Assembly: GCF_002849615.1 (NCBI RefSeq)
Contig: NZ_PDNV01000011.1
Coordinates: 1-64,000 of the forward strand
Origin: Pollutimonas nitritireducens
GTDB taxonomy: Bacteria; Pseudomonadota; Gammaproteobacteria; Burkholderiales; Burkholderiaceae_B
Direction of reading: 5' to 3'
Length of the DNA stretch: 64,000 bases
Position numbers and translations under genes: made by a program. The first letter of the stretch is position 1; every line of letters starts with the position of its first letter. This document shows positions 1 through 64,000 of this stretch, piece after piece. Under the pieces are notes generated by a model. It was given only the letters and a program-made list of their open reading frames with translations. It ran no database searches and had not been told where the DNA came from.

Positions 1-2
1 CG

Positions 3-92
3 ATGACTAGATCTCTGATTCCTAAGATAGAATTTACTGGGGACATCGGCATTGCTTCCATTAAACGTGTTTCTTCGCAAAAACAAGTCTAA
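3..92 (+). CDS. Possible 3' end of an upstream gene (partial)
   Basis: The frame starting at base 3 is open from the window edge to a TAA at 90-92, giving about 29 residues with no recognisable domain. A strong plus-strand terminator follows at 135-170, so some plus-strand gene should end near here. The other two forward frames stop at bases 4-6 and 8-10, so the true stop could be one of those instead. No function can be assigned. Confidence 0.25.
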   Translation: MTRSLIPKIEFTGDIGIASIKRVSSQKQV

Positions 93-134
93 TGAATGTC
101 GGCGTCCCCCGTTAATGATGAAGAGCCAGAATTC

Positions 135-170
135 AAAGCCTTGTCATCGAAAGATGGCAAGGCTTTTTTC
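135..170 (+). terminator. Rho-independent terminator
   Basis: A 14-bp stem (135-148 with 153-166, one G-U pair) closes on a GAAA tetraloop and runs into TTTTC-TTTTC. It is one of the clearest terminators in the window and should end the transcript entering from the left edge. The left arm starts with AAA, so weak activity on the other strand is possible. Confidence 0.85.
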
Positions 171-630
171 TTTTCAGACTAACCACGCGACACGTGCAGG
201 CCCAAGACGCTGGCTTCCAGCAGGAAGTGCTACCCACTGCAGGCGTGTTGCGCGTGGCAGATGCTTTGGCGGACCCGATAGTATGTATACCGCGATCGGC
301 CGTTTGAGCCGGACGTTATTACCTCCGGTATTATCAGAGAGTGGTCCGGACAACCGACCCACACATTTAGACAACAGACATTTGTGTATGCAAACGCCCA
401 TGCCAGCCCGCACTGGCATGGAGCCTACCATCATAACAATTAGATACAACTCCGGCTAAGCGGCTGTTTGCCGGCTCCAGGAGAATGATGGCGAACGATT
501 CGCCGACGTTGATGACATATCCCCCGTTAATAGCAGGGCATTAGCCACATTTGTCCTATGTCGTAGCTTGCTGGGGCTTGGCGGTGAGGCTACGATTGGC
601 GCCTCATCAATCACAACCTCTCTCCTCAGC
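171..630. other. Gene-free stretch upstream of bioB
   Basis: No convincing gene is seen in these 460 bases. The short open frames on both strands have no family resemblance. The stretch holds a perfect 9-bp inverted repeat (398-406 with 413-421, 6-base loop) that has no T-tract, so it is a hairpin but not a terminator. The bioB promoter presumably lies here, but I cannot point to a convincing -35/-10 pair. Confidence 0.5.
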
Positions 631-1626
631 ATGGCATCCACTCCCACCACTCCCGCACCCTTGGCCCGCAATGCTGAATTGAACTGGACAATTCAGGACA
701 TACTGGATCTATACGAATTGCCCCTCCTGGATCTACTGTTGCGAGCGCAGGACGAGCACCGCCAACACCACGAGCCGAACGCCGTCCAGCTGTCCAGCCT
801 GCTATCGATCAAGACAGGAGGCTGTCCCGAGGATTGCTCGTATTGTCCGCAGTCGTCCCGCTATGACACCGAAGTCGATAGCGAAGCACTCATGCCTATG
901 GAGCAGGTACTCGATGCAGCTCGCGCTGCCAAGGAAGGTGGAGCACAACGCTTTTGCATGGGTGCGGCATGGCGCTCACCCACAGCGAGGCAACTGGATT
1001 CCGTCAGTGCCATGATCGAAGCGGTCAAAAATATGGGCCTGGAGACCTGTGTCACGCTCGGCATGCTAAAAGAAGGCCAGGCTGAACAATTGCGCGACGC
1101 CGGCCTGGACTACTACAACCACAATCTGGACACATCACCGGAATTCTACGGCTCCATTATTTCCACCCGCACTTACCAGGATAGGCTGGATACCTTGGAC
1201 CGCGTACGATCTGCCGGCATCAACGTGTGTTGCGGCGGCATAATCGGACTGGGCGAATCGCGCCGAGAACGGGCAGGGCTGATCGCACAGCTGGCCAATC
1301 TGAAGCCCTATCCTGAATCCGTACCTGTCAACAACCTCGTCAGCGTTGCAGGCACCCCGCTTGAGAACACGCCAGCGGTGGATTCTTTCGAGTTCGTACG
1401 TACGATTGCCGCCGCCCGCATCACCATGCCGCGCGCCGTCGTACGCCTGTCCGCGGGACGCGACGCAATGACCGATACGATGCAGGCGCTTTGCTTCATG
1501 GCGGGGGCCAACTCCATTTTCTACGGTGACATGTTGCTCACCACGGGGAATCCGCAGTGGCTGGAGGACCAGGCCTTATTCCAACGCCTGGGCCTGCGGC
1601 CCGCCGGCGCCCCCGTCCCATGCTGA
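631..1626 (+). CDS. bioB: Biotin synthase
   Basis: Radical-SAM enzyme that inserts sulfur into dethiobiotin in the last step of biotin synthesis. The radical-SAM cluster motif CxxxCxxC is at Cys65, Cys69 and Cys72 ([14 protein letters not shown]). The late motif RLSAGR, which carries the conserved arginine of the 2Fe-2S site, is also present. From ATG 631 the protein is 331 residues, normal for the family. The frame is open further upstream to 568, but the extra 21 residues do not look like BioB. No bioA, bioD or bioF is adjacent, so biotin genes are scattered in this genome. The EamA exporter gene follows after 13 bases and may be cotranscribed. Confidence 0.95.
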
Positions 1627-1639
1627 ACCGGATCGTGCC

Positions 1640-2503
1640 ATGTACACCTTGATTATCAGTATCGCCTGCAGCGTTGCCGTTTCAGTCTTATTGAAGCTCG
1701 CCCGCCGCAAAAGTATTCATATAGACCAGGCAATCGCCGTCAATTATCTGGTGGCGGCCAGTCTGTGCTTGCTCATTTTCCAGCCCAGCCCGACATCCCT
1801 GGTAAGTCCTAGCACACCGTGGTGGGTATTGGGAGCACTGGGCGTGCTCTTGCCTACGATTTTCCTCGCTATGGCGGGCGCGGTACGCCATGCTGGAATC
1901 GTGCTGAGCGACGCGGCGCAACGCCTATCCCTCTTCATTCCATTGATCGCCGCCTTTGTTCTGTTTGGCGAGACGGCGACCACTGGAAAGCTTGCTGGCA
2001 TCTCGCTTGCGCTGGTCGCGCTTGCTTGTCTGCTGTCCCGGAAGAACACCCAAACCAGCACCGGAGAAACCGGCAAGACGGTTTCGCTCTTGCTGGCGGT
2101 ATGGCTGGGATACGGCACCATAGACATACTTTTCAAGCAACTGGCCAAGAGCGGTGCCGCATTTTCAAGCAGCCTGTTCGTAGCATTCGCATTGGCCGGC
2201 ATACTGATTTTCCTTTTCCTGCTGACCAGACGCACGGTATGGACACGCCGTAGCCTGGTGGCTGGGCTTGTACTGGGGGTACTCAATTTCGGCAATATCT
2301 ACTTTTACATCCGTGCACATCAAGTCTTTCCGCAAAACCCGACGTTGGTGTTTTCCGCGATGAATATAGGGGTGATCTCGTTGGGAACGGTGGTCGGCGC
2401 CGGGATGTTCAAGGAAAAATTGTCGTGGGTGAACGCACTGGGCATCGCACTGGCCGTTGCGGCTATCGTCGCACTCATTCCCCGAGAGACCGTCAGTCCC
2501 TAG
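1640..2503 (+). CDS. EamA/DMT family transporter
   Basis: Inner-membrane protein of the drug/metabolite transporter superfamily, 287 residues with about ten hydrophobic segments in the two-repeat EamA arrangement. The open frame extends upstream into bioB, but the start is placed at ATG 1640, where the first membrane helix begins (MYTLIISIACSVAV). The second half carries the usual EamA ending in which one family member replaces another near a conserved Glu/Lys (FKEKLSWVNALGIALAV). Substrate unknown; family members export amino acids, nucleobases or other metabolites. It lies 13 bases after bioB and overlaps the convergent MFS gene by 4 bases at the stop codons. Confidence 0.8.
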   Translation: MYTLIISIACSVAVSVLLKLARRKSIHIDQAIAVNYLVAASLCLLIFQPSPTSLVSPSTPWWVLGALGVLLPTIFLAMAGAVRHAGIVLSDAAQRLSLFIPLIAAFVLFGETATTGKLAGISLALVALACLLSRKNTQTSTGETGKTVSLLLAVWLGYGTIDILFKQLAKSGAAFSSSLFVAFALAGILIFLFLLTRRTVWTRRSLVAGLVLGVLNFGNIYFYIRAHQVFPQNPTLVFSAMNIGVISLGTVVGAGMFKEKLSWVNALGIALAVAAIVALIPRETVSP

Positions 2504-3930
2504 GACGGCGACGAGCCTTTGGGCGTCCCGGTCGCAGGCGAAGCGTCCTGCTGTGCTGCCTGTCCTGGGTTGGGCGTTTGCACAGGTTCGATAGGCGTTA
2601 CAGGAACGACTGGCTCAGGGCCGCCCGATCCCATTGGCTCAGCCGTCTGCGCCCCGTCCCGGAACCCTTCCACGGGCTCGTACGATACATCGCTTTCCAT
2701 ATCCACCCTGGGGTCCAGCGTGGCGACCACGTTAGAACTTTGGAGGCTGTCGGCCATGGGCACGAAATGAGTCGGCGCGTCTTCGCTGAGATTGACGCCC
2801 GTCACCTTTTGCGGCCGGATGAAAATCACCAGGATGGCGGCGCAGGCCGACACGAAAATAAAATAGACGCTGGGATTCAGCTCACGCATCAACAGGCCGG
2901 CGACCAATGGGCCCACACAGGCGCCCAGACCGTAGACCATGTACAGAATGGCGCTCAGACCAACGCGACGTTCAGGTTCGACGTTGTCGTTCGCAAACGC
3001 GGCCCCGAGAGGATACAAGGTGAACTGCAGTATGCCGAAGGCACAGGAAAACGCCAGCAGCGCCCAATATGGGAATACCCACCAACCCCACAGGGGGACA
3101 GACAATACGCATAAGATCAGTGCATTCAACCGTATCATACCGATGCGGTCTATGCGGTCGGCGAGCCACCCCACAGGCCACTGGAACACCAGGCCTGAAG
3201 CCACTGCAGCGGCCAGGAAGATGGCCACCTCGCTACTGGAAAGACCCTGTTTCACCGCGTAGACAGGTGCCAGGCCATAGAAAGCACCGACGATCGCGCC
3301 TGCCACGAAAAGCACGGTAAGCGACAGCGGCACGCGTGCGACATAATATTTGATATGTATCGGCGCGGGCACTTGCAATGCAGGATGCAGCCGGCGTGTC
3401 AATGCGACCGGTATCATGCACAGCGCGGAACATATGGCCACGAAAACCAGCGGCTCGTAGTCGAGTCTGGGGAAGATCATCAGCGCAAGTTGCCCCAGCA
3501 CCGTTCCCAAGCTGGAGCAAACCATGTAGAACGCGAAAACACGTCCGCGCTGATGGTTCTCGGTTTGTTCATTCAGCCAGCTTTCAAGCACCATGAACTG
3601 GGTCACCATGGCAACGCCTGCCAGGAAACGAAAGCCCAGCCAAACCCAGAGATTGTCGATCAAAGCCAAGGCCAGCACCGTCACCGTGACGATGGCGGCC
3701 GTGGCCGAGTAGGCGCGTATATGGCCCACCTGTATGATGACTTTATGCCCGATCCGGGCACCAAACACCAACCCGAGGTAATAGATGGCAATCAGGGAAC
3801 CCACCCAGAGTTCCGAGACCGAAACGGCAGTAAGGCGCAAGCCTAGATAGGTATTGAAGAGCCCCGACCCGACCAACAGCAACAAGGTTGCCAGGTAAAG
3901 CGAGAAAAATGAAGCAATTGTCGTGATCAC
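2500..3930 (-). CDS. MFS transporter (YcaD-like)
   Basis: Major facilitator superfamily permease, 476 residues. About twelve membrane helices occupy residues 1-375. The loop between helices 2 and 3 has the family-type GARIGHKV segment, a variant of the MFS motif A. The last 90 or so residues form a hydrophilic, proline- and glutamate-rich tail with no predicted fold, unusual for a transporter of this size (about 390 residues is typical). Substrate unknown. The gene converges on the EamA gene with a 4-base overlap of the stop codons. The peroxiredoxin gene lies 25 bases upstream on the same strand, so the two could share a transcript. Confidence 0.8.
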   Translation of the reverse strand: MITTIASFFSLYLATLLLLVGSGLFNTYLGLRLTAVSVSELWVGSLIAIYYLGLVFGARIGHKVIIQVGHIRAYSATAAIVTVTVLALALIDNLWVWLGFRFLAGVAMVTQFMVLESWLNEQTENHQRGRVFAFYMVCSSLGTVLGQLALMIFPRLDYEPLVFVAICSALCMIPVALTRRLHPALQVPAPIHIKYYVARVPLSLTVLFVAGAIVGAFYGLAPVYAVKQGLSSSEVAIFLAAAVASGLVFQWPVGWLADRIDRIGMIRLNALILCVLSVPLWGWWVFPYWALLAFSCAFGILQFTLYPLGAAFANDNVEPERRVGLSAILYMVYGLGACVGPLVAGLLMRELNPSVYFIFVSACAAILVIFIRPQKVTGVNLSEDAPTHFVPMADSLQSSNVVATLDPRVDMESDVSYEPVEGFRDGAQTAEPMGSGGPEPVVPVTPIEPVQTPNPGQAAQQDASPATGTPKGSSPS

Positions 3931-3955
3931 AGGTGTCGGGCGGAGCTAGGTAGTT

Positions 3956-4462
3956 TTAGGCCAGTTGGTTCAATAGTGTCTGGGCGTCACTGACTTCCAG
4001 CTGTCCGCTTTTTTCGACATTCAAATGCTTGACCACGCCATCGACAATCAGTGCCGAATAACGCTGCGAACGCACACCAAGGCCACGCGCCGACAAGTCG
4101 AAATCAAGCCCCAATTCACGGGTCCAGGCGGCACTGCCATCGGCCAGCATGCGAACGCGGCCGTCAACACCCTGGTCACGGCCCCACGCGCCCATGACGA
4201 ATGGATCGTTCACCGCAACGCACCAGATCTCATCGACGCCCTTGGCCTTGAGCTGTTCGCTGAGTTCGAGAAATCCGGGAAGATGTTTGGCCGAACACGT
4301 AGGCGTAAAAGCACCGGGCACGGCAAACAACGCAATAGTCTTGCCCTTGACCAGATCAGCGACCTGGAAGTTATTTGGCCCGATGGCGCATGTTTCAGTT
4401 GGTGTTTCTATGAACTCAGCCAGCGTGCCGTCGGGCACGCGATCACCGATTTGAATAGACAT
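3956..4462 (-). CDS. Peroxiredoxin (Prx5 / AhpC-TSA family)
   Basis: Thiol peroxidase, 168 residues, that reduces hydrogen peroxide and organic peroxides in the cytoplasm. The active-site motif PGAFTPTCS places the peroxidatic cysteine at residue 56, with the Thr two residues before and a downstream Arg as in Prx5 enzymes. Other cysteines are at 25 and 81; which one resolves the disulfide, or whether glutathione or glutaredoxin does, is not clear. No glutaredoxin domain is fused. It diverges from moaC. A small hairpin sits in its leader. Confidence 0.9.
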   Translation of the reverse strand: MSIQIGDRVPDGTLAEFIETPTETCAIGPNNFQVADLVKGKTIALFAVPGAFTPTCSAKHLPGFLELSEQLKAKGVDEIWCVAVNDPFVMGAWGRDQGVDGRVRMLADGSAAWTRELGLDFDLSARGLGVRSQRYSALIVDGVVKHLNVEKSGQLEVSDAQTLLNQLA

Positions 4463-4495
4463 ACATGTTCTCCGAGAATTCTTGCTGGAAAATGG

Positions 4496-4514
4496 AAAAG
4501 CGCCTGGCAGGCGC
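4496..4514 (-). other. Small hairpin with T-run in the peroxiredoxin leader
   Basis: On the minus strand a 5-bp GC-rich stem (4500-4504 with 4510-4514, 5-base loop) is followed by TTTT and further T-rich sequence, 34 bases before the peroxiredoxin start codon. It resembles a weak terminator or attenuator. The short stem makes this uncertain. Confidence 0.3.
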
Positions 4515-4607
4515 CTTCGGAAGGTCCAATCATACGCTGGCTCCGAACGGGGAGTTTAGCTGTAATCGTATATCATAGGACGTCAACATGCCTTATCGAT
4601 ACACGCA

Positions 4608-5105
4608 ATGAGCAACATACCAACGGACCCCCCCTCTCTCAGCCACTTGGACGAATCCGGTCAGGTGCGCATGGTGGATGTCAGCGGCAAGACGCCCAGC
4701 CGGCGTACTGCCATCGCAGAAGGCCTCGTGCGCATGAGTGCCACTGCCTACAAGCTGCTTTCCGGCCATGAGAACGCCAAGGGCGAGGTTCTGAATACCG
4801 CCCGCGTGGCGGGTGTGCTGGCTGCGAAGCGCTGCGCAGAACTGATCCCCTTATGCCATGGACTGCCCCTTAGCTTCGTCGGCGTCGAATTCTTTCCCGA
4901 CGATGCCACGCATAGCATTGCAATCAAGACCACGTGTCGCACCGACCACACAACCGGTGTCGAAATGGAAGCGATGATGGCCTGCAGCGTGGCCGCCCTG
5001 ACCATTTACGACATGTGCAAGGCGGCCGACAAGGGTATTGTGCTGGAGCACATCCGGTTGCGCTACAAGTCAGGAGGCAAAAGTGGTGAATGGCACAACG
5101 ATTAA
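4608..5105 (+). CDS. moaC: Cyclic pyranopterin monophosphate synthase
   Basis: Second enzyme of molybdenum-cofactor synthesis: it converts the MoaA product 3',8-cyclo-GTP to cyclic pyranopterin monophosphate. The 165-residue length and the motifs LIPLCHGLPL, TGVEMEAMMACSVAALTIYDMCKA and ADKG (catalytic Asp/Lys region) are all typical of MoaC. It is the first gene of moaC-moaD-moaE-moaB-moeA. The last 20 bases overlap the start of moaD. No strong ribosome-binding site is seen before ATG 4608. Confidence 0.96.
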   Translation: MSNIPTDPPSLSHLDESGQVRMVDVSGKTPSRRTAIAEGLVRMSATAYKLLSGHENAKGEVLNTARVAGVLAAKRCAELIPLCHGLPLSFVGVEFFPDDATHSIAIKTTCRTDHTTGVEMEAMMACSVAALTIYDMCKAADKGIVLEHIRLRYKSGGKSGEWHND

Positions 5106-5337
5106 AGTCCTGTATTTTGCCCAGGTGGCCGAACTGACCGGCATGCGGGAAGAACAGTGGCCGCTCCCCCAACCGGTAAGCGGCACCACTTGGCTTAGTC
5201 AGCTGGAAACGCGTTACCCGCAACTGGCTCCGGTCAAACGGCTCAAGCTTGCGGTCAACCAATATCATGTCAGCCACGGCACGCTTATCCAGCCGGGTGA
5301 CGAAGTCGCTGTCTTCGAACCTGTCACCGGAGGATAA
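5086..5337 (+). CDS. moaD: Molybdopterin synthase small subunit
   Basis: Ubiquitin-like sulfur carrier. Its C-terminal Gly-Gly becomes a thiocarboxylate that donates sulfur to cyclic pyranopterin monophosphate within the MoaD-MoaE complex. The protein ends in FEPVTGG, the required tail. No ATG fits; an AGGAGG at 5072-5077 sits 8 bases before GTG 5086 (5 before GTG 5083), so a GTG start gives 83 or 84 residues, the normal size. The gene begins inside the end of moaC, which suggests translational coupling. Confidence 0.9.
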   Translation: MNGTTIKVLYFAQVAELTGMREEQWPLPQPVSGTTWLSQLETRYPQLAPVKRLKLAVNQYHVSHGTLIQPGDEVAVFEPVTGG

Positions 5338-5340
5338 GCC

Positions 5341-5829
5341 ATGATTGTCGTCCAGCAAGCCGATTTTGATGCCGCGGCGTTGACGGCCCACCTGCGCTCC
5401 AGTACCGAAGGCCGGGCTGGCTCCATCGTCACCTTTACCGGCTACGTGCGCGACTATGCCCAGGATGCCTCGACTAAAGCGCTGTTTCTCGAACATTATC
5501 CCGGCATGTGCGAACGCGAAATCGAATCGCTGTGCACTGAAGCACGATCCCGCTGGAACGTGCTTGACAGCATCGTCGTGCATCGCGTGGGGGAATTGCA
5601 TCTGAAAGACCAGATTGTTTTCATTGCAATTGCCAGCGCCCATCGCGGCGACGCATTTTCAGCGTGCGAATATATTATCGATGCGCTAAAAACTCGCGCC
5701 CCTTTCTGGAAACGGGAAACCTTGACCAGCGGCGAGCAATTCTGGGTGCAGCGGCGTGACAGCGACACGCGCAAAACAGCACTTTGGAATGAAGTGCCAC
5801 TGCCTGAAGAGAACAAAGAGAAACCATGA
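5341..5829 (+). CDS. moaE: Molybdopterin synthase catalytic subunit
   Basis: Large subunit of molybdopterin synthase, 162 residues. It transfers two sulfurs from MoaD thiocarboxylate to cyclic pyranopterin monophosphate to form the dithiolene. Family features are GSIVTFTGYVRDYAQ near residue 30, LFLEHYPGM, HRVGELHLKDQIVFIAI, and the active-site lysine region LKTRAPFWKRE. It starts 3 bases after moaD and overlaps moaB by 4 bases (ATGA), so the genes are coupled. Confidence 0.95.
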   Translation: MIVVQQADFDAAALTAHLRSSTEGRAGSIVTFTGYVRDYAQDASTKALFLEHYPGMCEREIESLCTEARSRWNVLDSIVVHRVGELHLKDQIVFIAIASAHRGDAFSACEYIIDALKTRAPFWKRETLTSGEQFWVQRRDSDTRKTALWNEVPLPEENKEKP

Positions 5830-6350
5830 GCAAAACCGATACACGCACGCCGCCAGTTTCCCTGAACTGCGCCGTCCTCACCATTTCCGACACCCGCAAC
5901 GCTTCAAACGACACCTCGGGCGACTATCTGGTCGACGGGGTCGTCAACGCCGGGCATCGTTGCGCTACCCGGGCAATCAGCAGCGGAAACCTGTATCAGC
6001 TGCGCAAAGTCATCAGCGACTGGATCGCCGACGATGGCATTCAAGTCATACTGACCAACGGCGGCACGGGCTTCACACATCAGAAATCGACCGCTGCGGC
6101 CATCACTCCCTTGTTGGACGTGACCGTGGCGGGTTTCGGCGAATTGTTCAGGCACCTGTCCTTTCTCGATATCGGCACATCGAGCCTGCAGTCCGACGCA
6201 TTTGCAGGCTCTGCAAACAATACGCTGGTTTTTTGCATGCCCGGTTCCACGAACGCCTGCAAGTTGGCCTGGGATCGCATCATCAAAGAACAACTCGACA
6301 GTACCCATCGCCCGTGCAATTTCGGCACACAGTACGCGGTGAACCCATGA
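5826..6350 (+). CDS. moaB: Molybdenum cofactor biosynthesis protein B (molybdopterin adenylyltransferase family)
   Basis: MoaB/Mog-fold protein, 174 residues, that adenylylates or binds molybdopterin before molybdate insertion by MoeA. The signature VILTNGGTGFTHQKSTAAAITPL and the segment VFCMPGSTNACKLAWDRII identify the family. It overlaps moaE and moeA by 4 bases each (ATGA junctions). Since no separate mogA is seen in the window, this protein probably serves as the adenylyltransferase; that is an inference. Confidence 0.93.
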   Translation: MSKTDTRTPPVSLNCAVLTISDTRNASNDTSGDYLVDGVVNAGHRCATRAISSGNLYQLRKVISDWIADDGIQVILTNGGTGFTHQKSTAAAITPLLDVTVAGFGELFRHLSFLDIGTSSLQSDAFAGSANNTLVFCMPGSTNACKLAWDRIIKEQLDSTHRPCNFGTQYAVNP

Positions 6351-7570
6351 GCCAGTTCCCACCCTTGCTGGACTTTGATGAGGCGCAGGCGCGCCTGGCC
6401 GCCGCCGGCAAGCCGCCCAGCATCAGCGAAAGCTGCCCGTTGCACCAGGCTCAGGGCCGGGTTCTTGCACAAACCCTTTTTGCGACCCTCGATCTGCCGC
6501 CCGCCGACAACAGTGCCATGGACGGCTATGCAATCCGTTATGCCGATTACGCCGAGGGACATCGGTTTCCAGTACAGCAGCGCTGTTACGCGGGCCTTGC
6601 ACCCGAGGCCTTGCAAAAAAGCAAGACTATACGAATTTTCACCGGCAGCCTGATTCCGGAAGGGGCCGATACCGTAGTCATGCAGGAAGACGGCGAGGAA
6701 TTCGGCAATGAATTCCAGATCCACCATTTGCCAGCTCAGGGCGCCCATGTACGGCACCAGGGCGAAGACGTGCGTACCGGCGACCAATTGCTCGCGAAAG
6801 GCACCCGCCTGGGTGCGGCGGAACTCGCCCTGCTGGCATCCCAGGGCTATGCCGAATTAGGCGTATATAGCCGGCTGAAAGTCGGCATCCTGACTACTGG
6901 CGACGAACTCATCCAGCCCGGCCAGCCGCGCAGTGCCGAACAGATCTACAACTCGAACGGCCCCATGCTGGCCGGCCTGGTCAATAACATGGGCGCCGAG
7001 ATTGTGCACGTAATGCATGCGGCGGACACCGAAGCATCCCTGGACGCGGCCTTTGGCACCTTGCTGGCCGACTGCGACCTGGTGCTGACCGTGGGCGGCG
7101 TGTCGGTAGGGGAAAAAGACCTGGTGAAACCTGCGATCGAGCAGTTCGGCGGCACACTGGACATGTGGCGCGTCTGCATGAAGCCGGGCAAGCCGGTCGC
7201 CCTGGCCTATGCAAATGACAAACCCATCGTCTGCCTGCCAGGAAATCCCGCTTCCGCATTCGCGGTGTTCACCGTCCTGGTGTCTCCGTTGATCCGCGGC
7301 ATGCAGGGCCGTGCTCAGGTTTTTCCGGACATCCAGTTCGGCCGGATCGCCACCGACAAGGTCTTGTGCGACAAACGCGACGAATTCCTGCGTGTACAAG
7401 CCTGCTACAACGCACAGGCCACGTTGGAGCTGCACGCCTTCCCGAAACAGGGATCCGGCGTGATCAGTTCCCTGCCATGGGCCAGCGGCCTCGCGCGCAT
7501 TCCTGCCAATATCCAGGTCGGCAATGGGGATGTCGTCCCTTATTATGATTTGCGGCACTGGCTGGTCTGA
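6347..7570 (+). CDS. moeA: Molybdopterin molybdenumtransferase
   Basis: Inserts molybdate into adenylylated molybdopterin. The 407-residue protein shows the MoeA hallmarks PPADNSAMDGYAIRY near residue 60, IFTGSLIPEGADTVVMQED, the MoCF-binding domain GILTTGDELIQPGQP and VLTVGGVSVGEKDLVKPAI, and PGNPASAFAVF. The open frame runs far upstream through moaB, but ATG 6347 forms an ATGA overlap with the moaB stop and gives the normal family length. It is the last gene of the moaC-moeA cluster; catC follows 101 bases later. Confidence 0.95.
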   Translation: MSQFPPLLDFDEAQARLAAAGKPPSISESCPLHQAQGRVLAQTLFATLDLPPADNSAMDGYAIRYADYAEGHRFPVQQRCYAGLAPEALQKSKTIRIFTGSLIPEGADTVVMQEDGEEFGNEFQIHHLPAQGAHVRHQGEDVRTGDQLLAKGTRLGAAELALLASQGYAELGVYSRLKVGILTTGDELIQPGQPRSAEQIYNSNGPMLAGLVNNMGAEIVHVMHAADTEASLDAAFGTLLADCDLVLTVGGVSVGEKDLVKPAIEQFGGTLDMWRVCMKPGKPVALAYANDKPIVCLPGNPASAFAVFTVLVSPLIRGMQGRAQVFPDIQFGRIATDKVLCDKRDEFLRVQACYNAQATLELHAFPKQGSGVISSLPWASGLARIPANIQVGNGDVVPYYDLRHWLV

Positions 7571-7671
7571 GGCCGGGCCTGTTGCTTGTTGAGTTTTTCT
7601 TACAGGCCGTCGTGGCCGCGCTACCGGCACGCCCTGACGCGCCGACTTTCCCTCACTCTAGGAGTATCACT

Positions 7672-7956
7672 ATGTTGTTTCTGGTCCAAATGCAGGTAAA
7701 TATTCCTTCGACGCTCGATAAGGCGACAGCCGATGCGCTAAAAAAAGAAGAAAAGGAAATGTCCCAAAAACTGCAACGCGAAGGCAAGTGGCGCGATTTG
7801 TGGCGCGTCGTAGGCCAATATGCCAATGTCAGCGTTTTCAATGCTGACAGCAATGACGAGCTGCATCAGATGCTCAGCGCGCTACCCCTTTATCCTTTCA
7901 TGAACATCACGGTAACGCCTCTGGCACAACACCCATCGGCAATTGCTGCCATTTGA
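7672..7956 (+). CDS. catC: Muconolactone delta-isomerase
   Basis: Cytoplasmic enzyme of the catechol branch of the beta-ketoadipate pathway, converting muconolactone to 3-oxoadipate enol-lactone. The 94-residue protein begins MLFLVQMQVNIPSTLD and ends with the HPSAI segment typical of CatC. An AGGAG lies before ATG 7672; a longer frame to 7582 has no support. It is followed by pcaD, which acts on its product. catA and catB are not in the window, so this pair is separated from the ring-cleavage genes. Confidence 0.9.
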   Translation: MLFLVQMQVNIPSTLDKATADALKKEEKEMSQKLQREGKWRDLWRVVGQYANVSVFNADSNDELHQMLSALPLYPFMNITVTPLAQHPSAIAAI

Positions 7957-8000
7957 TTCCGGTGCCGATACCTTTTCATGCCGCAATGGGAGAACCGAAC

Positions 8001-8789
8001 ATGCCACACGCAACCCTCAAGGACGTCGACCTGCATTACGCGCTGGCCGGGGATCAATCGGCGCCAGTTCTGGTGCTTTCGAATTCGCTGGGCGCCACCA
8101 TGGACATGTGGCAACCGCAGCTCGCCGAACTCAGCACGCATTTCCAGGTGCTGCGCTATGACACGCGAGGCCATGGGCTGTCCTCTGTCCCGCCAGGACC
8201 CTACTCCATTGCGCAGCTGGGCGGCGACGTCATTGGACTGCTGGACCATTTGAAATTGGATCGGGTGCATTTCTGCGGCTTATCCATGGGCGGCATCACC
8301 GGCATGTGGCTGGCATTGAACCATCCAGATCGGATCAACAAGCTCGTCCTCAGCAACACGGCCGCTTACATCGGCCCGCCCGAGAACTGGACGAACCGCG
8401 CCACGGCAGTACAGAAAAACGGCATGACTGCCATCGCAGATTCCGTGGTGGAACGCTGGCTTACCCCGGGCTATGCACAGGAGCATGCAAACCAGGTCCA
8501 GCACTTGAAGGCCATGCTTACGTCGACGCCGGCGGACGGCTATGCCGCAAACTGCATCGCGATACGCGATAACGACTTGCGCAAGGAAGTCGACGGCATC
8601 CGCGCTCCCACACTGGTCATATCGGGTAACGGCGATATGCCGACGCCACCCTCCGACGGCAAGTTCCTGCACAGCCAGATCAAGGGTTCTGAATACCTGG
8701 AACTGGAGGCCGCGCATTTATCGAATCAGCAGCAAGCTTCAAAGTACACCGATGCGCTCATCAAATTCCTCAGCGCTAAACCAGCCTGA
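8001..8789 (+). CDS. pcaD: 3-oxoadipate enol-lactonase
   Basis: Alpha/beta-hydrolase that opens 3-oxoadipate enol-lactone to 3-oxoadipate, where the catechol and protocatechuate branches meet. The 262-residue protein has the nucleophile elbow GLSMGG (catalytic serine), the YDTRGHG segment, and the acid and histidine late in the chain (SGNGD; EAAHLSN). ATG 8001 has a GGGAGA eight bases upstream and matches family starts; in-frame ATGs at 7986 and earlier are less likely. It lies 44 bases after catC, in one likely transcript. The convergent mobA ends 6 bases after its stop. Confidence 0.92.
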   Translation: MPHATLKDVDLHYALAGDQSAPVLVLSNSLGATMDMWQPQLAELSTHFQVLRYDTRGHGLSSVPPGPYSIAQLGGDVIGLLDHLKLDRVHFCGLSMGGITGMWLALNHPDRINKLVLSNTAAYIGPPENWTNRATAVQKNGMTAIADSVVERWLTPGYAQEHANQVQHLKAMLTSTPADGYAANCIAIRDNDLRKEVDGIRAPTLVISGNGDMPTPPSDGKFLHSQIKGSEYLELEAAHLSNQQQASKYTDALIKFLSAKPA

Positions 8790-8795
8790 ATTGCA

Positions 8796-9413
8796 TTAAT
8801 CCCGCAGGCTACCGCCGGCCCGCAACAGATCTTGCGGCGTATTGATATTGAAGAAGGCATGATCCGTGTCATCGAACAGCACGGCGGCGGCGTCATTCTG
8901 GCGCTGCCACGCCTGCACCTTGCGTTCGCCCGCCAACAAGAATTCGTACAGACTTTGTCTTGATGCTCGGTGCAGCACCATGCACAAGGGATGCACGGAA
9001 TTCTGTGTCCTGGCATAGGCGATGTGGGCGCCGTCATCGCTGACCGCCTCCAGCAGGCGGACCACAAGGTCTTCAGGCAACCCCGTCACATCGACCGGCA
9101 GGACAACCATCCAGGGCGTCGTCGAGCGCGCCAGCGCACTGGTCACGCCTGCCAGCGGACCGGAATACGCGCCAAGCTGCGGTTCGTCGGGCACGACCGT
9201 GCCATAGCTCTCAAAGTCATTCAGATGCGTGTTCGCACTGATGAGAATCGTGTCCGCATGCCGTCCCAGGTAACGCCGCGCGTGCTCAACCAAAGGCAAG
9301 CCATTCAACACCAGCAGGCCTTTTTCGACCTCGCCGCCGTGTCCGGCCCGCTGCATGCGCCGACCCTGGCCGCCTGCAAGAATCAGGCCGGTCAGCGAAT
9401 CGCGCCCTTTCAT
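8796..9413 (-). CDS. mobA: Molybdenum cofactor guanylyltransferase
   Basis: Couples GMP to molybdenum cofactor to make the bis-MGD form needed by the formate dehydrogenase encoded nearby. The N-terminal nucleotide-binding motif is [11 protein letters not shown] followed by the KGLLVLNG lysine segment, and [13 protein letters not shown] carries the metal-binding Asp. At 205 residues it is of usual size. It overlaps moaA by 4 bases, so moaA and mobA are coupled in the order fdsR-moaA-mobA. Confidence 0.94.
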
Positions 9414-10501
9414 CCGCCTATGTAGCTCATTTCTATCTTCGGCTGGTCGGGAGTATGCTGCCCCCGCAACTCTGAATAATGGTCGTCACGCGCCGACCAG
9501 ATTCCAGCCAGCCGTGCGGCGAGGTCGTCGTCGCTTGCGCCATCGCGAATCAGCCCACGCAAGTCATGCCCCTGCGTTGCGAACAGGCATAGAAACAACT
9601 TGCCTTCCGGCGACAAGCGCGCGCGTGTACAGTCGCCGCAGAAGGGTTGCGACACACTGGTGATAATTCCAATTTCGCCGCCGCCATCGACATAACGCCA
9701 GCGGCTGGCGACTTCGCCGCGATAATCCGCCTGCACCGGCTCCAGCGGAAATTCCGCAGCGATACGCGCCAGAATCTGGCGACCGGTAAGGACCTGATCC
9801 AGATTCCATCCGTTGGTGCTGCCGACGTCCATGAACTCAATGAAACGCAGAATATGGCCGGAATGTCGAAAGTGCCGTGCCATGGGCAGGATTTGCTCGT
9901 CGTTCATCCCCTTGCGTACGACCATATTGACTTTCACGGGAGCCAGACCGACCCGCGCGGCCTCGTCGATGCCTTTCAGCACCCGGTTTACGCTAACCTG
10001 ACTGTCGCTCATGCTTTCGAAGAGCCGCTCGTCCAGCGCATCCAGGCTCACGGTTACGCGATTCAGCCCCGCGTCTTTCAGAGCCTGCGCTTTTTGCGCC
10101 AGCAGCGTGCCATTCGTGGTGAGCGTCAACTGTAGGGGCTGGCCGTCGGGAGTGCGCAGGCGTGCGAGCATCTCGATCAGCCCTTCGATATTCTTGCGCA
10201 GTAGGGGCTCGCCGCCGGTAAGGCGGATCTTCTGCACTCCCAGCCTTGCCGCAACGCCCGCGACGCGTGCGATCTCTTCGAGGCTGAGCAGCGCACTATG
10301 CGGCATGAACTCGTAGCTGCTATTGAATACCTCGCGGGGCATGCAATAGGTGCAGCGGAAATTGCAACGATCAGTCACCGAAATGCGCAGGTCGCGCAAG
10401 GGCCGGCGCCGTGCATCGAGCGGCGCAGCGCTCATGCCTGCCGATGCGCTGGCCGACGAATTCCTGGAACTGTTAGCTGTATTGAAAATTACTCTGCTCA
10501 T
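9410..10501 (-). CDS. moaA: GTP 3',8-cyclase
   Basis: Radical-SAM enzyme for the first step of molybdenum-cofactor synthesis. The N-terminal cluster motif is at Cys46, Cys50 and Cys53 ([11 protein letters not shown]). The C-terminal second cluster is represented by [16 protein letters not shown] and a later cysteine (LFLCLF). The protein ends in the conserved Gly-Gly (SYIGG). At 363 residues it is normal except for an extra 25-30 residue Ser/Ala-rich N-terminus; a start at Met23 is possible. It overlaps both mobA and fdsR by 4 bases. Confidence 0.95.
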
Positions 10502-11643
10502 GACTTGCTCGACTCTTTCCGTGAGGCAGGGAGAGTTCTGGCGAACGCCTGACCAAACGCCGCCTCCATCGTCTGCACACTGCCCATACCCGTAGCATCG
10601 TAACCCACCAGCTGAGACATATATTGCAGATACTGTTCACCCTTCATCAAATCCAGCAAATGCCGCATCTGCGGCGCTTGCAGTGTATCCCTGTGTACGG
10701 CGAGGAAATACCGCTCCTTGGCCAGCGGAATGAACGATAAACCGCAACGCCACGCGGCCGTTTCGACCCCAATGCCCACATCGGCCATGCCGCTGGCAAT
10801 ATGCGCGGCTATGGCCATATGGGTAAATTCACTGTTGTCGAAACCTTGCACGCGTGATGAGTCGATATTGAGCTGCTGCAGCATTAAGCCGACCAGCGAA
10901 CGCGTACTCGAGCCGATCTGTCGATTTACGAAGCGCACATCGGGTTTCACAAGATCGGCAATGGACACTATGCCCTTGGGGTTTCCCGGCTGAATAAACA
11001 TGCCGGTATTGCGCACAGCCAGATAAATCAGCCTGTGTTGGTCGGGATCCAGCCATTCGCTATAACGATCAAGAATGGCACTCTCGAATTCACCGACAGG
11101 AACCTGGAAACCGGCAAGATCGCAATCACCATGATTCAGCGATGCCAATGCTTCAATTGCCGTGCGATAGCGGAGTTCCAGGGGCATCATGTCAAGCCCA
11201 TTGGCCAACTGAGTAAGGCCTTCTACCGCAAAACCATGACTGGCATGCAGGCGCAAGCGCCGCTCGCTTTGAGGATACAGGCCCTCAAGCTCTTCCTGCA
11301 GTTCGGATGCCATGCTTTCCAAGGTCGGCATCAAGCGCGCGTCCACACGCCGATTGGCCCAGATCAGGTGTTGCCCGAAAGCGGTCAGCTTGGTGCCCAG
11401 GCGCCGCGACGTATCGAGCAATGGAGCCTCGAATTCCTTTTCAGCGTTGCGCAACACTCCCCAGCCATGCCGGTACGACACACCACAGGCCTTGCAGGCC
11501 CCGGCGATATGACCAGTGGCATCCACAGCGGCCAGCAAGCGGATGACTTCGCTGAGCGGCAGGATCTCGCCCGACGTTTTTTCAAGCGCCCATTCCGAAC
11601 GTAGTCGCGCCTTGAACTTGTATGCCTTTACTTGGTTCGCCAT
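10498..11643 (-). CDS. fdsR: Transcriptional regulator of formate dehydrogenase (ModE/LysR-type HTH with substrate-binding domain)
   Basis: DNA-binding regulator, 381 residues. Residues 25-100 form a winged helix-turn-helix of the ModE/LysR type ([19 protein letters not shown]). Residues 125-350 form a periplasmic-binding-protein-like ligand domain of the type found in FdsR and MoeA-linked regulators ([41 protein letters not shown]). It diverges from fdsG and is coupled to moaA, so it probably controls both the enzyme and its cofactor genes. The 25-bp inverted repeat at 11681-11705 is its likely operator. The effector is not known from sequence. Confidence 0.82.
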
Positions 11644-11680
11644 GGCAATATCGTTTTGTCTTTTTAATATGTTTATGATT

Positions 11681-11705
11681 GCATATAAGGGTAGACCTTA
11701 TATGC
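11681..11705. promoter_or_regulatory. Perfect inverted repeat, likely FdsR operator
   Basis: Two perfect 10-bp arms, GCATATAAGG and CCTTATATGC, are separated by GTAGA. The repeat lies 38 bases upstream of the fdsR start and is centred about 61 bases before the predicted fdsG transcription start, a usual position for a LysR-type activator site. Confidence 0.7.
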
Positions 11706-11718
11706 GATATTTTTCTTA

Positions 11719-11747
11719 TTGAAAGAATGACTTAACAGGGGTAGATT
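11719..11747 (+). promoter_or_regulatory. Candidate fds promoter
   Basis: TTGAAA (11719-11724) and TAGATT (11742-11747) are separated by 17 bases and point toward fdsG. Transcription would start near 11754, giving a leader of about 85 bases that contains the second dyad. Confidence 0.5.
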
Positions 11748-11768
11748 ACTCCAAATACATAAGCAATA

Positions 11769-11790
11769 TATATGCATACTAAAGCATATA
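11769..11790. promoter_or_regulatory. Second dyad with the same half-site as the FdsR operator
   Basis: TATATGC (11769-11775) and GCATATA (11784-11790) form an everted pair with 8 bases between. The right half continues as GCATATAAG, identical to 9 bases of the main operator arm. Centred near +26 of the predicted start, it could allow repression or looping. Confidence 0.5.
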
Positions 11791-11838
11791 AGAGACAAAT
11801 CACTTCAGCCCACATCTCTACCAGACAAGGACAGCGCC

Positions 11839-12345
11839 ATGCACATGCCGCCCGTTATCAACGATGCCAGCCCCGTCGGCCCAGGCGTGCCACAGCTTGC
11901 GCGGCAGGTGTTGCAGCGCTTTGAAGGTCAACAGGGAAATCTGATGCCCATCCTGCATGCCGTTCAACACGCCATGGGCTATATCCCGGCTGAAATTGTT
12001 CCCCTGCTGGCTGAAGGCTTGCAACTGTCGCGTGCCGAAATACATGGCGTCATCAGCTTTTATCCACACTTTCGCGATACCCCGGCCGCAGCCGTGGTGC
12101 TTGAAATATGCCGCGCGGAATCCTGTCAGGCCATGGGCAGCGAAGCGCTGGCCCAGCATGCCCGGCAACGGCTGGGCTGCGACTTCCATGGTACGGCTTC
12201 CAGCGGCGCCGTCACGCTCGAACCCGTCTATTGCCTGGGCTTGTGTGCACAGTCGCCCACAGTCATGATCAACGGCCAGCCGCACGCACGCATGACACCC
12301 GACAAGCTCGACCAATTGCTTCTGGCCGAAGGGGTACAACCATGA
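11839..12345 (+). CDS. fdsG: NAD-dependent formate dehydrogenase, gamma subunit
   Basis: Small electron-transfer subunit of the soluble, molybdenum-containing FdsABG formate dehydrogenase; homologous to NuoE. The 168-residue protein has the thioredoxin-like 2Fe-2S fold with cysteines in EICRAESCQ and VYCLGLCAQSP. The motif VQHAMGYIPAE is typical of NuoE-like proteins. It is the first gene of fdsG-fdsB-fdsA-fdhD-fdsD and overlaps fdsB by 4 bases (ATGA). An in-frame ATG at 11845 is an alternative start. Confidence 0.94.
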   Translation: MHMPPVINDASPVGPGVPQLARQVLQRFEGQQGNLMPILHAVQHAMGYIPAEIVPLLAEGLQLSRAEIHGVISFYPHFRDTPAAAVVLEICRAESCQAMGSEALAQHARQRLGCDFHGTASSGAVTLEPVYCLGLCAQSPTVMINGQPHARMTPDKLDQLLLAEGVQP

Positions 12346-13913
12346 CCCCAGCCATCAAAATCTTCGTCCCCGGCGATTCCTCGGCCATCGCCGTAGGCGC
12401 ACACTCGGTCGTTCACGCCATCACGGACGAAGCCCAACGCCGCGACGCCAATATAAAAATCGTGCGCAACGGCTCGCGCGGACTCCTGTGGCTCGAAACA
12501 CTGGTCGAAATCGAAACCCCCGCGGGCCGCGTGGCCTACGGCCCCGTCGAAGCTGCCGATGTCACGGGACTGTTCGAAGCCGGCTGGCTGGAGGGCAAGG
12601 AACATGCGCTGTGCCAAGGCCTCACCGAAGAGATCCCCTACCTGAAGAACCAGGAACGGCTCACTTTTGCACGCGTGGGCATCATCGATCCCTTGAGCCT
12701 TTACGACTACCAGGCTCACGGAGGCTTCCAGGGACTAGAAAAAGCGCTTTCCATGGAGCCCATGGCCATCGTCGACACCATGGTCGATTCCGGTCTGCGG
12801 GGCCGCGGAGGCGCGGCATTCCCCACCGGAATAAAGTGGAAAACCGTCCTGGCTACCGCCGCCGATCAGAAATACATTGTCTGCAATGCCGACGAAGGCG
12901 ATTCCGGCACATTCTCCGATCGCATGCTGATGGAGGGCGACCCCTACGCCCTGATCGAAGGGATGACCATTGCGGGGCTCGCCGTGCAAGCCAGCTACGG
13001 CTATATCTATATACGTTCCGAGTATCCCTACGCCATTGCCACGCTCGAGGCAGCCATCGGTCATGCCCGGGCGGCGGGCTGGCTGGGCGACAGCATCCAG
13101 GGTAGCGGACAGGCCTTCGACCTTGAAGTACGTGTCGGCGCGGGCGCCTATATCTGCGGCGAAGAAACGTCATTGCTGGAAAGCCTGGAGGGCAAACGCG
13201 GCCTGGTTCGCGCCAAGCCACCACTGCCTGCCATACGCGGGCTTTTCGGCAAGCCAACCGTCATCAATAATGTCATTTCGTTTGCCACCGCGCCCACTAT
13301 TCTTGCCCGCGGCGCCGACTTCTACCGCAACTACGGCGTGGGGCGTTCAAAAGGCACGCTGCCCTTCCAGCTCGCGGGCAATCTCAAGCAGGGCGGCCTG
13401 GTGGAAAAAGCCTTTGGCGTCACCCTACGCGAACTCCTGTATGACTTCGGCGGCGGCAGCGCCTCTGGCCGTCCTTTGCGCGCCATTCAGGTCGGCGGCC
13501 CCCTGGGAGCCTACCTGCCTGAATCGCAATGGGACGTCCCACTGGATTACGAAGCCTATATCGCCATTTCCGCCATGGTCGGCCATGGTGGCCTGGTGGC
13601 TTTCGACGACACGGTAGACATGTCCAGGATGGCGGAATACGCCATGGAATTCTGTGCCATCGAGTCCTGCGGCAAGTGCACACCCTGTCGTATCGGTGCC
13701 GTGCGCGGCACCGAGGTCATCGAAAAAATCCGTCACAACGATCAACGTGAGCAGCACGTGCACCTGCTGCGCGATTTATGCGACACGATGCTAGCAGGCT
13801 CGTTGTGCGCCCTGGGCGGCATGACGCCTTACCCAGTGCTTTCCGCGCTTGAGCACTTCCCCGAAGACTTCGGGCTGCCAAGCACCGTCCCCGCTACAGA
13901 ACAAACCGCCTAA
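12342..13913 (+). CDS. fdsB: NAD-dependent formate dehydrogenase, beta subunit
   Basis: NuoF/HoxF-like flavoprotein that passes electrons from formate oxidation to NAD+. It has an N-terminal thioredoxin-like region (about residues 1-110), the NADH/FMN-binding domain with GLRGRGGAAFPTG and NADEGDSGTFSDR, then ICGEETSLLESLEG, and a C-terminal 4Fe-4S site ESCGKCTPCRIG with a fourth Cys in GSLCALG. Length 523 residues. The upstream open frame is an artefact; ATG 12342 overlaps the fdsG stop. fdsA follows after 11 bases. Confidence 0.95.
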   Translation: MTPAIKIFVPGDSSAIAVGAHSVVHAITDEAQRRDANIKIVRNGSRGLLWLETLVEIETPAGRVAYGPVEAADVTGLFEAGWLEGKEHALCQGLTEEIPYLKNQERLTFARVGIIDPLSLYDYQAHGGFQGLEKALSMEPMAIVDTMVDSGLRGRGGAAFPTGIKWKTVLATAADQKYIVCNADEGDSGTFSDRMLMEGDPYALIEGMTIAGLAVQASYGYIYIRSEYPYAIATLEAAIGHARAAGWLGDSIQGSGQAFDLEVRVGAGAYICGEETSLLESLEGKRGLVRAKPPLPAIRGLFGKPTVINNVISFATAPTILARGADFYRNYGVGRSKGTLPFQLAGNLKQGGLVEKAFGVTLRELLYDFGGGSASGRPLRAIQVGGPLGAYLPESQWDVPLDYEAYIAISAMVGHGGLVAFDDTVDMSRMAEYAMEFCAIESCGKCTPCRIGAVRGTEVIEKIRHNDQREQHVHLLRDLCDTMLAGSLCALGGMTPYPVLSALEHFPEDFGLPSTVPATEQTA

Positions 13914-13924
13914 CGGAGCCCGCC

Positions 13925-16867
13925 ATGTTAGAAACCGTCGTCAAACGCGAGCGCGATTTCGGCACTCCCGCCTCGATCAGCACGCAGACCATTCAAATCA
14001 CCATCGATGGCACCGAAGTCGACGTGGCCGTAGGCACATCTGTCATGCGCGCGGCTGCGGAAGCTGGCATCAACATTCCTAAGCTCTGTGCCAGCGACAA
14101 TCTGGAGGCATTCGGCTCTTGTCGCCTGTGCCTTGTGCAAATCGAAGGCCGCCGCGGCTATCCTGCATCGTGCACCACGCCAGTCGAAGCCGGCATGGTC
14201 ATTTGGACCGAAACGCCCAAGCTGCACGAACTGCGTCGCGGCGTCATGGAGCTGTACATATCCGACCACCCACTGGACTGCCTTACGTGCCCCGCCAATG
14301 GCGATTGCGAATTGCAAGACATGGCAGGCGTCGTGGGCCTGCGCAATGTACGCTATGGCTACAACGGCGCCAGTCACCTTCACGACGCCACCGACGACTC
14401 CAATCCCTATTTTGCCTATGATCCGTCCAAGTGCATAGTTTGCAGCCGCTGCGTTCGCGCCTGCGACGAAGTCCAGGGCACTTTTGCGCTGACTGTGGAC
14501 GGGCGGGGTTTCGCGTCGCGCATTGCCGCGGGCCAAAACGATTCCTTCCTCGAAAGTGACTGCGTTTCATGTGGTGCCTGCGTCCAGGCCTGTCCGACCT
14601 CATCGCTCATCGAAAAGACGGTGATCGACATGGGCCAGTCCGAGCATTCGGTCATCACGACTTGTGCCTACTGCGGTGTCGGGTGCGCCTTCAAGGCCGA
14701 AATGAAGGGCCAGGAAGTAGTTCGCATGGTCCCCTGGAAAGATGGCAAGGCCAATCACGGACACTCCTGTGTCAAGGGGCGTTTTGCCTGGGGATATGCC
14801 ACTCACCAGGACCGCATGCTCAAACCCATGATACGCAGCGATATCTCCCAGCCATGGCGAGAAGTCAGCTGGGACGAAGCCATCGGCTATGCAGCATCCG
14901 AACTCAAGCGCATACAGTCCAAGTACGGGCGCGATTCCATAGGCGGAATCACCTCTTCGCGCTGCACCAACGAAGAAACCTACCTGGTCCAGAAGCTTGT
15001 GCGGGCCGCTTTTGGCACCAATAACGTCGATACCTGCGCGCGCGTGTGCCACTCACCCACCGGCTATGGGCTCAAGACCACGCTGGGCGAATCGGCGGGC
15101 ACCCAGACTTTCGATTCGGTCATGCATACCGATGTCATCATCATCATGGGCGCCAACCCCAGTGCTGCCCATCCCGTGTTCGCCTCGCGCCTGAAACGCC
15201 GGCTGCGTGAGGGCGCGAAACTCATCGTCATCGACCCGCGCCAGATCGAATTCGTCAATGCGCCGCATGTGAAGGCCGACTACCATTTGCCGGTCCGACC
15301 GGGCACCAACACCGCGCTGCTCACGTCCATGGCTCATGTCATCGCCACCGAAGGCCTCGTCGACGAAGCCTTCGTTGCCGAGCGCTGCGAAGCCCCGGCG
15401 TTCCAGCAATGGCGCGACTTCGTGTCCCGACCCGAAAATTCACCGGAAGCCATGGAAGACGTAACCGGCGTTTCAGCGCTGGACCTGCGTGCCGCGGCCC
15501 GGTTGTTCGCCACCCATGGCAATGGATCCATCTACTACGGCCTCGGCGTCACCGAGCACAGCCAGGGTTCGACCACTGTCATGGCCATCGCCAACCTGGC
15601 CATGGCCACCGGCAACCTCGGGCGCGAAGGCGTGGGCGTCAACCCGCTGCGTGGCCAGAACAATGTCCAGGGATCCTGCGACATGGGTTCGTTCCCTCAC
15701 GAGCTCCCCGGCTATCGACACATATCCGACGACACCGTGCGCGCTCAGTTCGAACAAGACTGGGGCGTCAAGCTGCAGCCCGAACCCGGGCTGCGCATCC
15801 CGAACATGTTCGACGCCGCCATCAGCGGCTCGTTCAAGGGCTTGTATTGCCAGGGCGAAGACATCGTACAGTCCGACCCCAATACACAGCATGTGGCCAA
15901 AGCACTGGCTTCCATGGAATGCATCATCGTCCAGGACATCTTCCTGAACGAAACGGCCAAGTATGCGCACGTATTCCTGCCTGGTTCCTCGTTCCTGGAG
16001 AAAGACGGCACATTCACCAATGCCGAGCGGCGGATATCGCGTGTAAGGCAAGTCATGCAGCCGAAAGCCGGCCTGGCCGACTGGGAAGTCACGTGCGCCC
16101 TTTCCAACGCGTTGGGCTACCCCATGAACTACAGCCACCCCAGCCAGATCATGGACGAAATTGCTCGCCTCACTCCTACATTCTCAGGCGTGTCGTTCAA
16201 GAAAATAGACGAGCTCGGCGGCAGCGTGCAATGGCCATGCAACGCCGAAGCTCCCGACGGCACGCCCATTATGCACGTGGACGAATTCGTACGGGGCAAG
16301 GGCCGGTTCATGATCACCAAGTATGTGCCCAGCGACGAACGCAGCACGCGCAAGTACCCCTTGCTGCTCACCACAGGACGCATCCTGTCGCAATACAATG
16401 TCGGAGCCCAGACTCGGCGCACTCCGAATGTGCTTTGGCATAGTGAAGATGTGCTTGAAATGCATCCTCACGACGCCGAAGACAGGGGCATCCGTCACGG
16501 CGATATGGTGGCCATACAAAGCCGGGCCGGAGAAACCGTGCTGCGCGCCGACATCACCGAACGCGTGCAACCGGGCGTGGTTTACACCACCTTTCACTTC
16601 CCGGAATCCGGTGCCAACGTGGTCACCACCGACAATACCGACTGGGCCACGGACTGCCCCGAGTACAAAGTCACGGCGGTGCAGGCAAGGCTCGTTTCCG
16701 AACCCTCGACCTGGCAAGCCGGTTGGTCACGCTTCAGCGACGTTCAACAAAGCTTGCTCGATGGACGACAGCGCGAAGGGCAGAAATTGGAGCAGCCTGC
16801 CGCAACACCGGCACAGCCTGCACAGCCAATCACCGAGCCGGCTCCCATATTAAGCTCTCAGGAATAG
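13925..16867 (+). CDS. fdsA: NAD-dependent formate dehydrogenase, alpha (catalytic) subunit
   Basis: Catalytic subunit that oxidises formate to CO2 at a bis-MGD molybdenum centre, 980 residues. The N-terminus is NuoG-like: a 2Fe-2S site (Cys55, 66, 69, 83), a His/Cys cluster (Cys119, 122, 128), two 4Fe-4S ferredoxin sites (Cys170/173/176/180 and 213/216/219/223), and the proximal cluster (Cys247, 250, 254, 282). The molybdenum ligand is the cysteine of ARVCHSPTG (Cys375), followed by the catalytic His376. There is Cys, not selenocysteine, at this position. The Pro/Gln-rich tail after residue 950 is unstructured. Cytoplasmic: no Tat signal. Confidence 0.97.
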   Translation: MLETVVKRERDFGTPASISTQTIQITIDGTEVDVAVGTSVMRAAAEAGINIPKLCASDNLEAFGSCRLCLVQIEGRRGYPASCTTPVEAGMVIWTETPKLHELRRGVMELYISDHPLDCLTCPANGDCELQDMAGVVGLRNVRYGYNGASHLHDATDDSNPYFAYDPSKCIVCSRCVRACDEVQGTFALTVDGRGFASRIAAGQNDSFLESDCVSCGACVQACPTSSLIEKTVIDMGQSEHSVITTCAYCGVGCAFKAEMKGQEVVRMVPWKDGKANHGHSCVKGRFAWGYATHQDRMLKPMIRSDISQPWREVSWDEAIGYAASELKRIQSKYGRDSIGGITSSRCTNEETYLVQKLVRAAFGTNNVDTCARVCHSPTGYGLKTTLGESAGTQTFDSVMHTDVIIIMGANPSAAHPVFASRLKRRLREGAKLIVIDPRQIEFVNAPHVKADYHLPVRPGTNTALLTSMAHVIATEGLVDEAFVAERCEAPAFQQWRDFVSRPENSPEAMEDVTGVSALDLRAAARLFATHGNGSIYYGLGVTEHSQGSTTVMAIANLAMATGNLGREGVGVNPLRGQNNVQGSCDMGSFPHELPGYRHISDDTVRAQFEQDWGVKLQPEPGLRIPNMFDAAISGSFKGLYCQGEDIVQSDPNTQHVAKALASMECIIVQDIFLNETAKYAHVFLPGSSFLEKDGTFTNAERRISRVRQVMQPKAGLADWEVTCALSNALGYPMNYSHPSQIMDEIARLTPTFSGVSFKKIDELGGSVQWPCNAEAPDGTPIMHVDEFVRGKGRFMITKYVPSDERSTRKYPLLLTTGRILSQYNVGAQTRRTPNVLWHSEDVLEMHPHDAEDRGIRHGDMVAIQSRAGETVLRADITERVQPGVVYTTFHFPESGANVVTTDNTDWATDCPEYKVTAVQARLVSEPSTWQAGWSRFSDVQQSLLDGRQREGQKLEQPAATPAQPAQPITEPAPILSSQE

Positions 16868-16873
16868 CCAAAG

Positions 16874-17734
16874 GTGGAACTGAAGGAGCCGCCCCGAGCG
16901 CAATCGTGCCCCGCTTCCCCTGCGGGGCACGCCACCCGCCACGTGATACGTGCCGGCCCGAACATCGCCTATCGTGCCGAACTCGACGAGCTGGCGCAAG
17001 AGGTGCCGGTTGCGCTGGAATTCAACGGTATCAGCCATGCCACCTTGCTGGCCACCCCCGCCGACCTCGAAGACCTCGCTTATGGATTTTCCTTCACCGA
17101 GGGCATTATCCGCAAGACCTCCGACATTTACGACATGGACATCGTCGAAACGGAACAAGGCCTCATCATCCAGGTCACTATTGCAAGCGCCTGCCTGAAT
17201 GAACTCAAGCTCCGGCGGCGCAGCCTGGCCGGCCGTACCGGCTGCGGACTATGCGGCATCGAAAGCCTGGACGAAGTACGCCGCGTATTACCTCCCGTCG
17301 TTTCCTTGGTCGGTGGCCATGATCCTGCCGCAATCGTCAAAGCGGCGGATCAGTTGCGCGCCTTGCAGCCACTGCATTTATTGACCGGCGCCACGCACGG
17401 CGCGGGTTGGGCCACCAATACCGGCGAAGTCCTTTTCGTTCGCGAGGACGTCGGACGACATAACGCGCTGGATAAACTCATTGGTCATATGCTGCGCCAC
17501 TCCCTCGACGCGGCAGACGGAATCACCGTCATATCCAGTCGCGCCAGTTTCGAAATGGTGCAGAAGGCTGCCGCCGCGCGCATGCCTGTGCTTGTAGCCG
17601 TTTCGGCGCCGACCACCTATGCAGTGGCCATGGCGGATGAATTGAACCTGTTGCTGGCCGGCTTTGCCCGGGGCAGTCTTTTTACCGTATACAGCCATCC
17701 CGAATATCTCGGCAACAAAGGAGATCACCCTTGA
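16874..17734 (+). CDS. fdhD: Formate dehydrogenase accessory sulfurtransferase FdhD (FdsC)
   Basis: Sulfurates the molybdenum cofactor before its insertion into FdsA; known as FdsC in fds operons. The 286-residue protein has the conserved CxxC at Cys124 and Cys127 (GRTGCGLCGIES), LATPADLEDLAYGF and the cofactor-handling segment VREDVGRHNALDKLIG. The start is GTG 16874, six bases after the fdsA stop, with GGAG-like sequence slightly downstream rather than upstream, so the exact start is less certain. It overlaps fdsD by 4 bases. Confidence 0.94.
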   Translation: MELKEPPRAQSCPASPAGHATRHVIRAGPNIAYRAELDELAQEVPVALEFNGISHATLLATPADLEDLAYGFSFTEGIIRKTSDIYDMDIVETEQGLIIQVTIASACLNELKLRRRSLAGRTGCGLCGIESLDEVRRVLPPVVSLVGGHDPAAIVKAADQLRALQPLHLLTGATHGAGWATNTGEVLFVREDVGRHNALDKLIGHMLRHSLDAADGITVISSRASFEMVQKAAAARMPVLVAVSAPTTYAVAMADELNLLLAGFARGSLFTVYSHPEYLGNKGDHP

Positions 17735-17994
17735 ACAATGTCGACCACTTGATCCGCCTGGCCAATCGCATTGGCAGCTTCTTCGAGGCCATGCCTGATC
17801 GCGAGGAGGGAATTGAAGGCATAAGCAACCATATACAAAAGTTCTGGGCGCCCCGCATGCGGGTTGCGATGCTCAGCTTTCTCGAGACCCACCCCGATGG
17901 CCGCCACGGAGAAACCGCCCTGAGCGAACTTGTGCTTACCGCTATTACACGCAATAAGGAAAGACTTACGCCCAAACCCGCCATGATGGACTAA
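17731..17994 (+). CDS. fdsD: Formate dehydrogenase delta subunit
   Basis: Small FdsD protein, 87 residues, needed for assembly or cofactor maturation of FdsABG-type formate dehydrogenases. Family features are the N-terminal LIRLANRIGSFFEAMPDREE and the HIQKFWAPRMR segment. It starts with TTG 17731, whose last two bases belong to the fdhD stop (TTGA overlap). A GGAG lies 8-9 bases upstream and supports this start. It is the last gene of the operon. Confidence 0.92.
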   Translation: MNNVDHLIRLANRIGSFFEAMPDREEGIEGISNHIQKFWAPRMRVAMLSFLETHPDGRHGETALSELVLTAITRNKERLTPKPAMMD

Positions 17995-18063
17995 TTTTTC
18001 GCCCCAAAACACCAAATCCGCATGCATGTATAACAGGCGGCGGCGCTGGCAGTTCAATTATGC

Positions 18064-18078
18064 ATAGGCCAAGCCTAT
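18064..18078 (+). other. Small hairpin after the fds operon
   Basis: ATAGGC and GCCTAT flank CAA, followed by ACATTTTCT. It could act as a weak terminator for the fds transcript, but the stem is only 6 bp and the T-run is short. Confidence 0.25.
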
Positions 18079-18179
18079 ACATTTTCTGTATTCAACAACC
18101 CCATGACCAGCTGGCCATCGGGATATGGGAAACCCTGATCGAGGCCGGCGCCTTATTCAAATAGTATGCAATAGGTCGT

Positions 18180-18225
18180 AAAAAAACACCCCAAAGCTTG
18201 GAATGCTATCCAACCTTTGGGGTGT
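18180..18225 (-). terminator. Terminator of the uspA gene
   Basis: An 11-bp stem (18186-18196 with 18215-18225) contains an inner 5-bp stem (18198-18202 with 18209-18213). Seven A residues on its left are a T7 tract on the minus strand, so it ends transcripts coming from uspA. On the plus strand it is followed by CTTTC, so it may also stop fds read-through. Confidence 0.85.
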
Positions 18226-18275
18226 CTTTCATTCAGCTTTCACTGAACGGGGGTGTTTTTTGATACTTGCAGTTT

Positions 18276-18743
18276 CTAGCTCTTGTCGGATTCTTTGACG
18301 CGATAAACCAGGACTGCGGTCTTGGCCAGACCCAGCACCTTCACGGTGACGCTGCCCAGCAGCAATCGCGACAGGCCGCTGCGGCCGTGGCTGCCGATGA
18401 AGATAAGATCGCAGCCTTCATCTTCGGCAGCCTGTACCAGGCCGTCGGCGACGTTGAAATTGGAGACGGCCTTGCCGGTGGCTTTTACACCTGCGGTTTC
18501 CGCACGATCAAGCACCGCTTTCAGATATTTTTGTGCCTGTTCGCGGGCAGTCTTGTCGTAATCTTCGTCAGTGATCGCATAAGCGGCTGCCATGCCGTCG
18601 AACCCGACCGTGGCGGCAAACGGCTGCGTCACATAAAGCGCTACGATTTCCGCACCCATTTCGCGAGCAAAGCACACACCTTTGTTAGCAGCCTGTGCGG
18701 ACAAGGCGGAACCGTCGGTTGGAATAAGTATTTTCTTGAACAT
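18276..18743 (-). CDS. Universal stress protein (UspA family)
   Basis: Single-domain universal stress protein, 155 residues. It begins MFKKILIPTDGS and carries the ATP-binding motif GSHGRSGLSRLLLGSVT (G-x2-G-x9-G-S) near residue 128. Such proteins act in survival of energy or oxygen stress. A perfect FNR/ANR-type box, TTGAT-N4-ATCAA, lies 77-90 bases upstream of the start, which suggests induction at low oxygen. It has its own terminator, so it is probably a single-gene transcript. Confidence 0.93.
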   Translation of the reverse strand: MFKKILIPTDGSALSAQAANKGVCFAREMGAEIVALYVTQPFAATVGFDGMAAAYAITDEDYDKTAREQAQKYLKAVLDRAETAGVKATGKAVSNFNVADGLVQAAEDEGCDLIFIGSHGRSGLSRLLLGSVTVKVLGLAKTAVLVYRVKESDKS

Positions 18744-18819
18744 GGAGTTGTCCTTTTGTTAACGGATACGTAGAGCTTAACCGGAAGTGACTGAAAAAAC
18801 ATCGGGTATACACCCTCAA

Positions 18820-18833
18820 TTGATCGAGATCAA
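18820..18833. promoter_or_regulatory. FNR/ANR-type box upstream of uspA
   Basis: Exact TTGAT-CGAG-ATCAA, palindromic in its arms. It overlaps the stop codon of the DUF442 gene and sits upstream of uspA on the minus strand. Confidence 0.7.
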
Positions 18834-19171
18834 AGTGTGGTGGCGGCCTGAAACAGATGCGAGCAACGCGTACCCGTACGACAATAGGCCAGGATCGGTT
18901 CGGGCAGCTCTTTCAGTAGCTCAGCAAAACGCGCCACGTCGTCGGCAGTCATGGATCCGGAGACGACCGGTTGATACTCCACCGCCAAGCCGGCCGCCCG
19001 TGCCGCCGCAATGACGTCTGCTGAATACGGTTGATCCGGCCCGCCTTCCAGGTCAGGGCGATTGATGATCACGCTCTTGAAGCCGGCCTCGGCGACCGCC
19101 TGCATGTCCTCCGGCGCCAATTGCGGCGCAACGGCGAAGGTTGGGCTAAGGGAATTGATGGGCAAAGACAT
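18830..19171 (-). CDS. DUF442 / TIGR01244-type protein (phosphatase-like fold)
   Basis: Protein of 113 residues that matches the Blh-type DUF442 family: an early VIINRPDLEG segment and a C-terminal P-loop-like AYCRTGTRCSHLF with the CxxxxxR arrangement of cysteine phosphatases or rhodanese-like sulfurtransferases. In other bacteria this domain is linked to sulfide metabolism or fused to a persulfide dioxygenase; here it stands alone. It precedes uspA on the same strand, and the FNR-type box overlaps its stop. Substrate unknown. Confidence 0.75.
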   Translation of the reverse strand: MSLPINSLSPTFAVAPQLAPEDMQAVAEAGFKSVIINRPDLEGGPDQPYSADVIAAARAAGLAVEYQPVVSGSMTADDVARFAELLKELPEPILAYCRTGTRCSHLFQAATTL

Positions 19172-19301
19172 TGTTGACTCCTGATGTTTATACTAGCTAC
19201 TGGCAAGAAAAAGCCGGTTTGATCTGGCGAGGGCCGTTCGGGCCCAACGAGCCCACAACAAACCAGTACAAGCCGCCATCGATAGAATTGAGGAAAATAG
19301 T

Positions 19302-19895
19302 ATGTCCAGTGCCAACATAGCGCAAGCGGCAGCACGTGCGGGCCGGGTGGTAGCGACCACCGCCCATCCGGCACTGATCATTCGTGATGCGACGCCCGAC
19401 GACATGGCAGCCGTACAACGCATCTATGCCGAGCATGTACTACATGGTACGGCAACATTCGAGGAAGTTCCTCCCTCTGTGGACGAAATGCGCGAGCGCC
19501 GCGCGCGGACTCTAGAAGCCGGCATGCCCTATCTGGTTGCAGTGCTTAATGATGAAGTGGTCGGATACTGCTACGCCACGCAATATCGCCCCCGGGTCGC
19601 ATACCGGTACACGATTGAAGATTCCATCTACCTCGCGGAGAACCAGGCCGGAAAAGGCCTGGGCAAGCCCCTGCTCGCCGCCCTCATAGAACGGTGCGAG
19701 CAAGGCCCATGGCGACAAATGATCGCTGTAATCGCCGGCAATAACAATTTCAGCTCCATTGGATTGCATCGAAGCATGGGCTTCACGCATGCGGGCACGC
19801 AAGTCGCCACCGGATTCAAGTTCAATGAATGGATCGACGTCGTATTCATGCAGCGTGCGCTGGGGGCGGGAAAAAACAGTCTCCCGGATCGGTGA
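19302..19895 (+). CDS. GNAT N-acetyltransferase (phosphinothricin acetyltransferase-like)
   Basis: Acetyl-CoA-dependent N-acetyltransferase of the PAT/Bar subfamily, 197 residues. The acetyl-CoA-binding motif is QAGKGLGKPLLAALIERCE; upstream TATFEEVPPSVDEM and VAYRYTIEDSIYL, and downstream NFSSIGLHRSMGF, match methionine-sulfoximine / phosphinothricin acetyltransferases. Substrate unproved. About 25 N-terminal residues precede the domain; a shorter start is possible. It diverges from the DUF442 gene and is followed by the NO-responsive promoter. Confidence 0.82.
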   Translation: MSSANIAQAAARAGRVVATTAHPALIIRDATPDDMAAVQRIYAEHVLHGTATFEEVPPSVDEMRERRARTLEAGMPYLVAVLNDEVVGYCYATQYRPRVAYRYTIEDSIYLAENQAGKGLGKPLLAALIERCEQGPWRQMIAVIAGNNNFSSIGLHRSMGFTHAGTQVATGFKFNEWIDVVFMQRALGAGKNSLPDR

Positions 19896-19989
19896 TACGT
19901 CGATCAAGGTGCCGCACACCATTTCTTTCGCCCTTGCCAGTCTCCCGAGTTCATCCCATTCTCGCTGCGGATTGCGTTGCCTCGATTTT

Positions 19990-20022
19990 TTTATAAGATT
20001 ACTCTACAATATATCTTATAAA
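19990..20022. promoter_or_regulatory. NsrR-type operator before the haemoglobin-nnrS-nsrR genes
   Basis: Two perfect 10-bp arms, TTTATAAGAT and ATCTTATAAA, are separated by 13 bases. The core AAGAT-N13-ATCTT has the exact 23-bp geometry of the NsrR consensus. A -10-like TACAAT (20005-20010) lies between the arms, so binding would block RNA polymerase. Confidence 0.75.
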
Positions 20023-20030
20023 CCCTAATT

Positions 20031-20051
20031 CATGTCCACACGCCGGACATG
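20031..20051. repeat. Inverted repeat over the haemoglobin start codon
   Basis: CATGTCC (20031-20037) and GGACATG (20045-20051) are perfect complements with a 7-base loop; the right arm includes the ATG at 20049. In RNA it could hide the start codon, which would favour a GTG start at 20076. Confidence 0.35.
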
Positions 20052-20480
20052 CTCACCCCTACGCAGGACGACTCCGTGGAAAGATCCGAACTCTGTACCG
20101 AAGAAGAAATCAGCACTCTCGTCTATGGTTTTTACGATCGCGTCCGGGCCGATGCCCTGTTAGGGTCCATATTCAACCAGCATATTTCCGATTGGGATAC
20201 ACACCTGAAAATCATGGTCCGGTTCTGGTCTTCCTTATTGATAGGCGCTGGCACCTATAGCGGCACCCCGATGCCCAAACATGTCGCCCTACCCGAGCTA
20301 AACGCAGACATGTTCAAGCATTGGCTGGCGCTGTTCCACGAAACCACCATGCAGTTGCCAAACCGGGCGCTGGCCGACCGCGCCGAAGAATACGCGCAAC
20401 GCATCGCTCGCAGCCTCTGGTACGGCTACCAAATGAATAACCAACCTAATCGTATCCCCTCGGAGCTAGGAAATGTCTGA
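20049..20480 (+). CDS. Group III truncated haemoglobin
   Basis: Haem protein of the truncated globin family, group III, up to 143 residues; likely binds O2 or NO and helps in NO detoxification. Family features are FYDRVRADALLGSIF, the FWSSLLIGAGTYSGTPMPKH stretch with the proximal-side His, and FKHWLALFHET. ATG 20049 lacks a clear ribosome-binding site and is in a hairpin; GTG 20076 after CAGGACG is an alternative giving 134 residues. It is the first gene of a three-gene unit and overlaps nnrS by 8 bases. Confidence 0.85.
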   Translation: MLTPTQDDSVERSELCTEEEISTLVYGFYDRVRADALLGSIFNQHISDWDTHLKIMVRFWSSLLIGAGTYSGTPMPKHVALPELNADMFKHWLALFHETTMQLPNRALADRAEEYAQRIARSLWYGYQMNNQPNRIPSELGNV

Positions 20481-21720
20481 CCTGCAGCAAATTAAAAAAG
20501 GTATCGCCGCGCCCGGCAGCCGCCCCGACATGGCAGCCTTCCTCGCTCTCGGGTTTCGTCCCCTTTACATTGCCGGCGCGGCCTGGGCACTGATCTCCAT
20601 CGCAATATGGATCTTTGCTCCGCAATTCATTGGCCACCCCTTATCAGCCGTGGCGTGGCACGCCCACGAAATGCTGTGGGGATTCATTGCCACCATAGCC
20701 GTCGCATTTCTCCTTACCGCCAGCGCCACATGGACCGGTTTCAATCCGTTGAAGGGAACGCCGCTGGCACTGGTCACCGTGCTTTGGGTCGTCGCACGGC
20801 TTGGCTATCTATTCGGTGGCACAACGGGATTCTGGATCGCTGCCCTGAGCGAATCCGCATTCTTTGCCATCAGCGCTGTTTGCCTTATGCGCGTCATGCT
20901 GAAAGGAAAAAGCCGACGCAATTATGGGGTGCCGTGGCTGATTCTGGGTCTGGGTGTCGCCAACGCGCTGTATCTGAAGGCAGCGCTGGAAGGCGACTAT
21001 CTATTGCTCATGCAGCGTTTTGATCTTGGCCTGATCTTCATGGCGATCATCGCCTTGCTGATCGGGCGGCGCGTTATTCCCTTTTTCGCCATGCGCATGG
21101 TTCCGGGCCTTGAACTTCCGATGCAAGTGCGCAGTGGCCAGGCGCAATTGGTGCTGAGTGCAATCGCCGTGGCATTGGGCGTTGCGGGCCTGCCCGTGTA
21201 CATGGCAATGGCGCTTGGCGTTGTCGGCGTCATCAGCCTTTGGCAGGTAACGAGCTGGAAGCCAGTGGCCGTACTGCATAAGCCCATGTTATGGATACTG
21301 TATCTGGGCTACGTGGGAATGGGCATAGGCTTGCTGTTTGCGGCATTGCACAGTAGCGGCCTGGGCGTCGGCGTACTGGCACGATCGGCCGTGCACGTTC
21401 ATATCATCGGAATGGGTGGATTTGCACTGCTGATCATAGGCATGCTTACGCGCACAGCTCTGGGCCATCTCGGCCGGCCTCTCGCGTTGGATGGCAGCAT
21501 GCTCGCCAGCTATTACCTGATGATCGCCTCGGTGGTGTTTCGTCTGGCGGCACTGTGGCCATCCGTCGCAAGCGGCGGCATGCTGCATGCTGCCGCGGCG
21601 TGCTGGATTCTGGCCATGGCACTTTATCTTTGGCGCTTTGTGCCCATGCTTATCCGCCCGCGCTATATCGCGCCCGTGGCCAAAGACCCGGTGGCAACCA
21701 CCGTACTGAAGAAACAATAG
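20473..21720 (+). CDS. nnrS: NnrS family haem-copper membrane protein
   Basis: Integral membrane protein of the NnrS family, 415 residues with about twelve helices, associated with resistance to nitric oxide and nitrosative stress. Conserved features are ALGFRPLYIAGAAWAL, WHAHEMLWGF with possible metal ligands, a later RVIPFFAMRMVPG, and HVHIIGMGGFALLIIGMLTR. It overlaps the truncated-haemoglobin gene by 8 bases and is followed by nsrR 20 bases later, so the three form one NO-responsive unit. Confidence 0.93.
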   Translation: MSDLQQIKKGIAAPGSRPDMAAFLALGFRPLYIAGAAWALISIAIWIFAPQFIGHPLSAVAWHAHEMLWGFIATIAVAFLLTASATWTGFNPLKGTPLALVTVLWVVARLGYLFGGTTGFWIAALSESAFFAISAVCLMRVMLKGKSRRNYGVPWLILGLGVANALYLKAALEGDYLLLMQRFDLGLIFMAIIALLIGRRVIPFFAMRMVPGLELPMQVRSGQAQLVLSAIAVALGVAGLPVYMAMALGVVGVISLWQVTSWKPVAVLHKPMLWILYLGYVGMGIGLLFAALHSSGLGVGVLARSAVHVHIIGMGGFALLIIGMLTRTALGHLGRPLALDGSMLASYYLMIASVVFRLAALWPSVASGGMLHAAAACWILAMALYLWRFVPMLIRPRYIAPVAKDPVATTVLKKQ

Positions 21721-21740
21721 TCCCTGGAATTCGAGACAAT

Positions 21741-22196
21741 ATGCGCCTGACCACCATGACGGACTATGCCATGCGCCTGCTCATGTACGTCGGCAGGCAC
21801 CCTGACCGCCTGTGCACAATCTCCGAGATTGCGCACGCATACGATATCTCCGAACCGCATCTCATGAAGATCACGCACCGGCTTGCGCAGCGTGGCTGGA
21901 TCGAAACCGTGAGGGGGAAAAATGGCGGCATGCGGCTGGGACGCCCCCCCGAAGACATCATTCTGGGCGCAGTACTGCGCGACACCGAAAACGACCTTGA
22001 TCTTGTCGAATGTTTTGCAACGGGAAGCCGCTGCACATTGAGCGGCTATTGTGGGCTGACGGGCATTATCGAGGGTGCGCTGCAGAAGTTCATGGACCAT
22101 CTCGATGGCTATACGCTTGCCGACATCCTGCCCGAACACGCCGGTTGTGGACCCGCACGGTCCGAGCACATGATCAAGCTCGTGAATATCAAATGA
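21741..22196 (+). CDS. nsrR: Rrf2-family NO-sensing repressor NsrR
   Basis: Repressor with an Fe-S cluster that is destroyed by nitric oxide. The 151-residue protein begins MRLTTMTDYAMRLLMYVG, with a winged helix containing ISEIAHAYDISEPHLMKI. The cluster cysteines are at 91, 98 and 104, at the positions expected for NsrR (E. coli 91, 96, 102). The open frame starts far upstream inside nnrS, but ATG 21741 is the typical start. The operon's own NsrR-type operator at 19990-20022 implies autoregulation. It converges on the MarR gene. Confidence 0.9.
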   Translation: MRLTTMTDYAMRLLMYVGRHPDRLCTISEIAHAYDISEPHLMKITHRLAQRGWIETVRGKNGGMRLGRPPEDIILGAVLRDTENDLDLVECFATGSRCTLSGYCGLTGIIEGALQKFMDHLDGYTLADILPEHAGCGPARSEHMIKLVNIK

Positions 22197-22217
22197 CCGG
22201 AAGACTGAACACAGGCG

Positions 22218-22655
22218 TCATTCGTGGAAGTGATTCAGAAGGTCGACCAGCAGCGGCCGCACCGCACGCAGTTCATTAAGGTGAGCGCTGGCCAGGACGG
22301 CCAGCTTCTGTTCCGCCAGCGGCGTCAGGGCGACGCGCACTCGGCGGCGATCCTGCTGGTCGCGACAACGCAGCAACAAGCCCATTCGGACCAGACGGTC
22401 GATCAGCTCGACAGCACTATGGTGACGTATAAGCAATTGCTCAGCCACGTTCCCAACGCTGGGCGAGGATTCCAGGCTTAGCGCCTTGATGGCAAGCAAG
22501 GTCTGATGCTGCTGCGGCATAAGTCCGACCTGGGCCGCAGCCGATTCGCTGAATGCAATGAACCGGCGCAACGTAAAACGGAACGTGGCCAGCGCCCGGT
22601 AATCGGCGGCGGTGGGCGTTCCGTCGGTACGCCCCGGATCGTTGTATGACGTCAT
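22218..22655 (-). CDS. MarR-family transcriptional regulator
   Basis: Winged-helix regulator of 145 residues. The recognition region LSLESSPSVGNVAEQLLIRHHSAVELIDRL and the wing motif DQQDRRRVRVALTPLAEQ (the DxR wing) are typical of MarR. Ligand and targets are unknown. It lies 15 bases downstream of serA on the same strand and may be cotranscribed with it. Confidence 0.88.
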   Translation of the reverse strand: MTSYNDPGRTDGTPTAADYRALATFRFTLRRFIAFSESAAAQVGLMPQQHQTLLAIKALSLESSPSVGNVAEQLLIRHHSAVELIDRLVRMGLLLRCRDQQDRRRVRVALTPLAEQKLAVLASAHLNELRAVRPLLVDLLNHFHE

Positions 22656-22670
22656 GGCAGGTGCACTGGT

Positions 22671-23870
22671 TTACACCAAGTCGCAACGTACTGTGATCGG
22701 ATGGGACCGCAATACGGAAATTACCGTGTCGTCAACCTTGCCTTCGACATCCGAGATGACATAGCCGATGGCGCCGCGAGTTTGCAATTGCTGACTCACA
22801 ATGTTCAGGCCATGCTCGGCCATCATGTTGCTGAGCGTACCCATTGCGCCGGGCAGATTTCGGTGCACGTGAAGAATGCGCGCGGTGCCTGCCACTTCCT
22901 GATACGGAATTTCCGGGAAGTTGACGGCGCCCTTTGTGGTCCCACTTAGTACAAAGCGCAGGAGCTTTTCGGCGACTTCGCGACCGATGTTTTCCTGGGA
23001 TTCCTGGGTACTGCCGCCGATATGCGGCGTGAGAATCACGTTGCGCATACCGATAAGCGGACTGTTCAAGGGTTCGTTGACCCCTTTGGGCTCGGTAGGA
23101 AACACATCGATGGCCGCACCGGAAAGGTGGCCCGATTCGAGGGCATCGTGCAACGCGTCGATGTCGACCACGGTACCGCGCGAGGCGTTGATTAGAATGG
23201 AGCCGCGCTTCATGGCGGCGATGGTCGTGGCGTCCATGATGTTGCGGGTGGCATTGCCCCCAGGCACGTGCAGGGTCACCACATCGGACTGCGCAAGCAG
23301 CTTCAGCAAAGCAGTGCTGGCGCGGGCGTTCCCCAGCGGAAGCTTGGCCTCGACGTCGTGGAATATGACGCGCATGCCGGCCGCTTCGGCCAGGGTACCC
23401 ACTTGCGATCCAATATTGCCGTAGCCGATGATTCCGAGCGTCTTGCCGCGTGCTTCGAAAGCGCCGTCGGCCGTTTTGTCCCAATGGCCGTGGTGCACGC
23501 GGTCGTTCTTTTCGGGGATACGCCGCAACAGCAGTATGGCCTCACCCAGCACCATTTCGGCAACCGAACGCGTGTTTGAAAATGGGGCGTTGAATACAGG
23601 CACGCCATGTAGCATGGCGGTGTCGAGATCGACCTGATTGGTTCCGATGCAGAAACAACCGATAGCGCGTAGATCGACCGCATCGGCAAGCAGCGCGGCA
23701 TCGAGGTGGGTACGGGACCGGATGCCCACGAGGTTCGCGCCGCGCAATGCTTCGCTGAGCGCTTGATGGGGCAGCGATGACGCATGCGTGACGATGTCGT
23801 TGAATCCGGCCGCGACAAAGACTTCTTTTGCGCTGGGGTGTATGTTTTCAAAAAGGACGATACGGGTCAT
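22671..23870 (-). CDS. serA: D-3-phosphoglycerate dehydrogenase
   Basis: First enzyme of serine synthesis, oxidising 3-phosphoglycerate with NAD+. The 399-residue protein has the N-terminal substrate domain, the NAD-binding motif LGIIGYGNIGSQVG near residue 150, catalytic Arg/Glu/His regions (ASRGTVVDIDAL, AIDVFPTEP, TPHIGGSTQE), and a C-terminal ACT-type regulatory domain (LHVHRNLPGAMGTLSNMMAE) that binds serine in E. coli SerA. The length matches the E. coli-type short form without the intervening domain. Confidence 0.95.
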   Translation of the reverse strand: MTRIVLFENIHPSAKEVFVAAGFNDIVTHASSLPHQALSEALRGANLVGIRSRTHLDAALLADAVDLRAIGCFCIGTNQVDLDTAMLHGVPVFNAPFSNTRSVAEMVLGEAILLLRRIPEKNDRVHHGHWDKTADGAFEARGKTLGIIGYGNIGSQVGTLAEAAGMRVIFHDVEAKLPLGNARASTALLKLLAQSDVVTLHVPGGNATRNIMDATTIAAMKRGSILINASRGTVVDIDALHDALESGHLSGAAIDVFPTEPKGVNEPLNSPLIGMRNVILTPHIGGSTQESQENIGREVAEKLLRFVLSGTTKGAVNFPEIPYQEVAGTARILHVHRNLPGAMGTLSNMMAEHGLNIVSQQLQTRGAIGYVISDVEGKVDDTVISVLRSHPITVRCDLV

Positions 23871-23923
23871 TAAATCAGGGCTCCGTCAAACACCAAATCA
23901 GTATTGTGACGCATCTTGGCGTT

Positions 23924-25900
23924 CTACACATACACGGCCCTGCTTAGAGCAGGGACAACACCATGCCCGAACATGGCTGGCGTCCTGAAAATGCTCACCG
24001 CCGTGACCAGTTCATCGGCCTGGTCCTGCAGTGCAAGCGTTGCGGCGGCAGCCTCCTGGACCAGGGCGGCATTCTGTTGCGTAACCTGATCCATCTGCGC
24101 CACCGCCTGGTTTATTTGTTCGATTCCACAAGTCTGCTCCTGACTGGCCACCGTGATTTCACCCATGATATCGGTGACGCGCTTGATGCTGTCCACGACT
24201 TCATCCATGGTCTGGCCAGCCACGCTGGCCAGTTCGCTCCCGGTACCCATCTGGTTCACCGATTCGTCGATGAGGTCCTTGATTTCCTTGGCTGCCGCGG
24301 CGGACCGCTGAGCCAGGCTGCGCACTTCAGACGCAACGACGGCAAACCCGCGCCCTTGCTCACCGGCGCGCGCGGCTTCCACGGCGGCGTTCAGGGCAAG
24401 GATATTCGTCTGGAAAGCAATACCGTCAATGATGCCTATGATATCGACAATCCGCCGCGAGGAAACGTGGATGGACGCCATCGTTTCGACCACCTGCCTG
24501 ACGACGGCGCCGCCCCGGACGGCCACCGCGGAGGCGGACAGCGCCAGTTCGTTCGCCATTTGCGCGTTGCCGGCATTCTGGCTGACGGTACTTGTCAACT
24601 CCTCCATCGAGGCGGCAGTTTCTTCCAGGGAACTTGCCTGCGCTTCGGTTCTGGCCGACAAATCGATATTGCCCGCCGCAATCTGACTGGACGCGGTGGC
24701 GATGCTGTCGGTACCGCTGCGCACCTTCGTAACGATGCCCGTCAAGCTATTATTCATGCGGCTCAGCGCCAGCAGCAATTGCCCGGTTTCGTCGGTGCTG
24801 GATACGTCTATGATGGACGTCAGGTCTCCGCCAGCGACGGTCTGGGCAATGTGCAGCGACCGACCAATTGATCCAACCGTCATGCGCACCACCATCAAGC
24901 TGATCAGGAAAGCCACGACGCCCAATACCGCGATAGCGGCGACCATACTCCACAATGCCTGTTGCTTCTCGCTGACGCGCATTGCAATCCTCGCTTCAAG
25001 AACCGCGAACGCAACGCCGATCACGTCGAATTGTGCGTCGATGGCGCTGCTCATGCCGGCCCAATAATCCTGCGCCGGAAAGTCCAGGCGTACTGCCTGC
25101 AGGATTTTCTCGTTTGGCATTGCGAGACCCGATTCGGCTGCCTTGCGGGCAGCCGCCACCGGACTGGCGATAAGCTGTTTCAGATCGGGATCGTTGGCGG
25201 CCTTGTCGAAACTTCCATAGGTATTCTGGAAGGCACGCCGGGCCGCACTGTGAAGGACGTCGATGCGGCTGAGCTGCACCGGCGCGGCCTCGCCCTTGAC
25301 CAGGACGGCCAAGCCCAGTGCGCGGGCCTGGCCCAGAATCTCGGTCAATTCAGGCAAACTGCCGAACACGGCGCTGACCATGTGATGACTGGCCGGGTCT
25401 GATGTGAATGCAAGCCCGGAGGACTCCACGATGCTCTCGAGCAGTGTCATCTGCTGCTGGATCAGTGCCGTATGGCGCGCAAAGCTCTGCGGACCGTCGA
25501 CGGCACCGCCATTGACAGCCGTGGCCAAGGCCTGCCATTCTCGTTTGATCTTTTGAAGTTCCGCCGACAGTGCGGTGTCGTCCAAGTTGACGGTCACGCT
25601 TTGCGTGGTCCGACTCAACGCTTCATCCACCTTGCCCTGCGCCGCTTGCCGGGCAGGTTCCTGGTGTTTGTCGCCGGCGACGGAGGCAGCTGACAGCCCG
25701 CGATGCTGCTGAGTCAGTTGCAGCAGCTTGAGCGCCTCGCCCGCCGGCCCGATTCCGCCGGCTTCGGCAAGTGCCGTACGGACCGAATCCATATGCAAAC
25801 TTACCACCAACGTCGTGGGAATGGCCAGCATTCCCAACGCCAGGGCGCCAATGAGGGCGAATTTCTGCCACAATTTCAAATTCGCTACAAGACCGCGCAT
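23924..25900 (-). CDS. Methyl-accepting chemotaxis protein with NIT-like sensor region
   Basis: Membrane chemoreceptor, 658 residues from ATG 25900 (GGTGG-containing leader); the frame is open 41 residues further but that part is not receptor-like. Order: first membrane helix (about 12-35), a long periplasmic region (about 36-310) containing LKLLQLTQQHRGLSAAS, similar to the nitrate/nitrite-type NIT domain, second helix (WSMVAAIAVLGVVAFLISL), HAMP, and the signalling hairpin with IDGIAFQTNILALNAAVEAA. No NWETF-type methyltransferase tether is seen at the C-terminus. A perfect FNR-type box lies upstream. Confidence 0.92.
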   Translation of the reverse strand: MRGLVANLKLWQKFALIGALALGMLAIPTTLVVSLHMDSVRTALAEAGGIGPAGEALKLLQLTQQHRGLSAASVAGDKHQEPARQAAQGKVDEALSRTTQSVTVNLDDTALSAELQKIKREWQALATAVNGGAVDGPQSFARHTALIQQQMTLLESIVESSGLAFTSDPASHHMVSAVFGSLPELTEILGQARALGLAVLVKGEAAPVQLSRIDVLHSAARRAFQNTYGSFDKAANDPDLKQLIASPVAAARKAAESGLAMPNEKILQAVRLDFPAQDYWAGMSSAIDAQFDVIGVAFAVLEARIAMRVSEKQQALWSMVAAIAVLGVVAFLISLMVVRMTVGSIGRSLHIAQTVAGGDLTSIIDVSSTDETGQLLLALSRMNNSLTGIVTKVRSGTDSIATASSQIAAGNIDLSARTEAQASSLEETAASMEELTSTVSQNAGNAQMANELALSASAVAVRGGAVVRQVVETMASIHVSSRRIVDIIGIIDGIAFQTNILALNAAVEAARAGEQGRGFAVVASEVRSLAQRSAAAAKEIKDLIDESVNQMGTGSELASVAGQTMDEVVDSIKRVTDIMGEITVASQEQTCGIEQINQAVAQMDQVTQQNAALVQEAAAATLALQDQADELVTAVSIFRTPAMFGHGVVPALSRAVYV

Positions 25901-26027
25901 CGCTGCCACCTTTCCATTCTTTCCAAGTTCCGCGACGGCCGCGGAGTGCGCCACAACAGAATGAAAGGAATTGTAAGGCGCGCAGGGTGGGGCAAGCGGA
26001 TTGACCGTCCCGCAGTCCGTCATCTAG

Positions 26028-26041
26028 TTGATCGTTATCAA
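26028..26041. promoter_or_regulatory. FNR/ANR-type box upstream of the chemoreceptor gene
   Basis: Exact TTGAT-CGTT-ATCAA, 128-141 bases before the chemoreceptor start codon. A TACAAT (25971-25976, minus strand) could be the matching -10 element, which would put the box near -70. Confidence 0.6.
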
Positions 26042-26177
26042 ACTCAACGAACTTACCCACCGCCGTAACGGCTCAATGCGTCGCTAACGCGACGTCCATC
26101 AGCTGCCAGAGGCCATGTGGGTAAGGGATGAAACCCCTAATGCGCCTCACCGAACGCTACTGAATTCAGAAAAACCG

Positions 26178-27269
26178 TCAGACGTTGAACAGGAAATTCA
26201 ATACATCGCCGTCCTTGACGACATATTCCTTGCCTTCGGCGCGCATCTTGCCGGCTTCCTTGGCGCCCTGCTCACCCTTGAAGGCGACGAAGTCTTCAAA
26301 TGCGATTGTTTGGGCTCGAATGAAACCACGTTCGAAATCGGTATGGATTACGCCGGCGGCATTTGGTGCGGTGTCGCCAATGTGGATGGTCCACGCGCGG
26401 ACTTCCTTTACGCCGGCAGTGAAGTAGGTCTGCAGGCCCAACAGGCGGTAACCGGCGCGGATGACGCGGTTGAGGCCGGGCTCTTCCATGCCGATATCGG
26501 CCAGGAAGACGGCCTTGTCCTCTTCATCGAGATCGGCGATATCGGCTTCGACCGCGGCGCACACCGCTACCACAGGCGCATTCTCCGCCTCGGCATATTT
26601 CTGCACCGCCGCCAGATGCGGATTGTTCTCGAAACCGTCTTCCTTGACGTTGGCCACGTACATGGAAGGCTTGGCCGTAATGAAGCACAGCGGTTTCAAT
26701 AATGCCATATCGTCTTCGTCCAGGCCCATCGAGCGTACGGGACGTGCCTGGTTCAACACGGGGAGGACTTTTTCAAGCAGCGCAACCATCTTGATGGCGT
26801 CCTTGTCGCCCGCACGCGCCGTCTTCTGGTGACGATGCAAGGCTTTCTCAGCGGCGGCAAGGTCGGCCAGGGCCAGTTCGGTGTTAATTACTTCAATATC
26901 GGACAGCGGGTCTATCGTGCCGGCGACGTGAATGACGTTTTCGTCTTCAAAACAGCGAACCACGTGGACGATGGCGTCCGTCTCGCGGATATTGGCCAGG
27001 AACTGGTTGCCCAATCCTTCACCCTTGGAGGCTCCGGCCACCAGGCCCGCGATATCGACGAACTCGACCACGGCAGGCAGTATGCGTTCGGGCTTGACGA
27101 TTTCAGCCAGCGCGGCCAGACGCGAATCGGGTACTTCCACCACGCCCACGTTGGGCTCGATCGTGCAGAAGGGATAGTTCTCGGCGGCTATGCCAGCCTT
27201 GGTCAACGCATTGAAAAGGGTTGATTTTCCGACGTTGGGTAAACCAACAATGCCACATTGCAAAGCCAT
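26178..27269 (-). CDS. ychF: Redox-regulated ATPase / GTPase YchF
   Basis: OBG-family P-loop protein of 363 residues that binds ATP or GTP and the ribosome and is linked to stress responses. Motifs: [14 protein letters not shown] (P-loop) at residues 8-21, [17 protein letters not shown] (switch II), a coiled insertion, NVKED (specificity loop in which the usual NKxD is altered, as in YchF), and a C-terminal TGS domain ending in [19 protein letters not shown] housekeeping gene next to pth, as in many proteobacteria. Confidence 0.96.
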
Positions 27270-27337
27270 GAGTGTCCTGGAATAAAAAAATAAACGAAAA
27301 CGCCCACTATTGTAGGTCGGAATGCATTGGTCGCGGA

Positions 27338-28090
27338 TTACACCGCCATTTCAGGCACGAAGCGCAGCACCAGCCATACCACCAATAGAGGCCCGCCATT
27401 AAAGATGGCATGCAATAGCATGCTGGCGCCTATTCCGCGCATTACACGCAGCCAGGACAAGACCAAACCGGTCAACCACTGGGGCAAAACCAGCAAGGGC
27501 ATCAACCACAAGGGCGTCTGATGCAGATTGAAGTTGTATAGGTGCACGCCGGCAAACAGCAATGCCGCCGAGTGGAATATCCATGGAAACCAGCGGCGGT
27601 ACTTCAATCGGTAACGCCATGGCAAACTGCGTCGCGCATAGGACAAACCCAGCAGGTAGGGGAGCCAGCAAAGCGCCAGAATGGCGCCCACAAGCAGCAT
27701 GGCCCCCCACGTAGCGCCCATGAACATCGCACCCACCGCCGCCGGGATTAGCCACCATGCCAAAGCCGGTCGGCGCAAGGCGTAGCGAAATACCAGCTCT
27801 TCAACGACAGGCGCCCACAGCAGCGCCTGCAACCAGGGAATATTCTGTATATCCAGACGATGGGTGGCGCCACCCGCGCCCGCGGCCATCACGGCGATCG
27901 GTCCGAGAAAGACCAGATTCACCGCCCAGAGGAAGCAGGCCCATTTGAACAGCCGCCCTACCGGCAGTCCGGGAAACCAGTCTTCCCACCATCCGTCGCC
28001 GACACGGCGGCCTGGCAGGCGCGGCCCGAATCGCGGACGCAACACAAACCGTACGAAATCGCGCAATTCGCCGCGAAAGCGCTCAGGCAC
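27338..28090 (-). CDS. CPBP-family intramembrane metalloprotease-like protein
   Basis: Membrane protein of 250 residues with about seven helices. It shows the three CPBP/Abi motifs: [12 protein letters not shown] (EExxxR), FAGVHLYNF (FxxxH) and [13 protein letters not shown] (HxxxN/D). Members process prenylated or membrane proteins; the substrate here is unknown. The first 40 residues are basic and cytoplasmic. It overlaps pth by 8 bases and lies 68 bases upstream of the ychF start, within the same minus-strand gene run. Confidence 0.82.
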
Positions 28091-28679
28091 GATTTGCCTC
28101 GTGCAATTGACTGGTGGCCTGCTGGAATTCGCCGCGCAGCAGTGCGGGCATGATCGCGCGGCAGCGGTCGATTGCCGACTCGATGTCCTTCAGCTCGTCG
28201 CGCTTGGGCATGTTCAGCACAAAGGCCGCAACCTGCTGCGCCAGTCCCAATGTACGTGGATGCCCTATTCCCAGGCGCAAGCGCCAAAATGCCGGACTGG
28301 CGAGCGCCGCCTGTATATCGCGCAATCCGTTATGCCCGGCATGCCCGCCGCCCTGCTTCAACTTCACATTGCCCGGCATCAGATCGAGCTCGTCGTGTAA
28401 AACGAGAACTTGCTCGGGAACCAGCTTGTAGAACCGCATCAGCCCGCCCGCCGCCTGGCCGGAGCGATTCATGAAGGTCGTGGGCTTGGCGATAATGACG
28501 GCCTCGCCTTCAAAACGTCCCTTGGCCACCCATGCGGAAAAGCTCTTCTCCAGCGAAAAGTCGGCTTTGAGGTCGTCTGCCAAATGGTCGGCCAGCCAAA
28601 AGCCGGCGTTGTGACGCGTCGCTTCATATTCCGGGCCGGGATTTCCTAAGCCGATGACAAGGCGTATGGGTGGGGTCAT
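28083..28679 (-). CDS. pth: Peptidyl-tRNA hydrolase
   Basis: Cleaves peptidyl-tRNA released by drop-off and recycles the tRNA. The 198-residue protein has [22 protein letters not shown] with the catalytic-site Asn and His, [17 protein letters not shown], and [32 protein letters not shown] with the conserved Asp. It follows rplY, the common betaproteobacterial order, and overlaps the CPBP gene by 8 bases. Confidence 0.96.
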
Positions 28680-28695
28680 GAATCATGCCTGCAAT

Positions 28696-28731
28696 AAAAG
28701 AAACCCCTGTCAGCTTACGCTAGGCAGGGGT
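28696..28731 (-). terminator. Terminator after rplY
   Basis: On the minus strand ACCCCTG (from 28731) pairs with CAGGGGT and is followed by TTCTTTTATT. It lies between rplY and pth. A second GC-rich dyad, 28740-28748 with 28765-28773, lies between this stem and the rplY stop and may add to the structure. Confidence 0.65.
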
Positions 28732-28788
28732 CTTGCCGCGCAAGGTCCGATCAGCGCTGCATCGGGACCTTGCTTGGAACTAAGCCAA

Positions 28789-29394
28789 TTACTGGGCTTC
28801 CGGGGCGGCCTCTTCGTCTGCCGCTGCGCTACCGGCCTTCACGTAGGCCGTTGCCACAACAGGACTGGTGTCGCCGGCGTGGGGGGTAAGCACCACACCC
28901 TTGGGCATGACGATGTCGGACATGTGCACCGTGGCACCGGCGAGCATCCCACCCAGGTCGACTTCGATGAACTGGGGCAGATTGGCGGGCAGGCATACGA
29001 CTTCGACTTCGGTCAGCACGTGGCTGATGATGGCACTGCTAAGCTTGACGGCTGGCGATTTCTCGGCATTGATGAAGTGCAATGGCACTTTGGTCGTCAA
29101 GGCTTGCGAAGCATCGACACGTTGAAAATCGACGTGCAGCACCAACTGCTTGTACGGGTGCCATTGCACGGAGCGCAGCAACACCTGTTGCGACTTGCCG
29201 TCGAGGTCCATGCTGAGGATGGAAGCGTGGAACGATTCCTTGCGCAGAGCATGATAGATTTCGTTGTGGTCGAGTTCGATGCTTGCGGGCTCGGCGGTAC
29301 CACCATAAACGATGGCTGGAACACGGCCAGCGTGGCGCAGGCGGCGGCTCGCACTCGTACCCTTATCGCTACGCGAAGTGGCGTTGAATTTCAT
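28789..29394 (-). CDS. rplY: 50S ribosomal protein L25 / Ctc-type
   Basis: Binds 5S rRNA in the large ribosomal subunit. The 201-residue protein is the long, two-domain Ctc form: an L25 domain at residues 1-95 (MKFNATSRSDKGTSASRRLR, VPAIVYGG) and the TL5 C-terminal beta domain. An Ala/Glu-rich tail follows. The frame begins four residues earlier, but GGAG lies 9 bases before ATG 29394, which fixes the start. Confidence 0.95.
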   Translation of the reverse strand: MKFNATSRSDKGTSASRRLRHAGRVPAIVYGGTAEPASIELDHNEIYHALRKESFHASILSMDLDGKSQQVLLRSVQWHPYKQLVLHVDFQRVDASQALTTKVPLHFINAEKSPAVKLSSAIISHVLTEVEVVCLPANLPQFIEVDLGGMLAGATVHMSDIVMPKGVVLTPHAGDTSPVVATAYVKAGSAAADEEAAPEAQ

Positions 29395-29429
29395 GGAAAA
29401 CTCCAAAAACTGGGGGCTTTATGCCCGTT

Positions 29430-29453
29430 GGAAAACGCAGCCGAAAGGCTGCG
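29430..29453 (-). terminator. Hairpin between prs and rplY
   Basis: A perfect 7-bp GC-rich stem (29436-29442 with 29447-29453) closes on a four-base loop and is followed on the minus strand by TTTTCC. It looks like an intrinsic terminator for prs, or an attenuator in the rplY leader, since rplY starts 36 bases downstream. Confidence 0.6.
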
Positions 29454-29495
29454 AGCGACTGTTGCCTGCCGCGACCAGCAAGCAACGGTATGGAT

Positions 29496-30446
29496 TTAAT
29501 CGACGAAAAGGGAACTGACCGATTCGGCGTGGGAAATACGTAATATGGTTTCGCCCAGCAACGACGCACAAGAAAGCTGGCGAATTTTCTTGCATGCCCG
29601 GGCGGCCTCGGAAAGCGGAATCGTGTCGGTGACAACCAGCTCGTCGAGTTCGGATTCGGCAATGCGCTGCACGGCGCCGCCCGAAAGCACGGGGTGCGTG
29701 CAATAGGCGTAGACGGTTACCGCGCCGCGTTCTTTCAAGGCCTGCGCCGCCTTGCATAAGGTACCGGCAGTGTCGACCATGTCGTCCATGATGATACAAG
29801 TGCGGCCATCGACTTCGCCGATGATGTTCATGACTTCGGAAACATTGGCGCGGGGACGACGCTTATCGATAATGGCCAGGTCGGCCTCAAGCTGCTTGGC
29901 CAGCGCCCTGGCGCGGACCACGCCGCCGATATCGGGAGACACAACCACCAGGTCCTGGTAGTTGCGACGCCAGATGTCGCCCAGCAAAAGCGGACCGGCA
30001 TAGATGTTGTCGACCGGGATATCGAAAAAGCCCTGAATCTGATCGGCGTGCAGATCCATGGTCATGACGCGATCGACACCCACGACCTGCAACATATTGG
30101 CCACGACCTTGGCCGATATGGAGACACGAGCGGAACGCGGCCGGCGATCTTGCCGGGCATATCCGAAATAGGGAATGGCTGCCGTGATCTTGCCCGCTGA
30201 AGCGCGGCGCAAGGCATCGACCATCACCATTATTTCCATCAGGCTATCATTGGTGGGCGCACACGTAGGCTGCAATACGAAGACGTCCTTACCGCGAACA
30301 TTTTCATTGATTTCGACCATGACTTCGCCGTCGGAGAAACGACCAACCGTCATTTTTCCGAGCGACATATCAAGGTGATTTGCAACATCGACCGCTAACC
30401 GGGTGTTAGCTGTGCCGGTAAAAATCATGAATCTGTCGTGTGTCAT
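29496..30446 (-). CDS. prs: Ribose-phosphate pyrophosphokinase
   Basis: Makes PRPP from ribose 5-phosphate and ATP for nucleotide, histidine and NAD synthesis. The 316-residue protein shows [32 protein letters not shown], the catalytic-flexible region [31 protein letters not shown] and the PRPP-binding [14 protein letters not shown]-initiated frame begins at 30479, but ATG 30446 gives the canonical start. It sits between tRNA-Gln and rplY, the standard order. Confidence 0.96.
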
Positions 30447-30477
30447 GATGGACGCTAAATGTGGCGTTGCGTTAAAC

Positions 30478-30526
30478 AAAAAAGCTGCTGACCAGCACCG
30501 CCGTTAGGGGCCGACTCAACAGCTTT
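30478..30526 (-). terminator. Terminator-like hairpin between tRNA-Gln and prs
   Basis: On the minus strand AAAGCTG (from 30526) pairs with CAGCTTT (ending 30481), with a partly paired interior, followed by six T residues. It should end the ispE/tRNA transcript. Only about 32 bases separate the T-run from the prs start codon, so it may instead work as an attenuator of prs. Confidence 0.65.
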
Positions 30527-30559
30527 ACGTTGACTGCAAGCCTGTATGGCTTGAAAAAG

Positions 30560-30636
30560 TGGCTGGGGAAGAAGGATTCGAACCTTCGCATGCTGGAATC
30601 AAAATCCAGTGCCTTAACCAGCTTGGCGATTCCCCA
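30560..30636 (-). tRNA. tRNA-Gln (anticodon TTG)
   Basis: The 77-base gene folds as a standard cloverleaf. The acceptor stem TGGGGAA / TTCCCCA is followed by discriminator G and an encoded CCA (plus-strand TGG at 30560-30562). The anticodon loop reads TT-TTG-AT (anticodon at 30600-30602), decoding CAA/CAG glutamine codons. The T-loop GGTTCGAATCC is intact. It lies 2 bases after the ispE stop, the usual place for tRNA-Gln in betaproteobacteria. Confidence 0.97.
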
Positions 30637-30638
30637 AT

Positions 30639-31562
30639 TCAACTGCTTGTCCAGTGTCGTAGCGGATGCTCAAACAAACCAGGGCAAGCCCAGGCATTTT
30701 GAATAACCGCTGCGTCGTCGTTTTCACGATTCAGCATTCTACCGATTATTTGCTTCTGACACACTGCCGCTTGTTCGATCGTTACAAATTCAACGAAAAA
30801 GCAGGCACCGGATCCGGTCATTCTTGCGTTCAAACCTTGCTGTGCAAGCCACGTTGCCGCAGCCTTGACCCTGGGGTACTTTGCAAGAACTACTGGTTCA
30901 AGATCGTTGCGTCCGAAAAAACCGGCGACCCTATTGCCGTTTTCTGCTGCATCGATTGTGTACCAATCAGTAAAGACCGATATTGTGACCGAAGGTGAAT
31001 CTCTTGTCAACTCAGGCGATAGAAAAACCCCCTGCGTCGGAACACTTTGCGCAGGCTGCACGACAACATAGGCGCGCTCGGGCAAACTCACGGGCGTGAG
31101 CACCTCACCTATTCCTTCGGCAAAGGCCGGTTCCCCGTGTATAAACACCGGTACATCGGCGCCAAGCGCAAGACCCAAACGCATCAACTGTGAACGCGAT
31201 AAATTCGTCTGCCATAAACGATTCAATGCAATAAGCGTGGACGCGGCATCACTGGAGCCGCCTCCCAGGCCGCCACCCGGCGGTATTCTCTTGGTATAGC
31301 GTATTTGTGCACCGCGCTTTGTGCCGGTCGCGTGCTGCAAGGCCCGGGCGGCGCGCACGACCAGGTCGTCTTCGGCATCCAGTCCCGCATGCTGGCCTTC
31401 GCGCATGATACGGCCGTCATCACGCAGGTCGAAATCCAGCGTATCGTAAAAACCAATGAAACGAAAAACGGTCTGCAACAGATGGTAGCCATCGTCGCGA
31501 CGCCCCGTGACATGCAGGAACAGATTGATCTTGGCCGGAGCCGGCACATCGTATAAAGCCAT
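30639..31562 (-). CDS. ispE: 4-diphosphocytidyl-2-C-methyl-D-erythritol kinase
   Basis: GHMP kinase of the MEP isoprenoid pathway, 307 residues. Motifs: YDVPAPAKINLFLHVTGRRDDGYHLLQ at the N-terminus (substrate Lys and His), the ATP-binding PPGGGLGGGSSDAAS near residue 100, and the C-terminal MTGSGACFFVEF. It lies between lolB and tRNA-Gln, as in most betaproteobacteria, and likely shares a transcript with lolB and the TPR gene upstream. Confidence 0.96.
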   Translation of the reverse strand: MALYDVPAPAKINLFLHVTGRRDDGYHLLQTVFRFIGFYDTLDFDLRDDGRIMREGQHAGLDAEDDLVVRAARALQHATGTKRGAQIRYTKRIPPGGGLGGGSSDAASTLIALNRLWQTNLSRSQLMRLGLALGADVPVFIHGEPAFAEGIGEVLTPVSLPERAYVVVQPAQSVPTQGVFLSPELTRDSPSVTISVFTDWYTIDAAENGNRVAGFFGRNDLEPVVLAKYPRVKAAATWLAQQGLNARMTGSGACFFVEFVTIEQAAVCQKQIIGRMLNRENDDAAVIQNAWACPGLFEHPLRHWTSS

Positions 31563-31574
31563 TAAGCGCCCCTC

Positions 31575-32162
31575 TCAGCCGCCATCCACGACGAGACGCA
31601 TGCTGATGGTCCGATTCGGATCGTGGCGATTAAGCTGGAGCAGGCCAGGCCCCAAGGCATCGTAGCGCGACAATTGCACTCGCCACCCGTTCTGGGAGAA
31701 CGTTGCGGGCTTGCCGTCGGGGCCGGCCTTCAGGCCCTGCACACTGTCGCTGCCGGTGTTGCCCCGCAGCCAATCGCGCAATCCTGCAACCGGTATCGGG
31801 CTGCCAAGTATCTGCTCTACCAATGCGTCGGGATGTACCGCCTGTTCCGTCGAGCCGTCGCTGCGGATAAGCGTTGCAGTGCCAGGCTCCACCTGCACGC
31901 GCGCCAACGTATTGCCCAGGGGGTTGGCTAGGTCGAGCATAAGCATGTTTCCCGAGTCGTGCCAGGAGAACCCGCCCTGCACAGCCTCTTGCTTGCCATC
32001 GGCATAATTCACGCTTAATGCAAAGCGTCCGCTGCGGTCGAACGACGCACCGGGTGTGGCACTGGTGATTGCTGGGGGTGTGGCGCACGCCGCGAGCACC
32101 AGACAGGTGAGTGCCGCACATAACCACCGCAGGTAAACGAAACGGAATGGTGTGGCGGTCAT
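31575..32162 (-). CDS. lolB: Outer-membrane lipoprotein LolB
   Basis: Accepts lipoproteins from LolA and places them in the outer membrane. The 195-residue precursor has a signal peptide ending in the lipobox LAAC (lipidated Cys about residue 26). Mature features FALSVNYADGKQEAVQGGFSW, LMLDLANPLGNTLARVQ and a region around PVAGLRDWLRG match LolB. It overlaps the TPR gene by 4 bases and precedes ispE by 12. Confidence 0.92.
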   Translation of the reverse strand: MTATPFRFVYLRWLCAALTCLVLAACATPPAITSATPGASFDRSGRFALSVNYADGKQEAVQGGFSWHDSGNMLMLDLANPLGNTLARVQVEPGTATLIRSDGSTEQAVHPDALVEQILGSPIPVAGLRDWLRGNTGSDSVQGLKAGPDGKPATFSQNGWRVQLSRYDALGPGLLQLNRHDPNRTISMRLVVDGG

Positions 32163-33937
32163 TTAAGCGTCACTCCAAGCCGCTTCAACGTGCCAAGCAG
32201 GGTTGCGTTTTTCCCATCGTTTTCCATGCCGGCACGCCAAATGCGCCTGGCTTCGGCAGTACGTTTGGAGACCCACAGCACCTCGCCCAAATGGGCAGCC
32301 ACATCGGCTGTCGGCAGCTGATCGTAGGAACGCTGCAGATACTCCAGGGCAGCCTCGTAGTCCCCGGTACGGTACAGGTACCAACCAACGCTGTCGAGTA
32401 TGAAGGGATTGTCGGGATCGAGTTCAAGGGCGCGTTCGAGGAGATCCTGCGCCTCTTCCAATTTGCGATTTTGATCCGCGTAGGTATAACCCAGCGAATT
32501 AAAGGCGTTGGCATTATTTGGATCCAGTTCGATGACGCGCTTCATGAGTTCTTCGAACTTGTCCATATTTCCTTGGCGCTCGTACAGCATGGCCAGGTCG
32601 TACTTGATTTCGGGTGTGTCCGGCAATTGCGCATCGGCCTTGACAAGGACCTCGACAGCTGTATCGCTGCGGCCCGCCTCGCGATAGATGGATGCAAGGG
32701 TGAGCGCGACAACCGAACGCTCGTGGTGGTCCTGGGGCTTAAGCCTATCGATACTGCGACGAGCCTGCGCCAGATCGCCTTTCTTGGCTTGAAGCACAGC
32801 TTTGTGAACCTGTGCCTGGAAACGCAGCATACTGTCGTCGATGAGGTCCAGCTGGACGATTGCTTCGTCCAGCTTGTTCTCCTTTTCGGCGATCTGGACC
32901 AGCAACAAACGGGCGTCCGAGGCATCGGCGGCGGCATTGCTGGCCTTGTCATTGATCGACTTGCGCCGCTGCGTTTGCACACTGATATATTCCTCAAGCA
33001 GCGCCTTGGCCTGCGGATATTGACCGGCGCGCATGTGAACCTCGGCCTCGGTGTAGAGCAGGTCGAAATCTTCGGGTGCATGTTGACGCATGGTGTCGAC
33101 CTGCGCCAGGGCGGCATCAAACTCACGTTGTTCGACGAGGCGATTGACGAGCATGAGCTGGAGCTTTCGATTTTCGGGATGCTTGGCGATATAGGCCCGC
33201 GTCTCGTGCACGGCGACAACGGGATCCACCTTGAGGCCGTATTCCAGAATGCGCTGCGCGGCCATCTCGGAATTAGGATCCAGCGCAAGTGCCTGCTTGG
33301 CTTCGGCTACCGCCTGCACGGCATCGGCGGCTGCCCACGCCGCATCGGACAAGGCCAGGTGGGCAATAGGCAAGGACCGGGCGGAAGCCGGTAATGCCTG
33401 GTCCATTACGTCGAGTGCAACACGCTTGTCTGCCATCTTGCCGACAATGGCTGCTGCCTGGATGATGGCCTGCTCTTTATCTTCGGCCTGTTCTATGCGT
33501 GCCCGCAACGTTGCCGCCAGGCCGGCCGTCTGGCCGTTGGACGCCGCCAGTGCCAGCGACGAGGCCACGGCTTCGGGATCGTTGGGTGCAAGCAAAGCCC
33601 ACTCGCGCGCTGCCTTCAAGGAGCGCGCCAAGTCTCGATCGGCCATGGATATCTGAAATGCCCGTTTCGCCAGGCGGGGGTCCGACGTCTCGCGTGCAAG
33701 GTCGAGCAGGGTCTGGCTGGCCATATCGAAATGTCCGCGCTGCGCAGCGATCTCGGCCGCCAGTATCCGATAAAGCGTATCGGCAGTAAGCTTGACCGCA
33801 GGAAGTTCACCCGCGCGCAAGCGTATCTGTTCAACCTGTTCCGGTGTCTTGACGGTCTGGGCCGCATGGGCTGGAACAGACCACGATGCAAAGACAGGCG
33901 CAAACAGCATGAACAGCAGGGGAATTTGACGTTTCAT
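32159..33937 (-). CDS. Secreted/periplasmic TPR-repeat protein
   Basis: Tetratricopeptide-repeat protein of 592 residues with an N-terminal signal peptide (MKRQIPLLFMLFAPVFASW, cleavage near VPAHA). Many TPR units fill the chain; clear ones near the C-terminus include NAFNSLGYTYADQNRKLEEA and ILDSVGWYLYRTGDYEAALE. Such proteins stand next to lolB in betaproteobacteria and are thought to scaffold envelope complexes; the function is not defined. The frame is open 16 residues further upstream, but the signal peptide fixes Met at 33937. It is coupled to lolB by a 4-base overlap. Confidence 0.85.
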   Translation of the reverse strand: MKRQIPLLFMLFAPVFASWSVPAHAAQTVKTPEQVEQIRLRAGELPAVKLTADTLYRILAAEIAAQRGHFDMASQTLLDLARETSDPRLAKRAFQISMADRDLARSLKAAREWALLAPNDPEAVASSLALAASNGQTAGLAATLRARIEQAEDKEQAIIQAAAIVGKMADKRVALDVMDQALPASARSLPIAHLALSDAAWAAADAVQAVAEAKQALALDPNSEMAAQRILEYGLKVDPVVAVHETRAYIAKHPENRKLQLMLVNRLVEQREFDAALAQVDTMRQHAPEDFDLLYTEAEVHMRAGQYPQAKALLEEYISVQTQRRKSINDKASNAAADASDARLLLVQIAEKENKLDEAIVQLDLIDDSMLRFQAQVHKAVLQAKKGDLAQARRSIDRLKPQDHHERSVVALTLASIYREAGRSDTAVEVLVKADAQLPDTPEIKYDLAMLYERQGNMDKFEELMKRVIELDPNNANAFNSLGYTYADQNRKLEEAQDLLERALELDPDNPFILDSVGWYLYRTGDYEAALEYLQRSYDQLPTADVAAHLGEVLWVSKRTAEARRIWRAGMENDGKNATLLGTLKRLGVTLK

Positions 33938-34023
33938 TAAAGAGAACCACCGCCGCTGCGCCGGAAATAAAGCGTCAGATGGCAAAATTACATACTCAGA
34001 TTTAAGGATGTTATCACCCCCTT

Positions 34024-34851
34024 ATGCCGGAACTACCAGAAGTCGAAACCACGCGTCGCGGAATAGCGACGATTATGCCGGGCCATGTATTAAAACAGTT
34101 TTTCGTGTATGAGCCCCGCATGCGCTGGCCCGTCCCCCCCGATATCGAACAGACCATCAGCGGACATGAAGTCGTCAGCTGCGAGCGCCGCGGCAAATAT
34201 CTGTTGATCAACTTTGATCATGGAACGCAAATCATACATCTGGGAATGTCGGGATCACTGCGGCGGGCCGGGCTGGACGAGCCGCGTCGCAAGCATGATC
34301 ACGCCGAGTGGCTATTCGACCATGCCCGATTCCTGCTGCATGATCCGCGCCGCTTTGGAGCAATACTGTGGCACGACAAGGCCAGGGGGCCGGTCGGCAC
34401 GCACGCCCTGCTGCACAAGCTCGGCATAGAGCCATTCGACCCCCTGTTCACCGGTGCGTACCTGCATCGACGCTTGCACGCCAGGACGCTCTCGATCAAG
34501 CAGGCCCTGCTGGCCGGAACCATCGTGGTGGGCGTCGGCAATATCTATGCGTCCGAGTCGCTATTCCGCGCGGGCATCAACCCCCTTGCCGCGGCCGGAA
34601 CAATCTCGCTGCAGCGATGCCACCGGCTGGTGGCAGCCGTACGGCAAACGCTGAGCGAAGCGCTGGCGTCCGGCGGTAGCACCTTGCGGGACTATGTCAA
34701 CGCCACCGGCGAAGCCGGTGCGTACTTCGACATCTATGCAGCGGTCTATGAAAAGGCGGGCCGTCCCTGCAGCGCCTGCGGGACGCCCATACGACGGATA
34801 GTCCAGGGACAACGAGCCACCTACTATTGCCCGACATGCCAACGACGCTGA
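34024..34851 (+). CDS. mutM: Formamidopyrimidine-DNA glycosylase
   Basis: Base-excision repair enzyme removing 8-oxoguanine and FaPy lesions. The 275-residue protein has the catalytic N-terminus PELPEVETTRRGI (Pro1 nucleophile after Met removal, Glu2), the H2TH region VGVGNIYASESLFRAGINP, and the C-terminal zinc finger (CSACGTPI ... YYCPTCQR). It diverges from the TPR/lolB genes, the usual arrangement in this group. In many relatives mutY follows; here a catabolic operon follows instead. Confidence 0.96.
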   Translation: MPELPEVETTRRGIATIMPGHVLKQFFVYEPRMRWPVPPDIEQTISGHEVVSCERRGKYLLINFDHGTQIIHLGMSGSLRRAGLDEPRRKHDHAEWLFDHARFLLHDPRRFGAILWHDKARGPVGTHALLHKLGIEPFDPLFTGAYLHRRLHARTLSIKQALLAGTIVVGVGNIYASESLFRAGINPLAAAGTISLQRCHRLVAAVRQTLSEALASGGSTLRDYVNATGEAGAYFDIYAAVYEKAGRPCSACGTPIRRIVQGQRATYYCPTCQRR

Positions 34852-34880
34852 TAACCCTTCATTTGCCTATAACGAACGGA

Positions 34881-34909
34881 TTGCATATAAACAAATAGTG
34901 AGATATATT
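34881..34909 (+). promoter_or_regulatory. Candidate promoter of the homogentisate operon
   Basis: TTGCAT (34881-34886) and TATATT (34904-34909) are separated by 17 bases and face the MBL gene. Transcription would start near 34916, 23 bases before its start codon. A ribosome-binding GGAG follows. Confidence 0.6.
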
Positions 34910-34938
34910 TTCAGCAACTTAACGGAGACTCCCTACTC

Positions 34939-35892
34939 ATGAGCAAACAATTTGCCTCGCACGCCGATCTCGACGACAAGGCCGTTTCTTTCGAGAAACT
35001 ATCCGACAATGCCTATGCCTACACGGCCGAAGGCGATCCGAACTCCGGCATCATTGTTGGCGACGACGCCGTCATGGTGATCGACACCCAGGCCACTCCC
35101 ATCATGGCGCAAGACGTTATCCGACGAGTCCAGGAAGTCACCGACAAGCCCATCAAGTACATCCTGCTGTCGCACTACCACGCCGTGCGCGTGCTGGGTG
35201 CCTCGGCATATAACGCCCAGGAAATCATCGCAAGCCGCGACACCTACGACCTTATCGTGGAGCGCGGCGAGCAAGACAAGGCCAGTGAAATCGGCCGTTT
35301 TCCGCGCTTGTTCCGCAATGTCGAATCAGTACCGCCCGGCCTTACCTGGCCCACCATCACCTTCGACGGCGAAATGACGGTCAACCTGGGCAACCTCGAA
35401 GTCCAGATCCTTCAGGTTGGCCGCGGCCATACTAAGGGCGACACCATCGCATGGCTGCCAGACCAACGTATTCTGTTCGCCGGCGACCTGGTGGAATATC
35501 AATCCACCCCCTATGCCGGCGACTGCTACTTCCGCGAATGGCCACATACGCTCGACACGCTCGCCGAGTTCAACGCGGAAAAAATGGTGCCTGGGCGTGG
35601 CCCTGCGCTGAAATCGGCCGATGAAGTGCGCAAGGGCCTGGCCGGCACGCGCGCCTTCCTCACCGACCTGTATTCCTGCGTGAACAACGGCGTGGCGGCA
35701 GGCAGGGACCTTAAATCCATTTATCGCGAAACCTATGACTTCATGAAGCCGCGCTATGCCGACTGGGTCATTTTCGACCATTGCATGCCCTTTGACGTCT
35801 CGCGTGCGTACGACGAAGCCACTGGTTACGACGACCCGCGCATCTGGACAGCGGAACGCGACATTGAAATGTGGAAGCAGCTGGAAGGCTGA
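34939..35892 (+). CDS. MBL-fold hydrolase with altered metal motif
   Basis: Metallo-beta-lactamase-fold protein of 317 residues. In place of the usual HxHxDH, it has H79-Y-H81-A-V83-R84 (LSHYHAVRVLG), so both ligands of the second metal site (Asp and His) are replaced by Val and Arg. Later ligands look intact: His164 in GRGHTKGDT and Asp183 in FAGDLVEY. It therefore may bind one metal or none at the second site. It opens the homogentisate operon, so a lactone- or thioester-type substrate in aromatic breakdown is plausible but unproved. Confidence 0.8.
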   Translation: MSKQFASHADLDDKAVSFEKLSDNAYAYTAEGDPNSGIIVGDDAVMVIDTQATPIMAQDVIRRVQEVTDKPIKYILLSHYHAVRVLGASAYNAQEIIASRDTYDLIVERGEQDKASEIGRFPRLFRNVESVPPGLTWPTITFDGEMTVNLGNLEVQILQVGRGHTKGDTIAWLPDQRILFAGDLVEYQSTPYAGDCYFREWPHTLDTLAEFNAEKMVPGRGPALKSADEVRKGLAGTRAFLTDLYSCVNNGVAAGRDLKSIYRETYDFMKPRYADWVIFDHCMPFDVSRAYDEATGYDDPRIWTAERDIEMWKQLEG

Positions 35893-35948
35893 TTGCCGCC
35901 GACTACATCAAAACAATAACGAGCAGCCACCAACATGAGGAGCAGCGG

Positions 35949-37646
35949 GTGGGAGACATCGACTATCAAGCCCTGGCGTTTGACTACAAGGCACGCCCGG
36001 CGCATGCGCCTGACCCGCACCGAATAGTGGTGGTCGGCGCCGGGCCGGTGGGGCTCAGCATGGCGCTGGACATCGCTGCGCACGGCCACAAGGTCGTGGT
36101 CATTGACGACGACAACCGCCTTTCCACCGGCTCGCGCGCCATATGCTTTGCCAAGCGCACCCTCGATATCTGGGACCGGCTGGGCGTGGGCGAGCGCATG
36201 GTGCAGAAGGGGATCTCGTGGAATGTGGGCCGGGTGTACTTCAAGGATAAAGAGGTCTGGAGCTTTGACCTCCTGCCCGAACCCGGGCACCGTCGGCCCG
36301 CCTTCATCAATCTGCAGCAATACTATTGCGAAGGCTATCTTTACGAGCAGGCCGACAACGATCCCAACATCGAGCTGCGCTGGAAGCACAAGGCGTCGGC
36401 GGTGCAAAACCATGACGATCACGTCGAGCTCACCGTCGACACGCCCGATGGTTCCTACATCCTGGCGGCCGACTGGCTCATCGCCTGCGATGGTGCGCGT
36501 TCACCCATACGGAAAATGATAGGCGAGGAAAGCCGCGGCCGGATCTTCCGGGATCGCTTTCTTATCGCGGACATCAAGACACAGGCTGAATATCCGCACG
36601 AACGCTGGTTCTGGTTCGATCCGCCCTTTCATCCGAACCAATCCGTCCTGCTGCACAGCCAGCCCGACAATGTGTGGCGCGTCGACTTCCAGCTAGGCTG
36701 GGATGCCGATCCCGCCGAAGAGATCAAGCCCGAAAAAGTGATTCCGCGCATCCGCGCGCTGCTGGGTCCGGATACCCAGTTCGAGCTTGAGTGGGTAAGC
36801 GTCTATACCTTCGCCTGCGAACGCATGGACAGATTCCGTCACGGCCGCCTGCTCTTCGCCGGTGACGCCGCGCACCGCGTATCGCCCTTTGGCGCGCGCG
36901 GCGCCAATAGCGGCGTGCAGGACGCGGACAATCTTGCCTGGAAACTGGACCTGGTGCTGCGCGGGGCCTCACCGCCATCGCTGCTGGATACCTACGCCAG
37001 CGAACGCGAGCAAGCGGCAGACGAGAACATTCTTTGCTCCTCGCGATCCACCGATTTCATCACACCCAAAAGCGAAATGAGCCTGTTATTCAGGAATACC
37101 ACGCTAAGGCTGGCCAACCACTACGAATTCGCCCGAAGGCTGGTTAACAGCGGCCGGCTTTCACTGCCATGTTCGTACATCGGCTCCAGCCTGACCACCG
37201 CCGACGGCGACGAATTTCCCACTGCCCAGCCCTTGGGCGCCGCCGTGCCGGGCGCCGCCGCGCCGGACGGCCCTGTATCGTTCAACGGCCGACCGGGCTG
37301 GTGGCTGGATCAACTGCATAAGGGTTTCACACTGGCGGTGTTCTGCACGACAGCCGTGCCCAACCCGGCAACCTTGCTGGAACTCGCCTGCCTGCAAGAT
37401 TTTCCCATCGCGGTGAATATCGTACTCGTGCTGCACCGCGACCTGGCCGACTCGGCGCCTGCGGGCATGACGGCCGTCGTCGACCGCGATGCGCTTCTGG
37501 AACGCCGCTACGACGTGCAGGATGGCGCCTGCTATCTCTTACGCCCGGACCAGCACATTGCCGCGCGTTGGCGCCAAGTCAATACACCGCAAATTCTGGA
37601 CGCATTACGGCGCGCCACCGGCACGCTTGAGGCGGTGACGCTATGA
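35949..37646 (+). CDS. FAD-dependent aromatic monooxygenase
   Basis: Group A flavoprotein hydroxylase of the MhpA/PheA type, 565 residues. It has the FAD dinucleotide-binding motif VVGAGPVGLSMALDIAAHG near residue 30, the DG motif LIACDGARSPIRKMIG, and the GD motif LFAGDAAHRVSPFGARGANS. A thioredoxin-like C-terminal domain follows. The open frame begins inside the MBL gene, but GTG 35949 has GAGGAG six bases upstream and begins VGDIDYQALAFDY. Position before hmgA suggests it makes homogentisate or a related hydroquinone, for example from 3-hydroxyphenylacetate; this is inference. Confidence 0.83.
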   Translation: MGDIDYQALAFDYKARPAHAPDPHRIVVVGAGPVGLSMALDIAAHGHKVVVIDDDNRLSTGSRAICFAKRTLDIWDRLGVGERMVQKGISWNVGRVYFKDKEVWSFDLLPEPGHRRPAFINLQQYYCEGYLYEQADNDPNIELRWKHKASAVQNHDDHVELTVDTPDGSYILAADWLIACDGARSPIRKMIGEESRGRIFRDRFLIADIKTQAEYPHERWFWFDPPFHPNQSVLLHSQPDNVWRVDFQLGWDADPAEEIKPEKVIPRIRALLGPDTQFELEWVSVYTFACERMDRFRHGRLLFAGDAAHRVSPFGARGANSGVQDADNLAWKLDLVLRGASPPSLLDTYASEREQAADENILCSSRSTDFITPKSEMSLLFRNTTLRLANHYEFARRLVNSGRLSLPCSYIGSSLTTADGDEFPTAQPLGAAVPGAAAPDGPVSFNGRPGWWLDQLHKGFTLAVFCTTAVPNPATLLELACLQDFPIAVNIVLVLHRDLADSAPAGMTAVVDRDALLERRYDVQDGACYLLRPDQHIAARWRQVNTPQILDALRRATGTLEAVTL

Positions 37647-37849
37647 CACAACTTTCCACGCAGTCCAACTTTGCCGTTCCAGATGAATTCTATGAATGCC
37701 TTATCGACGCCCACCGGGATTTATCAGCAGAACAAAGCCACGCCATGAACGCCGCCCTGGTTTTACTGCTGTCGAATCACATCGGCGATATGAATGTGAT
37801 CCGCGACGCACTTATCAAGGCGCGCGCCACTGTTGAACACGCGGACTGA
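37643..37849 (+). CDS. DUF2783 small protein
   Basis: Protein of 68 residues matching DUF2783 ([40 protein letters not shown]). It is mostly helical, with no signal peptide or metal motif. It overlaps the monooxygenase stop by 4 bases (ATGA), so it is translated with it and could be a partner or assembly factor. Members of this family typically sit beside such flavoprotein hydroxylases. Function unknown. Confidence 0.8.
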
Positions 37850-37871
37850 AACCCGCTCAGGAGCCATTCAA

Positions 37872-39173
37872 ATGACGAAACTCGATTATCAAACCGGCTT
37901 CGGCAATAATTGCGCCACGGAAGCCCTGCCGGGCGCTTTGCCGGTGGGACGCAATTCGCCGCAAGTTTGCCCCTATGGCCTGTACGCCGAACAGTTATCG
38001 GGAACCGCCTTTACCGTTCCCCGCGCCGAAGGCCGTCGATCCTGGCTATATCGCATACGCCCTGCCGCGTTGCAAAAACCGTTCGAACCCTTCGATGGCG
38101 CCCGGTCATGGACACAGCAATTTGGAGACGGGCCTGTCACCCCGAACCGGCTGCGCTGGAACCCTGTCGAAATTCCCGTCGAACCCACCGACTTTATCGA
38201 AGGCATGATCACCTGGGCCGGTAACGGAAACAGCAACGACCTGAGTGGTGTCAGCATCAATTTATATGCGGCCAATCGGTCCATGGAAAATCGTTACTTC
38301 TATAACGCAGACGCCGAAATGCTGATTGTGCCGCAGGAAGGCCGGCTGCGGCTGGCCACCGAGCTCGGCCTTATCGACATCGAGCCCTGCGAGATCGCCG
38401 TCATACCGCGCGGCTTGCGGTTCCGTGTAGAACTGCATGGCACGATCGCTCGCGGCTATATGCTGGAAAATTTTGGCTCGGTATTGCGCCCCCCGGAGCT
38501 GGGCCCCATCGGTTCCAACGGTCTGGCCAACGTGCGTGACTTTCAGGTCCCGGTTGCCTGCTACGAAGATGTCGAAGGCGATTTCGAGCTCATCGCCAAA
38601 TTTACTGGCGCCTTCTGGCGTACGGCGCTGCCTCACTCGCCACTCGACGTCGTGGCCTGGCACGGCAGCAATGCGCCCTACAAATACGACCTGCGCCGCT
38701 TCAACACCATAGGCTCGATCAGCTACGACCATCCGGACCCCTGCATCTTCACAGTACTTACATCGCCCTCAGACACGCCGGGCGCCGCCAACATGGATTT
38801 CGCCATATTTCCGCCGCGCGTCCTCGCCATGGAAAACACCTTCCGTCCGCCATGGTTTCATCGCAATATCGCGGGCGAGTTCATGGGCCTGATCCGGGGC
38901 GTGTACGACGCCAAGGCCGAGGGCTTTTCACCCGGCGGCGCCAGCCTGCACAATTGCATGACAGCCCATGGTCCCGATGTCGAGACCTTCGAGAAAGCCT
39001 CGAATGCCGACATCAGCCAGCCGCATTACATACGCGATACCATGGCGTTCATGTTCGAGACACGTCGGGTAATCCGACCCACCGCCGCTGCCCTGTCGGC
39101 AAGCACGCTGCAAACTGATTACGACGCGGCATGGTTGGGGTTCAAGAAACATTTCAATCCGGCAAAACCGTAA
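37872..39173 (+). CDS. hmgA: Homogentisate 1,2-dioxygenase
   Basis: Iron enzyme that opens the homogentisate ring to maleylacetoacetate. The 433-residue protein begins [20 protein letters not shown]. It carries the C-terminal iron-site region [16 protein letters not shown], a nearby conserved Glu ([17 protein letters not shown]) and the following CMTAHGPD histidine. AGGAG lies about 8 bases before ATG 37872; the frame is open 13 residues earlier. fahA follows 22 bases later. A maleylacetoacetate isomerase gene is not seen in the window. Confidence 0.96.
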
Positions 39174-39195
39174 ACGATCAAGGACACCTATCTAC

Positions 39196-40515
39196 ATGGC
39201 TTATTTGAATGAAACGCACGACCCATCCCTCCAAAGCTGGGTCGCTTCGGCCAACGTGGCCGAGAATGGCTTCCCCATTCAGAACCTGCCATTTTCAGTC
39301 TTTCGCATAGCCGGCAGTTCACAGGCGTTTCGTCCGGGCGTAGCCATTGGCGACCAGGCGCTCGATCTGGCGGCGCTCGCCAAGATACGGCCCTTTAAGG
39401 GCATCGCCCAGGAAGCCCTGGACGCCTGCCGGGCCGGCCAACTGAATGGCCTGATGGGCCTGGGAAAGGCGCACTGGTCGGCATTGCGCCTGGAACTCTC
39501 GCGCGCGCTGCGCACCGGTTCGCCATTGCAGCACACGCTCGAACCGATGTTGCACAATCAGTCAGAGCTCGACTTCGAACTGCCCGCCCATATCGGCGAC
39601 TACACCGATTTCTATATCTCCTTGCATCACGCCACAGCCATCGGTAAACAGTTCCGCCCTGATAACCCATTGCTGCCCAACTATAAGTGGGTGCCTATCG
39701 GCTACCATGGCCGCGCTTCCAGCATCGGGGTTTCGGGCCAGGCGTTTGCCCGTCCAGTTGGCCAGACGCGTCCCGGCACCGATGGCGGCACACCGGGCTT
39801 CGGACCTTGCGAACGCCTAGATTTCGAACTGGAATTGGGCATATTTGTCGGACAAGGCAACGATCTGGGTGAACGCATCGCCATCACCGAAGCTGAATCT
39901 CATGTGTTCGGACTCTGCATACTGAACGATTGGTCGGCGCGCGATCTGCAGGCCTGGGAATACCAGCCTTTGGGCCCCTTCCTGGCCAAGAATTTCGCCA
40001 GCACCATTTCTCCATGGGTGGTCACTCTGGAAGCGCTCGCGCCTTTCCGGACCGCTTTCCAGCGCAACCCCGACGATCCCCAGCCCTTGCCCTACCTCAC
40101 ATCCGCCGACAACAAGGCGTCGGGCGCTTTCGATATTGGGCTGGACGTACTGCTCAGCACGCAGCAGTCGCGCGCCTCCAACGCGGAACCAGCCCTTCTT
40201 TCCCGCAGCAATTTCAAGGAAGCGTACTGGAGCATCGCACAGTTGCTCACGCACCATACGGTCAACGGGTGCAACCTGCAGCCGGGCGACCTGCTGGGCA
40301 CGGGAACCCTATCGGGTCCCGAACAAGGCCAGGAAGGTTCGCTGCTGGAGCTGAATCAGGGTGGAAAGAAACCTGTCAAACTGCCTTGGGGCGAAGAACG
40401 TCTATTCCTGCAGGACAACGACGAAGTCATCTTGAGGGCAAGATGCAGCAAGCCCGGCTACCCCACCATCAGCCTGGGCGAATGCGCGGGTACCGTGCTG
40501 CCTGCCAAGGTTTAG
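39196..40515 (+). CDS. fahA: Fumarylacetoacetase
   Basis: Hydrolyses fumarylacetoacetate to fumarate and acetoacetate, the last step of homogentisate breakdown. The 439-residue protein has an N-terminal SH3-like domain and the metal-binding catalytic FAH domain: DYTDFYISLHHATAIGKQFR, YKWVPIGYHGRASSI, ELELGIFVG, and LNDWSARDLQAWEYQPLGPF. It is the last gene of the operon; a gene-free repeat region follows. Confidence 0.96.
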   Translation: MAYLNETHDPSLQSWVASANVAENGFPIQNLPFSVFRIAGSSQAFRPGVAIGDQALDLAALAKIRPFKGIAQEALDACRAGQLNGLMGLGKAHWSALRLELSRALRTGSPLQHTLEPMLHNQSELDFELPAHIGDYTDFYISLHHATAIGKQFRPDNPLLPNYKWVPIGYHGRASSIGVSGQAFARPVGQTRPGTDGGTPGFGPCERLDFELELGIFVGQGNDLGERIAITEAESHVFGLCILNDWSARDLQAWEYQPLGPFLAKNFASTISPWVVTLEALAPFRTAFQRNPDDPQPLPYLTSADNKASGAFDIGLDVLLSTQQSRASNAEPALLSRSNFKEAYWSIAQLLTHHTVNGCNLQPGDLLGTGTLSGPEQGQEGSLLELNQGGKKPVKLPWGEERLFLQDNDEVILRARCSKPGYPTISLGECAGTVLPAKV

Positions 40516-40572
40516 AGTATTTTCGGTTCAAGTGTTTACGGCACTTTGCTTCAGTGAGGCTGTTCTGTTCTG

Positions 40573-40660
40573 ATGAGTTGTCCGGTGTTAATGGCGTTGT
40601 CTGGCTCCGATGACGTTGTCTGGTGCTAATGACGTTGTCTGGCTCCGATGACGTTGCCCG
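40573..40660 (+). repeat. Tandem array of 19-bp units
   Basis: Units of 19 bp begin with ATGACGTTGTCTGG or a close variant at 40591, 40610, 40629 and 40648, with a diverged 18-bp unit at 40573. The last unit runs straight into the left arm of the adjacent palindrome. Confidence 0.85.
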
Positions 40661-40661
40661 C

Positions 40662-40837
40662 GGTGGATGGGGGGCAGTCCGGCACGGCGTGCTTGTTTCC
40701 GCGTCTGCCTCGTCCAGCCGGGCGTCGGCCGAACTCCCTGCGCTTCGCTCCGGTCAGACAGCGACCGACGACACCCCCCGGCTTCCCTTCGTCAGCCCGC
40801 GGCGCACGCCTACACGCCGGACTGCCCCCCATCCACC
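40662..40837. repeat. Large palindromic element with 22-bp perfect arms
   Basis: Bases 40662-40683 are the exact reverse complement of 40816-40837. An extra pair, 40687-40693 with 40804-40810, extends the dyad inward. The 130-base interior is GC-rich with no gene. No transposase is present. It looks like a non-autonomous or REP-type intergenic repeat; copies elsewhere in the genome cannot be tested here. Confidence 0.85.
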
Positions 40838-41047
40838 CCGTACAACTGCGCAATAGGAAACTTGCCGGCCTTACGCTGTCAAAGGCCAGCAAACCCGTCG
40901 TGAAGGACTTCTCGCCGAGATGGGTGCAATCGGTCTCTTGGCTAGGCCAACCGCGTTGATTGAACCGGTCTATCTCTAGAAGTGGAATCCGTGGTTGGCT
41001 TGGCGTACACGATGGTTAGCGCGCTCGTCCAAGCCTCGCTCCTGCAA

Positions 41048-41273
41048 AAAGGTGGGTGTGTCGGGGACTGTGCAGGCGCCTCGCGCACGCCGTTTCGGTC
41101 AGTCCCATCGAGGAGGCAAGACCGCGGCTGTCTGAGCCCGGCGGGTGTCGGGCCACTGGCCCGACCGGGCGAGTTCCGCGGTCGCCTCGATGGGGCTGGC
41201 CGAAACGGGTACCCGTGGCAACGCCACGGGCGTAGCGCGCGAAGCCGAAACAGGCCGCGACACACCCGCCTTT
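41048..41273. repeat. Second large nested palindrome
   Basis: Outer arms 41048-41063 and 41258-41273 match at 15 of 16 positions. Nested dyads follow inward: 41091-41098 with 41200-41207, 41100-41113 with 41186-41199 (one mismatch), 41120-41127 with 41176-41183, and a perfect apex 41147-41154 with 41158-41165. A side hairpin is at 41212-41230. As DNA it could form a cruciform and as RNA a long hairpin. Confidence 0.85.
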
Positions 41274-41376
41274 CTAAAGAACGAAAAGTCCTCCCCCACA
41301 CACCCGCCTTTCTAAAGAGCGAAAAGCCGTCCCGATGAACGAAAAGCCGCCCCGATGAACGAATAGCCGTCCGCAA
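41261..41376 (+). repeat. Short direct repeats at the edge of the second palindrome
   Basis: A 28-bp segment at 41261-41288 recurs at 41299-41326 with one mismatch. It is followed by 20-bp units of the form GAACGAAAAGCCGCCCCGAT at 41317, 41337 and 41357, the last diverged. The array abuts the GlcD-like gene. Confidence 0.8.
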
Positions 41377-41405
41377 CGCCTTCGCGCGGCATTACGGCGC
41401 CAGGA

Positions 41406-42824
41406 TTACGGTACCAGCATCTTGCCCGGGTTCATCAGACCGTCGGGATCCAGTACCTGCTTGATGCGCCGCATCAGCGCCAGTTCGACAGGGTCTTTAT
41501 AGCGCGGCAAGGCGTCGCGCTTTAACTGCCCCACGCCGTGTTCGGCGCTGATCGAACCGCCAAACTCATGAACGCTGTCGTGCACCAATTGGTAAACCGC
41601 GTCCTGTTGCGCGAGTAGTTCCTCTTCAGTGCGGGCCTGGCCTTTGGCCACGTTGTAGTGCAGGTTGCCATCGCCCAGGTGCCCAAAGATGACGTGCTGG
41701 ATGCCCGGGAAATTGGCCTGCAGGGCCGCATTTGTGGTTTGAACAAAGTCCGCCATGCGCGACACGGGAATCGAGACGTCGTGCTTGATGCTTTTTCCAA
41801 ATGCCTTTTCCGCCAAGGGTATGCTTTCACGCAAATGCCAAAGCGCCTTGCTTTGTGTGATGTTTTCCGCAATGACGGCATCCTGCACCAGTCCGGCCTC
41901 GATAGCGGCTCCGACCACTGCCTCGAAACGCTCGCGCGCATGGTCGGCGCTTTCGCTGTCGGACAATTCGAGCAACGCATACCAAGGCATGCGGGCGGCA
42001 TCGCCTTCGAAAGGGATGCGCTGCTGCGGATAACATTCCACCACGCCCTGGAGGCAGTTTCCGGCGATCAGCTCGAAACCCGTGAGCGCGGCGCCGAAAC
42101 CGTTGCGAGCGGCCGAGAGCACCGACACGGCGTCTTCGATGGATTCCAGCGCAAGCAGAGCCGTGCACTGGGCAACCGGCATGGGATACAGCTTCAGGGT
42201 GGCTGCGGTAATGATCCCCAGCGTGCCTTCGCTGCCGATATATAAATTGCGCAGGTCGTAACCGGTATTGTCTTTGCGCAAGCCGCGCAAGCCATTCCAG
42301 ATCTCGCCTTGCGCAGTAACCACTTCGACACCTAAAACGAGGTCGCGCGTGTTTCCGTAGCGCAACACCTGGGTGCCACCCGCGTTCGTGGCCAGATTGC
42401 CGCCCACAGTGCAACTGCCTTCGGCGGCAAGACTCAAGGGAAACAGACGTTGCACATCGCGAGCCGCCTGCTGTACGGACTGCAGCACGCAGCCGGCTTC
42501 GACCACCATCGTGTCGTTTTCGGTGTCGACACTGCGCACGCGGTTGAGCCTTGTGAGCGACAGGACGACGGCCTGGCCGCTTGAGTCCGGTGTAGCGCCG
42601 CCGCACAAGCCCGTATTGCCGCCTTGAGGGACCATGGGCACTTTATTGGCGGCGCACCACCGCACCACTTGAGCCACCTCGTCGGTGGAGCCGGGCTTGA
42701 CGACCGCCAGCGCATTGCCGCGATAACGGCCGCGCCAGTCGACGATGTAGGGCTGCGCCTCTTCACCCGTCAATACATATTGTTGGCCCAACAGCTGTAC
42801 TAGTTCGTCTACTCGACTCATCAT
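41406..42824 (-). CDS. FAD-binding 2-hydroxyacid dehydrogenase (GlcD / D-LDH family)
   Basis: Flavoprotein of the VAO family, 472 residues, that oxidises a D-2-hydroxyacid such as D-lactate, glycolate or D-2-hydroxyglutarate. The FAD-binding part shows VPQGGNTGLCGGATPD near residue 70 and GGNLATNAGGTQVLRYGNTRDLVLG. The C-terminal half has the metal-site region FGHLGDGNLHYNV and SISAEHGVGQLKRD. No glcE or glcF partner is adjacent, so a stand-alone D-lactate or D-2-hydroxyglutarate type is more likely than glycolate oxidase. Two adjacent ATGs occur; the second (42821) is better spaced from AAGG. Confidence 0.87.
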   Translation of the reverse strand: MMSRVDELVQLLGQQYVLTGEEAQPYIVDWRGRYRGNALAVVKPGSTDEVAQVVRWCAANKVPMVPQGGNTGLCGGATPDSSGQAVVLSLTRLNRVRSVDTENDTMVVEAGCVLQSVQQAARDVQRLFPLSLAAEGSCTVGGNLATNAGGTQVLRYGNTRDLVLGVEVVTAQGEIWNGLRGLRKDNTGYDLRNLYIGSEGTLGIITAATLKLYPMPVAQCTALLALESIEDAVSVLSAARNGFGAALTGFELIAGNCLQGVVECYPQQRIPFEGDAARMPWYALLELSDSESADHARERFEAVVGAAIEAGLVQDAVIAENITQSKALWHLRESIPLAEKAFGKSIKHDVSIPVSRMADFVQTTNAALQANFPGIQHVIFGHLGDGNLHYNVAKGQARTEEELLAQQDAVYQLVHDSVHEFGGSISAEHGVGQLKRDALPRYKDPVELALMRRIKQVLDPDGLMNPGKMLVP

Positions 42825-42965
42825 CTACCTTCTGCGAATAAAATGCCCGGAGGCTCATTTTAAGACAGATAAGGTCGCGCCATCACGGCGTCCGCAGACA
42901 ATCCGGCATCGTCGTCAGGAATCCGCCATAATCTGCTCAATACACATGTTTTTCAAGGATGCATC

Positions 42966-44360
42966 GTGACCGACTCCCAGCCACTGCCCAGCGCCGTATT
43001 CAAGGCCTACGATATTCGCGGTACCGTACCGGAACAGCTCAACCCTCAATTCGCCCATTTGCTGGGGCTGGCCCTGGCCGAGCGGGCACGCAGCGAAGGC
43101 ATCACCACGCTGGTCGTGGGCTACGACGGTCGGCTCAGCAGCCCGGACTTGTCCCTGGCGTTGCAAAAGGGCCTGATGCAGGGCGGGATAAATACCATTG
43201 ACGTCGGCATGGTGCCCACGCCGCTGGTCTATTTCGCCACGCACACCGAAAAAACCGGCTCCGGGGTCGCCATCACCGGAAGTCACAACCCACCGAACTA
43301 TAACGGCTTCAAGATGATGATGGGCGGCAAGACGTTGCACGGCGACGATATCCAGGCGCTAAAGCAGATCATGACGCGCCTTGATGCAAGCGCAACGCAG
43401 GCCACGCCCGGCCGTCGCAGTGCCCTCGAGCTGGTGGATACCTACGTGGAGCGCGTGAGCGGCGATGTAAAGCTGGCCCGTCCCATGAAGATCGCGATCG
43501 ATTGCGGCAATGGCGTAGGCGGCGTTATCGCCACGCAGTTATTCAAAGCCCTGGGTTGCACCGTCGACGAACTGTTTTGCGATGTGGATGGCAGCTTTCC
43601 CAATCACCACCCCGATCCCGCCGATCCGCACAATCTGGAAGACCTCATCCGACATGTCAAAGAAACGGATTGCGAACTCGGCCTGGCCTTTGACGGCGAC
43701 GCTGATCGCCTGGGCGTGGTCACCAAGTCCGGCGCCATCATCTGGCCGGACCGCCAGCTGATCCTGTATGCACGCGATATCCTGCAACGCCAGCCCGGCT
43801 CCACCATCATCTTCGACGTGAAATGCAGCCGGCACGTCGCTCGCGCCATTGAAGAGGCCGGCGGCACGGCATTGATGTGGAAAACCGGGCATTCGATGAT
43901 CAAGGCCAAGCTGGCCGAGACCGGTGCGCCGCTGGCGGGAGAAATGAGCGGCCACATCTTCTTCAAGGAACGCTGGTACGGTTTTGACGACGGGCTCTAT
44001 ACCGGTGCGCGCCTGCTTGAAATCCTCTCGCGCCATGAGCATCCGTCCGCTCTGCTGGAAGCGCTTCCGCAAGACATCTCCACGCCGGAACTCAAGCTGG
44101 AAATGCAAGAAGGCCAGCCTCACGACCTGATCAACCGGCTGCAAAAAGAAGCCAGCTTCCCGAAAGCGACCAGCATCAACACGATTGATGGCGTGCGCGC
44201 CGAGTACAAAGACGGTTTCGGCCTGGCGCGCGCATCGAACACCACACCGGTGGTCGTGCTGCGTTTCGAAGGCGATACGCAGGAGGCCCTGGATGATATC
44301 CAGGCGGAGTTCCGGTTGGCCCTGAACAGACTGATTCCCGACATCGCCCTGCCTTTCTGA
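42966..44360 (+). CDS. algC: Phosphomannomutase / phosphoglucomutase
   Basis: Alpha-D-phosphohexomutase of 464 residues, interconverting the 1- and 6-phosphates of mannose and glucose for nucleotide-sugar supply. Motifs: FKAYDIRGTVPEQL at the N-terminus, the phosphoserine loop ITGSHNPPNYNGFK, the metal-binding FDGDADRLGVV, the sugar-binding GEMSGHIFFKE, and a C-terminal phosphate-binding RASNTTPVVVLRF. Start is GTG 42966 with AAGGA upstream. It converges on the glycan operon and probably feeds it and LPS synthesis. Confidence 0.93.
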   Translation: MTDSQPLPSAVFKAYDIRGTVPEQLNPQFAHLLGLALAERARSEGITTLVVGYDGRLSSPDLSLALQKGLMQGGINTIDVGMVPTPLVYFATHTEKTGSGVAITGSHNPPNYNGFKMMMGGKTLHGDDIQALKQIMTRLDASATQATPGRRSALELVDTYVERVSGDVKLARPMKIAIDCGNGVGGVIATQLFKALGCTVDELFCDVDGSFPNHHPDPADPHNLEDLIRHVKETDCELGLAFDGDADRLGVVTKSGAIIWPDRQLILYARDILQRQPGSTIIFDVKCSRHVARAIEEAGGTALMWKTGHSMIKAKLAETGAPLAGEMSGHIFFKERWYGFDDGLYTGARLLEILSRHEHPSALLEALPQDISTPELKLEMQEGQPHDLINRLQKEASFPKATSINTIDGVRAEYKDGFGLARASNTTPVVVLRFEGDTQEALDDIQAEFRLALNRLIPDIALPF

Positions 44361-44380
44361 TACAGGGCAGTCGGGCCGGT

Positions 44381-46738
44381 CTAGGCAGGCCGGCTCAGTA
44401 CCTGATACAGGCCCACGTGCTTTTGCACGATTTTATGGATATCGAACTCCTGTTCGGCCAATTGCCTGCCCGCCGCACCCATCCTGCGGCGCAAGGCGTC
44501 ATCTGTAGCCAGGCCGACCACGGCATCGGCGAGCGCCCTGGCATTGTGCGGGGGCACCAATAGTCCCGATACGCCCGGCTCGATGGCATCCCTGCACCCC
44601 GGCACGTCGGTGGTCACGACGGCACGTCCGCATGCGGCCGCCTCGACCAGCGATTTAGGCAGACCTTCACGATAGGAAGGCAGCACGGCAATGTGCGAGC
44701 GCTGATACAGTGCCGCAATGTCCGACCGTTCGCCCAGGCATTCGACCAACCCTTCCGTGCGCCAACGTTCGAAGTCCGCCTGGCTGATGCTGGCCGGATT
44801 ACCCGGATCGGGACTGCCCACCAGCACCCAACGCAAGCCGCTGGCATGGCCGGCCGTCAGGCGTGCCGCCTCGACGAATTCCATCACGCCCTTGTCGTGC
44901 AATAAACGCGCCGCCATGATGGCCACCGGCGGCCCTTCAGGTTCAGGGGCCGGCTGGAACGCCTCCAGATCCACGCCCGAACCGCGTATCAACACGACCT
45001 GTCCTGGCCTGACTACCTTGGCTTCCTGCAATACGTCGCGGTCATTGGTGTTCTGGAAGATCACCCGACTGTTCGGATGGCCCAGCGCCACGCGGTAGAG
45101 CAGTGTCGCGGCCGATCTCAGGAAATCGAAACCTCCGTCGCGCTTGCTGAAGACAAAGCCAAGACCGGAAATAGCCGCAATATAGGCCGGCACGCCGGCA
45201 AGCCTGGCCGCGATTCCGCCGTACAACACCGGCTTGATAGTCACGGCATGCACGACATCTGGCCGCAAACGCCTCAAGAGCTTCCATAAAGCGTAGATGC
45301 TCTGAATCTCTTCGACCGGGTTTTTCCCGCTGCGCGACATGGGAACGATATGGTGCACCAGACCATGGCTGAGGATTTCCGGCACCGTGGCGCCAGCCAT
45401 GGTGGCAACATGCACCTCGAAACCCGCCTCTTGCGCGCCCAAGGCCAGGGGCAGGCGATGCGATAGAAAAAATGCGGGATTGTTGACGACAAACAGCAAC
45501 CGCGGTGCGCCGCCTCCGTCGGACTGGCCGTCATGGACGTACGAGGCCCTCGGCGCGGCATCGTGCCGGACGGGAAAGTCGGCCGCCAGACGACGCCAGA
45601 CCACATGATAAGCGTTGACCATGGCCTCCAGGCTGAACAGCCGCCCCACCCGTTCGCGCCCCGCCTGCAGGCGCTCTTGCATGTCCTCTGTGCCAAGATG
45701 CGCCACCGCCTGGTTCAAGGCCTGCGACAAGGCCAGGGGATTCTGCGGTACAGCCACCCACCCGGAGTCGCCGACGATGCGCGCCGCATCGCCCACATCG
45801 GTCACGACGCATGCAACGCCGGTCGCCATTGCTTCGGCCACGACGTTCGGAAAACCTTCGGCCAGGCTAGATAGCACGTGAATATCCAGCCCGTTCATCA
45901 GGCGGGGCACATCATCGCGCCTGCCCAGCAGCTTCACTTTGTCGACGATGCCGTGACGGGCGATCAGCGCCATGAGTTCGGCATTGGACGTATCGACGCC
46001 GTGACCGATCAGCACGCATCGCAGAGTGGGATTATGTTGCGCGCTGAGAGCAAAGGCCGCCAGCAAGTTGGTATGGTCCTTCAGCGGGTTCCAGCGCGCC
46101 ACGCTGCCTATGACGATCTCGTTTCCGGTCCAACCCCATTCGGTACGCAAGGCGGCGCGCGCGGCCGGGTCAGGTTGCCAGCATGTCAAGTCATAACCGT
46201 TGGGAATGACCAGCATGCGGTCGGCCCGGTATCCCCATTGCTGATGGCGCTGTGCGGCGTTTTCGGCACACGCTACGATGACCGCAGGCACGAGTCGCGA
46301 AACGCGGGCGCACAGCCACGACAATACCCGGGCAGACCGGCTGCTCTTGGAGAGGTCTGCGCCGGAGTTGCGGATACCCCATGAGACCGCCTCGATACCT
46401 GCCAGACGCGCCACCACCCCTCCGATGAGGTCGGCATGGTACATCCAGGTCTGCACCACGTCGGGTCTAAGCTGGCGCAGCAACTGATGCATGCGCCACA
46501 GTCCCTTGACCGCCCCCACGGGAGACTTCATGTCCAGTGTGTACACCGCAATGCCGGCAGCACGAAGGCGCGGCCCGAAAACCCCGGCGTCGCCCATGCT
46601 GATCACGCAATGCCGGTCGCTCTGGATCGGGGCGGTAAGCAGCCGGTGCAACACTGTTTCGGCGCCGCCGTGTCCCAGGCCCGAAATGATATGCACAACA
46701 TGCAGGGGATCCCGGTTACTGAATTCGTAGTCACTCAT
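44381..46738 (-). CDS. Fused tandem glycosyltransferase (two GT4 domains)
   Basis: One 785-residue protein with two complete GT-B glycosyltransferases. Domain one (about 10-385) starts LHVVHIISGLGHGGAETV and has the donor-site EGFPNVVAEAMATGVACV. A 25-residue Asp/Gly-rich linker follows. Domain two (about 411-785) starts RLLFVVNNPAFFLSHRLPLA and has SYREGLPKSLVEAAACGRAVV. Both carry the family-4 EX7E motif. The frame is open 18 residues earlier, but ATG 46738 overlaps the preceding gene's stop. It would add two consecutive sugars. Last gene of the glycan operon. Confidence 0.88.
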   Translation of the reverse strand: MSDYEFSNRDPLHVVHIISGLGHGGAETVLHRLLTAPIQSDRHCVISMGDAGVFGPRLRAAGIAVYTLDMKSPVGAVKGLWRMHQLLRQLRPDVVQTWMYHADLIGGVVARLAGIEAVSWGIRNSGADLSKSSRSARVLSWLCARVSRLVPAVIVACAENAAQRHQQWGYRADRMLVIPNGYDLTCWQPDPAARAALRTEWGWTGNEIVIGSVARWNPLKDHTNLLAAFALSAQHNPTLRCVLIGHGVDTSNAELMALIARHGIVDKVKLLGRRDDVPRLMNGLDIHVLSSLAEGFPNVVAEAMATGVACVVTDVGDAARIVGDSGWVAVPQNPLALSQALNQAVAHLGTEDMQERLQAGRERVGRLFSLEAMVNAYHVVWRRLAADFPVRHDAAPRASYVHDGQSDGGGAPRLLFVVNNPAFFLSHRLPLALGAQEAGFEVHVATMAGATVPEILSHGLVHHIVPMSRSGKNPVEEIQSIYALWKLLRRLRPDVVHAVTIKPVLYGGIAARLAGVPAYIAAISGLGFVFSKRDGGFDFLRSAATLLYRVALGHPNSRVIFQNTNDRDVLQEAKVVRPGQVVLIRGSGVDLEAFQPAPEPEGPPVAIMAARLLHDKGVMEFVEAARLTAGHASGLRWVLVGSPDPGNPASISQADFERWRTEGLVECLGERSDIAALYQRSHIAVLPSYREGLPKSLVEAAACGRAVVTTDVPGCRDAIEPGVSGLLVPPHNARALADAVVGLATDDALRRRMGAAGRQLAEQEFDIHKIVQKHVGLYQVLSRPA

Positions 46739-47880
46739 ACCTGAACTTCCTGGCTGTTGGGTTGCTGGACGCTGGCAATCAACCCGTCCCATTGATGCAA
46801 TATTTCTGGCAGTGCATAACGATCGCGAACCGAAACGGCCGCATGCTTGCCCAATACGCCGCGCAAGACTGGATCAGTCATCAACTGCGCCATGGCGGCA
46901 GCCAGCGCCTGGTCGTCGCCCAAGGGCACCAGCAACGCATCTTCGCCGTCGCGGCTCAGCTCGCGCGGACCGCTGGGGCAATCGACGGTGACGCAGGCAA
47001 CGCCCAGCGCCATCGCCTCAAGCAACACATTCGGAAAACCTTCCACTTCCGATGCCAGTACAAACACGTCCGCCGCAGCGAGTTCCTCCCACGGCGTACT
47101 GGTACGGCCTGGGAGAAACACGCGGCCCTCGAGTCCGGCCGTCTGCACCATGGACATCAGTTCCGGTCGCAGCGGACCTTCACCCCAGATGTACAAATCC
47201 CACTCCGGAAAATCTCCGGCAAGGGTGCCGTAGGCAAGGATAAGCGGCCCAAAGCGCTTTACCGGCATCAGCCTGCCCATGGCGACCATCCGACGACGCC
47301 TGGGGGCCGATTCCAGTCTCTGTACATCGCGAACCGGAAGCGCCCCGGCCAATTCGGGCGGCAAGGGATTCGGGATAACTGCAATACGTCGTAGGGTCGG
47401 CACCATTTTTTGAAAGGATGCCACACTGTCCTGGGACTGCACCGTAACCAGGCTTGCCCATGGATAGGTGTGGCGGCGCAGCCACACCAAGGCCCTGCCC
47501 GCACTGCTGCTGACCGACGGGTTGGTGCGTTCGCACACGATCGTGGACACATCGAGCCCGCGTGCCGCCAGCAATACCATTACATTCACGTTGGTCAGGA
47601 AGGAGACCACGACATCCGGCCGGGTCTCCTTGATCAGGCGGCGCATCGCAAACCACTTGGCGACACTGGCAAACCATGTCCTGCCCAGCCAGCCCATGCG
47701 GTCGGCCAGCCATGTCAATTCGACGCCGGCGTCGAGCGGATAGAAAAGACTGCCTTTTTTGGTATAGCTGGGTACGAGCGTAACGTGATCGCCGCGCTGG
47801 GCCCAGGCGCTGGCCAGCGTCGCGGCCACCCGTTCGGCGCCTCCGGCGTGCATGGAACTGACAAAAAACAATATCTTCAT
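46735..47880 (-). CDS. GT4-family glycosyltransferase
   Basis: GT-B glycosyltransferase of 381 residues. The acceptor domain begins MKILFFVSSMHAGGAERVAA; the donor domain has the EX7E motif in SEVEGFPNVLLEAMALGVACV. The upstream 21 codons of the open frame belong to the asnB coding region; ATG 47880 forms a 4-base overlap with the asnB stop. Its donor and acceptor are unknown. Similar in design to the GT at 49796-50890. Confidence 0.88.
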   Translation of the reverse strand: MKILFFVSSMHAGGAERVAATLASAWAQRGDHVTLVPSYTKKGSLFYPLDAGVELTWLADRMGWLGRTWFASVAKWFAMRRLIKETRPDVVVSFLTNVNVMVLLAARGLDVSTIVCERTNPSVSSSAGRALVWLRRHTYPWASLVTVQSQDSVASFQKMVPTLRRIAVIPNPLPPELAGALPVRDVQRLESAPRRRRMVAMGRLMPVKRFGPLILAYGTLAGDFPEWDLYIWGEGPLRPELMSMVQTAGLEGRVFLPGRTSTPWEELAAADVFVLASEVEGFPNVLLEAMALGVACVTVDCPSGPRELSRDGEDALLVPLGDDQALAAAMAQLMTDPVLRGVLGKHAAVSVRDRYALPEILHQWDGLIASVQQPNSQEVQV

Positions 47881-49793
47881 GGCTGTCCCGGATCGGGCGC
47901 CTGGCCATGCTCGAGCCAGGCCTGGGTCATGATGATGCTCCATAGGTGGGTGCTCCAGTCATGCGTACCGGATTGATGCTCCCGCCATTTGCGTTCTATG
48001 GGTTCCGCATGAAACAGACCTTGCTGGCGCAGGGCTGCGGGATCCAGCAGGGCCGCCGCCCAGTCCTTGAGCGGGCCGCGCAGCCATACGGCCAACGGAA
48101 CTGAAAAGCCTTTTTTCGGACGATCGATCATCTGGCGCGGCACGTGACGATACAGCAACTGGCGCAGCAGCCACTTGCCCTGTCCGTCACGTATCTTGTA
48201 ATTGCGAGGCAGGCGTTGAGCGAACTCGAACACATGGTGATCGATCATCGGAACACGCGTCTCAAGACTGCTGGCCATGGCCGCCCGATCAACTTTCACG
48301 AGAATATCGTCAGGCAGATAGGTCAAGGCGTCCAGCAACATCATGCGCTCGAAAATCGCATCGCCAGACGACTCGTCAAATGGCGTGGACGGCAGCTCGG
48401 CGCCTATCACGACCTGGGACGGATCGTTCCAGTACGATACGAATTGTTGATAGAAAGTACCCGCATGCTCGGCGCGCAGTACCTGGGCCAGCTTCTGGAA
48501 CTGATCCTGCCTGCGGCCTACCCCGCACAGCTTCGCACCCACACCGGCCGCCGCTGCCATAGGCATGCGCAACAAGCCTGGCATGGACTCGCGCTTGTCC
48601 CACCATTGCCTGGCTCGAAAATACCGGGAATAGCCGCCGAACAATTCGTCACCGCCATCGCCGGACAAGGCAACCGTGACATGACGACGCGCCATGCGCG
48701 TGACAAGTATGGTCGGAATCTGCGAGGAATCGGCAAATGGCTCGTCGTAGATGCCGGCTAGGCCGGGCACGACGGCAAGGGCATCGGCTGAGCTGACATA
48801 GAGCTCGGTGTGTTCGGTGCCGAGGTGTCCGGCCACCGCCTTGGCATGTTCGGCTTCGTTGAAAGCGGGTTCGTCGAAACCGATGGAAAATGTCTTCACC
48901 GCCTGTGCATTGCTTTTTTGCATCAAGGCGACGACGACCGACGAGTCAATGCCTCCGGAAAGAAAGGCACCCAGGTCGACATCGGAAATCATCTGGCCTT
49001 TCACTGCCGTGCCCAGCACGGATTCCAGCGCATCCACCGCCTCGGCGTCCGTACCGAAAGACAGCGGATCGGTACGTGCATGATCGGCGACTTCCTGCGC
49101 AGACCAATAGTGCTGGGGCACAGGAAGCGTGGCGTGCTGGCGCTGTTCTTCCGAAAGCTGTACCCAGCAGCCGGGCGCCAGCTTACGGATGGCGCTGTAG
49201 ATACTGTAAGGGGCCGGAATATAGTTGTGCCGTACAAGCAGGGACAAGGCCTTGCGATCGGGGCGCTTGTCGAAGCCTGGGATATCGGTCAAGCCCTTGA
49301 GCTCGGACGCAAACACGAAATTGCCCGCCACGAATCCCATATACAGCGGCTTCTCGCCCATACGGTCGCGCATCAGCGTCAGCGTTCGTTCCTGCCGGTC
49401 CCACAAAGCGATGGCAAACATGCCGGTGGCCGCCTGCAGGGTCTTCTGGACGCCCCACGCCGCAAATCCGGCCAGCACCGTTTCCGTGTCCGAATGGCCG
49501 CGCCAAACGGGCGCGTGTCCCTGGCCTTCCAGCAACGTGCGCATGTCGAGGTGATTGTAAATTTCGCCGTTCAGTATCAGGACATAGCGTCCACAGGCCG
49601 ATACCATGGGCTGGTGGCCGGCCGCCGTCAGGTCCAGGATGGCCAGGCGCACGTGACCCAGCGCCAGGCCGGCACCCTGGTCTTCCCAATAGCCTTCGCT
49701 ATCGGGTCCGCGGTGCCGCAAGCGGTGGCAGCCCTTCCGGATAATGTCTTCTTTGTCGGGCAGTGGGCCCCATAATCCAACAATTCCGCACAT
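47877..49793 (-). CDS. asnB: Glutamine-dependent asparagine synthase-like amidotransferase
   Basis: Class II glutamine amidotransferase of 638 residues. The N-terminus MCGIVGLWG gives the Cys nucleophile after Met removal; RHRGPDSEGYW and LNGEIYNH complete the glutaminase site. The synthetase half has the PP-loop FLSGGIDSSVVVAL and SGDGGDELFGGYSRYF. In glycan operons such enzymes often amidate uronic acids rather than aspartate. With a UDP-GalNAcA pathway beside it, conversion of GalNAcA to its amide is the likely role; this is inferred from context. Confidence 0.9.
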   Translation of the reverse strand: MCGIVGLWGPLPDKEDIIRKGCHRLRHRGPDSEGYWEDQGAGLALGHVRLAILDLTAAGHQPMVSACGRYVLILNGEIYNHLDMRTLLEGQGHAPVWRGHSDTETVLAGFAAWGVQKTLQAATGMFAIALWDRQERTLTLMRDRMGEKPLYMGFVAGNFVFASELKGLTDIPGFDKRPDRKALSLLVRHNYIPAPYSIYSAIRKLAPGCWVQLSEEQRQHATLPVPQHYWSAQEVADHARTDPLSFGTDAEAVDALESVLGTAVKGQMISDVDLGAFLSGGIDSSVVVALMQKSNAQAVKTFSIGFDEPAFNEAEHAKAVAGHLGTEHTELYVSSADALAVVPGLAGIYDEPFADSSQIPTILVTRMARRHVTVALSGDGGDELFGGYSRYFRARQWWDKRESMPGLLRMPMAAAAGVGAKLCGVGRRQDQFQKLAQVLRAEHAGTFYQQFVSYWNDPSQVVIGAELPSTPFDESSGDAIFERMMLLDALTYLPDDILVKVDRAAMASSLETRVPMIDHHVFEFAQRLPRNYKIRDGQGKWLLRQLLYRHVPRQMIDRPKKGFSVPLAVWLRGPLKDWAAALLDPAALRQQGLFHAEPIERKWREHQSGTHDWSTHLWSIIMTQAWLEHGQAPDPGQP

Positions 49794-49795
49794 AA

Positions 49796-50890
49796 TCAGC
49801 TCGCTTCAAACAAATGGCCCCACAACGCCATGACACGCGTCGTGGAAAACCGGTCACGCACGTCGGTCGCTCTACGCGCGTACGCCTCCCGTTGTTGCCG
49901 ATGGGCCATCATATCGGACAAATGGGCTGCCAACGCTTCGTCGTCTTCAGGCGGATTCACCAATACGCCATCAATGCCATTGCGAACGATCTCACGCGGG
50001 CCGGTCTCGCAGTCGAAGGCGACCGGCGCCAGCCCGCTGGCCATCGCCTCAAGCAATGTATTCGATAAACCTTCGACGCGGGAGCTGAGCACATACAGGT
50101 CGGACTGCGCATACCACTCACCCACGTTGCCGACTCGGCCCGGCATGCTGATGCGCGAGGCAAGCCCTGCGGCATCGATCTGGTCCTGCAGGGCTTCACG
50201 ACTATCACCCTCGCCGAGAATGATCAGGTCCCACTCAGGGAAGTGTCCGGCAATCGCCTGGAAAGCCTTGATGAGCAAATCGAAGCCCTTGTGGGGATGC
50301 AGGCGACCCGCTGCCAGCAGACGGTAGCGCCCCTCCCTGGCGGGCGGAACCACCAGCGGCTCATCATTTTCCAGCGGCCAGCGCACGGCATTGGGAATGA
50401 CGGTCACGTGCGCCCCGGGTACATGTTGTTCCAGCCATGCGGCCGTGCCTGACGTAAGCGCAACCACTGCCGACGCCTGGGGATAAGCCCATCGGCGCAG
50501 ACGCGACCACATATCTGGAAGATCCTGGGAAGGAGGATGGGTATGTTCCGTAGCGATGACACGGCAGGACTGGCCGCGGGCCGCCAAAATGGCCAGGATC
50601 GATGCGGTCGTCATCATGCCCAGCACGATAGTGGGACGCTCACGCTTGATGAGACGGCGTAAAGTCCATACCCGGCGCAGATTGGACAGGATGGCGCTGA
50701 TCTTGCCCTTGCTGAACGTTGCCGTACCCAATGCATAGCGCTTCACGGCATTATGCAAAGCGTAGACATCGGTACTGGCATCCGCCTGGGTCACCAGCGT
50801 AACGCGATAGCCGCGCCGCACCCAATAGGCACTAAGATCCGCCGCGACACGTTCGGCTCCCCCACCGCTCAGGGAGTGTATGACGATCAT
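49796..50890 (-). CDS. GT4-family glycosyltransferase
   Basis: GT-B glycosyltransferase of 364 residues starting MIVIHSLSGGGAERVAADLS, with the donor-site motif SSRVEGLSNTLLEAMASGLAPV. A long open frame extends into the flippase gene in another reading register and is an artefact. ATG 50890 has no clear ribosome-binding site; TTG 50920, 20 bases after the flippase gene, is an alternative that adds ten residues. It ends 2 bases before the asnB start. Specificity unknown. Confidence 0.86.
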   Translation of the reverse strand: MIVIHSLSGGGAERVAADLSAYWVRRGYRVTLVTQADASTDVYALHNAVKRYALGTATFSKGKISAILSNLRRVWTLRRLIKRERPTIVLGMMTTASILAILAARGQSCRVIATEHTHPPSQDLPDMWSRLRRWAYPQASAVVALTSGTAAWLEQHVPGAHVTVIPNAVRWPLENDEPLVVPPAREGRYRLLAAGRLHPHKGFDLLIKAFQAIAGHFPEWDLIILGEGDSREALQDQIDAAGLASRISMPGRVGNVGEWYAQSDLYVLSSRVEGLSNTLLEAMASGLAPVAFDCETGPREIVRNGIDGVLVNPPEDDEALAAHLSDMMAHRQQREAYARRATDVRDRFSTTRVMALWGHLFEAS

Positions 50891-50940
50891 CAGATGGGGC
50901 TGGAAACGCGAGGAACTCAAGGCAATACCTGTAGAAGAAA

Positions 50941-52290
50941 CTATTTGGACTTGACCATCACCGGAGCGGGCCGCAAGGCCACGACAACATAGCAAATATA
51001 GGACAAGGCATACATCATGCTGGTCGCCAGCATGATTCCAGCAGGCCCCATCACCGGGGCCAGAACCAGGTTCATGACGGCTTTCAAAATAAAATTCGCC
51101 ACGGCAATGGCGGCCATGATCCGGTAGCGGTTCTGGCTGGCCAGCAACTGGACCAATATCAGCACGCCGAAATAAAACGGCATCTGCAACAGGCCCCAGC
51201 GCAGCACATGGGCAACGGTTTCCGTGTTCTGCGCGGTGAAGGCCCCGCGCTCGAACAACAAGGCCACCCCCCACGGCGCCAGCCACCAACCCAGCACAGT
51301 CACCACGCCGCCGCCAAGCAGCATCAGTACCGACCACTTGAGCGCTGTTGTCCTTGCCCGCCCGGCGTCTCCCCTGCTCTGGATATCGGCCAGTACGGGC
51401 AAGGCCGCGCGCCCGACCGATGCCGCGCCTATGCCCAGTAGCAATGATAATAGCCGGCTTGCGTACCCCAGCGTGGAGTTGGCATTGGCACCCAGGTTCG
51501 CTGCGGTGTACTGGTCGATCGGCCCGACAAAGCTCATGGCCACTTGCCCGATCAACATCACGCCCGCCGCCTTGACCAGGTCGGGCCACTGGTGCGACGT
51601 GAAGCCCAGCCGCGGCCTTCCCCACATACCATCGGCCCGGGCCGCCAACCACAGCAGCCAGATCGACTGGATCAGGTAACCCACCAACGTACCCCACAAC
51701 AGCGGACCTACGTCATCGACGGTGGCTGCAAGCAGCACCCAGACCAGGATGACCACGGCCGGCACGCTGTCGAGCAGGGTATTGATATGGCGTTCGTGGG
51801 CACGCAATCGCGCCGCGCTGATACCGGTCATGAGGGTCAGCAACGCGGCTGGCGCGAACGCCAATGTAAGCTGTGCGCTCATCTGTCTGGCTTCGGGTGC
51901 AAGGCCCTGGCCTGCAAAATCCAGCACCCATGGCCACGCCACATAGATGAACACGGCCAGGACCGTTCCTATGCCTATCACCCAGCCCTGCAGCTCGCCC
52001 AGAAAGCGCGCCCTGCTGCCCCGGTCTTCCGAGCGCGTGCGCACCAGTACCGGTATCAGGACGACAGACAATGCGCCGACGATGGTAATAGGCAGCCAGT
52101 TCGCCATGGTCATGGTGAACTGGTAGGCATCGACGGCATTGCTCACGCCATAACGGTAGGCAACCGCCATTTCCTTGAATGCACCCGCCGCTTTGCCAAG
52201 CAACAAAAAAAAGGCCACGCGCATTGCACCCTGTGCAATGCGTCTGTGGTCGGAATGCAGGCCGGAAAGACGCTGTTTCAGGCTTTTCAA
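50941..52290 (-). CDS. MviN/MurJ-like lipid-linked oligosaccharide flippase
   Basis: Polytopic membrane protein of the MOP superfamily, about 449 residues and twelve to fourteen helices. Typical MurJ/MviN features are FFLLLGKAAGAFKEMAVAYRYG, VLIPVLVRTRSEDRG and LFERGAFTAQNTETVA. Given its place in a glycan operon it probably flips the undecaprenyl-linked glycan rather than lipid II. TTG 52290 starts 2 bases after the epimerase stop and keeps the conserved first helix; ATG 52224 would cut into it. The open frame upstream of 52290 overlaps the epimerase gene. Confidence 0.83.
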   Translation of the reverse strand: MKSLKQRLSGLHSDHRRIAQGAMRVAFFLLLGKAAGAFKEMAVAYRYGVSNAVDAYQFTMTMANWLPITIVGALSVVLIPVLVRTRSEDRGSRARFLGELQGWVIGIGTVLAVFIYVAWPWVLDFAGQGLAPEARQMSAQLTLAFAPAALLTLMTGISAARLRAHERHINTLLDSVPAVVILVWVLLAATVDDVGPLLWGTLVGYLIQSIWLLWLAARADGMWGRPRLGFTSHQWPDLVKAAGVMLIGQVAMSFVGPIDQYTAANLGANANSTLGYASRLLSLLLGIGAASVGRAALPVLADIQSRGDAGRARTTALKWSVLMLLGGGVVTVLGWWLAPWGVALLFERGAFTAQNTETVAHVLRWGLLQMPFYFGVLILVQLLASQNRYRIMAAIAVANFILKAVMNLVLAPVMGPAGIMLATSMMYALSYICYVVVALRPAPVMVKSK

Positions 52291-52291
52291 G

Positions 52292-53317
52292 TTAACGCAA
52301 GAATTGCGTATACCAGGGCATGGAGACTTCGAGCCCTTGCACGATGTTATGTACGGGCTCGTATCCAAGCAGCTGTTTCGCCTTGCTGATGTCGGCCTGG
52401 GAATGCCTGACATCGCCAGCACGAAAATCGCTGTAGACCGGCGGCTTGTCGTACACAATACCGTTGTTGCCCAGCGCCTTGGCCAGGTACTCGAACAGCT
52501 CGGTCAGGCTGGTGCGCGCATTGAACGCCACGTTGTAGACCTGATTGATGCCTTCCGGCTGGGCTAATGCGGCCAGGATATTGGCCTGGACCACATTGTC
52601 GATAAAGCAGAAATCGCGGCTGGTCTCGCCGTCGCCGTTAACGACGACGTCTTCGCCACGTATCATGGCCGCCACCCACTTGGGAATGACTGCCGCGTAG
52701 GCACCGTTGGGATCCTGGCGCTTGCCGAAGACATTGAAGTAACGCAGGCCGATACTGCCGAACCCGTAAGAGCGCGTAAATACGTCGGCGTAGAGCTCGT
52801 TCACGTACTTGGTCACCGCGTAGGGCGACAGGGGTCGACCGATATTCTCTTCGACCTTGGGCAAAGCCTCGTGATCACCGTAGGTTGAACTGGATGCCGC
52901 ATAGACGAACGACTGCACGGCTTCATCGCGCGCGGCCACCAGCATATTCAGGAAGCCGTCGATATTCACGGCGTTCGTGGTGATGGGGTCCTGCAATGAG
53001 CGCGGCACCGAACCCAGCGCCGCCTGATGCAGCACATAGTCCACGCCCTTTACCGCTGCGTGGCAGGCGTCGAGGTCGCGAATGTCGCCTTCCTGGAACG
53101 TGAAATTGGCCCATTGCTGCGGCGTCACGGTTCTTTCAACTTCGTCCAGGTTGTACTGGTGTCCGGTGGCGAAGTTGTCCAGTCCCACGACCTTCTGATC
53201 CATGCTCAGCAAGGCTTCGAGCAGGTTGGAGCCTATGAACCCGGCGCAACCTGTGATCAGCCAGGTCTTAGGATCGGTCTGCAGGCTTGCCGTGACTTCT
53301 TGATAACGAGTACTCAT
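52292..53317 (-). CDS. wbpP: UDP-N-acetylglucosamine 4-epimerase (WbpP/TviC-like)
   Basis: Short-chain dehydrogenase-type nucleotide-sugar epimerase, 341 residues. The NAD-binding motif is [15 protein letters not shown]; the catalytic Ser-Tyr-Lys set is in AASSSTYGD and [11 protein letters not shown]. The segment [16 protein letters not shown] and the N-terminal extension before the Rossmann fold match the WbpP/TviC group that interconverts UDP-GlcNAc and UDP-GalNAc. Next to the WbpO-like dehydrogenase it should supply UDP-GalNAc or epimerise UDP-GlcNAcA. Confidence 0.88.
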
Positions 53318-53340
53318 ATTCCACCTTTGAACTTTCTGGT

Positions 53341-54615
53341 TTACAGCCGCAAATCGGATTCGCTGGCGCTCAATACATACTTAAGGTCGTAGAGCACATG
53401 CTCGGCCTTGCCCAGGGCACGAATGCCTTCACACCCCATTGCCACAAATTGCTGATGCGACACAGCCAGGATAATTCCATCGTAGGTCCCAGCCTCCAGA
53501 CTTGCAATCGGTGTAATGCCATATTCGTGAACGGCCGCTTCGGGATCAACCCACGGATCGTAGACATCGACGTCGATGTTGTATTCGCCCAGTTCGTTCA
53601 CGATATCGACAATACGGGTGTTGCGCAGGTCGGGGCAGTTTTCCTTGAACGCAAGACCCATCACCAGCACACGGGAACCTTGCACCTGGATACGCCGCTT
53701 GGTCATGTGCTTGACCAACTGCGACACCACGTAGCCGCCCATCGAATCATTCAACCTGCGCCCCGCAAGGATAATTTCCGGGTGGTAGCCAATGGATTGC
53801 GCCTTGTGGGTAAGGTAATAGGGATCCACGCCTATGCAATGGCCGCCAACCAGACCTGGCCGAAACGGCAGGAAGTTCCACTTCGTGCCGGCGGCTTCAA
53901 GTACGGCTTGGGTGTCGATGCCCATCTTGTTGAAGATGAGAGCCAGTTCATTGATCAGCGCGATATTGACGTCGCGCTGTGTGTTCTCGATGACCTTGGC
54001 CGCTTCGGCGACGCGAATGGAGGGGGCCTTGTGCGTGCCGGCGGTAATGATTTGTGCATAGAGCGCATCGACAAGATCGGCAATTTCCGGTGTCGAGCCG
54101 GAAGTAACTTTCTTGATCGTAGCCACCCGATGCTGTTTATCGCCTGGATTTATTCTTTCGGGACTATAGCCGGCGAAAAAGTCCTCGTTGAACCGCAACC
54201 CCGAAATGCGTTCCAGGACCGGCACGCATTCTTCTTCGGTGGCTCCCGGGTAAACAGTGGATTCGTAGATCACAATGTCACCACGCTTGAGAACCTTGCC
54301 TATCGTTTCGCTGGCCCGAACCAATGGAGTGAGATCCGGCTGCTTGTACTCGTCGATGGGCGTGGGCACGGTGACGATGAAGACATTGGCTTCGGCCAGA
54401 TGAGCCGCCTCGCTGGTGAAGCGCAGCTGCGCGGCCTCGGCGAGTTCGTCTGAATCAACTTCCAGGGTGTGATCCTGGCCTTCTTTCAATTCGGCAATCC
54501 GGCGGGCATTGATGTCGAAACCCAGTACCGACCGTTTCTTACCGAATTCCACTGCCAGGGGCAGGCCTACATAGCCCAGACCAACGACTGCAAGCTTGAT
54601 TTCTTGAATTTCCAA
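53341..54615 (-). CDS. wbpO: UDP-N-acetyl-D-galactosamine/glucosamine 6-dehydrogenase (WbpO/TviB-like)
   Basis: NAD-dependent UDP-sugar dehydrogenase, 424 residues, that makes UDP-GalNAcA or UDP-GlcNAcA. Motifs: [18 protein letters not shown] at the N-terminus, [19 protein letters not shown], the catalytic Cys in [15 protein letters not shown], and [18 protein letters not shown]. The close WbpO/TviB match, together with wbpP, is the gene pair that makes the Vi-antigen type sugar nucleotide. Confidence 0.9.
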
Positions 54616-54675
54616 CTTATTCTCCGAGGCTATGTGCGTAAAGAAAAAAAACCGGGTGCGTAGACAACGAACCGC

Positions 54676-55815
54676 CTACTTGCGGTGGCTGTGGCGGCCC
54701 AGCGACGGCAACAGCAACCATGACGGACCCCGCCATGACACCAGGCGGGAATACAGCCATATGTACACCCATACGAAAACGACCAGGCTGGCGCACAGCG
54801 CCCAGGCGTTGTCCCAGAATATCGTGGCGGGCACCAAGCCGATCAGCGCCAGAACCCATAGGTAAGGCGAGGCCATGGCGTTACACAAGGCGGGCACGGC
54901 ATGACGGCCGTCCCGGCTGAATGTGACACGGACCAGGCGCCGGAAAACCAGTTGATGCAAATGCAAGGCGTCGGGCTGGTCCACCGGCACACCCCGTTTG
55001 AAGCGGCGGCGCCAGATGGAAAACAGGGTCTCGAACACGGGATAGAACAGCACAGCCAGTGCATAGAAAGGTGACACGCTGGGATTGCGCACAACGAGCT
55101 GCACAGCCAGTTCAGCCAGCATAAAGCCCAGGAAGTATGCGCCGCCGTCGCCCAGGAATACGCGGCCAAATGGGAAGTTCCAGACGAGAAAACCGAGCGT
55201 GGCCGACGCCAAGGCAGCCGCGATAAGGAAAATGGGGATGTCCTGGACCTGCAAAGCAACCAGTGCAAGCGAAATTGCCATCAGCGTGGCAATCATGCCG
55301 GCCAGCCCGTTCATGCCATCGACAATGTTCAGGGCATGTGTACAGCCGCCTACCGCGATCATGGTGAAGAACAGGGAGATGGGCCAGAATGAGAGAATCC
55401 AGTCAGCCCAGCCAAGGCCGACGCGGGACACGCCGCCCAGGAGCCACCAGGCGATTGCCGCTGACAGGAACGCTGCCATCAGGCGCTTGCCCGACCCCAC
55501 GTCCTTGGTGATGTCCTCGAGCAGACCGGCCACAAACACAGGCATGGCCGCAATGAACAGCACCGGCCATAGCCAGGTAAGCGTCATATTGCTGGGCCCC
55601 AGCACCAGCAGTCCGGCGAGCGTTCCCGCCAGCACAGCCAGTCCGCCTACACGCGGCGTGGGCCGGGAATGCGAAGCTTGCGGTTTGGACATATCGGAGT
55701 CGCCGGTAAAAGACCCGTGCCAGCGCTCGGAGGCAACAATGAGCCCGCCCACCGTGAACGCCACGATACAAATATAAAGCCAGGTAAAAGATCCCCAAAG
55801 GTGAGGCGAAATCAC
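54676..55815 (-). CDS. Undecaprenyl-phosphate HexNAc-1-phosphate transferase (WecA/WbpL-like)
   Basis: Polyprenol-phosphate sugar-1-phosphate transferase, 379 residues with about eleven helices, that starts glycan assembly on undecaprenyl phosphate. Family marks: RPTPRVGGLAVLAG, a metal-binding Asp pair region (LEDITKDVGSGKRL), NIVDGMNGLAGM and FLGDGGAYFLGF, then a cytoplasmic HLHQLVFRR loop. Start is GTG 55815 with GGGGA about 5 bases upstream. First gene of the eight-gene glycan operon. The sugar transferred is likely GlcNAc or GalNAc. Confidence 0.87.
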   Translation of the reverse strand: MISPHLWGSFTWLYICIVAFTVGGLIVASERWHGSFTGDSDMSKPQASHSRPTPRVGGLAVLAGTLAGLLVLGPSNMTLTWLWPVLFIAAMPVFVAGLLEDITKDVGSGKRLMAAFLSAAIAWWLLGGVSRVGLGWADWILSFWPISLFFTMIAVGGCTHALNIVDGMNGLAGMIATLMAISLALVALQVQDIPIFLIAAALASATLGFLVWNFPFGRVFLGDGGAYFLGFMLAELAVQLVVRNPSVSPFYALAVLFYPVFETLFSIWRRRFKRGVPVDQPDALHLHQLVFRRLVRVTFSRDGRHAVPALCNAMASPYLWVLALIGLVPATIFWDNAWALCASLVVFVWVYIWLYSRLVSWRGPSWLLLPSLGRHSHRK

Positions 55816-55993
55816 AAGATCCCCAAAAACAAAGTCAGCAATACATTATCGGATGTTTTTGTAACAGTACATCGTCGCTGCGGGAAATAGATGCAACAAG
55901 AAATGTTACCGGCTTGCGGGGTAATTTATGTTCCATACGCCAGCCACGCCATACATTACACAACGTACAAAATAAAACCATGGGCTGAAAGAT

Positions 55994-56026
55994 AAAAAAA
56001 AGCCCAAGATCTTGCGATCTTGGGCT
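55994..56026 (-). terminator. Rho-independent terminator
   Basis: A perfect 11-bp stem (AGCCCAAGATC with GATCTTGGGCT, loop TTGC) is followed on the minus strand by seven T residues. It lies far from coq7 (about 290 bases after its stop), so it fits a separate short transcript rather than coq7. Confidence 0.85.
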
Positions 56027-56148
56027 AAATCCACCAAAGGAGGAGGGTGGAGGAGACAACCTTGGCATGTCGGGCTACAAAAGCTTGTTCTGCTTGAGAC
56101 CTGGGTGACTGGGGTTTTCCCTTGCAATCACGTTTCGACATCCGATAA
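55994..56148 (-). ncRNA. Candidate small RNA
   Basis: On the minus strand CTTGCG, 16 bases, then TATACA (56160-56155) form a promoter-like pair, giving a start near 56148. The predicted transcript of about 155 bases ends at the strong terminator 55994-56026. It has a pyrimidine-rich CCTCC segment and a complementary GGTGGA that could pair. A 38-codon frame (56141 to 56025) begins seven bases after the start but has no ribosome-binding site and no recognisable product, so an RNA role is more likely. Confidence 0.45.
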
Positions 56149-56231
56149 CTGAAGTGTATAGAATTTTTTTGTGCGGCGCAAGGTAAAGCGGCAAAAAAAT
56201 TAAGAATCTGAACTTCTGTGGTTTTTCGTGC

Positions 56232-56261
56232 ACTTTTTCATTCATAAAAACATGAAAAAGT
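56232..56261. repeat. AT-rich inverted repeat downstream of coq7
   Basis: ACTTTTTCAT (56232-56241) and ATGAAAAAGT (56252-56261) are perfect complements with a 10-base spacer. It could be a weak terminator for coq7 or a regulator site for the candidate RNA promoter. Confidence 0.45.
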
Positions 56262-56312
56262 AATTCGGTGTAAACCCTCGTCCTTGTTTGCTTACAAATG
56301 AGCGGTCAAAAA

Positions 56313-57011
56313 TTAGATTCGATACGCCGTTACGGTCATGACTTTCGACATTCCACGCATCGCCAGCCTGAGTATGGGACCAAGCTTGTCGGCGCCGTTC
56401 GTTTCGGCCGTGGTGCGATGCCCGATTTCGTCATCGCGCATCTGCGCAACAATAGTACGTGAACGCTCGTCCGTCTGAGGCAATTCTTTAAGGTGTTCGT
56501 CCAGATGCTCTTCCACCTGCCGTTCTGTCTCGGCCATGAAACCGAGGTTCTTGGCCGTGCCGGCGCGACTTGCAAGCAAGCCAAGCGAGAACGAGCCCGC
56601 ATACCATAAAGGGTTCAAAAGACTTGGGCGACTCTCAAGCTCGACCAGACGCTGCCGGCACCAGACCAGGTGATCAACCTCTTCGTTCGCCGCCTTGACG
56701 AATAATTTCTGAATTGCTGCGTCGCCGCATAATAATGCCTGGCCGCGATATAAAGCCTGTGCGCAAATTTCGCCCACGTGGTTAACCCGCATAAGTCCGG
56801 CCGCATGCTTTTGTTCGGCTGCCGTCAATTCCGGCCTGGCCGCGACCGGCGTTGTCGGGACTCGACGCTTGCCGGCCGGATTGGGACGGCCCGCGTGCAC
56901 GGAACCATCGAGTACTTGTATGGCCCGGCCCACTTCGGACAATAGTCCGTCAACCACGCTCATGCGGCGCGAAAAACTGGATTGGTTCTGCATCGTAGTG
57001 TGTATGGTCAT
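56313..57011 (-). CDS. coq7: Ubiquinone biosynthesis hydroxylase Coq7
   Basis: Di-iron monooxygenase, 232 residues, that hydroxylates the C6 position of demethoxyubiquinol. The iron ligands are visible in MRVNHVGEICAQALYRGQ, ANEEVDHLVWC, RQVEEHLDEHLKELP and MRDDEIGHRTTAE. The first 60 residues are variable; starts at Met7 or Met17 are possible. It begins 7 bases after the membrane-protein gene of the oxidase operon, so it may be transcribed with it. Confidence 0.94.
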   Translation of the reverse strand: MTIHTTMQNQSSFSRRMSVVDGLLSEVGRAIQVLDGSVHAGRPNPAGKRRVPTTPVAARPELTAAEQKHAAGLMRVNHVGEICAQALYRGQALLCGDAAIQKLFVKAANEEVDHLVWCRQRLVELESRPSLLNPLWYAGSFSLGLLASRAGTAKNLGFMAETERQVEEHLDEHLKELPQTDERSRTIVAQMRDDEIGHRTTAETNGADKLGPILRLAMRGMSKVMTVTAYRI

Positions 57012-57018
57012 AAAACCC

Positions 57019-57672
57019 TTATTGTACGAAACCGCTGGCCTGTTGCACCGTGCGTTGACGCGATTGTCGGTATTCGGCCCATAACCATAGCATCGGCAAC
57101 ACCGCCGCTACGATGACCAACCCGAAACCCGTTGCCTCTTGATCTCCCATCAAATAGGAATTGCATAATCTGGCTGGATTTTCCTGATAGACCAACCCGA
57201 CAATTGCCGTCATCCACACGAAATTTCCCAAGAAAAACAACTTTATGACGCTGTCGGCACGGCTCAGCGAATCAAGCAATAGCAGCCCAGCAATAAACAG
57301 ACCTGCAAACTTCGCAATACTTGCGATATCGGATACCAGGACATTGTCGAGCGAACGGGGGATCATCCAATAGGCCATCATGAACGCGACGGCCAGCAAT
57401 CCTGGAATCCCGTGGCCATTATATTTGGCAAGCCAATGGACCTTGCCGCCCGGTGCACCAGGTTTGACGTCAAGCAGGCCGGCCTGCCCCGCCAGCACCC
57501 CCGCCACCAGGATGACCGGTATATGCACCAGCATATGCAGCACCATCGTGGCCGTCATACTTTGCCGGAAAAACACCGCGATGACCAATAGCGCAGTGCT
57601 CGCCACGGCACAAAGGCGCCGCGTGGATACCGTCCGAAGACACGCCCCCAGCCGTGGCGGGAGCTTACTCAT
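57019..57672 (-). CDS. Membrane protein of the oxidase operon (possible assembly factor)
   Basis: Polytopic protein of 217 residues with about five or six helices. It carries HMLVH (His46 and His50) in the second helix, an arrangement reminiscent of CtaG-type copper-handling proteins, and a conserved-looking GHGIPGLLAVAFMMAYWMIPRS. I do not recognise it firmly. It overlaps the SCO1 gene by 8 bases; ATG 57672 has AGG upstream, while GTG 57681 is an alternative. Its place after SCO1 suggests a part in copper delivery or oxidase assembly. Confidence 0.7.
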   Translation of the reverse strand: MSKLPPRLGACLRTVSTRRLCAVASTALLVIAVFFRQSMTATMVLHMLVHIPVILVAGVLAGQAGLLDVKPGAPGGKVHWLAKYNGHGIPGLLAVAFMMAYWMIPRSLDNVLVSDIASIAKFAGLFIAGLLLLDSLSRADSVIKLFFLGNFVWMTAIVGLVYQENPARLCNSYLMGDQEATGFGLVIVAAVLPMLWLWAEYRQSRQRTVQQASGFVQ

Positions 57673-58294
57673 TTGGATCACCTGCTCCGGCCCGTATTAC
57701 GGCATGTTCGAGCAGGGACTCGGTATTGTCCAGATCCATCACACGTACCAGACGACCCTCAGGGGTAAGGATATGGAAAGCGGCATTGTGCTCATACTGG
57801 CCCAAAGGCGCCGGCACCACCACGATGCCAAACGCATTCAGCAGGGCCTGCCTTTGCGCGGACTTTTCTATGGCCATGGACTGCCAGACGGCAGGGTCGG
57901 ATCGCATGCCTTGCTCGTATTGACGCAGTAGTCCGGCCGTGTCGGCACCATCGAAACTAAGACTCAGCAATCGCACTTTTTCGCCCAGACCTCGCCGCTG
58001 TATCGCATCCTGAAGCTGCTGAAGCTGCGTTCCCATTGCCAGGCACACCGAAAAGCATTGCGTGTACATGAAATTGACGATTGCGATACGCCCATCCGAG
58101 CGCAAGTCATGCAATAGCGAGGTCGTTGCGCCACTGCTCAGCCGCAACGTTGCATCGGGTATTGCACGCGGACTCCGCAGTATGTCGGCCCGACGCGCCG
58201 CTTCAGTCGTCAGTATCGTGAAGCCGTCCGTCTGCCGGTGGATGGCACCCAGCCCCAGAACGCAGACGACAAGAATGGCGGAAAGCAACCTCAT
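57665..58294 (-). CDS. SCO1/SenC copper chaperone
   Basis: Membrane-anchored thioredoxin-fold protein of 209 residues that delivers copper to cytochrome oxidase. An N-terminal hydrophobic anchor is at residues 3-18. The copper/disulfide motif is CxxxC at Cys80 and Cys84 (YTQCFSVC), with a later conserved His in AAFHILTPEGRL. It lies 9 bases after the cytochrome c gene and overlaps the membrane-protein gene. Confidence 0.88.
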   Translation of the reverse strand: MRLLSAILVVCVLGLGAIHRQTDGFTILTTEAARRADILRSPRAIPDATLRLSSGATTSLLHDLRSDGRIAIVNFMYTQCFSVCLAMGTQLQQLQDAIQRRGLGEKVRLLSLSFDGADTAGLLRQYEQGMRSDPAVWQSMAIEKSAQRQALLNAFGIVVVPAPLGQYEHNAAFHILTPEGRLVRVMDLDNTESLLEHAVIRAGAGDPNE

Positions 58295-58303
58295 GAGGCG
58301 AAC

Positions 58304-58900
58304 CTACTTCATGACCTGGAGTTCGGCGTCGCCATTCCATGGCTGCGTTCGCGCCGCGGTCGCGGCACGCTGTGCCTTCACGGTCGCCACGTCGACTTCC
58401 CCGGCCGCATTGCCGAAGCTGGTCCGTATATGACTCAGCACCGCCGCAACCTCGCTATCGTTAAGCTTGTCCTTGAACGCGGGCATCATGCCGTTGTAAT
58501 GCTCGCCCTTGACAGTAAGGTCGCCAGAGATTCCGTGCAGCACAATCTGCACAGCCAGCGCCGCCTTGCCCGTCACCCAATCGGAACCGGCCAGCGGCGG
58601 AAACACACCAGGCAAGCCAAGGCCGGTGGCCTGGTGACACGCCAGGCATTGCGACGCGTAGAGCTGTGCGCCGTCCACGACTCCTGTGACACTGGATTCG
58701 GCTACCGCAAAATCAGCAACCGTTCGCCGATCGCCATATGAAGCGGGACTGTTCTGATAGGTTGCCCACATGTAGGCAACAGCAAAGACGAAAAGCGCAG
58801 CCACAATGATGATCACCAGCCACGGAATCGGACGATTGCCCTCGTACGGCTCCGGCATCTCCCGCTGCTGCGCTTGAATTTTCTTTGTTCGGTCCGACAT
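58304..58900 (-). CDS. Membrane-anchored mono-haem cytochrome c
   Basis: Cytochrome c of 198 residues with one N-terminal membrane helix (IPWLVIIIVAALFVFAVAY) and a single haem site CLACH (Cys85, Cys88, His89). The axial Met is probably in GMMPAFKDKL. It stands where ccoP, normally a di-haem protein, would be in a cbb3 operon, and has only one CxxCH. It likely passes electrons to the oxidase. The C-terminal 40 residues after the haem domain are Ala/Thr-rich. Confidence 0.9.
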   Translation of the reverse strand: MSDRTKKIQAQQREMPEPYEGNRPIPWLVIIIVAALFVFAVAYMWATYQNSPASYGDRRTVADFAVAESSVTGVVDGAQLYASQCLACHQATGLGLPGVFPPLAGSDWVTGKAALAVQIVLHGISGDLTVKGEHYNGMMPAFKDKLNDSEVAAVLSHIRTSFGNAAGEVDVATVKAQRAATAARTQPWNGDAELQVMK

Positions 58901-58956
58901 TCAGTTCTCCAACCTATTTTCTTACGCCGTGCCGGCAGCCACGGCGTTGCGCCAAT

Positions 58957-59550
58957 TCACTTCGTACCGTCCGGTAGAGGATTGACCGGGTAGGTACGAT
59001 CCAGCGCCAGTAAGTAGGCGACCAGGTCCAGGGCTTCGGGTTTGGCAACGACCTGCTCGCCCACCGGCGCATACTCCGGCGGCAGTGCGACTACCTTGTC
59101 GCCGGACTCCGCTTTTTCCTTGATGTCGAACAGAAAAGGATACGACGGCATGTTGCTGCCGGGCGTGTACGCCCGGGGTTGATACAGGTGGCCAAGATGC
59201 CAATCGGCACTCGGCTGGCGTGCGCCGATATTGAGCAGGTCCGGACCGGTGCGCATGGTGCCCAGTAAATGCGGTTTGTCATAGAAATAGTCGCCCGCGA
59301 CGGGCGCCCGCCCCCAGCCTCTCTTGAAGTCGGGCGCCTGGGCTTGGGCGCGCGGCTGCTGAGTATGGCAATAGACGCAGCCGTTCTTGATATAGACCTC
59401 GCGACCCCGCAACTGCTGCGAGGTATATGGCTCAAGCCCTTCGGAAGGCGGTACGTCGGCGAGTTGCATATAGGGAAGGACGACCAGCGTGGCGGTCGCC
59501 AACGCCAGCGTCACCATGGCGCCACCCAGCAATTTATATTCGCTTTCCAT
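58957..59550 (-). CDS. ccoO: cbb3-type oxidase mono-haem subunit (CcoO-like)
   Basis: Membrane-anchored c-type cytochrome of 197 residues: one helix (AMVTLALATATLVVLPY), the haem site CVYCH (Cys58, Cys61, His62) and the CcoO-type segment RGREVYIKNGCVYCHTQQPRA. The axial Met is likely in GSNMPSYPFLFD. The open frame starts far upstream, inside the CcoN-like gene; ATG 59550 is 2 bases after the CcoN stop and has the right family start. Confidence 0.92.
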   Translation of the reverse strand: MESEYKLLGGAMVTLALATATLVVLPYMQLADVPPSEGLEPYTSQQLRGREVYIKNGCVYCHTQQPRAQAQAPDFKRGWGRAPVAGDYFYDKPHLLGTMRTGPDLLNIGARQPSADWHLGHLYQPRAYTPGSNMPSYPFLFDIKEKAESGDKVVALPPEYAPVGEQVVAKPEALDLVAYLLALDRTYPVNPLPDGTK

Positions 59551-59552
59551 GA

Positions 59553-61220
59553 TCAGGCCTCCGCCAATGCGGCGCCAGCCGTTACGGGCTTGTGAAATAG
59601 CGCAGGCCCCACCCGCTTTGGTCCGTAGCGCAAGGCCATGGCGCCGAAATGTACGGCAAACACCAAATGGCCGAGGGTCATCAGCGCACCGCCCACCGAC
59701 CTGGATTGCAGATAAGGCATCGTCAGCTGCACGGATTCCATAAAGCTGCGTGAGGCATCCAGCATGGCCACGCCCTGCAACCATCCGCCTATGGTCAGGC
59801 CCACGAAATAGATGCCGAAGCCCAGGACGACAAGCCAGAAGTGCAGCGCTATCAGCCGAGGGTAAGGCCACTCCCACGACATGACGCGCGGCATGACGAA
59901 ATAGATCGCGCCGAACATCACCAGGGAAAAGAAGGCATACAGGCCCAGGTGTGCGTGCGCCACCGTGAAGTGCGTAAAGTGCGTAACGGTATTCACACTG
60001 CGCAAGGCTTCCATCGAACCCTGCACCGAACTAAGCGTGTACATCATTCCACCCAGCACGATGAAGCGCAGCGTCGGTGAATAAATCAGCGTCTTGAAAT
60101 GGTGCCGCATGGTCATATGCTGGTTCACCGAAAAAGCAAGTACAGGCACCACCATCATCACGCTCTGCACGATGGACAGCGTGACCAGCCAAGCGGGTAC
60201 CGGCCCCCCTATCAAGTGGTGCCCGCCGACCTGCCCGTAAAAAAATGCCAGTGCCCAGAAGCCCAGCAGCGACAGGTTATATGACTGGATGGGTCGCCCG
60301 ATAATCTTGGGCAGGAAGTAATAAACGGTAGCGAGGGCCACCGGCGTATAGAAAAGACCCAGCACGTTATGCCCGAACCACCAGTTCATCGTAGCCTGCT
60401 CCACGCCGAAATGCAGGCCGGGAATATTGCCGATCAAAAACAAAATGGGAAACCAGAACAGCGCCGCACCCATATACCAGATGGATACATATAAATGCTG
60501 GACCTTGCGGTTTTGCAAGGTGAACACCATGGGCAAGCCGATGAGTGCGCCCCCAATGACGAACAGAACATCGATCTGCCACGGAATCTCCAGCCATTCA
60601 AGCCCATCGCTGATACCCACCGCAATACTTCCCAGCCCCGCGATAAGCGCTGCATTCCACAACATGGCGCCCAGGAGCGCGAAGCGCGCGCCCATGAGTG
60701 GTGTTTTCAATAGCCGCGGCAAGGTCCAGATGGCAATGCCGAAGGCTGCCATCGGCGCCCACCCATAGGCCACGGAATTCAAATGCAAAGTGCGGATACG
60801 CCCGAAGGTCAGCCAGGCATACTGCGCCAGGAAATCCGGTTCATGCAATTTTATGGAGCTGATCAGGCCGGCCACCGACGCAAGGATCAGCCATGCCACG
60901 GCACAGGCAAGAAAGACGAAGGTGACATAAGCCGTGGACCGATCCGCTTCGATGCGATCCGCAAGCTCGAGCCTCATCCGCGCATCGCGGGACACATCTG
61001 CAATCGGAGCGTGGGTAGCGTCTACCGCGTGTTGCAAGGCCTTATGCTGCTGCGCGGTCGCGGCCGGCTCTTCAATGGTGCCGATTTCGCCTTCGGAGAA
61101 AATGACATTGGCGGCTGAAGGATTGTCATCGAACAGATTCTTGCGCAATGACCAGACAAAGACGAACAAACCTGTGACGGACAGGATAAAGGTCAGGAGA
61201 AGAATGGTGAGCGTATTCAT
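59553..61220 (-). CDS. ccoN: cbb3-type oxidase catalytic subunit with CcoS-like N-terminus
   Basis: Haem-copper oxidase subunit I, 555 residues. Residues 1-50 are an extra helix plus SLRKNLFDDNP, like the maturation protein CcoS. The CcoN part (about 95-545) has about twelve helices: a haem-b His in RTLHLNSVAYGW (His146), the CuB region FGHNVLGLFYTP (His284), the helix FFYGQVGGHHL with the expected Tyr and His pair, and HFTHFTVAHAHLG with haem ligands. No ccoQ is present. An FNR-type box is 36-49 bases upstream. First gene of the oxidase operon. Confidence 0.9.
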   Translation of the reverse strand: MNTLTILLLTFILSVTGLFVFVWSLRKNLFDDNPSAANVIFSEGEIGTIEEPAATAQQHKALQHAVDATHAPIADVSRDARMRLELADRIEADRSTAYVTFVFLACAVAWLILASVAGLISSIKLHEPDFLAQYAWLTFGRIRTLHLNSVAYGWAPMAAFGIAIWTLPRLLKTPLMGARFALLGAMLWNAALIAGLGSIAVGISDGLEWLEIPWQIDVLFVIGGALIGLPMVFTLQNRKVQHLYVSIWYMGAALFWFPILFLIGNIPGLHFGVEQATMNWWFGHNVLGLFYTPVALATVYYFLPKIIGRPIQSYNLSLLGFWALAFFYGQVGGHHLIGGPVPAWLVTLSIVQSVMMVVPVLAFSVNQHMTMRHHFKTLIYSPTLRFIVLGGMMYTLSSVQGSMEALRSVNTVTHFTHFTVAHAHLGLYAFFSLVMFGAIYFVMPRVMSWEWPYPRLIALHFWLVVLGFGIYFVGLTIGGWLQGVAMLDASRSFMESVQLTMPYLQSRSVGGALMTLGHLVFAVHFGAMALRYGPKRVGPALFHKPVTAGAALAEA

Positions 61221-61255
61221 TGCATCGGCTTACGATATAAACCGTTGGATATTAA

Positions 61256-61269
61256 CTGATGCACATCAA
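61256..61269. promoter_or_regulatory. FNR/ANR-type box before the cbb3-like operon
   Basis: CTGAT-GCAC-ATCAA differs from the FNR consensus TTGAT-N4-ATCAA at one position. It is centred about 42 bases before the oxidase start codon. Confidence 0.65.
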
Positions 61270-61275
61270 GAACAC

Positions 61276-61287
61276 AGGGATATCCCT
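61276..61287. repeat. 12-bp perfect palindrome
   Basis: AGGGATATCCCT lies 7 bases upstream of the FNR-type box on the minus-strand side of the oxidase promoter. It may be a second regulator site; no family is suggested. Confidence 0.4.
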
Positions 61288-61441
61288 ATATCGGTTGTTG
61301 ATATGCAGCCGTGCCCGCCCGACTGGAATTTACCCACACCTTCCAGCTGTGGTGCAAGCGATTCCACCGCCTCCCGCCATTGCACAATGGCTCTGAATGG
61401 GCAATGATTACTGTTTCGACGAGACACGGGAATTAATTAGC

Positions 61442-61864
61442 ATGGAATGCACAATCGATTGGGGCGGTCCGGAAGGCATGTTGTTTGTGGCCCGCACGGG
61501 TAGCGGGCACGTGGCCACGATGGACGGTGCTCCCGATGGCGGAGGCAATAACCTTGCGCCAAGGCCGATGGAGATGGTGCTGGCCGGAACCGGCGGCTGT
61601 GCCGCCTACGATGTTGTGCTCATCCTGAAACGCGGACGGCATGCGATAAGCAACTGTCAGGTTAAACTGACCGCCGAGCGGGCCGATGCCGACCCCAAGG
61701 TGTTTACGAAAATCCATTTCGCCTTCCAGGTCAGCGGCAAGAACCTGCCGGTTGCGGCGGTGGAACGCGCCGTCCAGCTGTCGCACGAAAAATACTGCTC
61801 GGCCTCGGCTATGCTGGCCAAGACCGCCGACATCACGCATTCCGTCACGATAATCGACACCTAA
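61442..61864 (+). CDS. OsmC-family protein
   Basis: OsmC/Ohr-fold protein of 140 residues, YhfA-like. It has [23 protein letters not shown] with the conserved first cysteine and a second in [13 protein letters not shown]; together these form the peroxidatic thiol pair in family members. The start is ATG 61442; the frame runs 15 residues further upstream with no similarity. It precedes thyA by 13 bases. Role probably in peroxide or reactive-sulfur defence; the substrate is not known. Confidence 0.88.
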
Positions 61865-61877
61865 AGATCTGCTCTCA

Positions 61878-62672
61878 ATGCATCAGTACGAAGACTTCAT
61901 GCGCCATGTACAAGAACATGGCCTTACCAAGACAGACAGAACCGGTACCGGCACGCGATCAGTATTCGGCCATCAAATGCGCTTCAACCTGTCGGAAGGC
62001 TTTCCGCTGGTAACGACCAAGAAGCTCCATACTAAAAGCATATTCATCGAGCTCCTGTGGTTTCTGCGAGGCGATTCCAATGTACGGTGGCTTCAGGAGC
62101 AAGGGGTGTCCATCTGGAATGAATGGGCAGACGCACAAGGCAATCTTGGCCCTGTGTATGGCGTGCAATGGCGTTCGTGGCCCACGCCCGCCGGCGGACA
62201 TATCGACCAGATATCGCAAGTGCTGGACCAGATCCGAAGCAATCCCGACTCAAGGCGCCTGATTGTGTCGGCCTGGAATGTGGCCGACATACCGAATATG
62301 GCATTGCCGCCCTGCCATGCCTTCTTCCAGTTTTATGTGGCGGACGGCAAACTGTCGTGCCAGCTATATCAGCGCAGTGCCGACATTTTCCTGGGTGTTC
62401 CTTTCAATATTGCCAGCTATGCCTTGCTGACTCACATGATGGCGCAGCAATGCGACCTGGACGTGGGAGACTTCGTCTGGACCGGTGGCGACTGCCACTT
62501 ATACAGCAACCACATGGAACAGGTCGCCTTGCAGCTGTCGCGCAAGCCATTCCCGTACCCGACGCTGCAGATCAAGCGCAAGCCCGAATCGCTCTTCGAC
62601 TATCAATACGAGGATTTCGAGATCCAGGGTTACGAGTTCCACCCTCACATCAAGGCGCCGGTTGCGGTTTGA
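61878..62672 (+). CDS. thyA: Thymidylate synthase
   Basis: Makes dTMP from dUMP with methylene-tetrahydrofolate. The 264-residue protein has the phosphate-binding [19 protein letters not shown] start, the catalytic Cys in [12 protein letters not shown], the [20 protein letters not shown] motif and [16 protein letters not shown], and ends in the typical APVAV. Length equals E. coli ThyA. folA follows 28 bases later, the usual pair. Confidence 0.98.
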
Positions 62673-62700
62673 ACCGGGTCGCCCATCAATTGACTGAAGC

Positions 62701-63195
62701 ATGTCCACACCCACCATCCAGCTCGTCGTTGCCTACTCCACCAACCGCGTCATTGGCCGCGACAATGTCCTGCCCTGGCGCCTGCCGGCGGACCTGGCGC
62801 ATTTCAAGCGTGTCACATTGGGACAACCCATACTGATGGGGCGCAATACGTGGGAATCGCTGGGACGACCTTTGCCGGGGCGCCCGAACCTGGTGGTCAG
62901 CCGCAACCCTGAATACCGGGCCGAGGGCGCGACCGTTTATCCGTCGCTGGAAGCCGCCCTTGCGGCTTGTGCGGGTGCCGAACGTATCTGCATCATCGGT
63001 GGCGAACAGATATTCAAGCATGCGCTGACGATTGCTGATGAGATCATCGCGACCGAGGTTCATGCTGATGTTGCCGGGGACACGTACTTCCCGGATGTGG
63101 ACCCTGCGAACTGGCGGGAGGCCGAAAGGCTGCCGCAGCCTGATCAAAACGGTTATTCCTTTGACTTCGTGGTGTACCGGCGCAAGTCGGCGTAA
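62701..63195 (+). CDS. folA: Dihydrofolate reductase
   Basis: Regenerates tetrahydrofolate after the ThyA reaction; the target of trimethoprim. The 164-residue protein has VVAYSTNRVIGRDNVLPW (with Met20-loop-type residues), PADLAHFKRVTLGQPILMGRNTWES, GRPLPGRPNLVVSRN, and the NADPH-binding IIGGEQIFKHAL. Chromosomal type, normal length. It converges on the aminotransferase gene at the window end. Confidence 0.97.
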   Translation: MSTPTIQLVVAYSTNRVIGRDNVLPWRLPADLAHFKRVTLGQPILMGRNTWESLGRPLPGRPNLVVSRNPEYRAEGATVYPSLEAALAACAGAERICIIGGEQIFKHALTIADEIIATEVHADVAGDTYFPDVDPANWREAERLPQPDQNGYSFDFVVYRRKSA

Positions 63196-63231
63196 TGGTC
63201 CTAACCTCCTAAAAGGTCTATCCAGATAGCC

Positions 63232-64000
63232 TCACGCGTTTCCTATACGCCGCATGAACTGCCATAGACCGGGATGCAGGGAATAAGCAACGTTGAAGCG
63301 CAACCATCCAAGGTCGGCCTGGTCGGGATAAAAATACGATCCCGGAGCAAGCCAGATGCCATGCTGCAAGGCTTGCTCCGCGAGACAAGCCGTCCCCTGC
63401 TCACGCCAGCGCCCTGGCGGCCGCGCCCATAGAAACAGGCCCGCCCGGGGGCGGGAAAACACCTCGAAACCATGTCGGTCCATAAGGCCGACCAGCTCGT
63501 CATGCGCCTGTCTCAGGCGTTCCTGGACACGTTGTAAATGCATTCGATGACGCCCCAGTCGCAATACTTGATAGACCGTGCGTTCCATGATCTCGGGAGT
63601 CGTAAGCCCCATGGTCATTTTGGTCTGCGCAAATCCTTTCACCAGCGATGATGACGATACGATGTAGCCGACGCGCATGGACGGCGCAACGCTCTTGGAG
63701 AATCCCGATACATACACGACGCGGTCGGTGCCCGCCAACGCTACCAGCATAGGACCCACACCAGGAAGCAGATCGCGAGACACGTCGTCCTCTATGACCC
63801 AGAAATCATGTTGTTCGGCAAGCTGCAGCACGCGGAACGCATTTGCCATGCTAAGACTGGTGCCCGTGGGATTTTGCAGCACCGTATTCAGAAACAAGGC
63901 TTTGACGGCGTGAGTCTGCGCCACGGCTTGCAGGGATGGGATGCACAAACCATCTTCGTTGCGCGCAACACCCACAACCGTCAGATGGGCCAGGCGCAGC
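63232..64000 (-). CDS. MocR-like regulator or PLP aminotransferase (partial, 5' end outside window)
   Basis: C-terminal portion (about 256 residues) of a fold-type I aminotransferase domain; the frame stays open to the window edge. Seen are FLNTVLQNPTGTSLSMANAF, FWVIEDDVSRDL, the PLP-lysine motif YVSGFSKSVAPSMRVGY, and a C-terminal LRFNVAYSLHPGLW. The EDDVSRDL and SGFSKSVAP pattern is that of MocR/PdxR-type GntR regulators, whose N-terminal winged helix would lie beyond base 64000. A plain aminotransferase cannot be excluded. Confidence 0.82.
   Translation of the reverse strand, partial: LRLAHLTVVGVARNEDGLCIPSLQAVAQTHAVKALFLNTVLQNPTGTSLSMANAFRVLQLAEQHDFWVIEDDVSRDLLPGVGPMLVALAGTDRVVYVSGFSKSVAPSMRVGYIVSSSSLVKGFAQTKMTMGLTTPEIMERTVYQVLRLGRHRMHLQRVQERLRQAHDELVGLMDRHGFEVFSRPRAGLFLWARPPGRWREQGTACLAEQALQHGIWLAPGSYFYPDQADLGWLRFNVAYSLHPGLWQFMRRIGNA

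Follow-up and report, generated by a model that had tools for sequence, protein, structure and literature searches.

A group III truncated haemoglobin at the head of a putative NsrR-type nitric oxide defence operon in Pollutimonas nitritireducens

What controls the truncated haemoglobin gene that stands in front of nnrS and a repressor gene in Pollutimonas nitritireducens, and does the group serve in defence against nitric oxide (NO)? The three genes lie in a 64,000-nt stretch of DNA (contig NZ_PDNV01000011.1, positions 1 to 64,000; hereafter the window), and a preliminary description, made from the letters of the window, read them as a self-regulated NO module behind an NsrR-type box. Comparison with relatives supports the view that such a box governs the globin, nnrS and the repressor, and self-regulation is the likely reading because the repressor lies in its own boxed operon. 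The genes, their order, the box, its conservation and a compact regulon of similar boxes all come directly from the computations below. We put the probability that the locus is an autoregulated NO defence operon with an NsrR-type repressor at about 0.8, judging from sequence comparison.

Layout of the operon and its products

The features of the locus are as follows.

19972-19977, + strand: putative degraded -35 element, TTGCGT (TTGACG or TTGACC in relatives), from comparison with relatives
19990-20022, no strand: inverted arms of 10 bp each, perfect, with 13 bases between them, by direct reading
19994-19999, + strand: likely -10 element, TAAGAT, overlapping the left arm; the register is supported in relatives and weak in the window
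19995-20017, no strand: predicted NsrR-type operator, AAGAT-N13-ATCTT, from pattern counts and conservation in relatives
20065-20068, + strand: Shine-Dalgarno-like AGGA, 7 nt before GTG 20076, by direct reading
20076-20480, + strand: group III truncated haemoglobin, 134 residues from GTG (PDB match, start alignment, residues, model and Foldseek)
20473-21720, + strand: nnrS, a membrane protein of 415 residues (PF05940, 281 bits, cut-off 28)
21741-22196, + strand: NsrR-type Rrf2 repressor of 151 residues with C91, C98, C104 and D8 (Pfam, NCBIfam, PDB match and residues)

As first described, the three genes overlap or are closely spaced and the repressor comes last: the globin gene, which ends at 20480, overlaps nnrS by 8 nt, and a gap of 20 nt separates nnrS from the repressor gene. 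The operon probably ends there, because the next gene, of MarR type (22218-22655), sits on the other strand. Just upstream of the operon lies a gene for a GNAT acetyltransferase (19302-19895), ArsN1-like but below the family cut-off; in several relatives, short stretches like the 3′ end of this gene likewise lie upstream of the box.

The assignment of the first gene to the group III truncated haemoglobins is borne out. Its product has a single PDB match at E ≤ 0.001, the Campylobacter jejuni group III truncated haemoglobin (2ig3, E 5.6e-17), and no match in Pfam or NCBIfam at that threshold. A predicted structure built from 12 sequences (pLDDT 77.5) points to the same protein, with two 2ig3 chains at ranks 1 and 2 of 264 in Foldseek (E about 1e-4). 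Y29, H52, H78 and W92 (143-residue numbering) are invariant in all 12 sequences and align in 2ig3 with residues that we take to be Tyr B10, His E7, His F8 and Trp G8 of Ctb. The nearest named globin, from Pollutimonas subterranea, is 88% identical. A sample of 200 genomes of the family contains 104 with the globin at E ≤ 0.001, and a sample of 300 genomes of the order contains 56, many of them with weak matches. Gene contexts cluster on a tree of 110 globins in which many forks are unresolved (15 changes for five context labels, against a shuffled mean of 48.2). Seven family globins (L080-L083, L085, L087 and L091) form a separate, well-supported clade and have neither the box nor a linked nnrS or nsrR.

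The most likely start of the globin is GTG 20076, which gives the 134-residue protein, and not ATG 20049, the other start considered at the outset. An alignment of 41 rows, 10 of them flagged duplicates, sets 30 distinct relatives beside the window: in line with GTG 20076, to within one codon, 29 relatives have ATG and one, L019, has GTG. This reading of the alignment carries the argument, because an automatic count could parse no more than 44 of 75 loci (41 ATG, 3 GTG). The hairpin thought to enclose the start codon, CATGTCC-N7-GGACATG, is present at 20031-20051, but with a start at GTG 20076 it does not cover it. The fold of the leader is also ordinary (z -0.95, with 34 of 200 shuffles equally good), and no such hairpin was seen in relatives on reading the upstream alignment.

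The last gene encodes a member of the Rrf2 family (PF02082, 121 bits, cut-off 30) whose best solved match is the NsrR of Streptomyces coelicolor (E 7.4e-13). All 11 sequences compared share C91, C98, C104 and D8; in S. coelicolor NsrR, Asp8 serves as the fourth ligand. The protein scores 118.2 bits on the NCBIfam NsrR equivalog (cut-off 182) and 130.8 bits on the RirA equivalog (cut-off 193), and the RirA model gives the better E-value, also over 11 relatives. As it falls below the NsrR cut-off, we call the repressor NsrR-type and do not treat it as the NCBIfam equivalog; the box, the linkage and the ligand residues together suggest the name. Three Rrf2 proteins of the genome exceed the Pfam cut-off. 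The other two were taken, by reading without a family scan, as IscR-like (contig C36) and SUF-regulator-like (C3), and the repressor of the operon appears to be the only plausible NsrR among them.

Operator and promoter in relatives

The inverted arms, TTTATAAGAT at 19990-19999 and ATCTTATAAA at 20013-20022, are perfect over 10 bp with 13 bases between them, in keeping with the AAGAT-N13-ATCTT geometry that first drew attention to the site. Taken alone this pattern is weak evidence, because it occurs five times in the genome (4.31 Mb) against once for the reversed control. By our own count, the box of the window matches the published consensus gATGyAT-N5-ATrCATc (PMC1274295) at 10 of 14 letters, with a worse fit in the left half-site than in the right. 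The left half-site departs from GATGyAT at G4, which is T, a change reported for Neisseria in that paper. Among the 45 distinct boxes of three-gene loci, 23 have T as this fourth letter, 18 have A and 3 have G.

Conservation was followed at 115 globin loci with context: 90 come from the 104 family genomes, and 25 from the 51 genomes of the order-level set that lie outside the family. A box with at most one mismatch precedes every one of the 56 glb-nnrS-nsrR loci, 46 of them exactly, where resampled upstream DNA would give 0.01 exact boxes and 0.41 with one mismatch. The same is true of all 5 glb-nnrS loci (5 exact) and all 14 glb-nsrR loci (12 exact), compared with 6 of 40 loci (4 exact) at which neither nnrS nor nsrR was found downstream within the stretch examined. 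Overall, 76 of the 90 family loci are boxed at this level, 64 of them exactly, and 5 of the 25 outside the family; as the sequences are related, the loci cannot be counted as independent trials. The main weight lies on how linked loci differ from unlinked ones. The globin as such does not appear to be tied to NsrR, since no box is found at 34 of the 40 loci that lack linkage to either gene.

A stricter pattern, AAGATN3TN5AN3ATCTT, occurs 14 times in five genomes of the genus, with no occurrence of the reversed control. Twelve of these boxes precede the globin (5 of 5 genomes), a gene with an HMA domain (4 of 5; in G028 the match spans only 26 residues) or a gene with a hemerythrin domain (3 of 5), and the remaining two, both in G109, have no recognised NO gene downstream. 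On this pattern the boxes of the genus seem to form a compact regulon, in which a metallochaperone-like HMA protein would be an unusual member. In P. nitritireducens itself, exact boxes stand before the hemerythrin-domain gene (C6:89366; L002 1501-1970) and before the HMA-domain gene (C11:217968; L003 1501-1838), which is small and has a CCGGCGG tail. At C3:130028 (L049) a site with one mismatch stands before a gene that gave no Pfam match.

We then tried six promoter registers on 74 boxed loci, with shuffled upstream DNA as the control. Only a -10 element TAAGAT at the left arm outperforms the control, with 53 of 74 loci scoring at least 8 of 12 (control 9.9%). TTGAC lies 17 or 18 nt 5′ of this element in 51 of the 74 loci, where 0.14 are expected (41 of 55 three-gene, 9 of 14 glb-nsrR and 1 of 5 glb-nnrS loci). 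A -10 element within the left arm means that bound repressor would cover it. The TACAAT between the arms, initially singled out as -10-like, is indeed present (20005-20010), but its register does no better than the shuffled control (7 of 74 loci at 8 or more of 12, against 11%), and it is probably not the -10 element. Upstream of the globin, the best FNR/DNR-type site has 4 mismatches, and a search for a tandem NorR array found none, returning a single loose GT-N7-AC match at -167.

Nitric oxide defence and its rivals

P. nitritireducens probably makes and reduces NO: its genome encodes NirK (copper nitrite reductase), NorR and YtfE above NCBIfam cut-offs, together with norCB- and norQ-like genes recognised by reading and a COX1 match. 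For a cytochrome cd1 nitrite reductase, the matches were weak and short, and this candidate was set aside. On contig C6, norR is divergent from ytfE-qNOR (L150 1246-3735, L146 631-2940), an NO-responsive unit of its own that lacks an NsrR box. No NsrR box better than 3 mismatches was found within 300 bases upstream of qNOR or norC, or in the stretches carrying norR-ytfE-qNOR and nirK-norC. NorR and the NsrR-type repressor therefore seem to divide the NO response between them.

The preliminary description considered a truncated globin in this position unusual compared with flavohaemoglobin (Hmp), and the wider sample upholds this in part. No Hmp in the P. nitritireducens genome exceeds the family cut-off, and Hmp is rarer in family genomes in which glb is followed by nnrS (11 of 58, against 64 of 142 of the rest; relatedness uncorrected). 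On the other side, Hmp is commoner in genomes with glb alone (15 of 18, relatedness again uncorrected), and the globin is itself common in the family. A simple mutual exclusion of globin and Hmp was rejected, as there is no overall association (p 0.56) and the context groups differ in opposite directions.

We propose that the Fe-S cluster repressor encoded by the last gene would bind the 23-bp box and so cover the -10 element of a single promoter. Attack of NO on the cluster would release the repressor, and the globin, NnrS and more repressor would be produced. The group III globin could then remove NO, as a dioxygenase with O2 or via binding or reduction, and NnrS could protect at the membrane, by a chemistry that we leave unspecified. 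Once NO drops, rebuilt repressor would close the operon again. The cluster, NO sensing, repression, autoregulation and NO removal are attributed here by analogy with the named families (for NsrR, PMC4432287 and PMC1274295). Several findings weigh against this proposal: the missed NsrR cut-off, the 10 of 14 letters in the box, the weak promoter, the 34 boxless loci of 40 without linkage, and the ties of Ctb to O2.

Some of these findings could be explained in other ways. If the regulator sensed iron or Fe-S status, as a RirA-like protein would, the operon would be a haem- or iron-related unit, and the higher score of the RirA model (131 against 118 bits, both below cut-off) speaks for this. We regard this as improbable, given that the best solved match of the repressor is an NsrR and that the box tracks linkage to nnrS or nsrR and has the published NsrR geometry (PMC1274295), nnrS being also recurrent in NO regulons according to that paper. 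A different doubt concerns the globin, which could be under NsrR control and yet serve O2 handling or other chemistry instead of NO removal. Ctb is 'implicated in oxygen metabolism' by titles cited in PMC9686644, and the genome provides nirK, norCB-like genes and ytfE-qNOR for NO as well. Set against this are the predicted co-transcription with nnrS and nsrR, the retention of the box in relatives, the lack of an Hmp over the cut-off in this genome and a precedent for truncated globins under NO regulators (PMC3820574); we consider a globin devoted to such other roles rather unlikely.

The promoter raises a further question specific to this strain. TTGAC is absent from the window and from the nearest relative, G087, both of which retain TACAAT between the arms, and scanning 19850-22400 for sigma-70 promoters gave no match. 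With TTGCGT at the -35 position, these observations suggest that the promoter of the P. nitritireducens operon may be weaker or shifted. That the -35 element is damaged to the point that the operon is weakly transcribed, poorly induced or using the spacer TACAAT seems to us unlikely, as the reading frames and operator arms are intact and 23 of the 74 boxed loci do without TTGAC, which is therefore not indispensable.

For NnrS, the only PF05940 match in the genome, the predicted structure (pLDDT 69.6, pTM 0.69) offers a lead and not a result. Foldseek ranks 1 to 12 for this model all belong to the haem-copper oxidase superfamily, cbb3, ba3 and qNOR among them, and the best match to cbb3 has E 4.4e-4 and TM 0.69. 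Profile comparisons with CcoN, qNOR and NorB gave probabilities below 1% in 5 of 5 cases (four proteins of this genome), one of these non-significant comparisons aligning NnrS 304-375 with the CcoN stretch that holds the paired histidines. Four histidines only, H63, H65, H310 and H332, are conserved at 90% or more in 61 NnrS sequences, fewer than the six invariant in the oxidases (H65, H212, H262, H263, H350 and H352 of a CcoN-like protein). The window itself encodes a CcoN-like oxidase subunit (59685-60923, - strand, COX1 268 bits), and a second CcoN-like protein sits on contig C29. The fold match and the lower count of Hmp in glb-nnrS genomes could be read together: the globin and NnrS might act as a coupled NO-handling pair that replaces flavohaemoglobin in many family genomes, with NnrS a diverged catalytic subunit of the haem-copper oxidase/NO reductase type that keeps haem-type histidines (H63/H65, H310) and has lost the copper-site set. 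This joint reading is speculative and rather doubtful, in view of the insignificant profile similarity, the moderate confidence of the model and an Hmp count uncorrected for relatedness. If NnrS did have an oxidase or NO reductase fold, its long-open function would become directly testable.

Comparison with known NO regulons

Among the open-access papers searched, PMC8139620, PMC9686644, PMC6710368 and PMC9973335 included, we found no group III globin under NsrR. What is new is that a group III globin leads the operon, an arrangement conserved in the family, and overall the operon is only moderately new. One conserved switch would link two little-understood kinds of protein, the group III globins and NnrS, across the family, in which flavohaemoglobin need not be the centrepiece of NsrR-type regulons. 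With its three genes, the operon is a compact system for probing the roles of both proteins.

The globin GlbN of Legionella pneumophila belongs to group I. Its operon with a ferredoxin reductase gene (Gardner 2012, PMC3820574) likewise places a truncated globin under NsrR, but it combines a GlbN-type globin with a reductase and, as described in that paper, has no nnrS or nsrR. According to the same source, C. jejuni Ctb belongs to a regulon for nitrosative stress; it is the closest solved relative of our globin (PDB 2ig3) and is under NO-responsive control of the sort predicted here, but its regulator NssR is a Crp-Fnr family activator and no Rrf2 repressor, and its partner is the single-domain globin Cgb.

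The regulon of S. coelicolor NsrR, as described in PMC4432287, is compact and autoregulated, as we propose for the present one, with NO abolishing binding to a site in which an 11-bp inverted repeat lies within 23 bp and terminal AA/TT is needed. Unlike the operon described here, its targets are two flavohaemoglobin genes and nsrR, under separate promoters. The nearest parallels are the nnrS-nsrR and hmp-nsrR operons known in NsrR regulons of beta- and gamma-proteobacteria (Rodionov et al. 2005, PMC1274295), which have in common with the P. nitritireducens locus an NsrR-type palindrome, a repressor clustered with its targets and nnrS in the operon; the globin of those regulons is the flavohaemoglobin Hmp, whereas here a group III truncated globin takes the lead.
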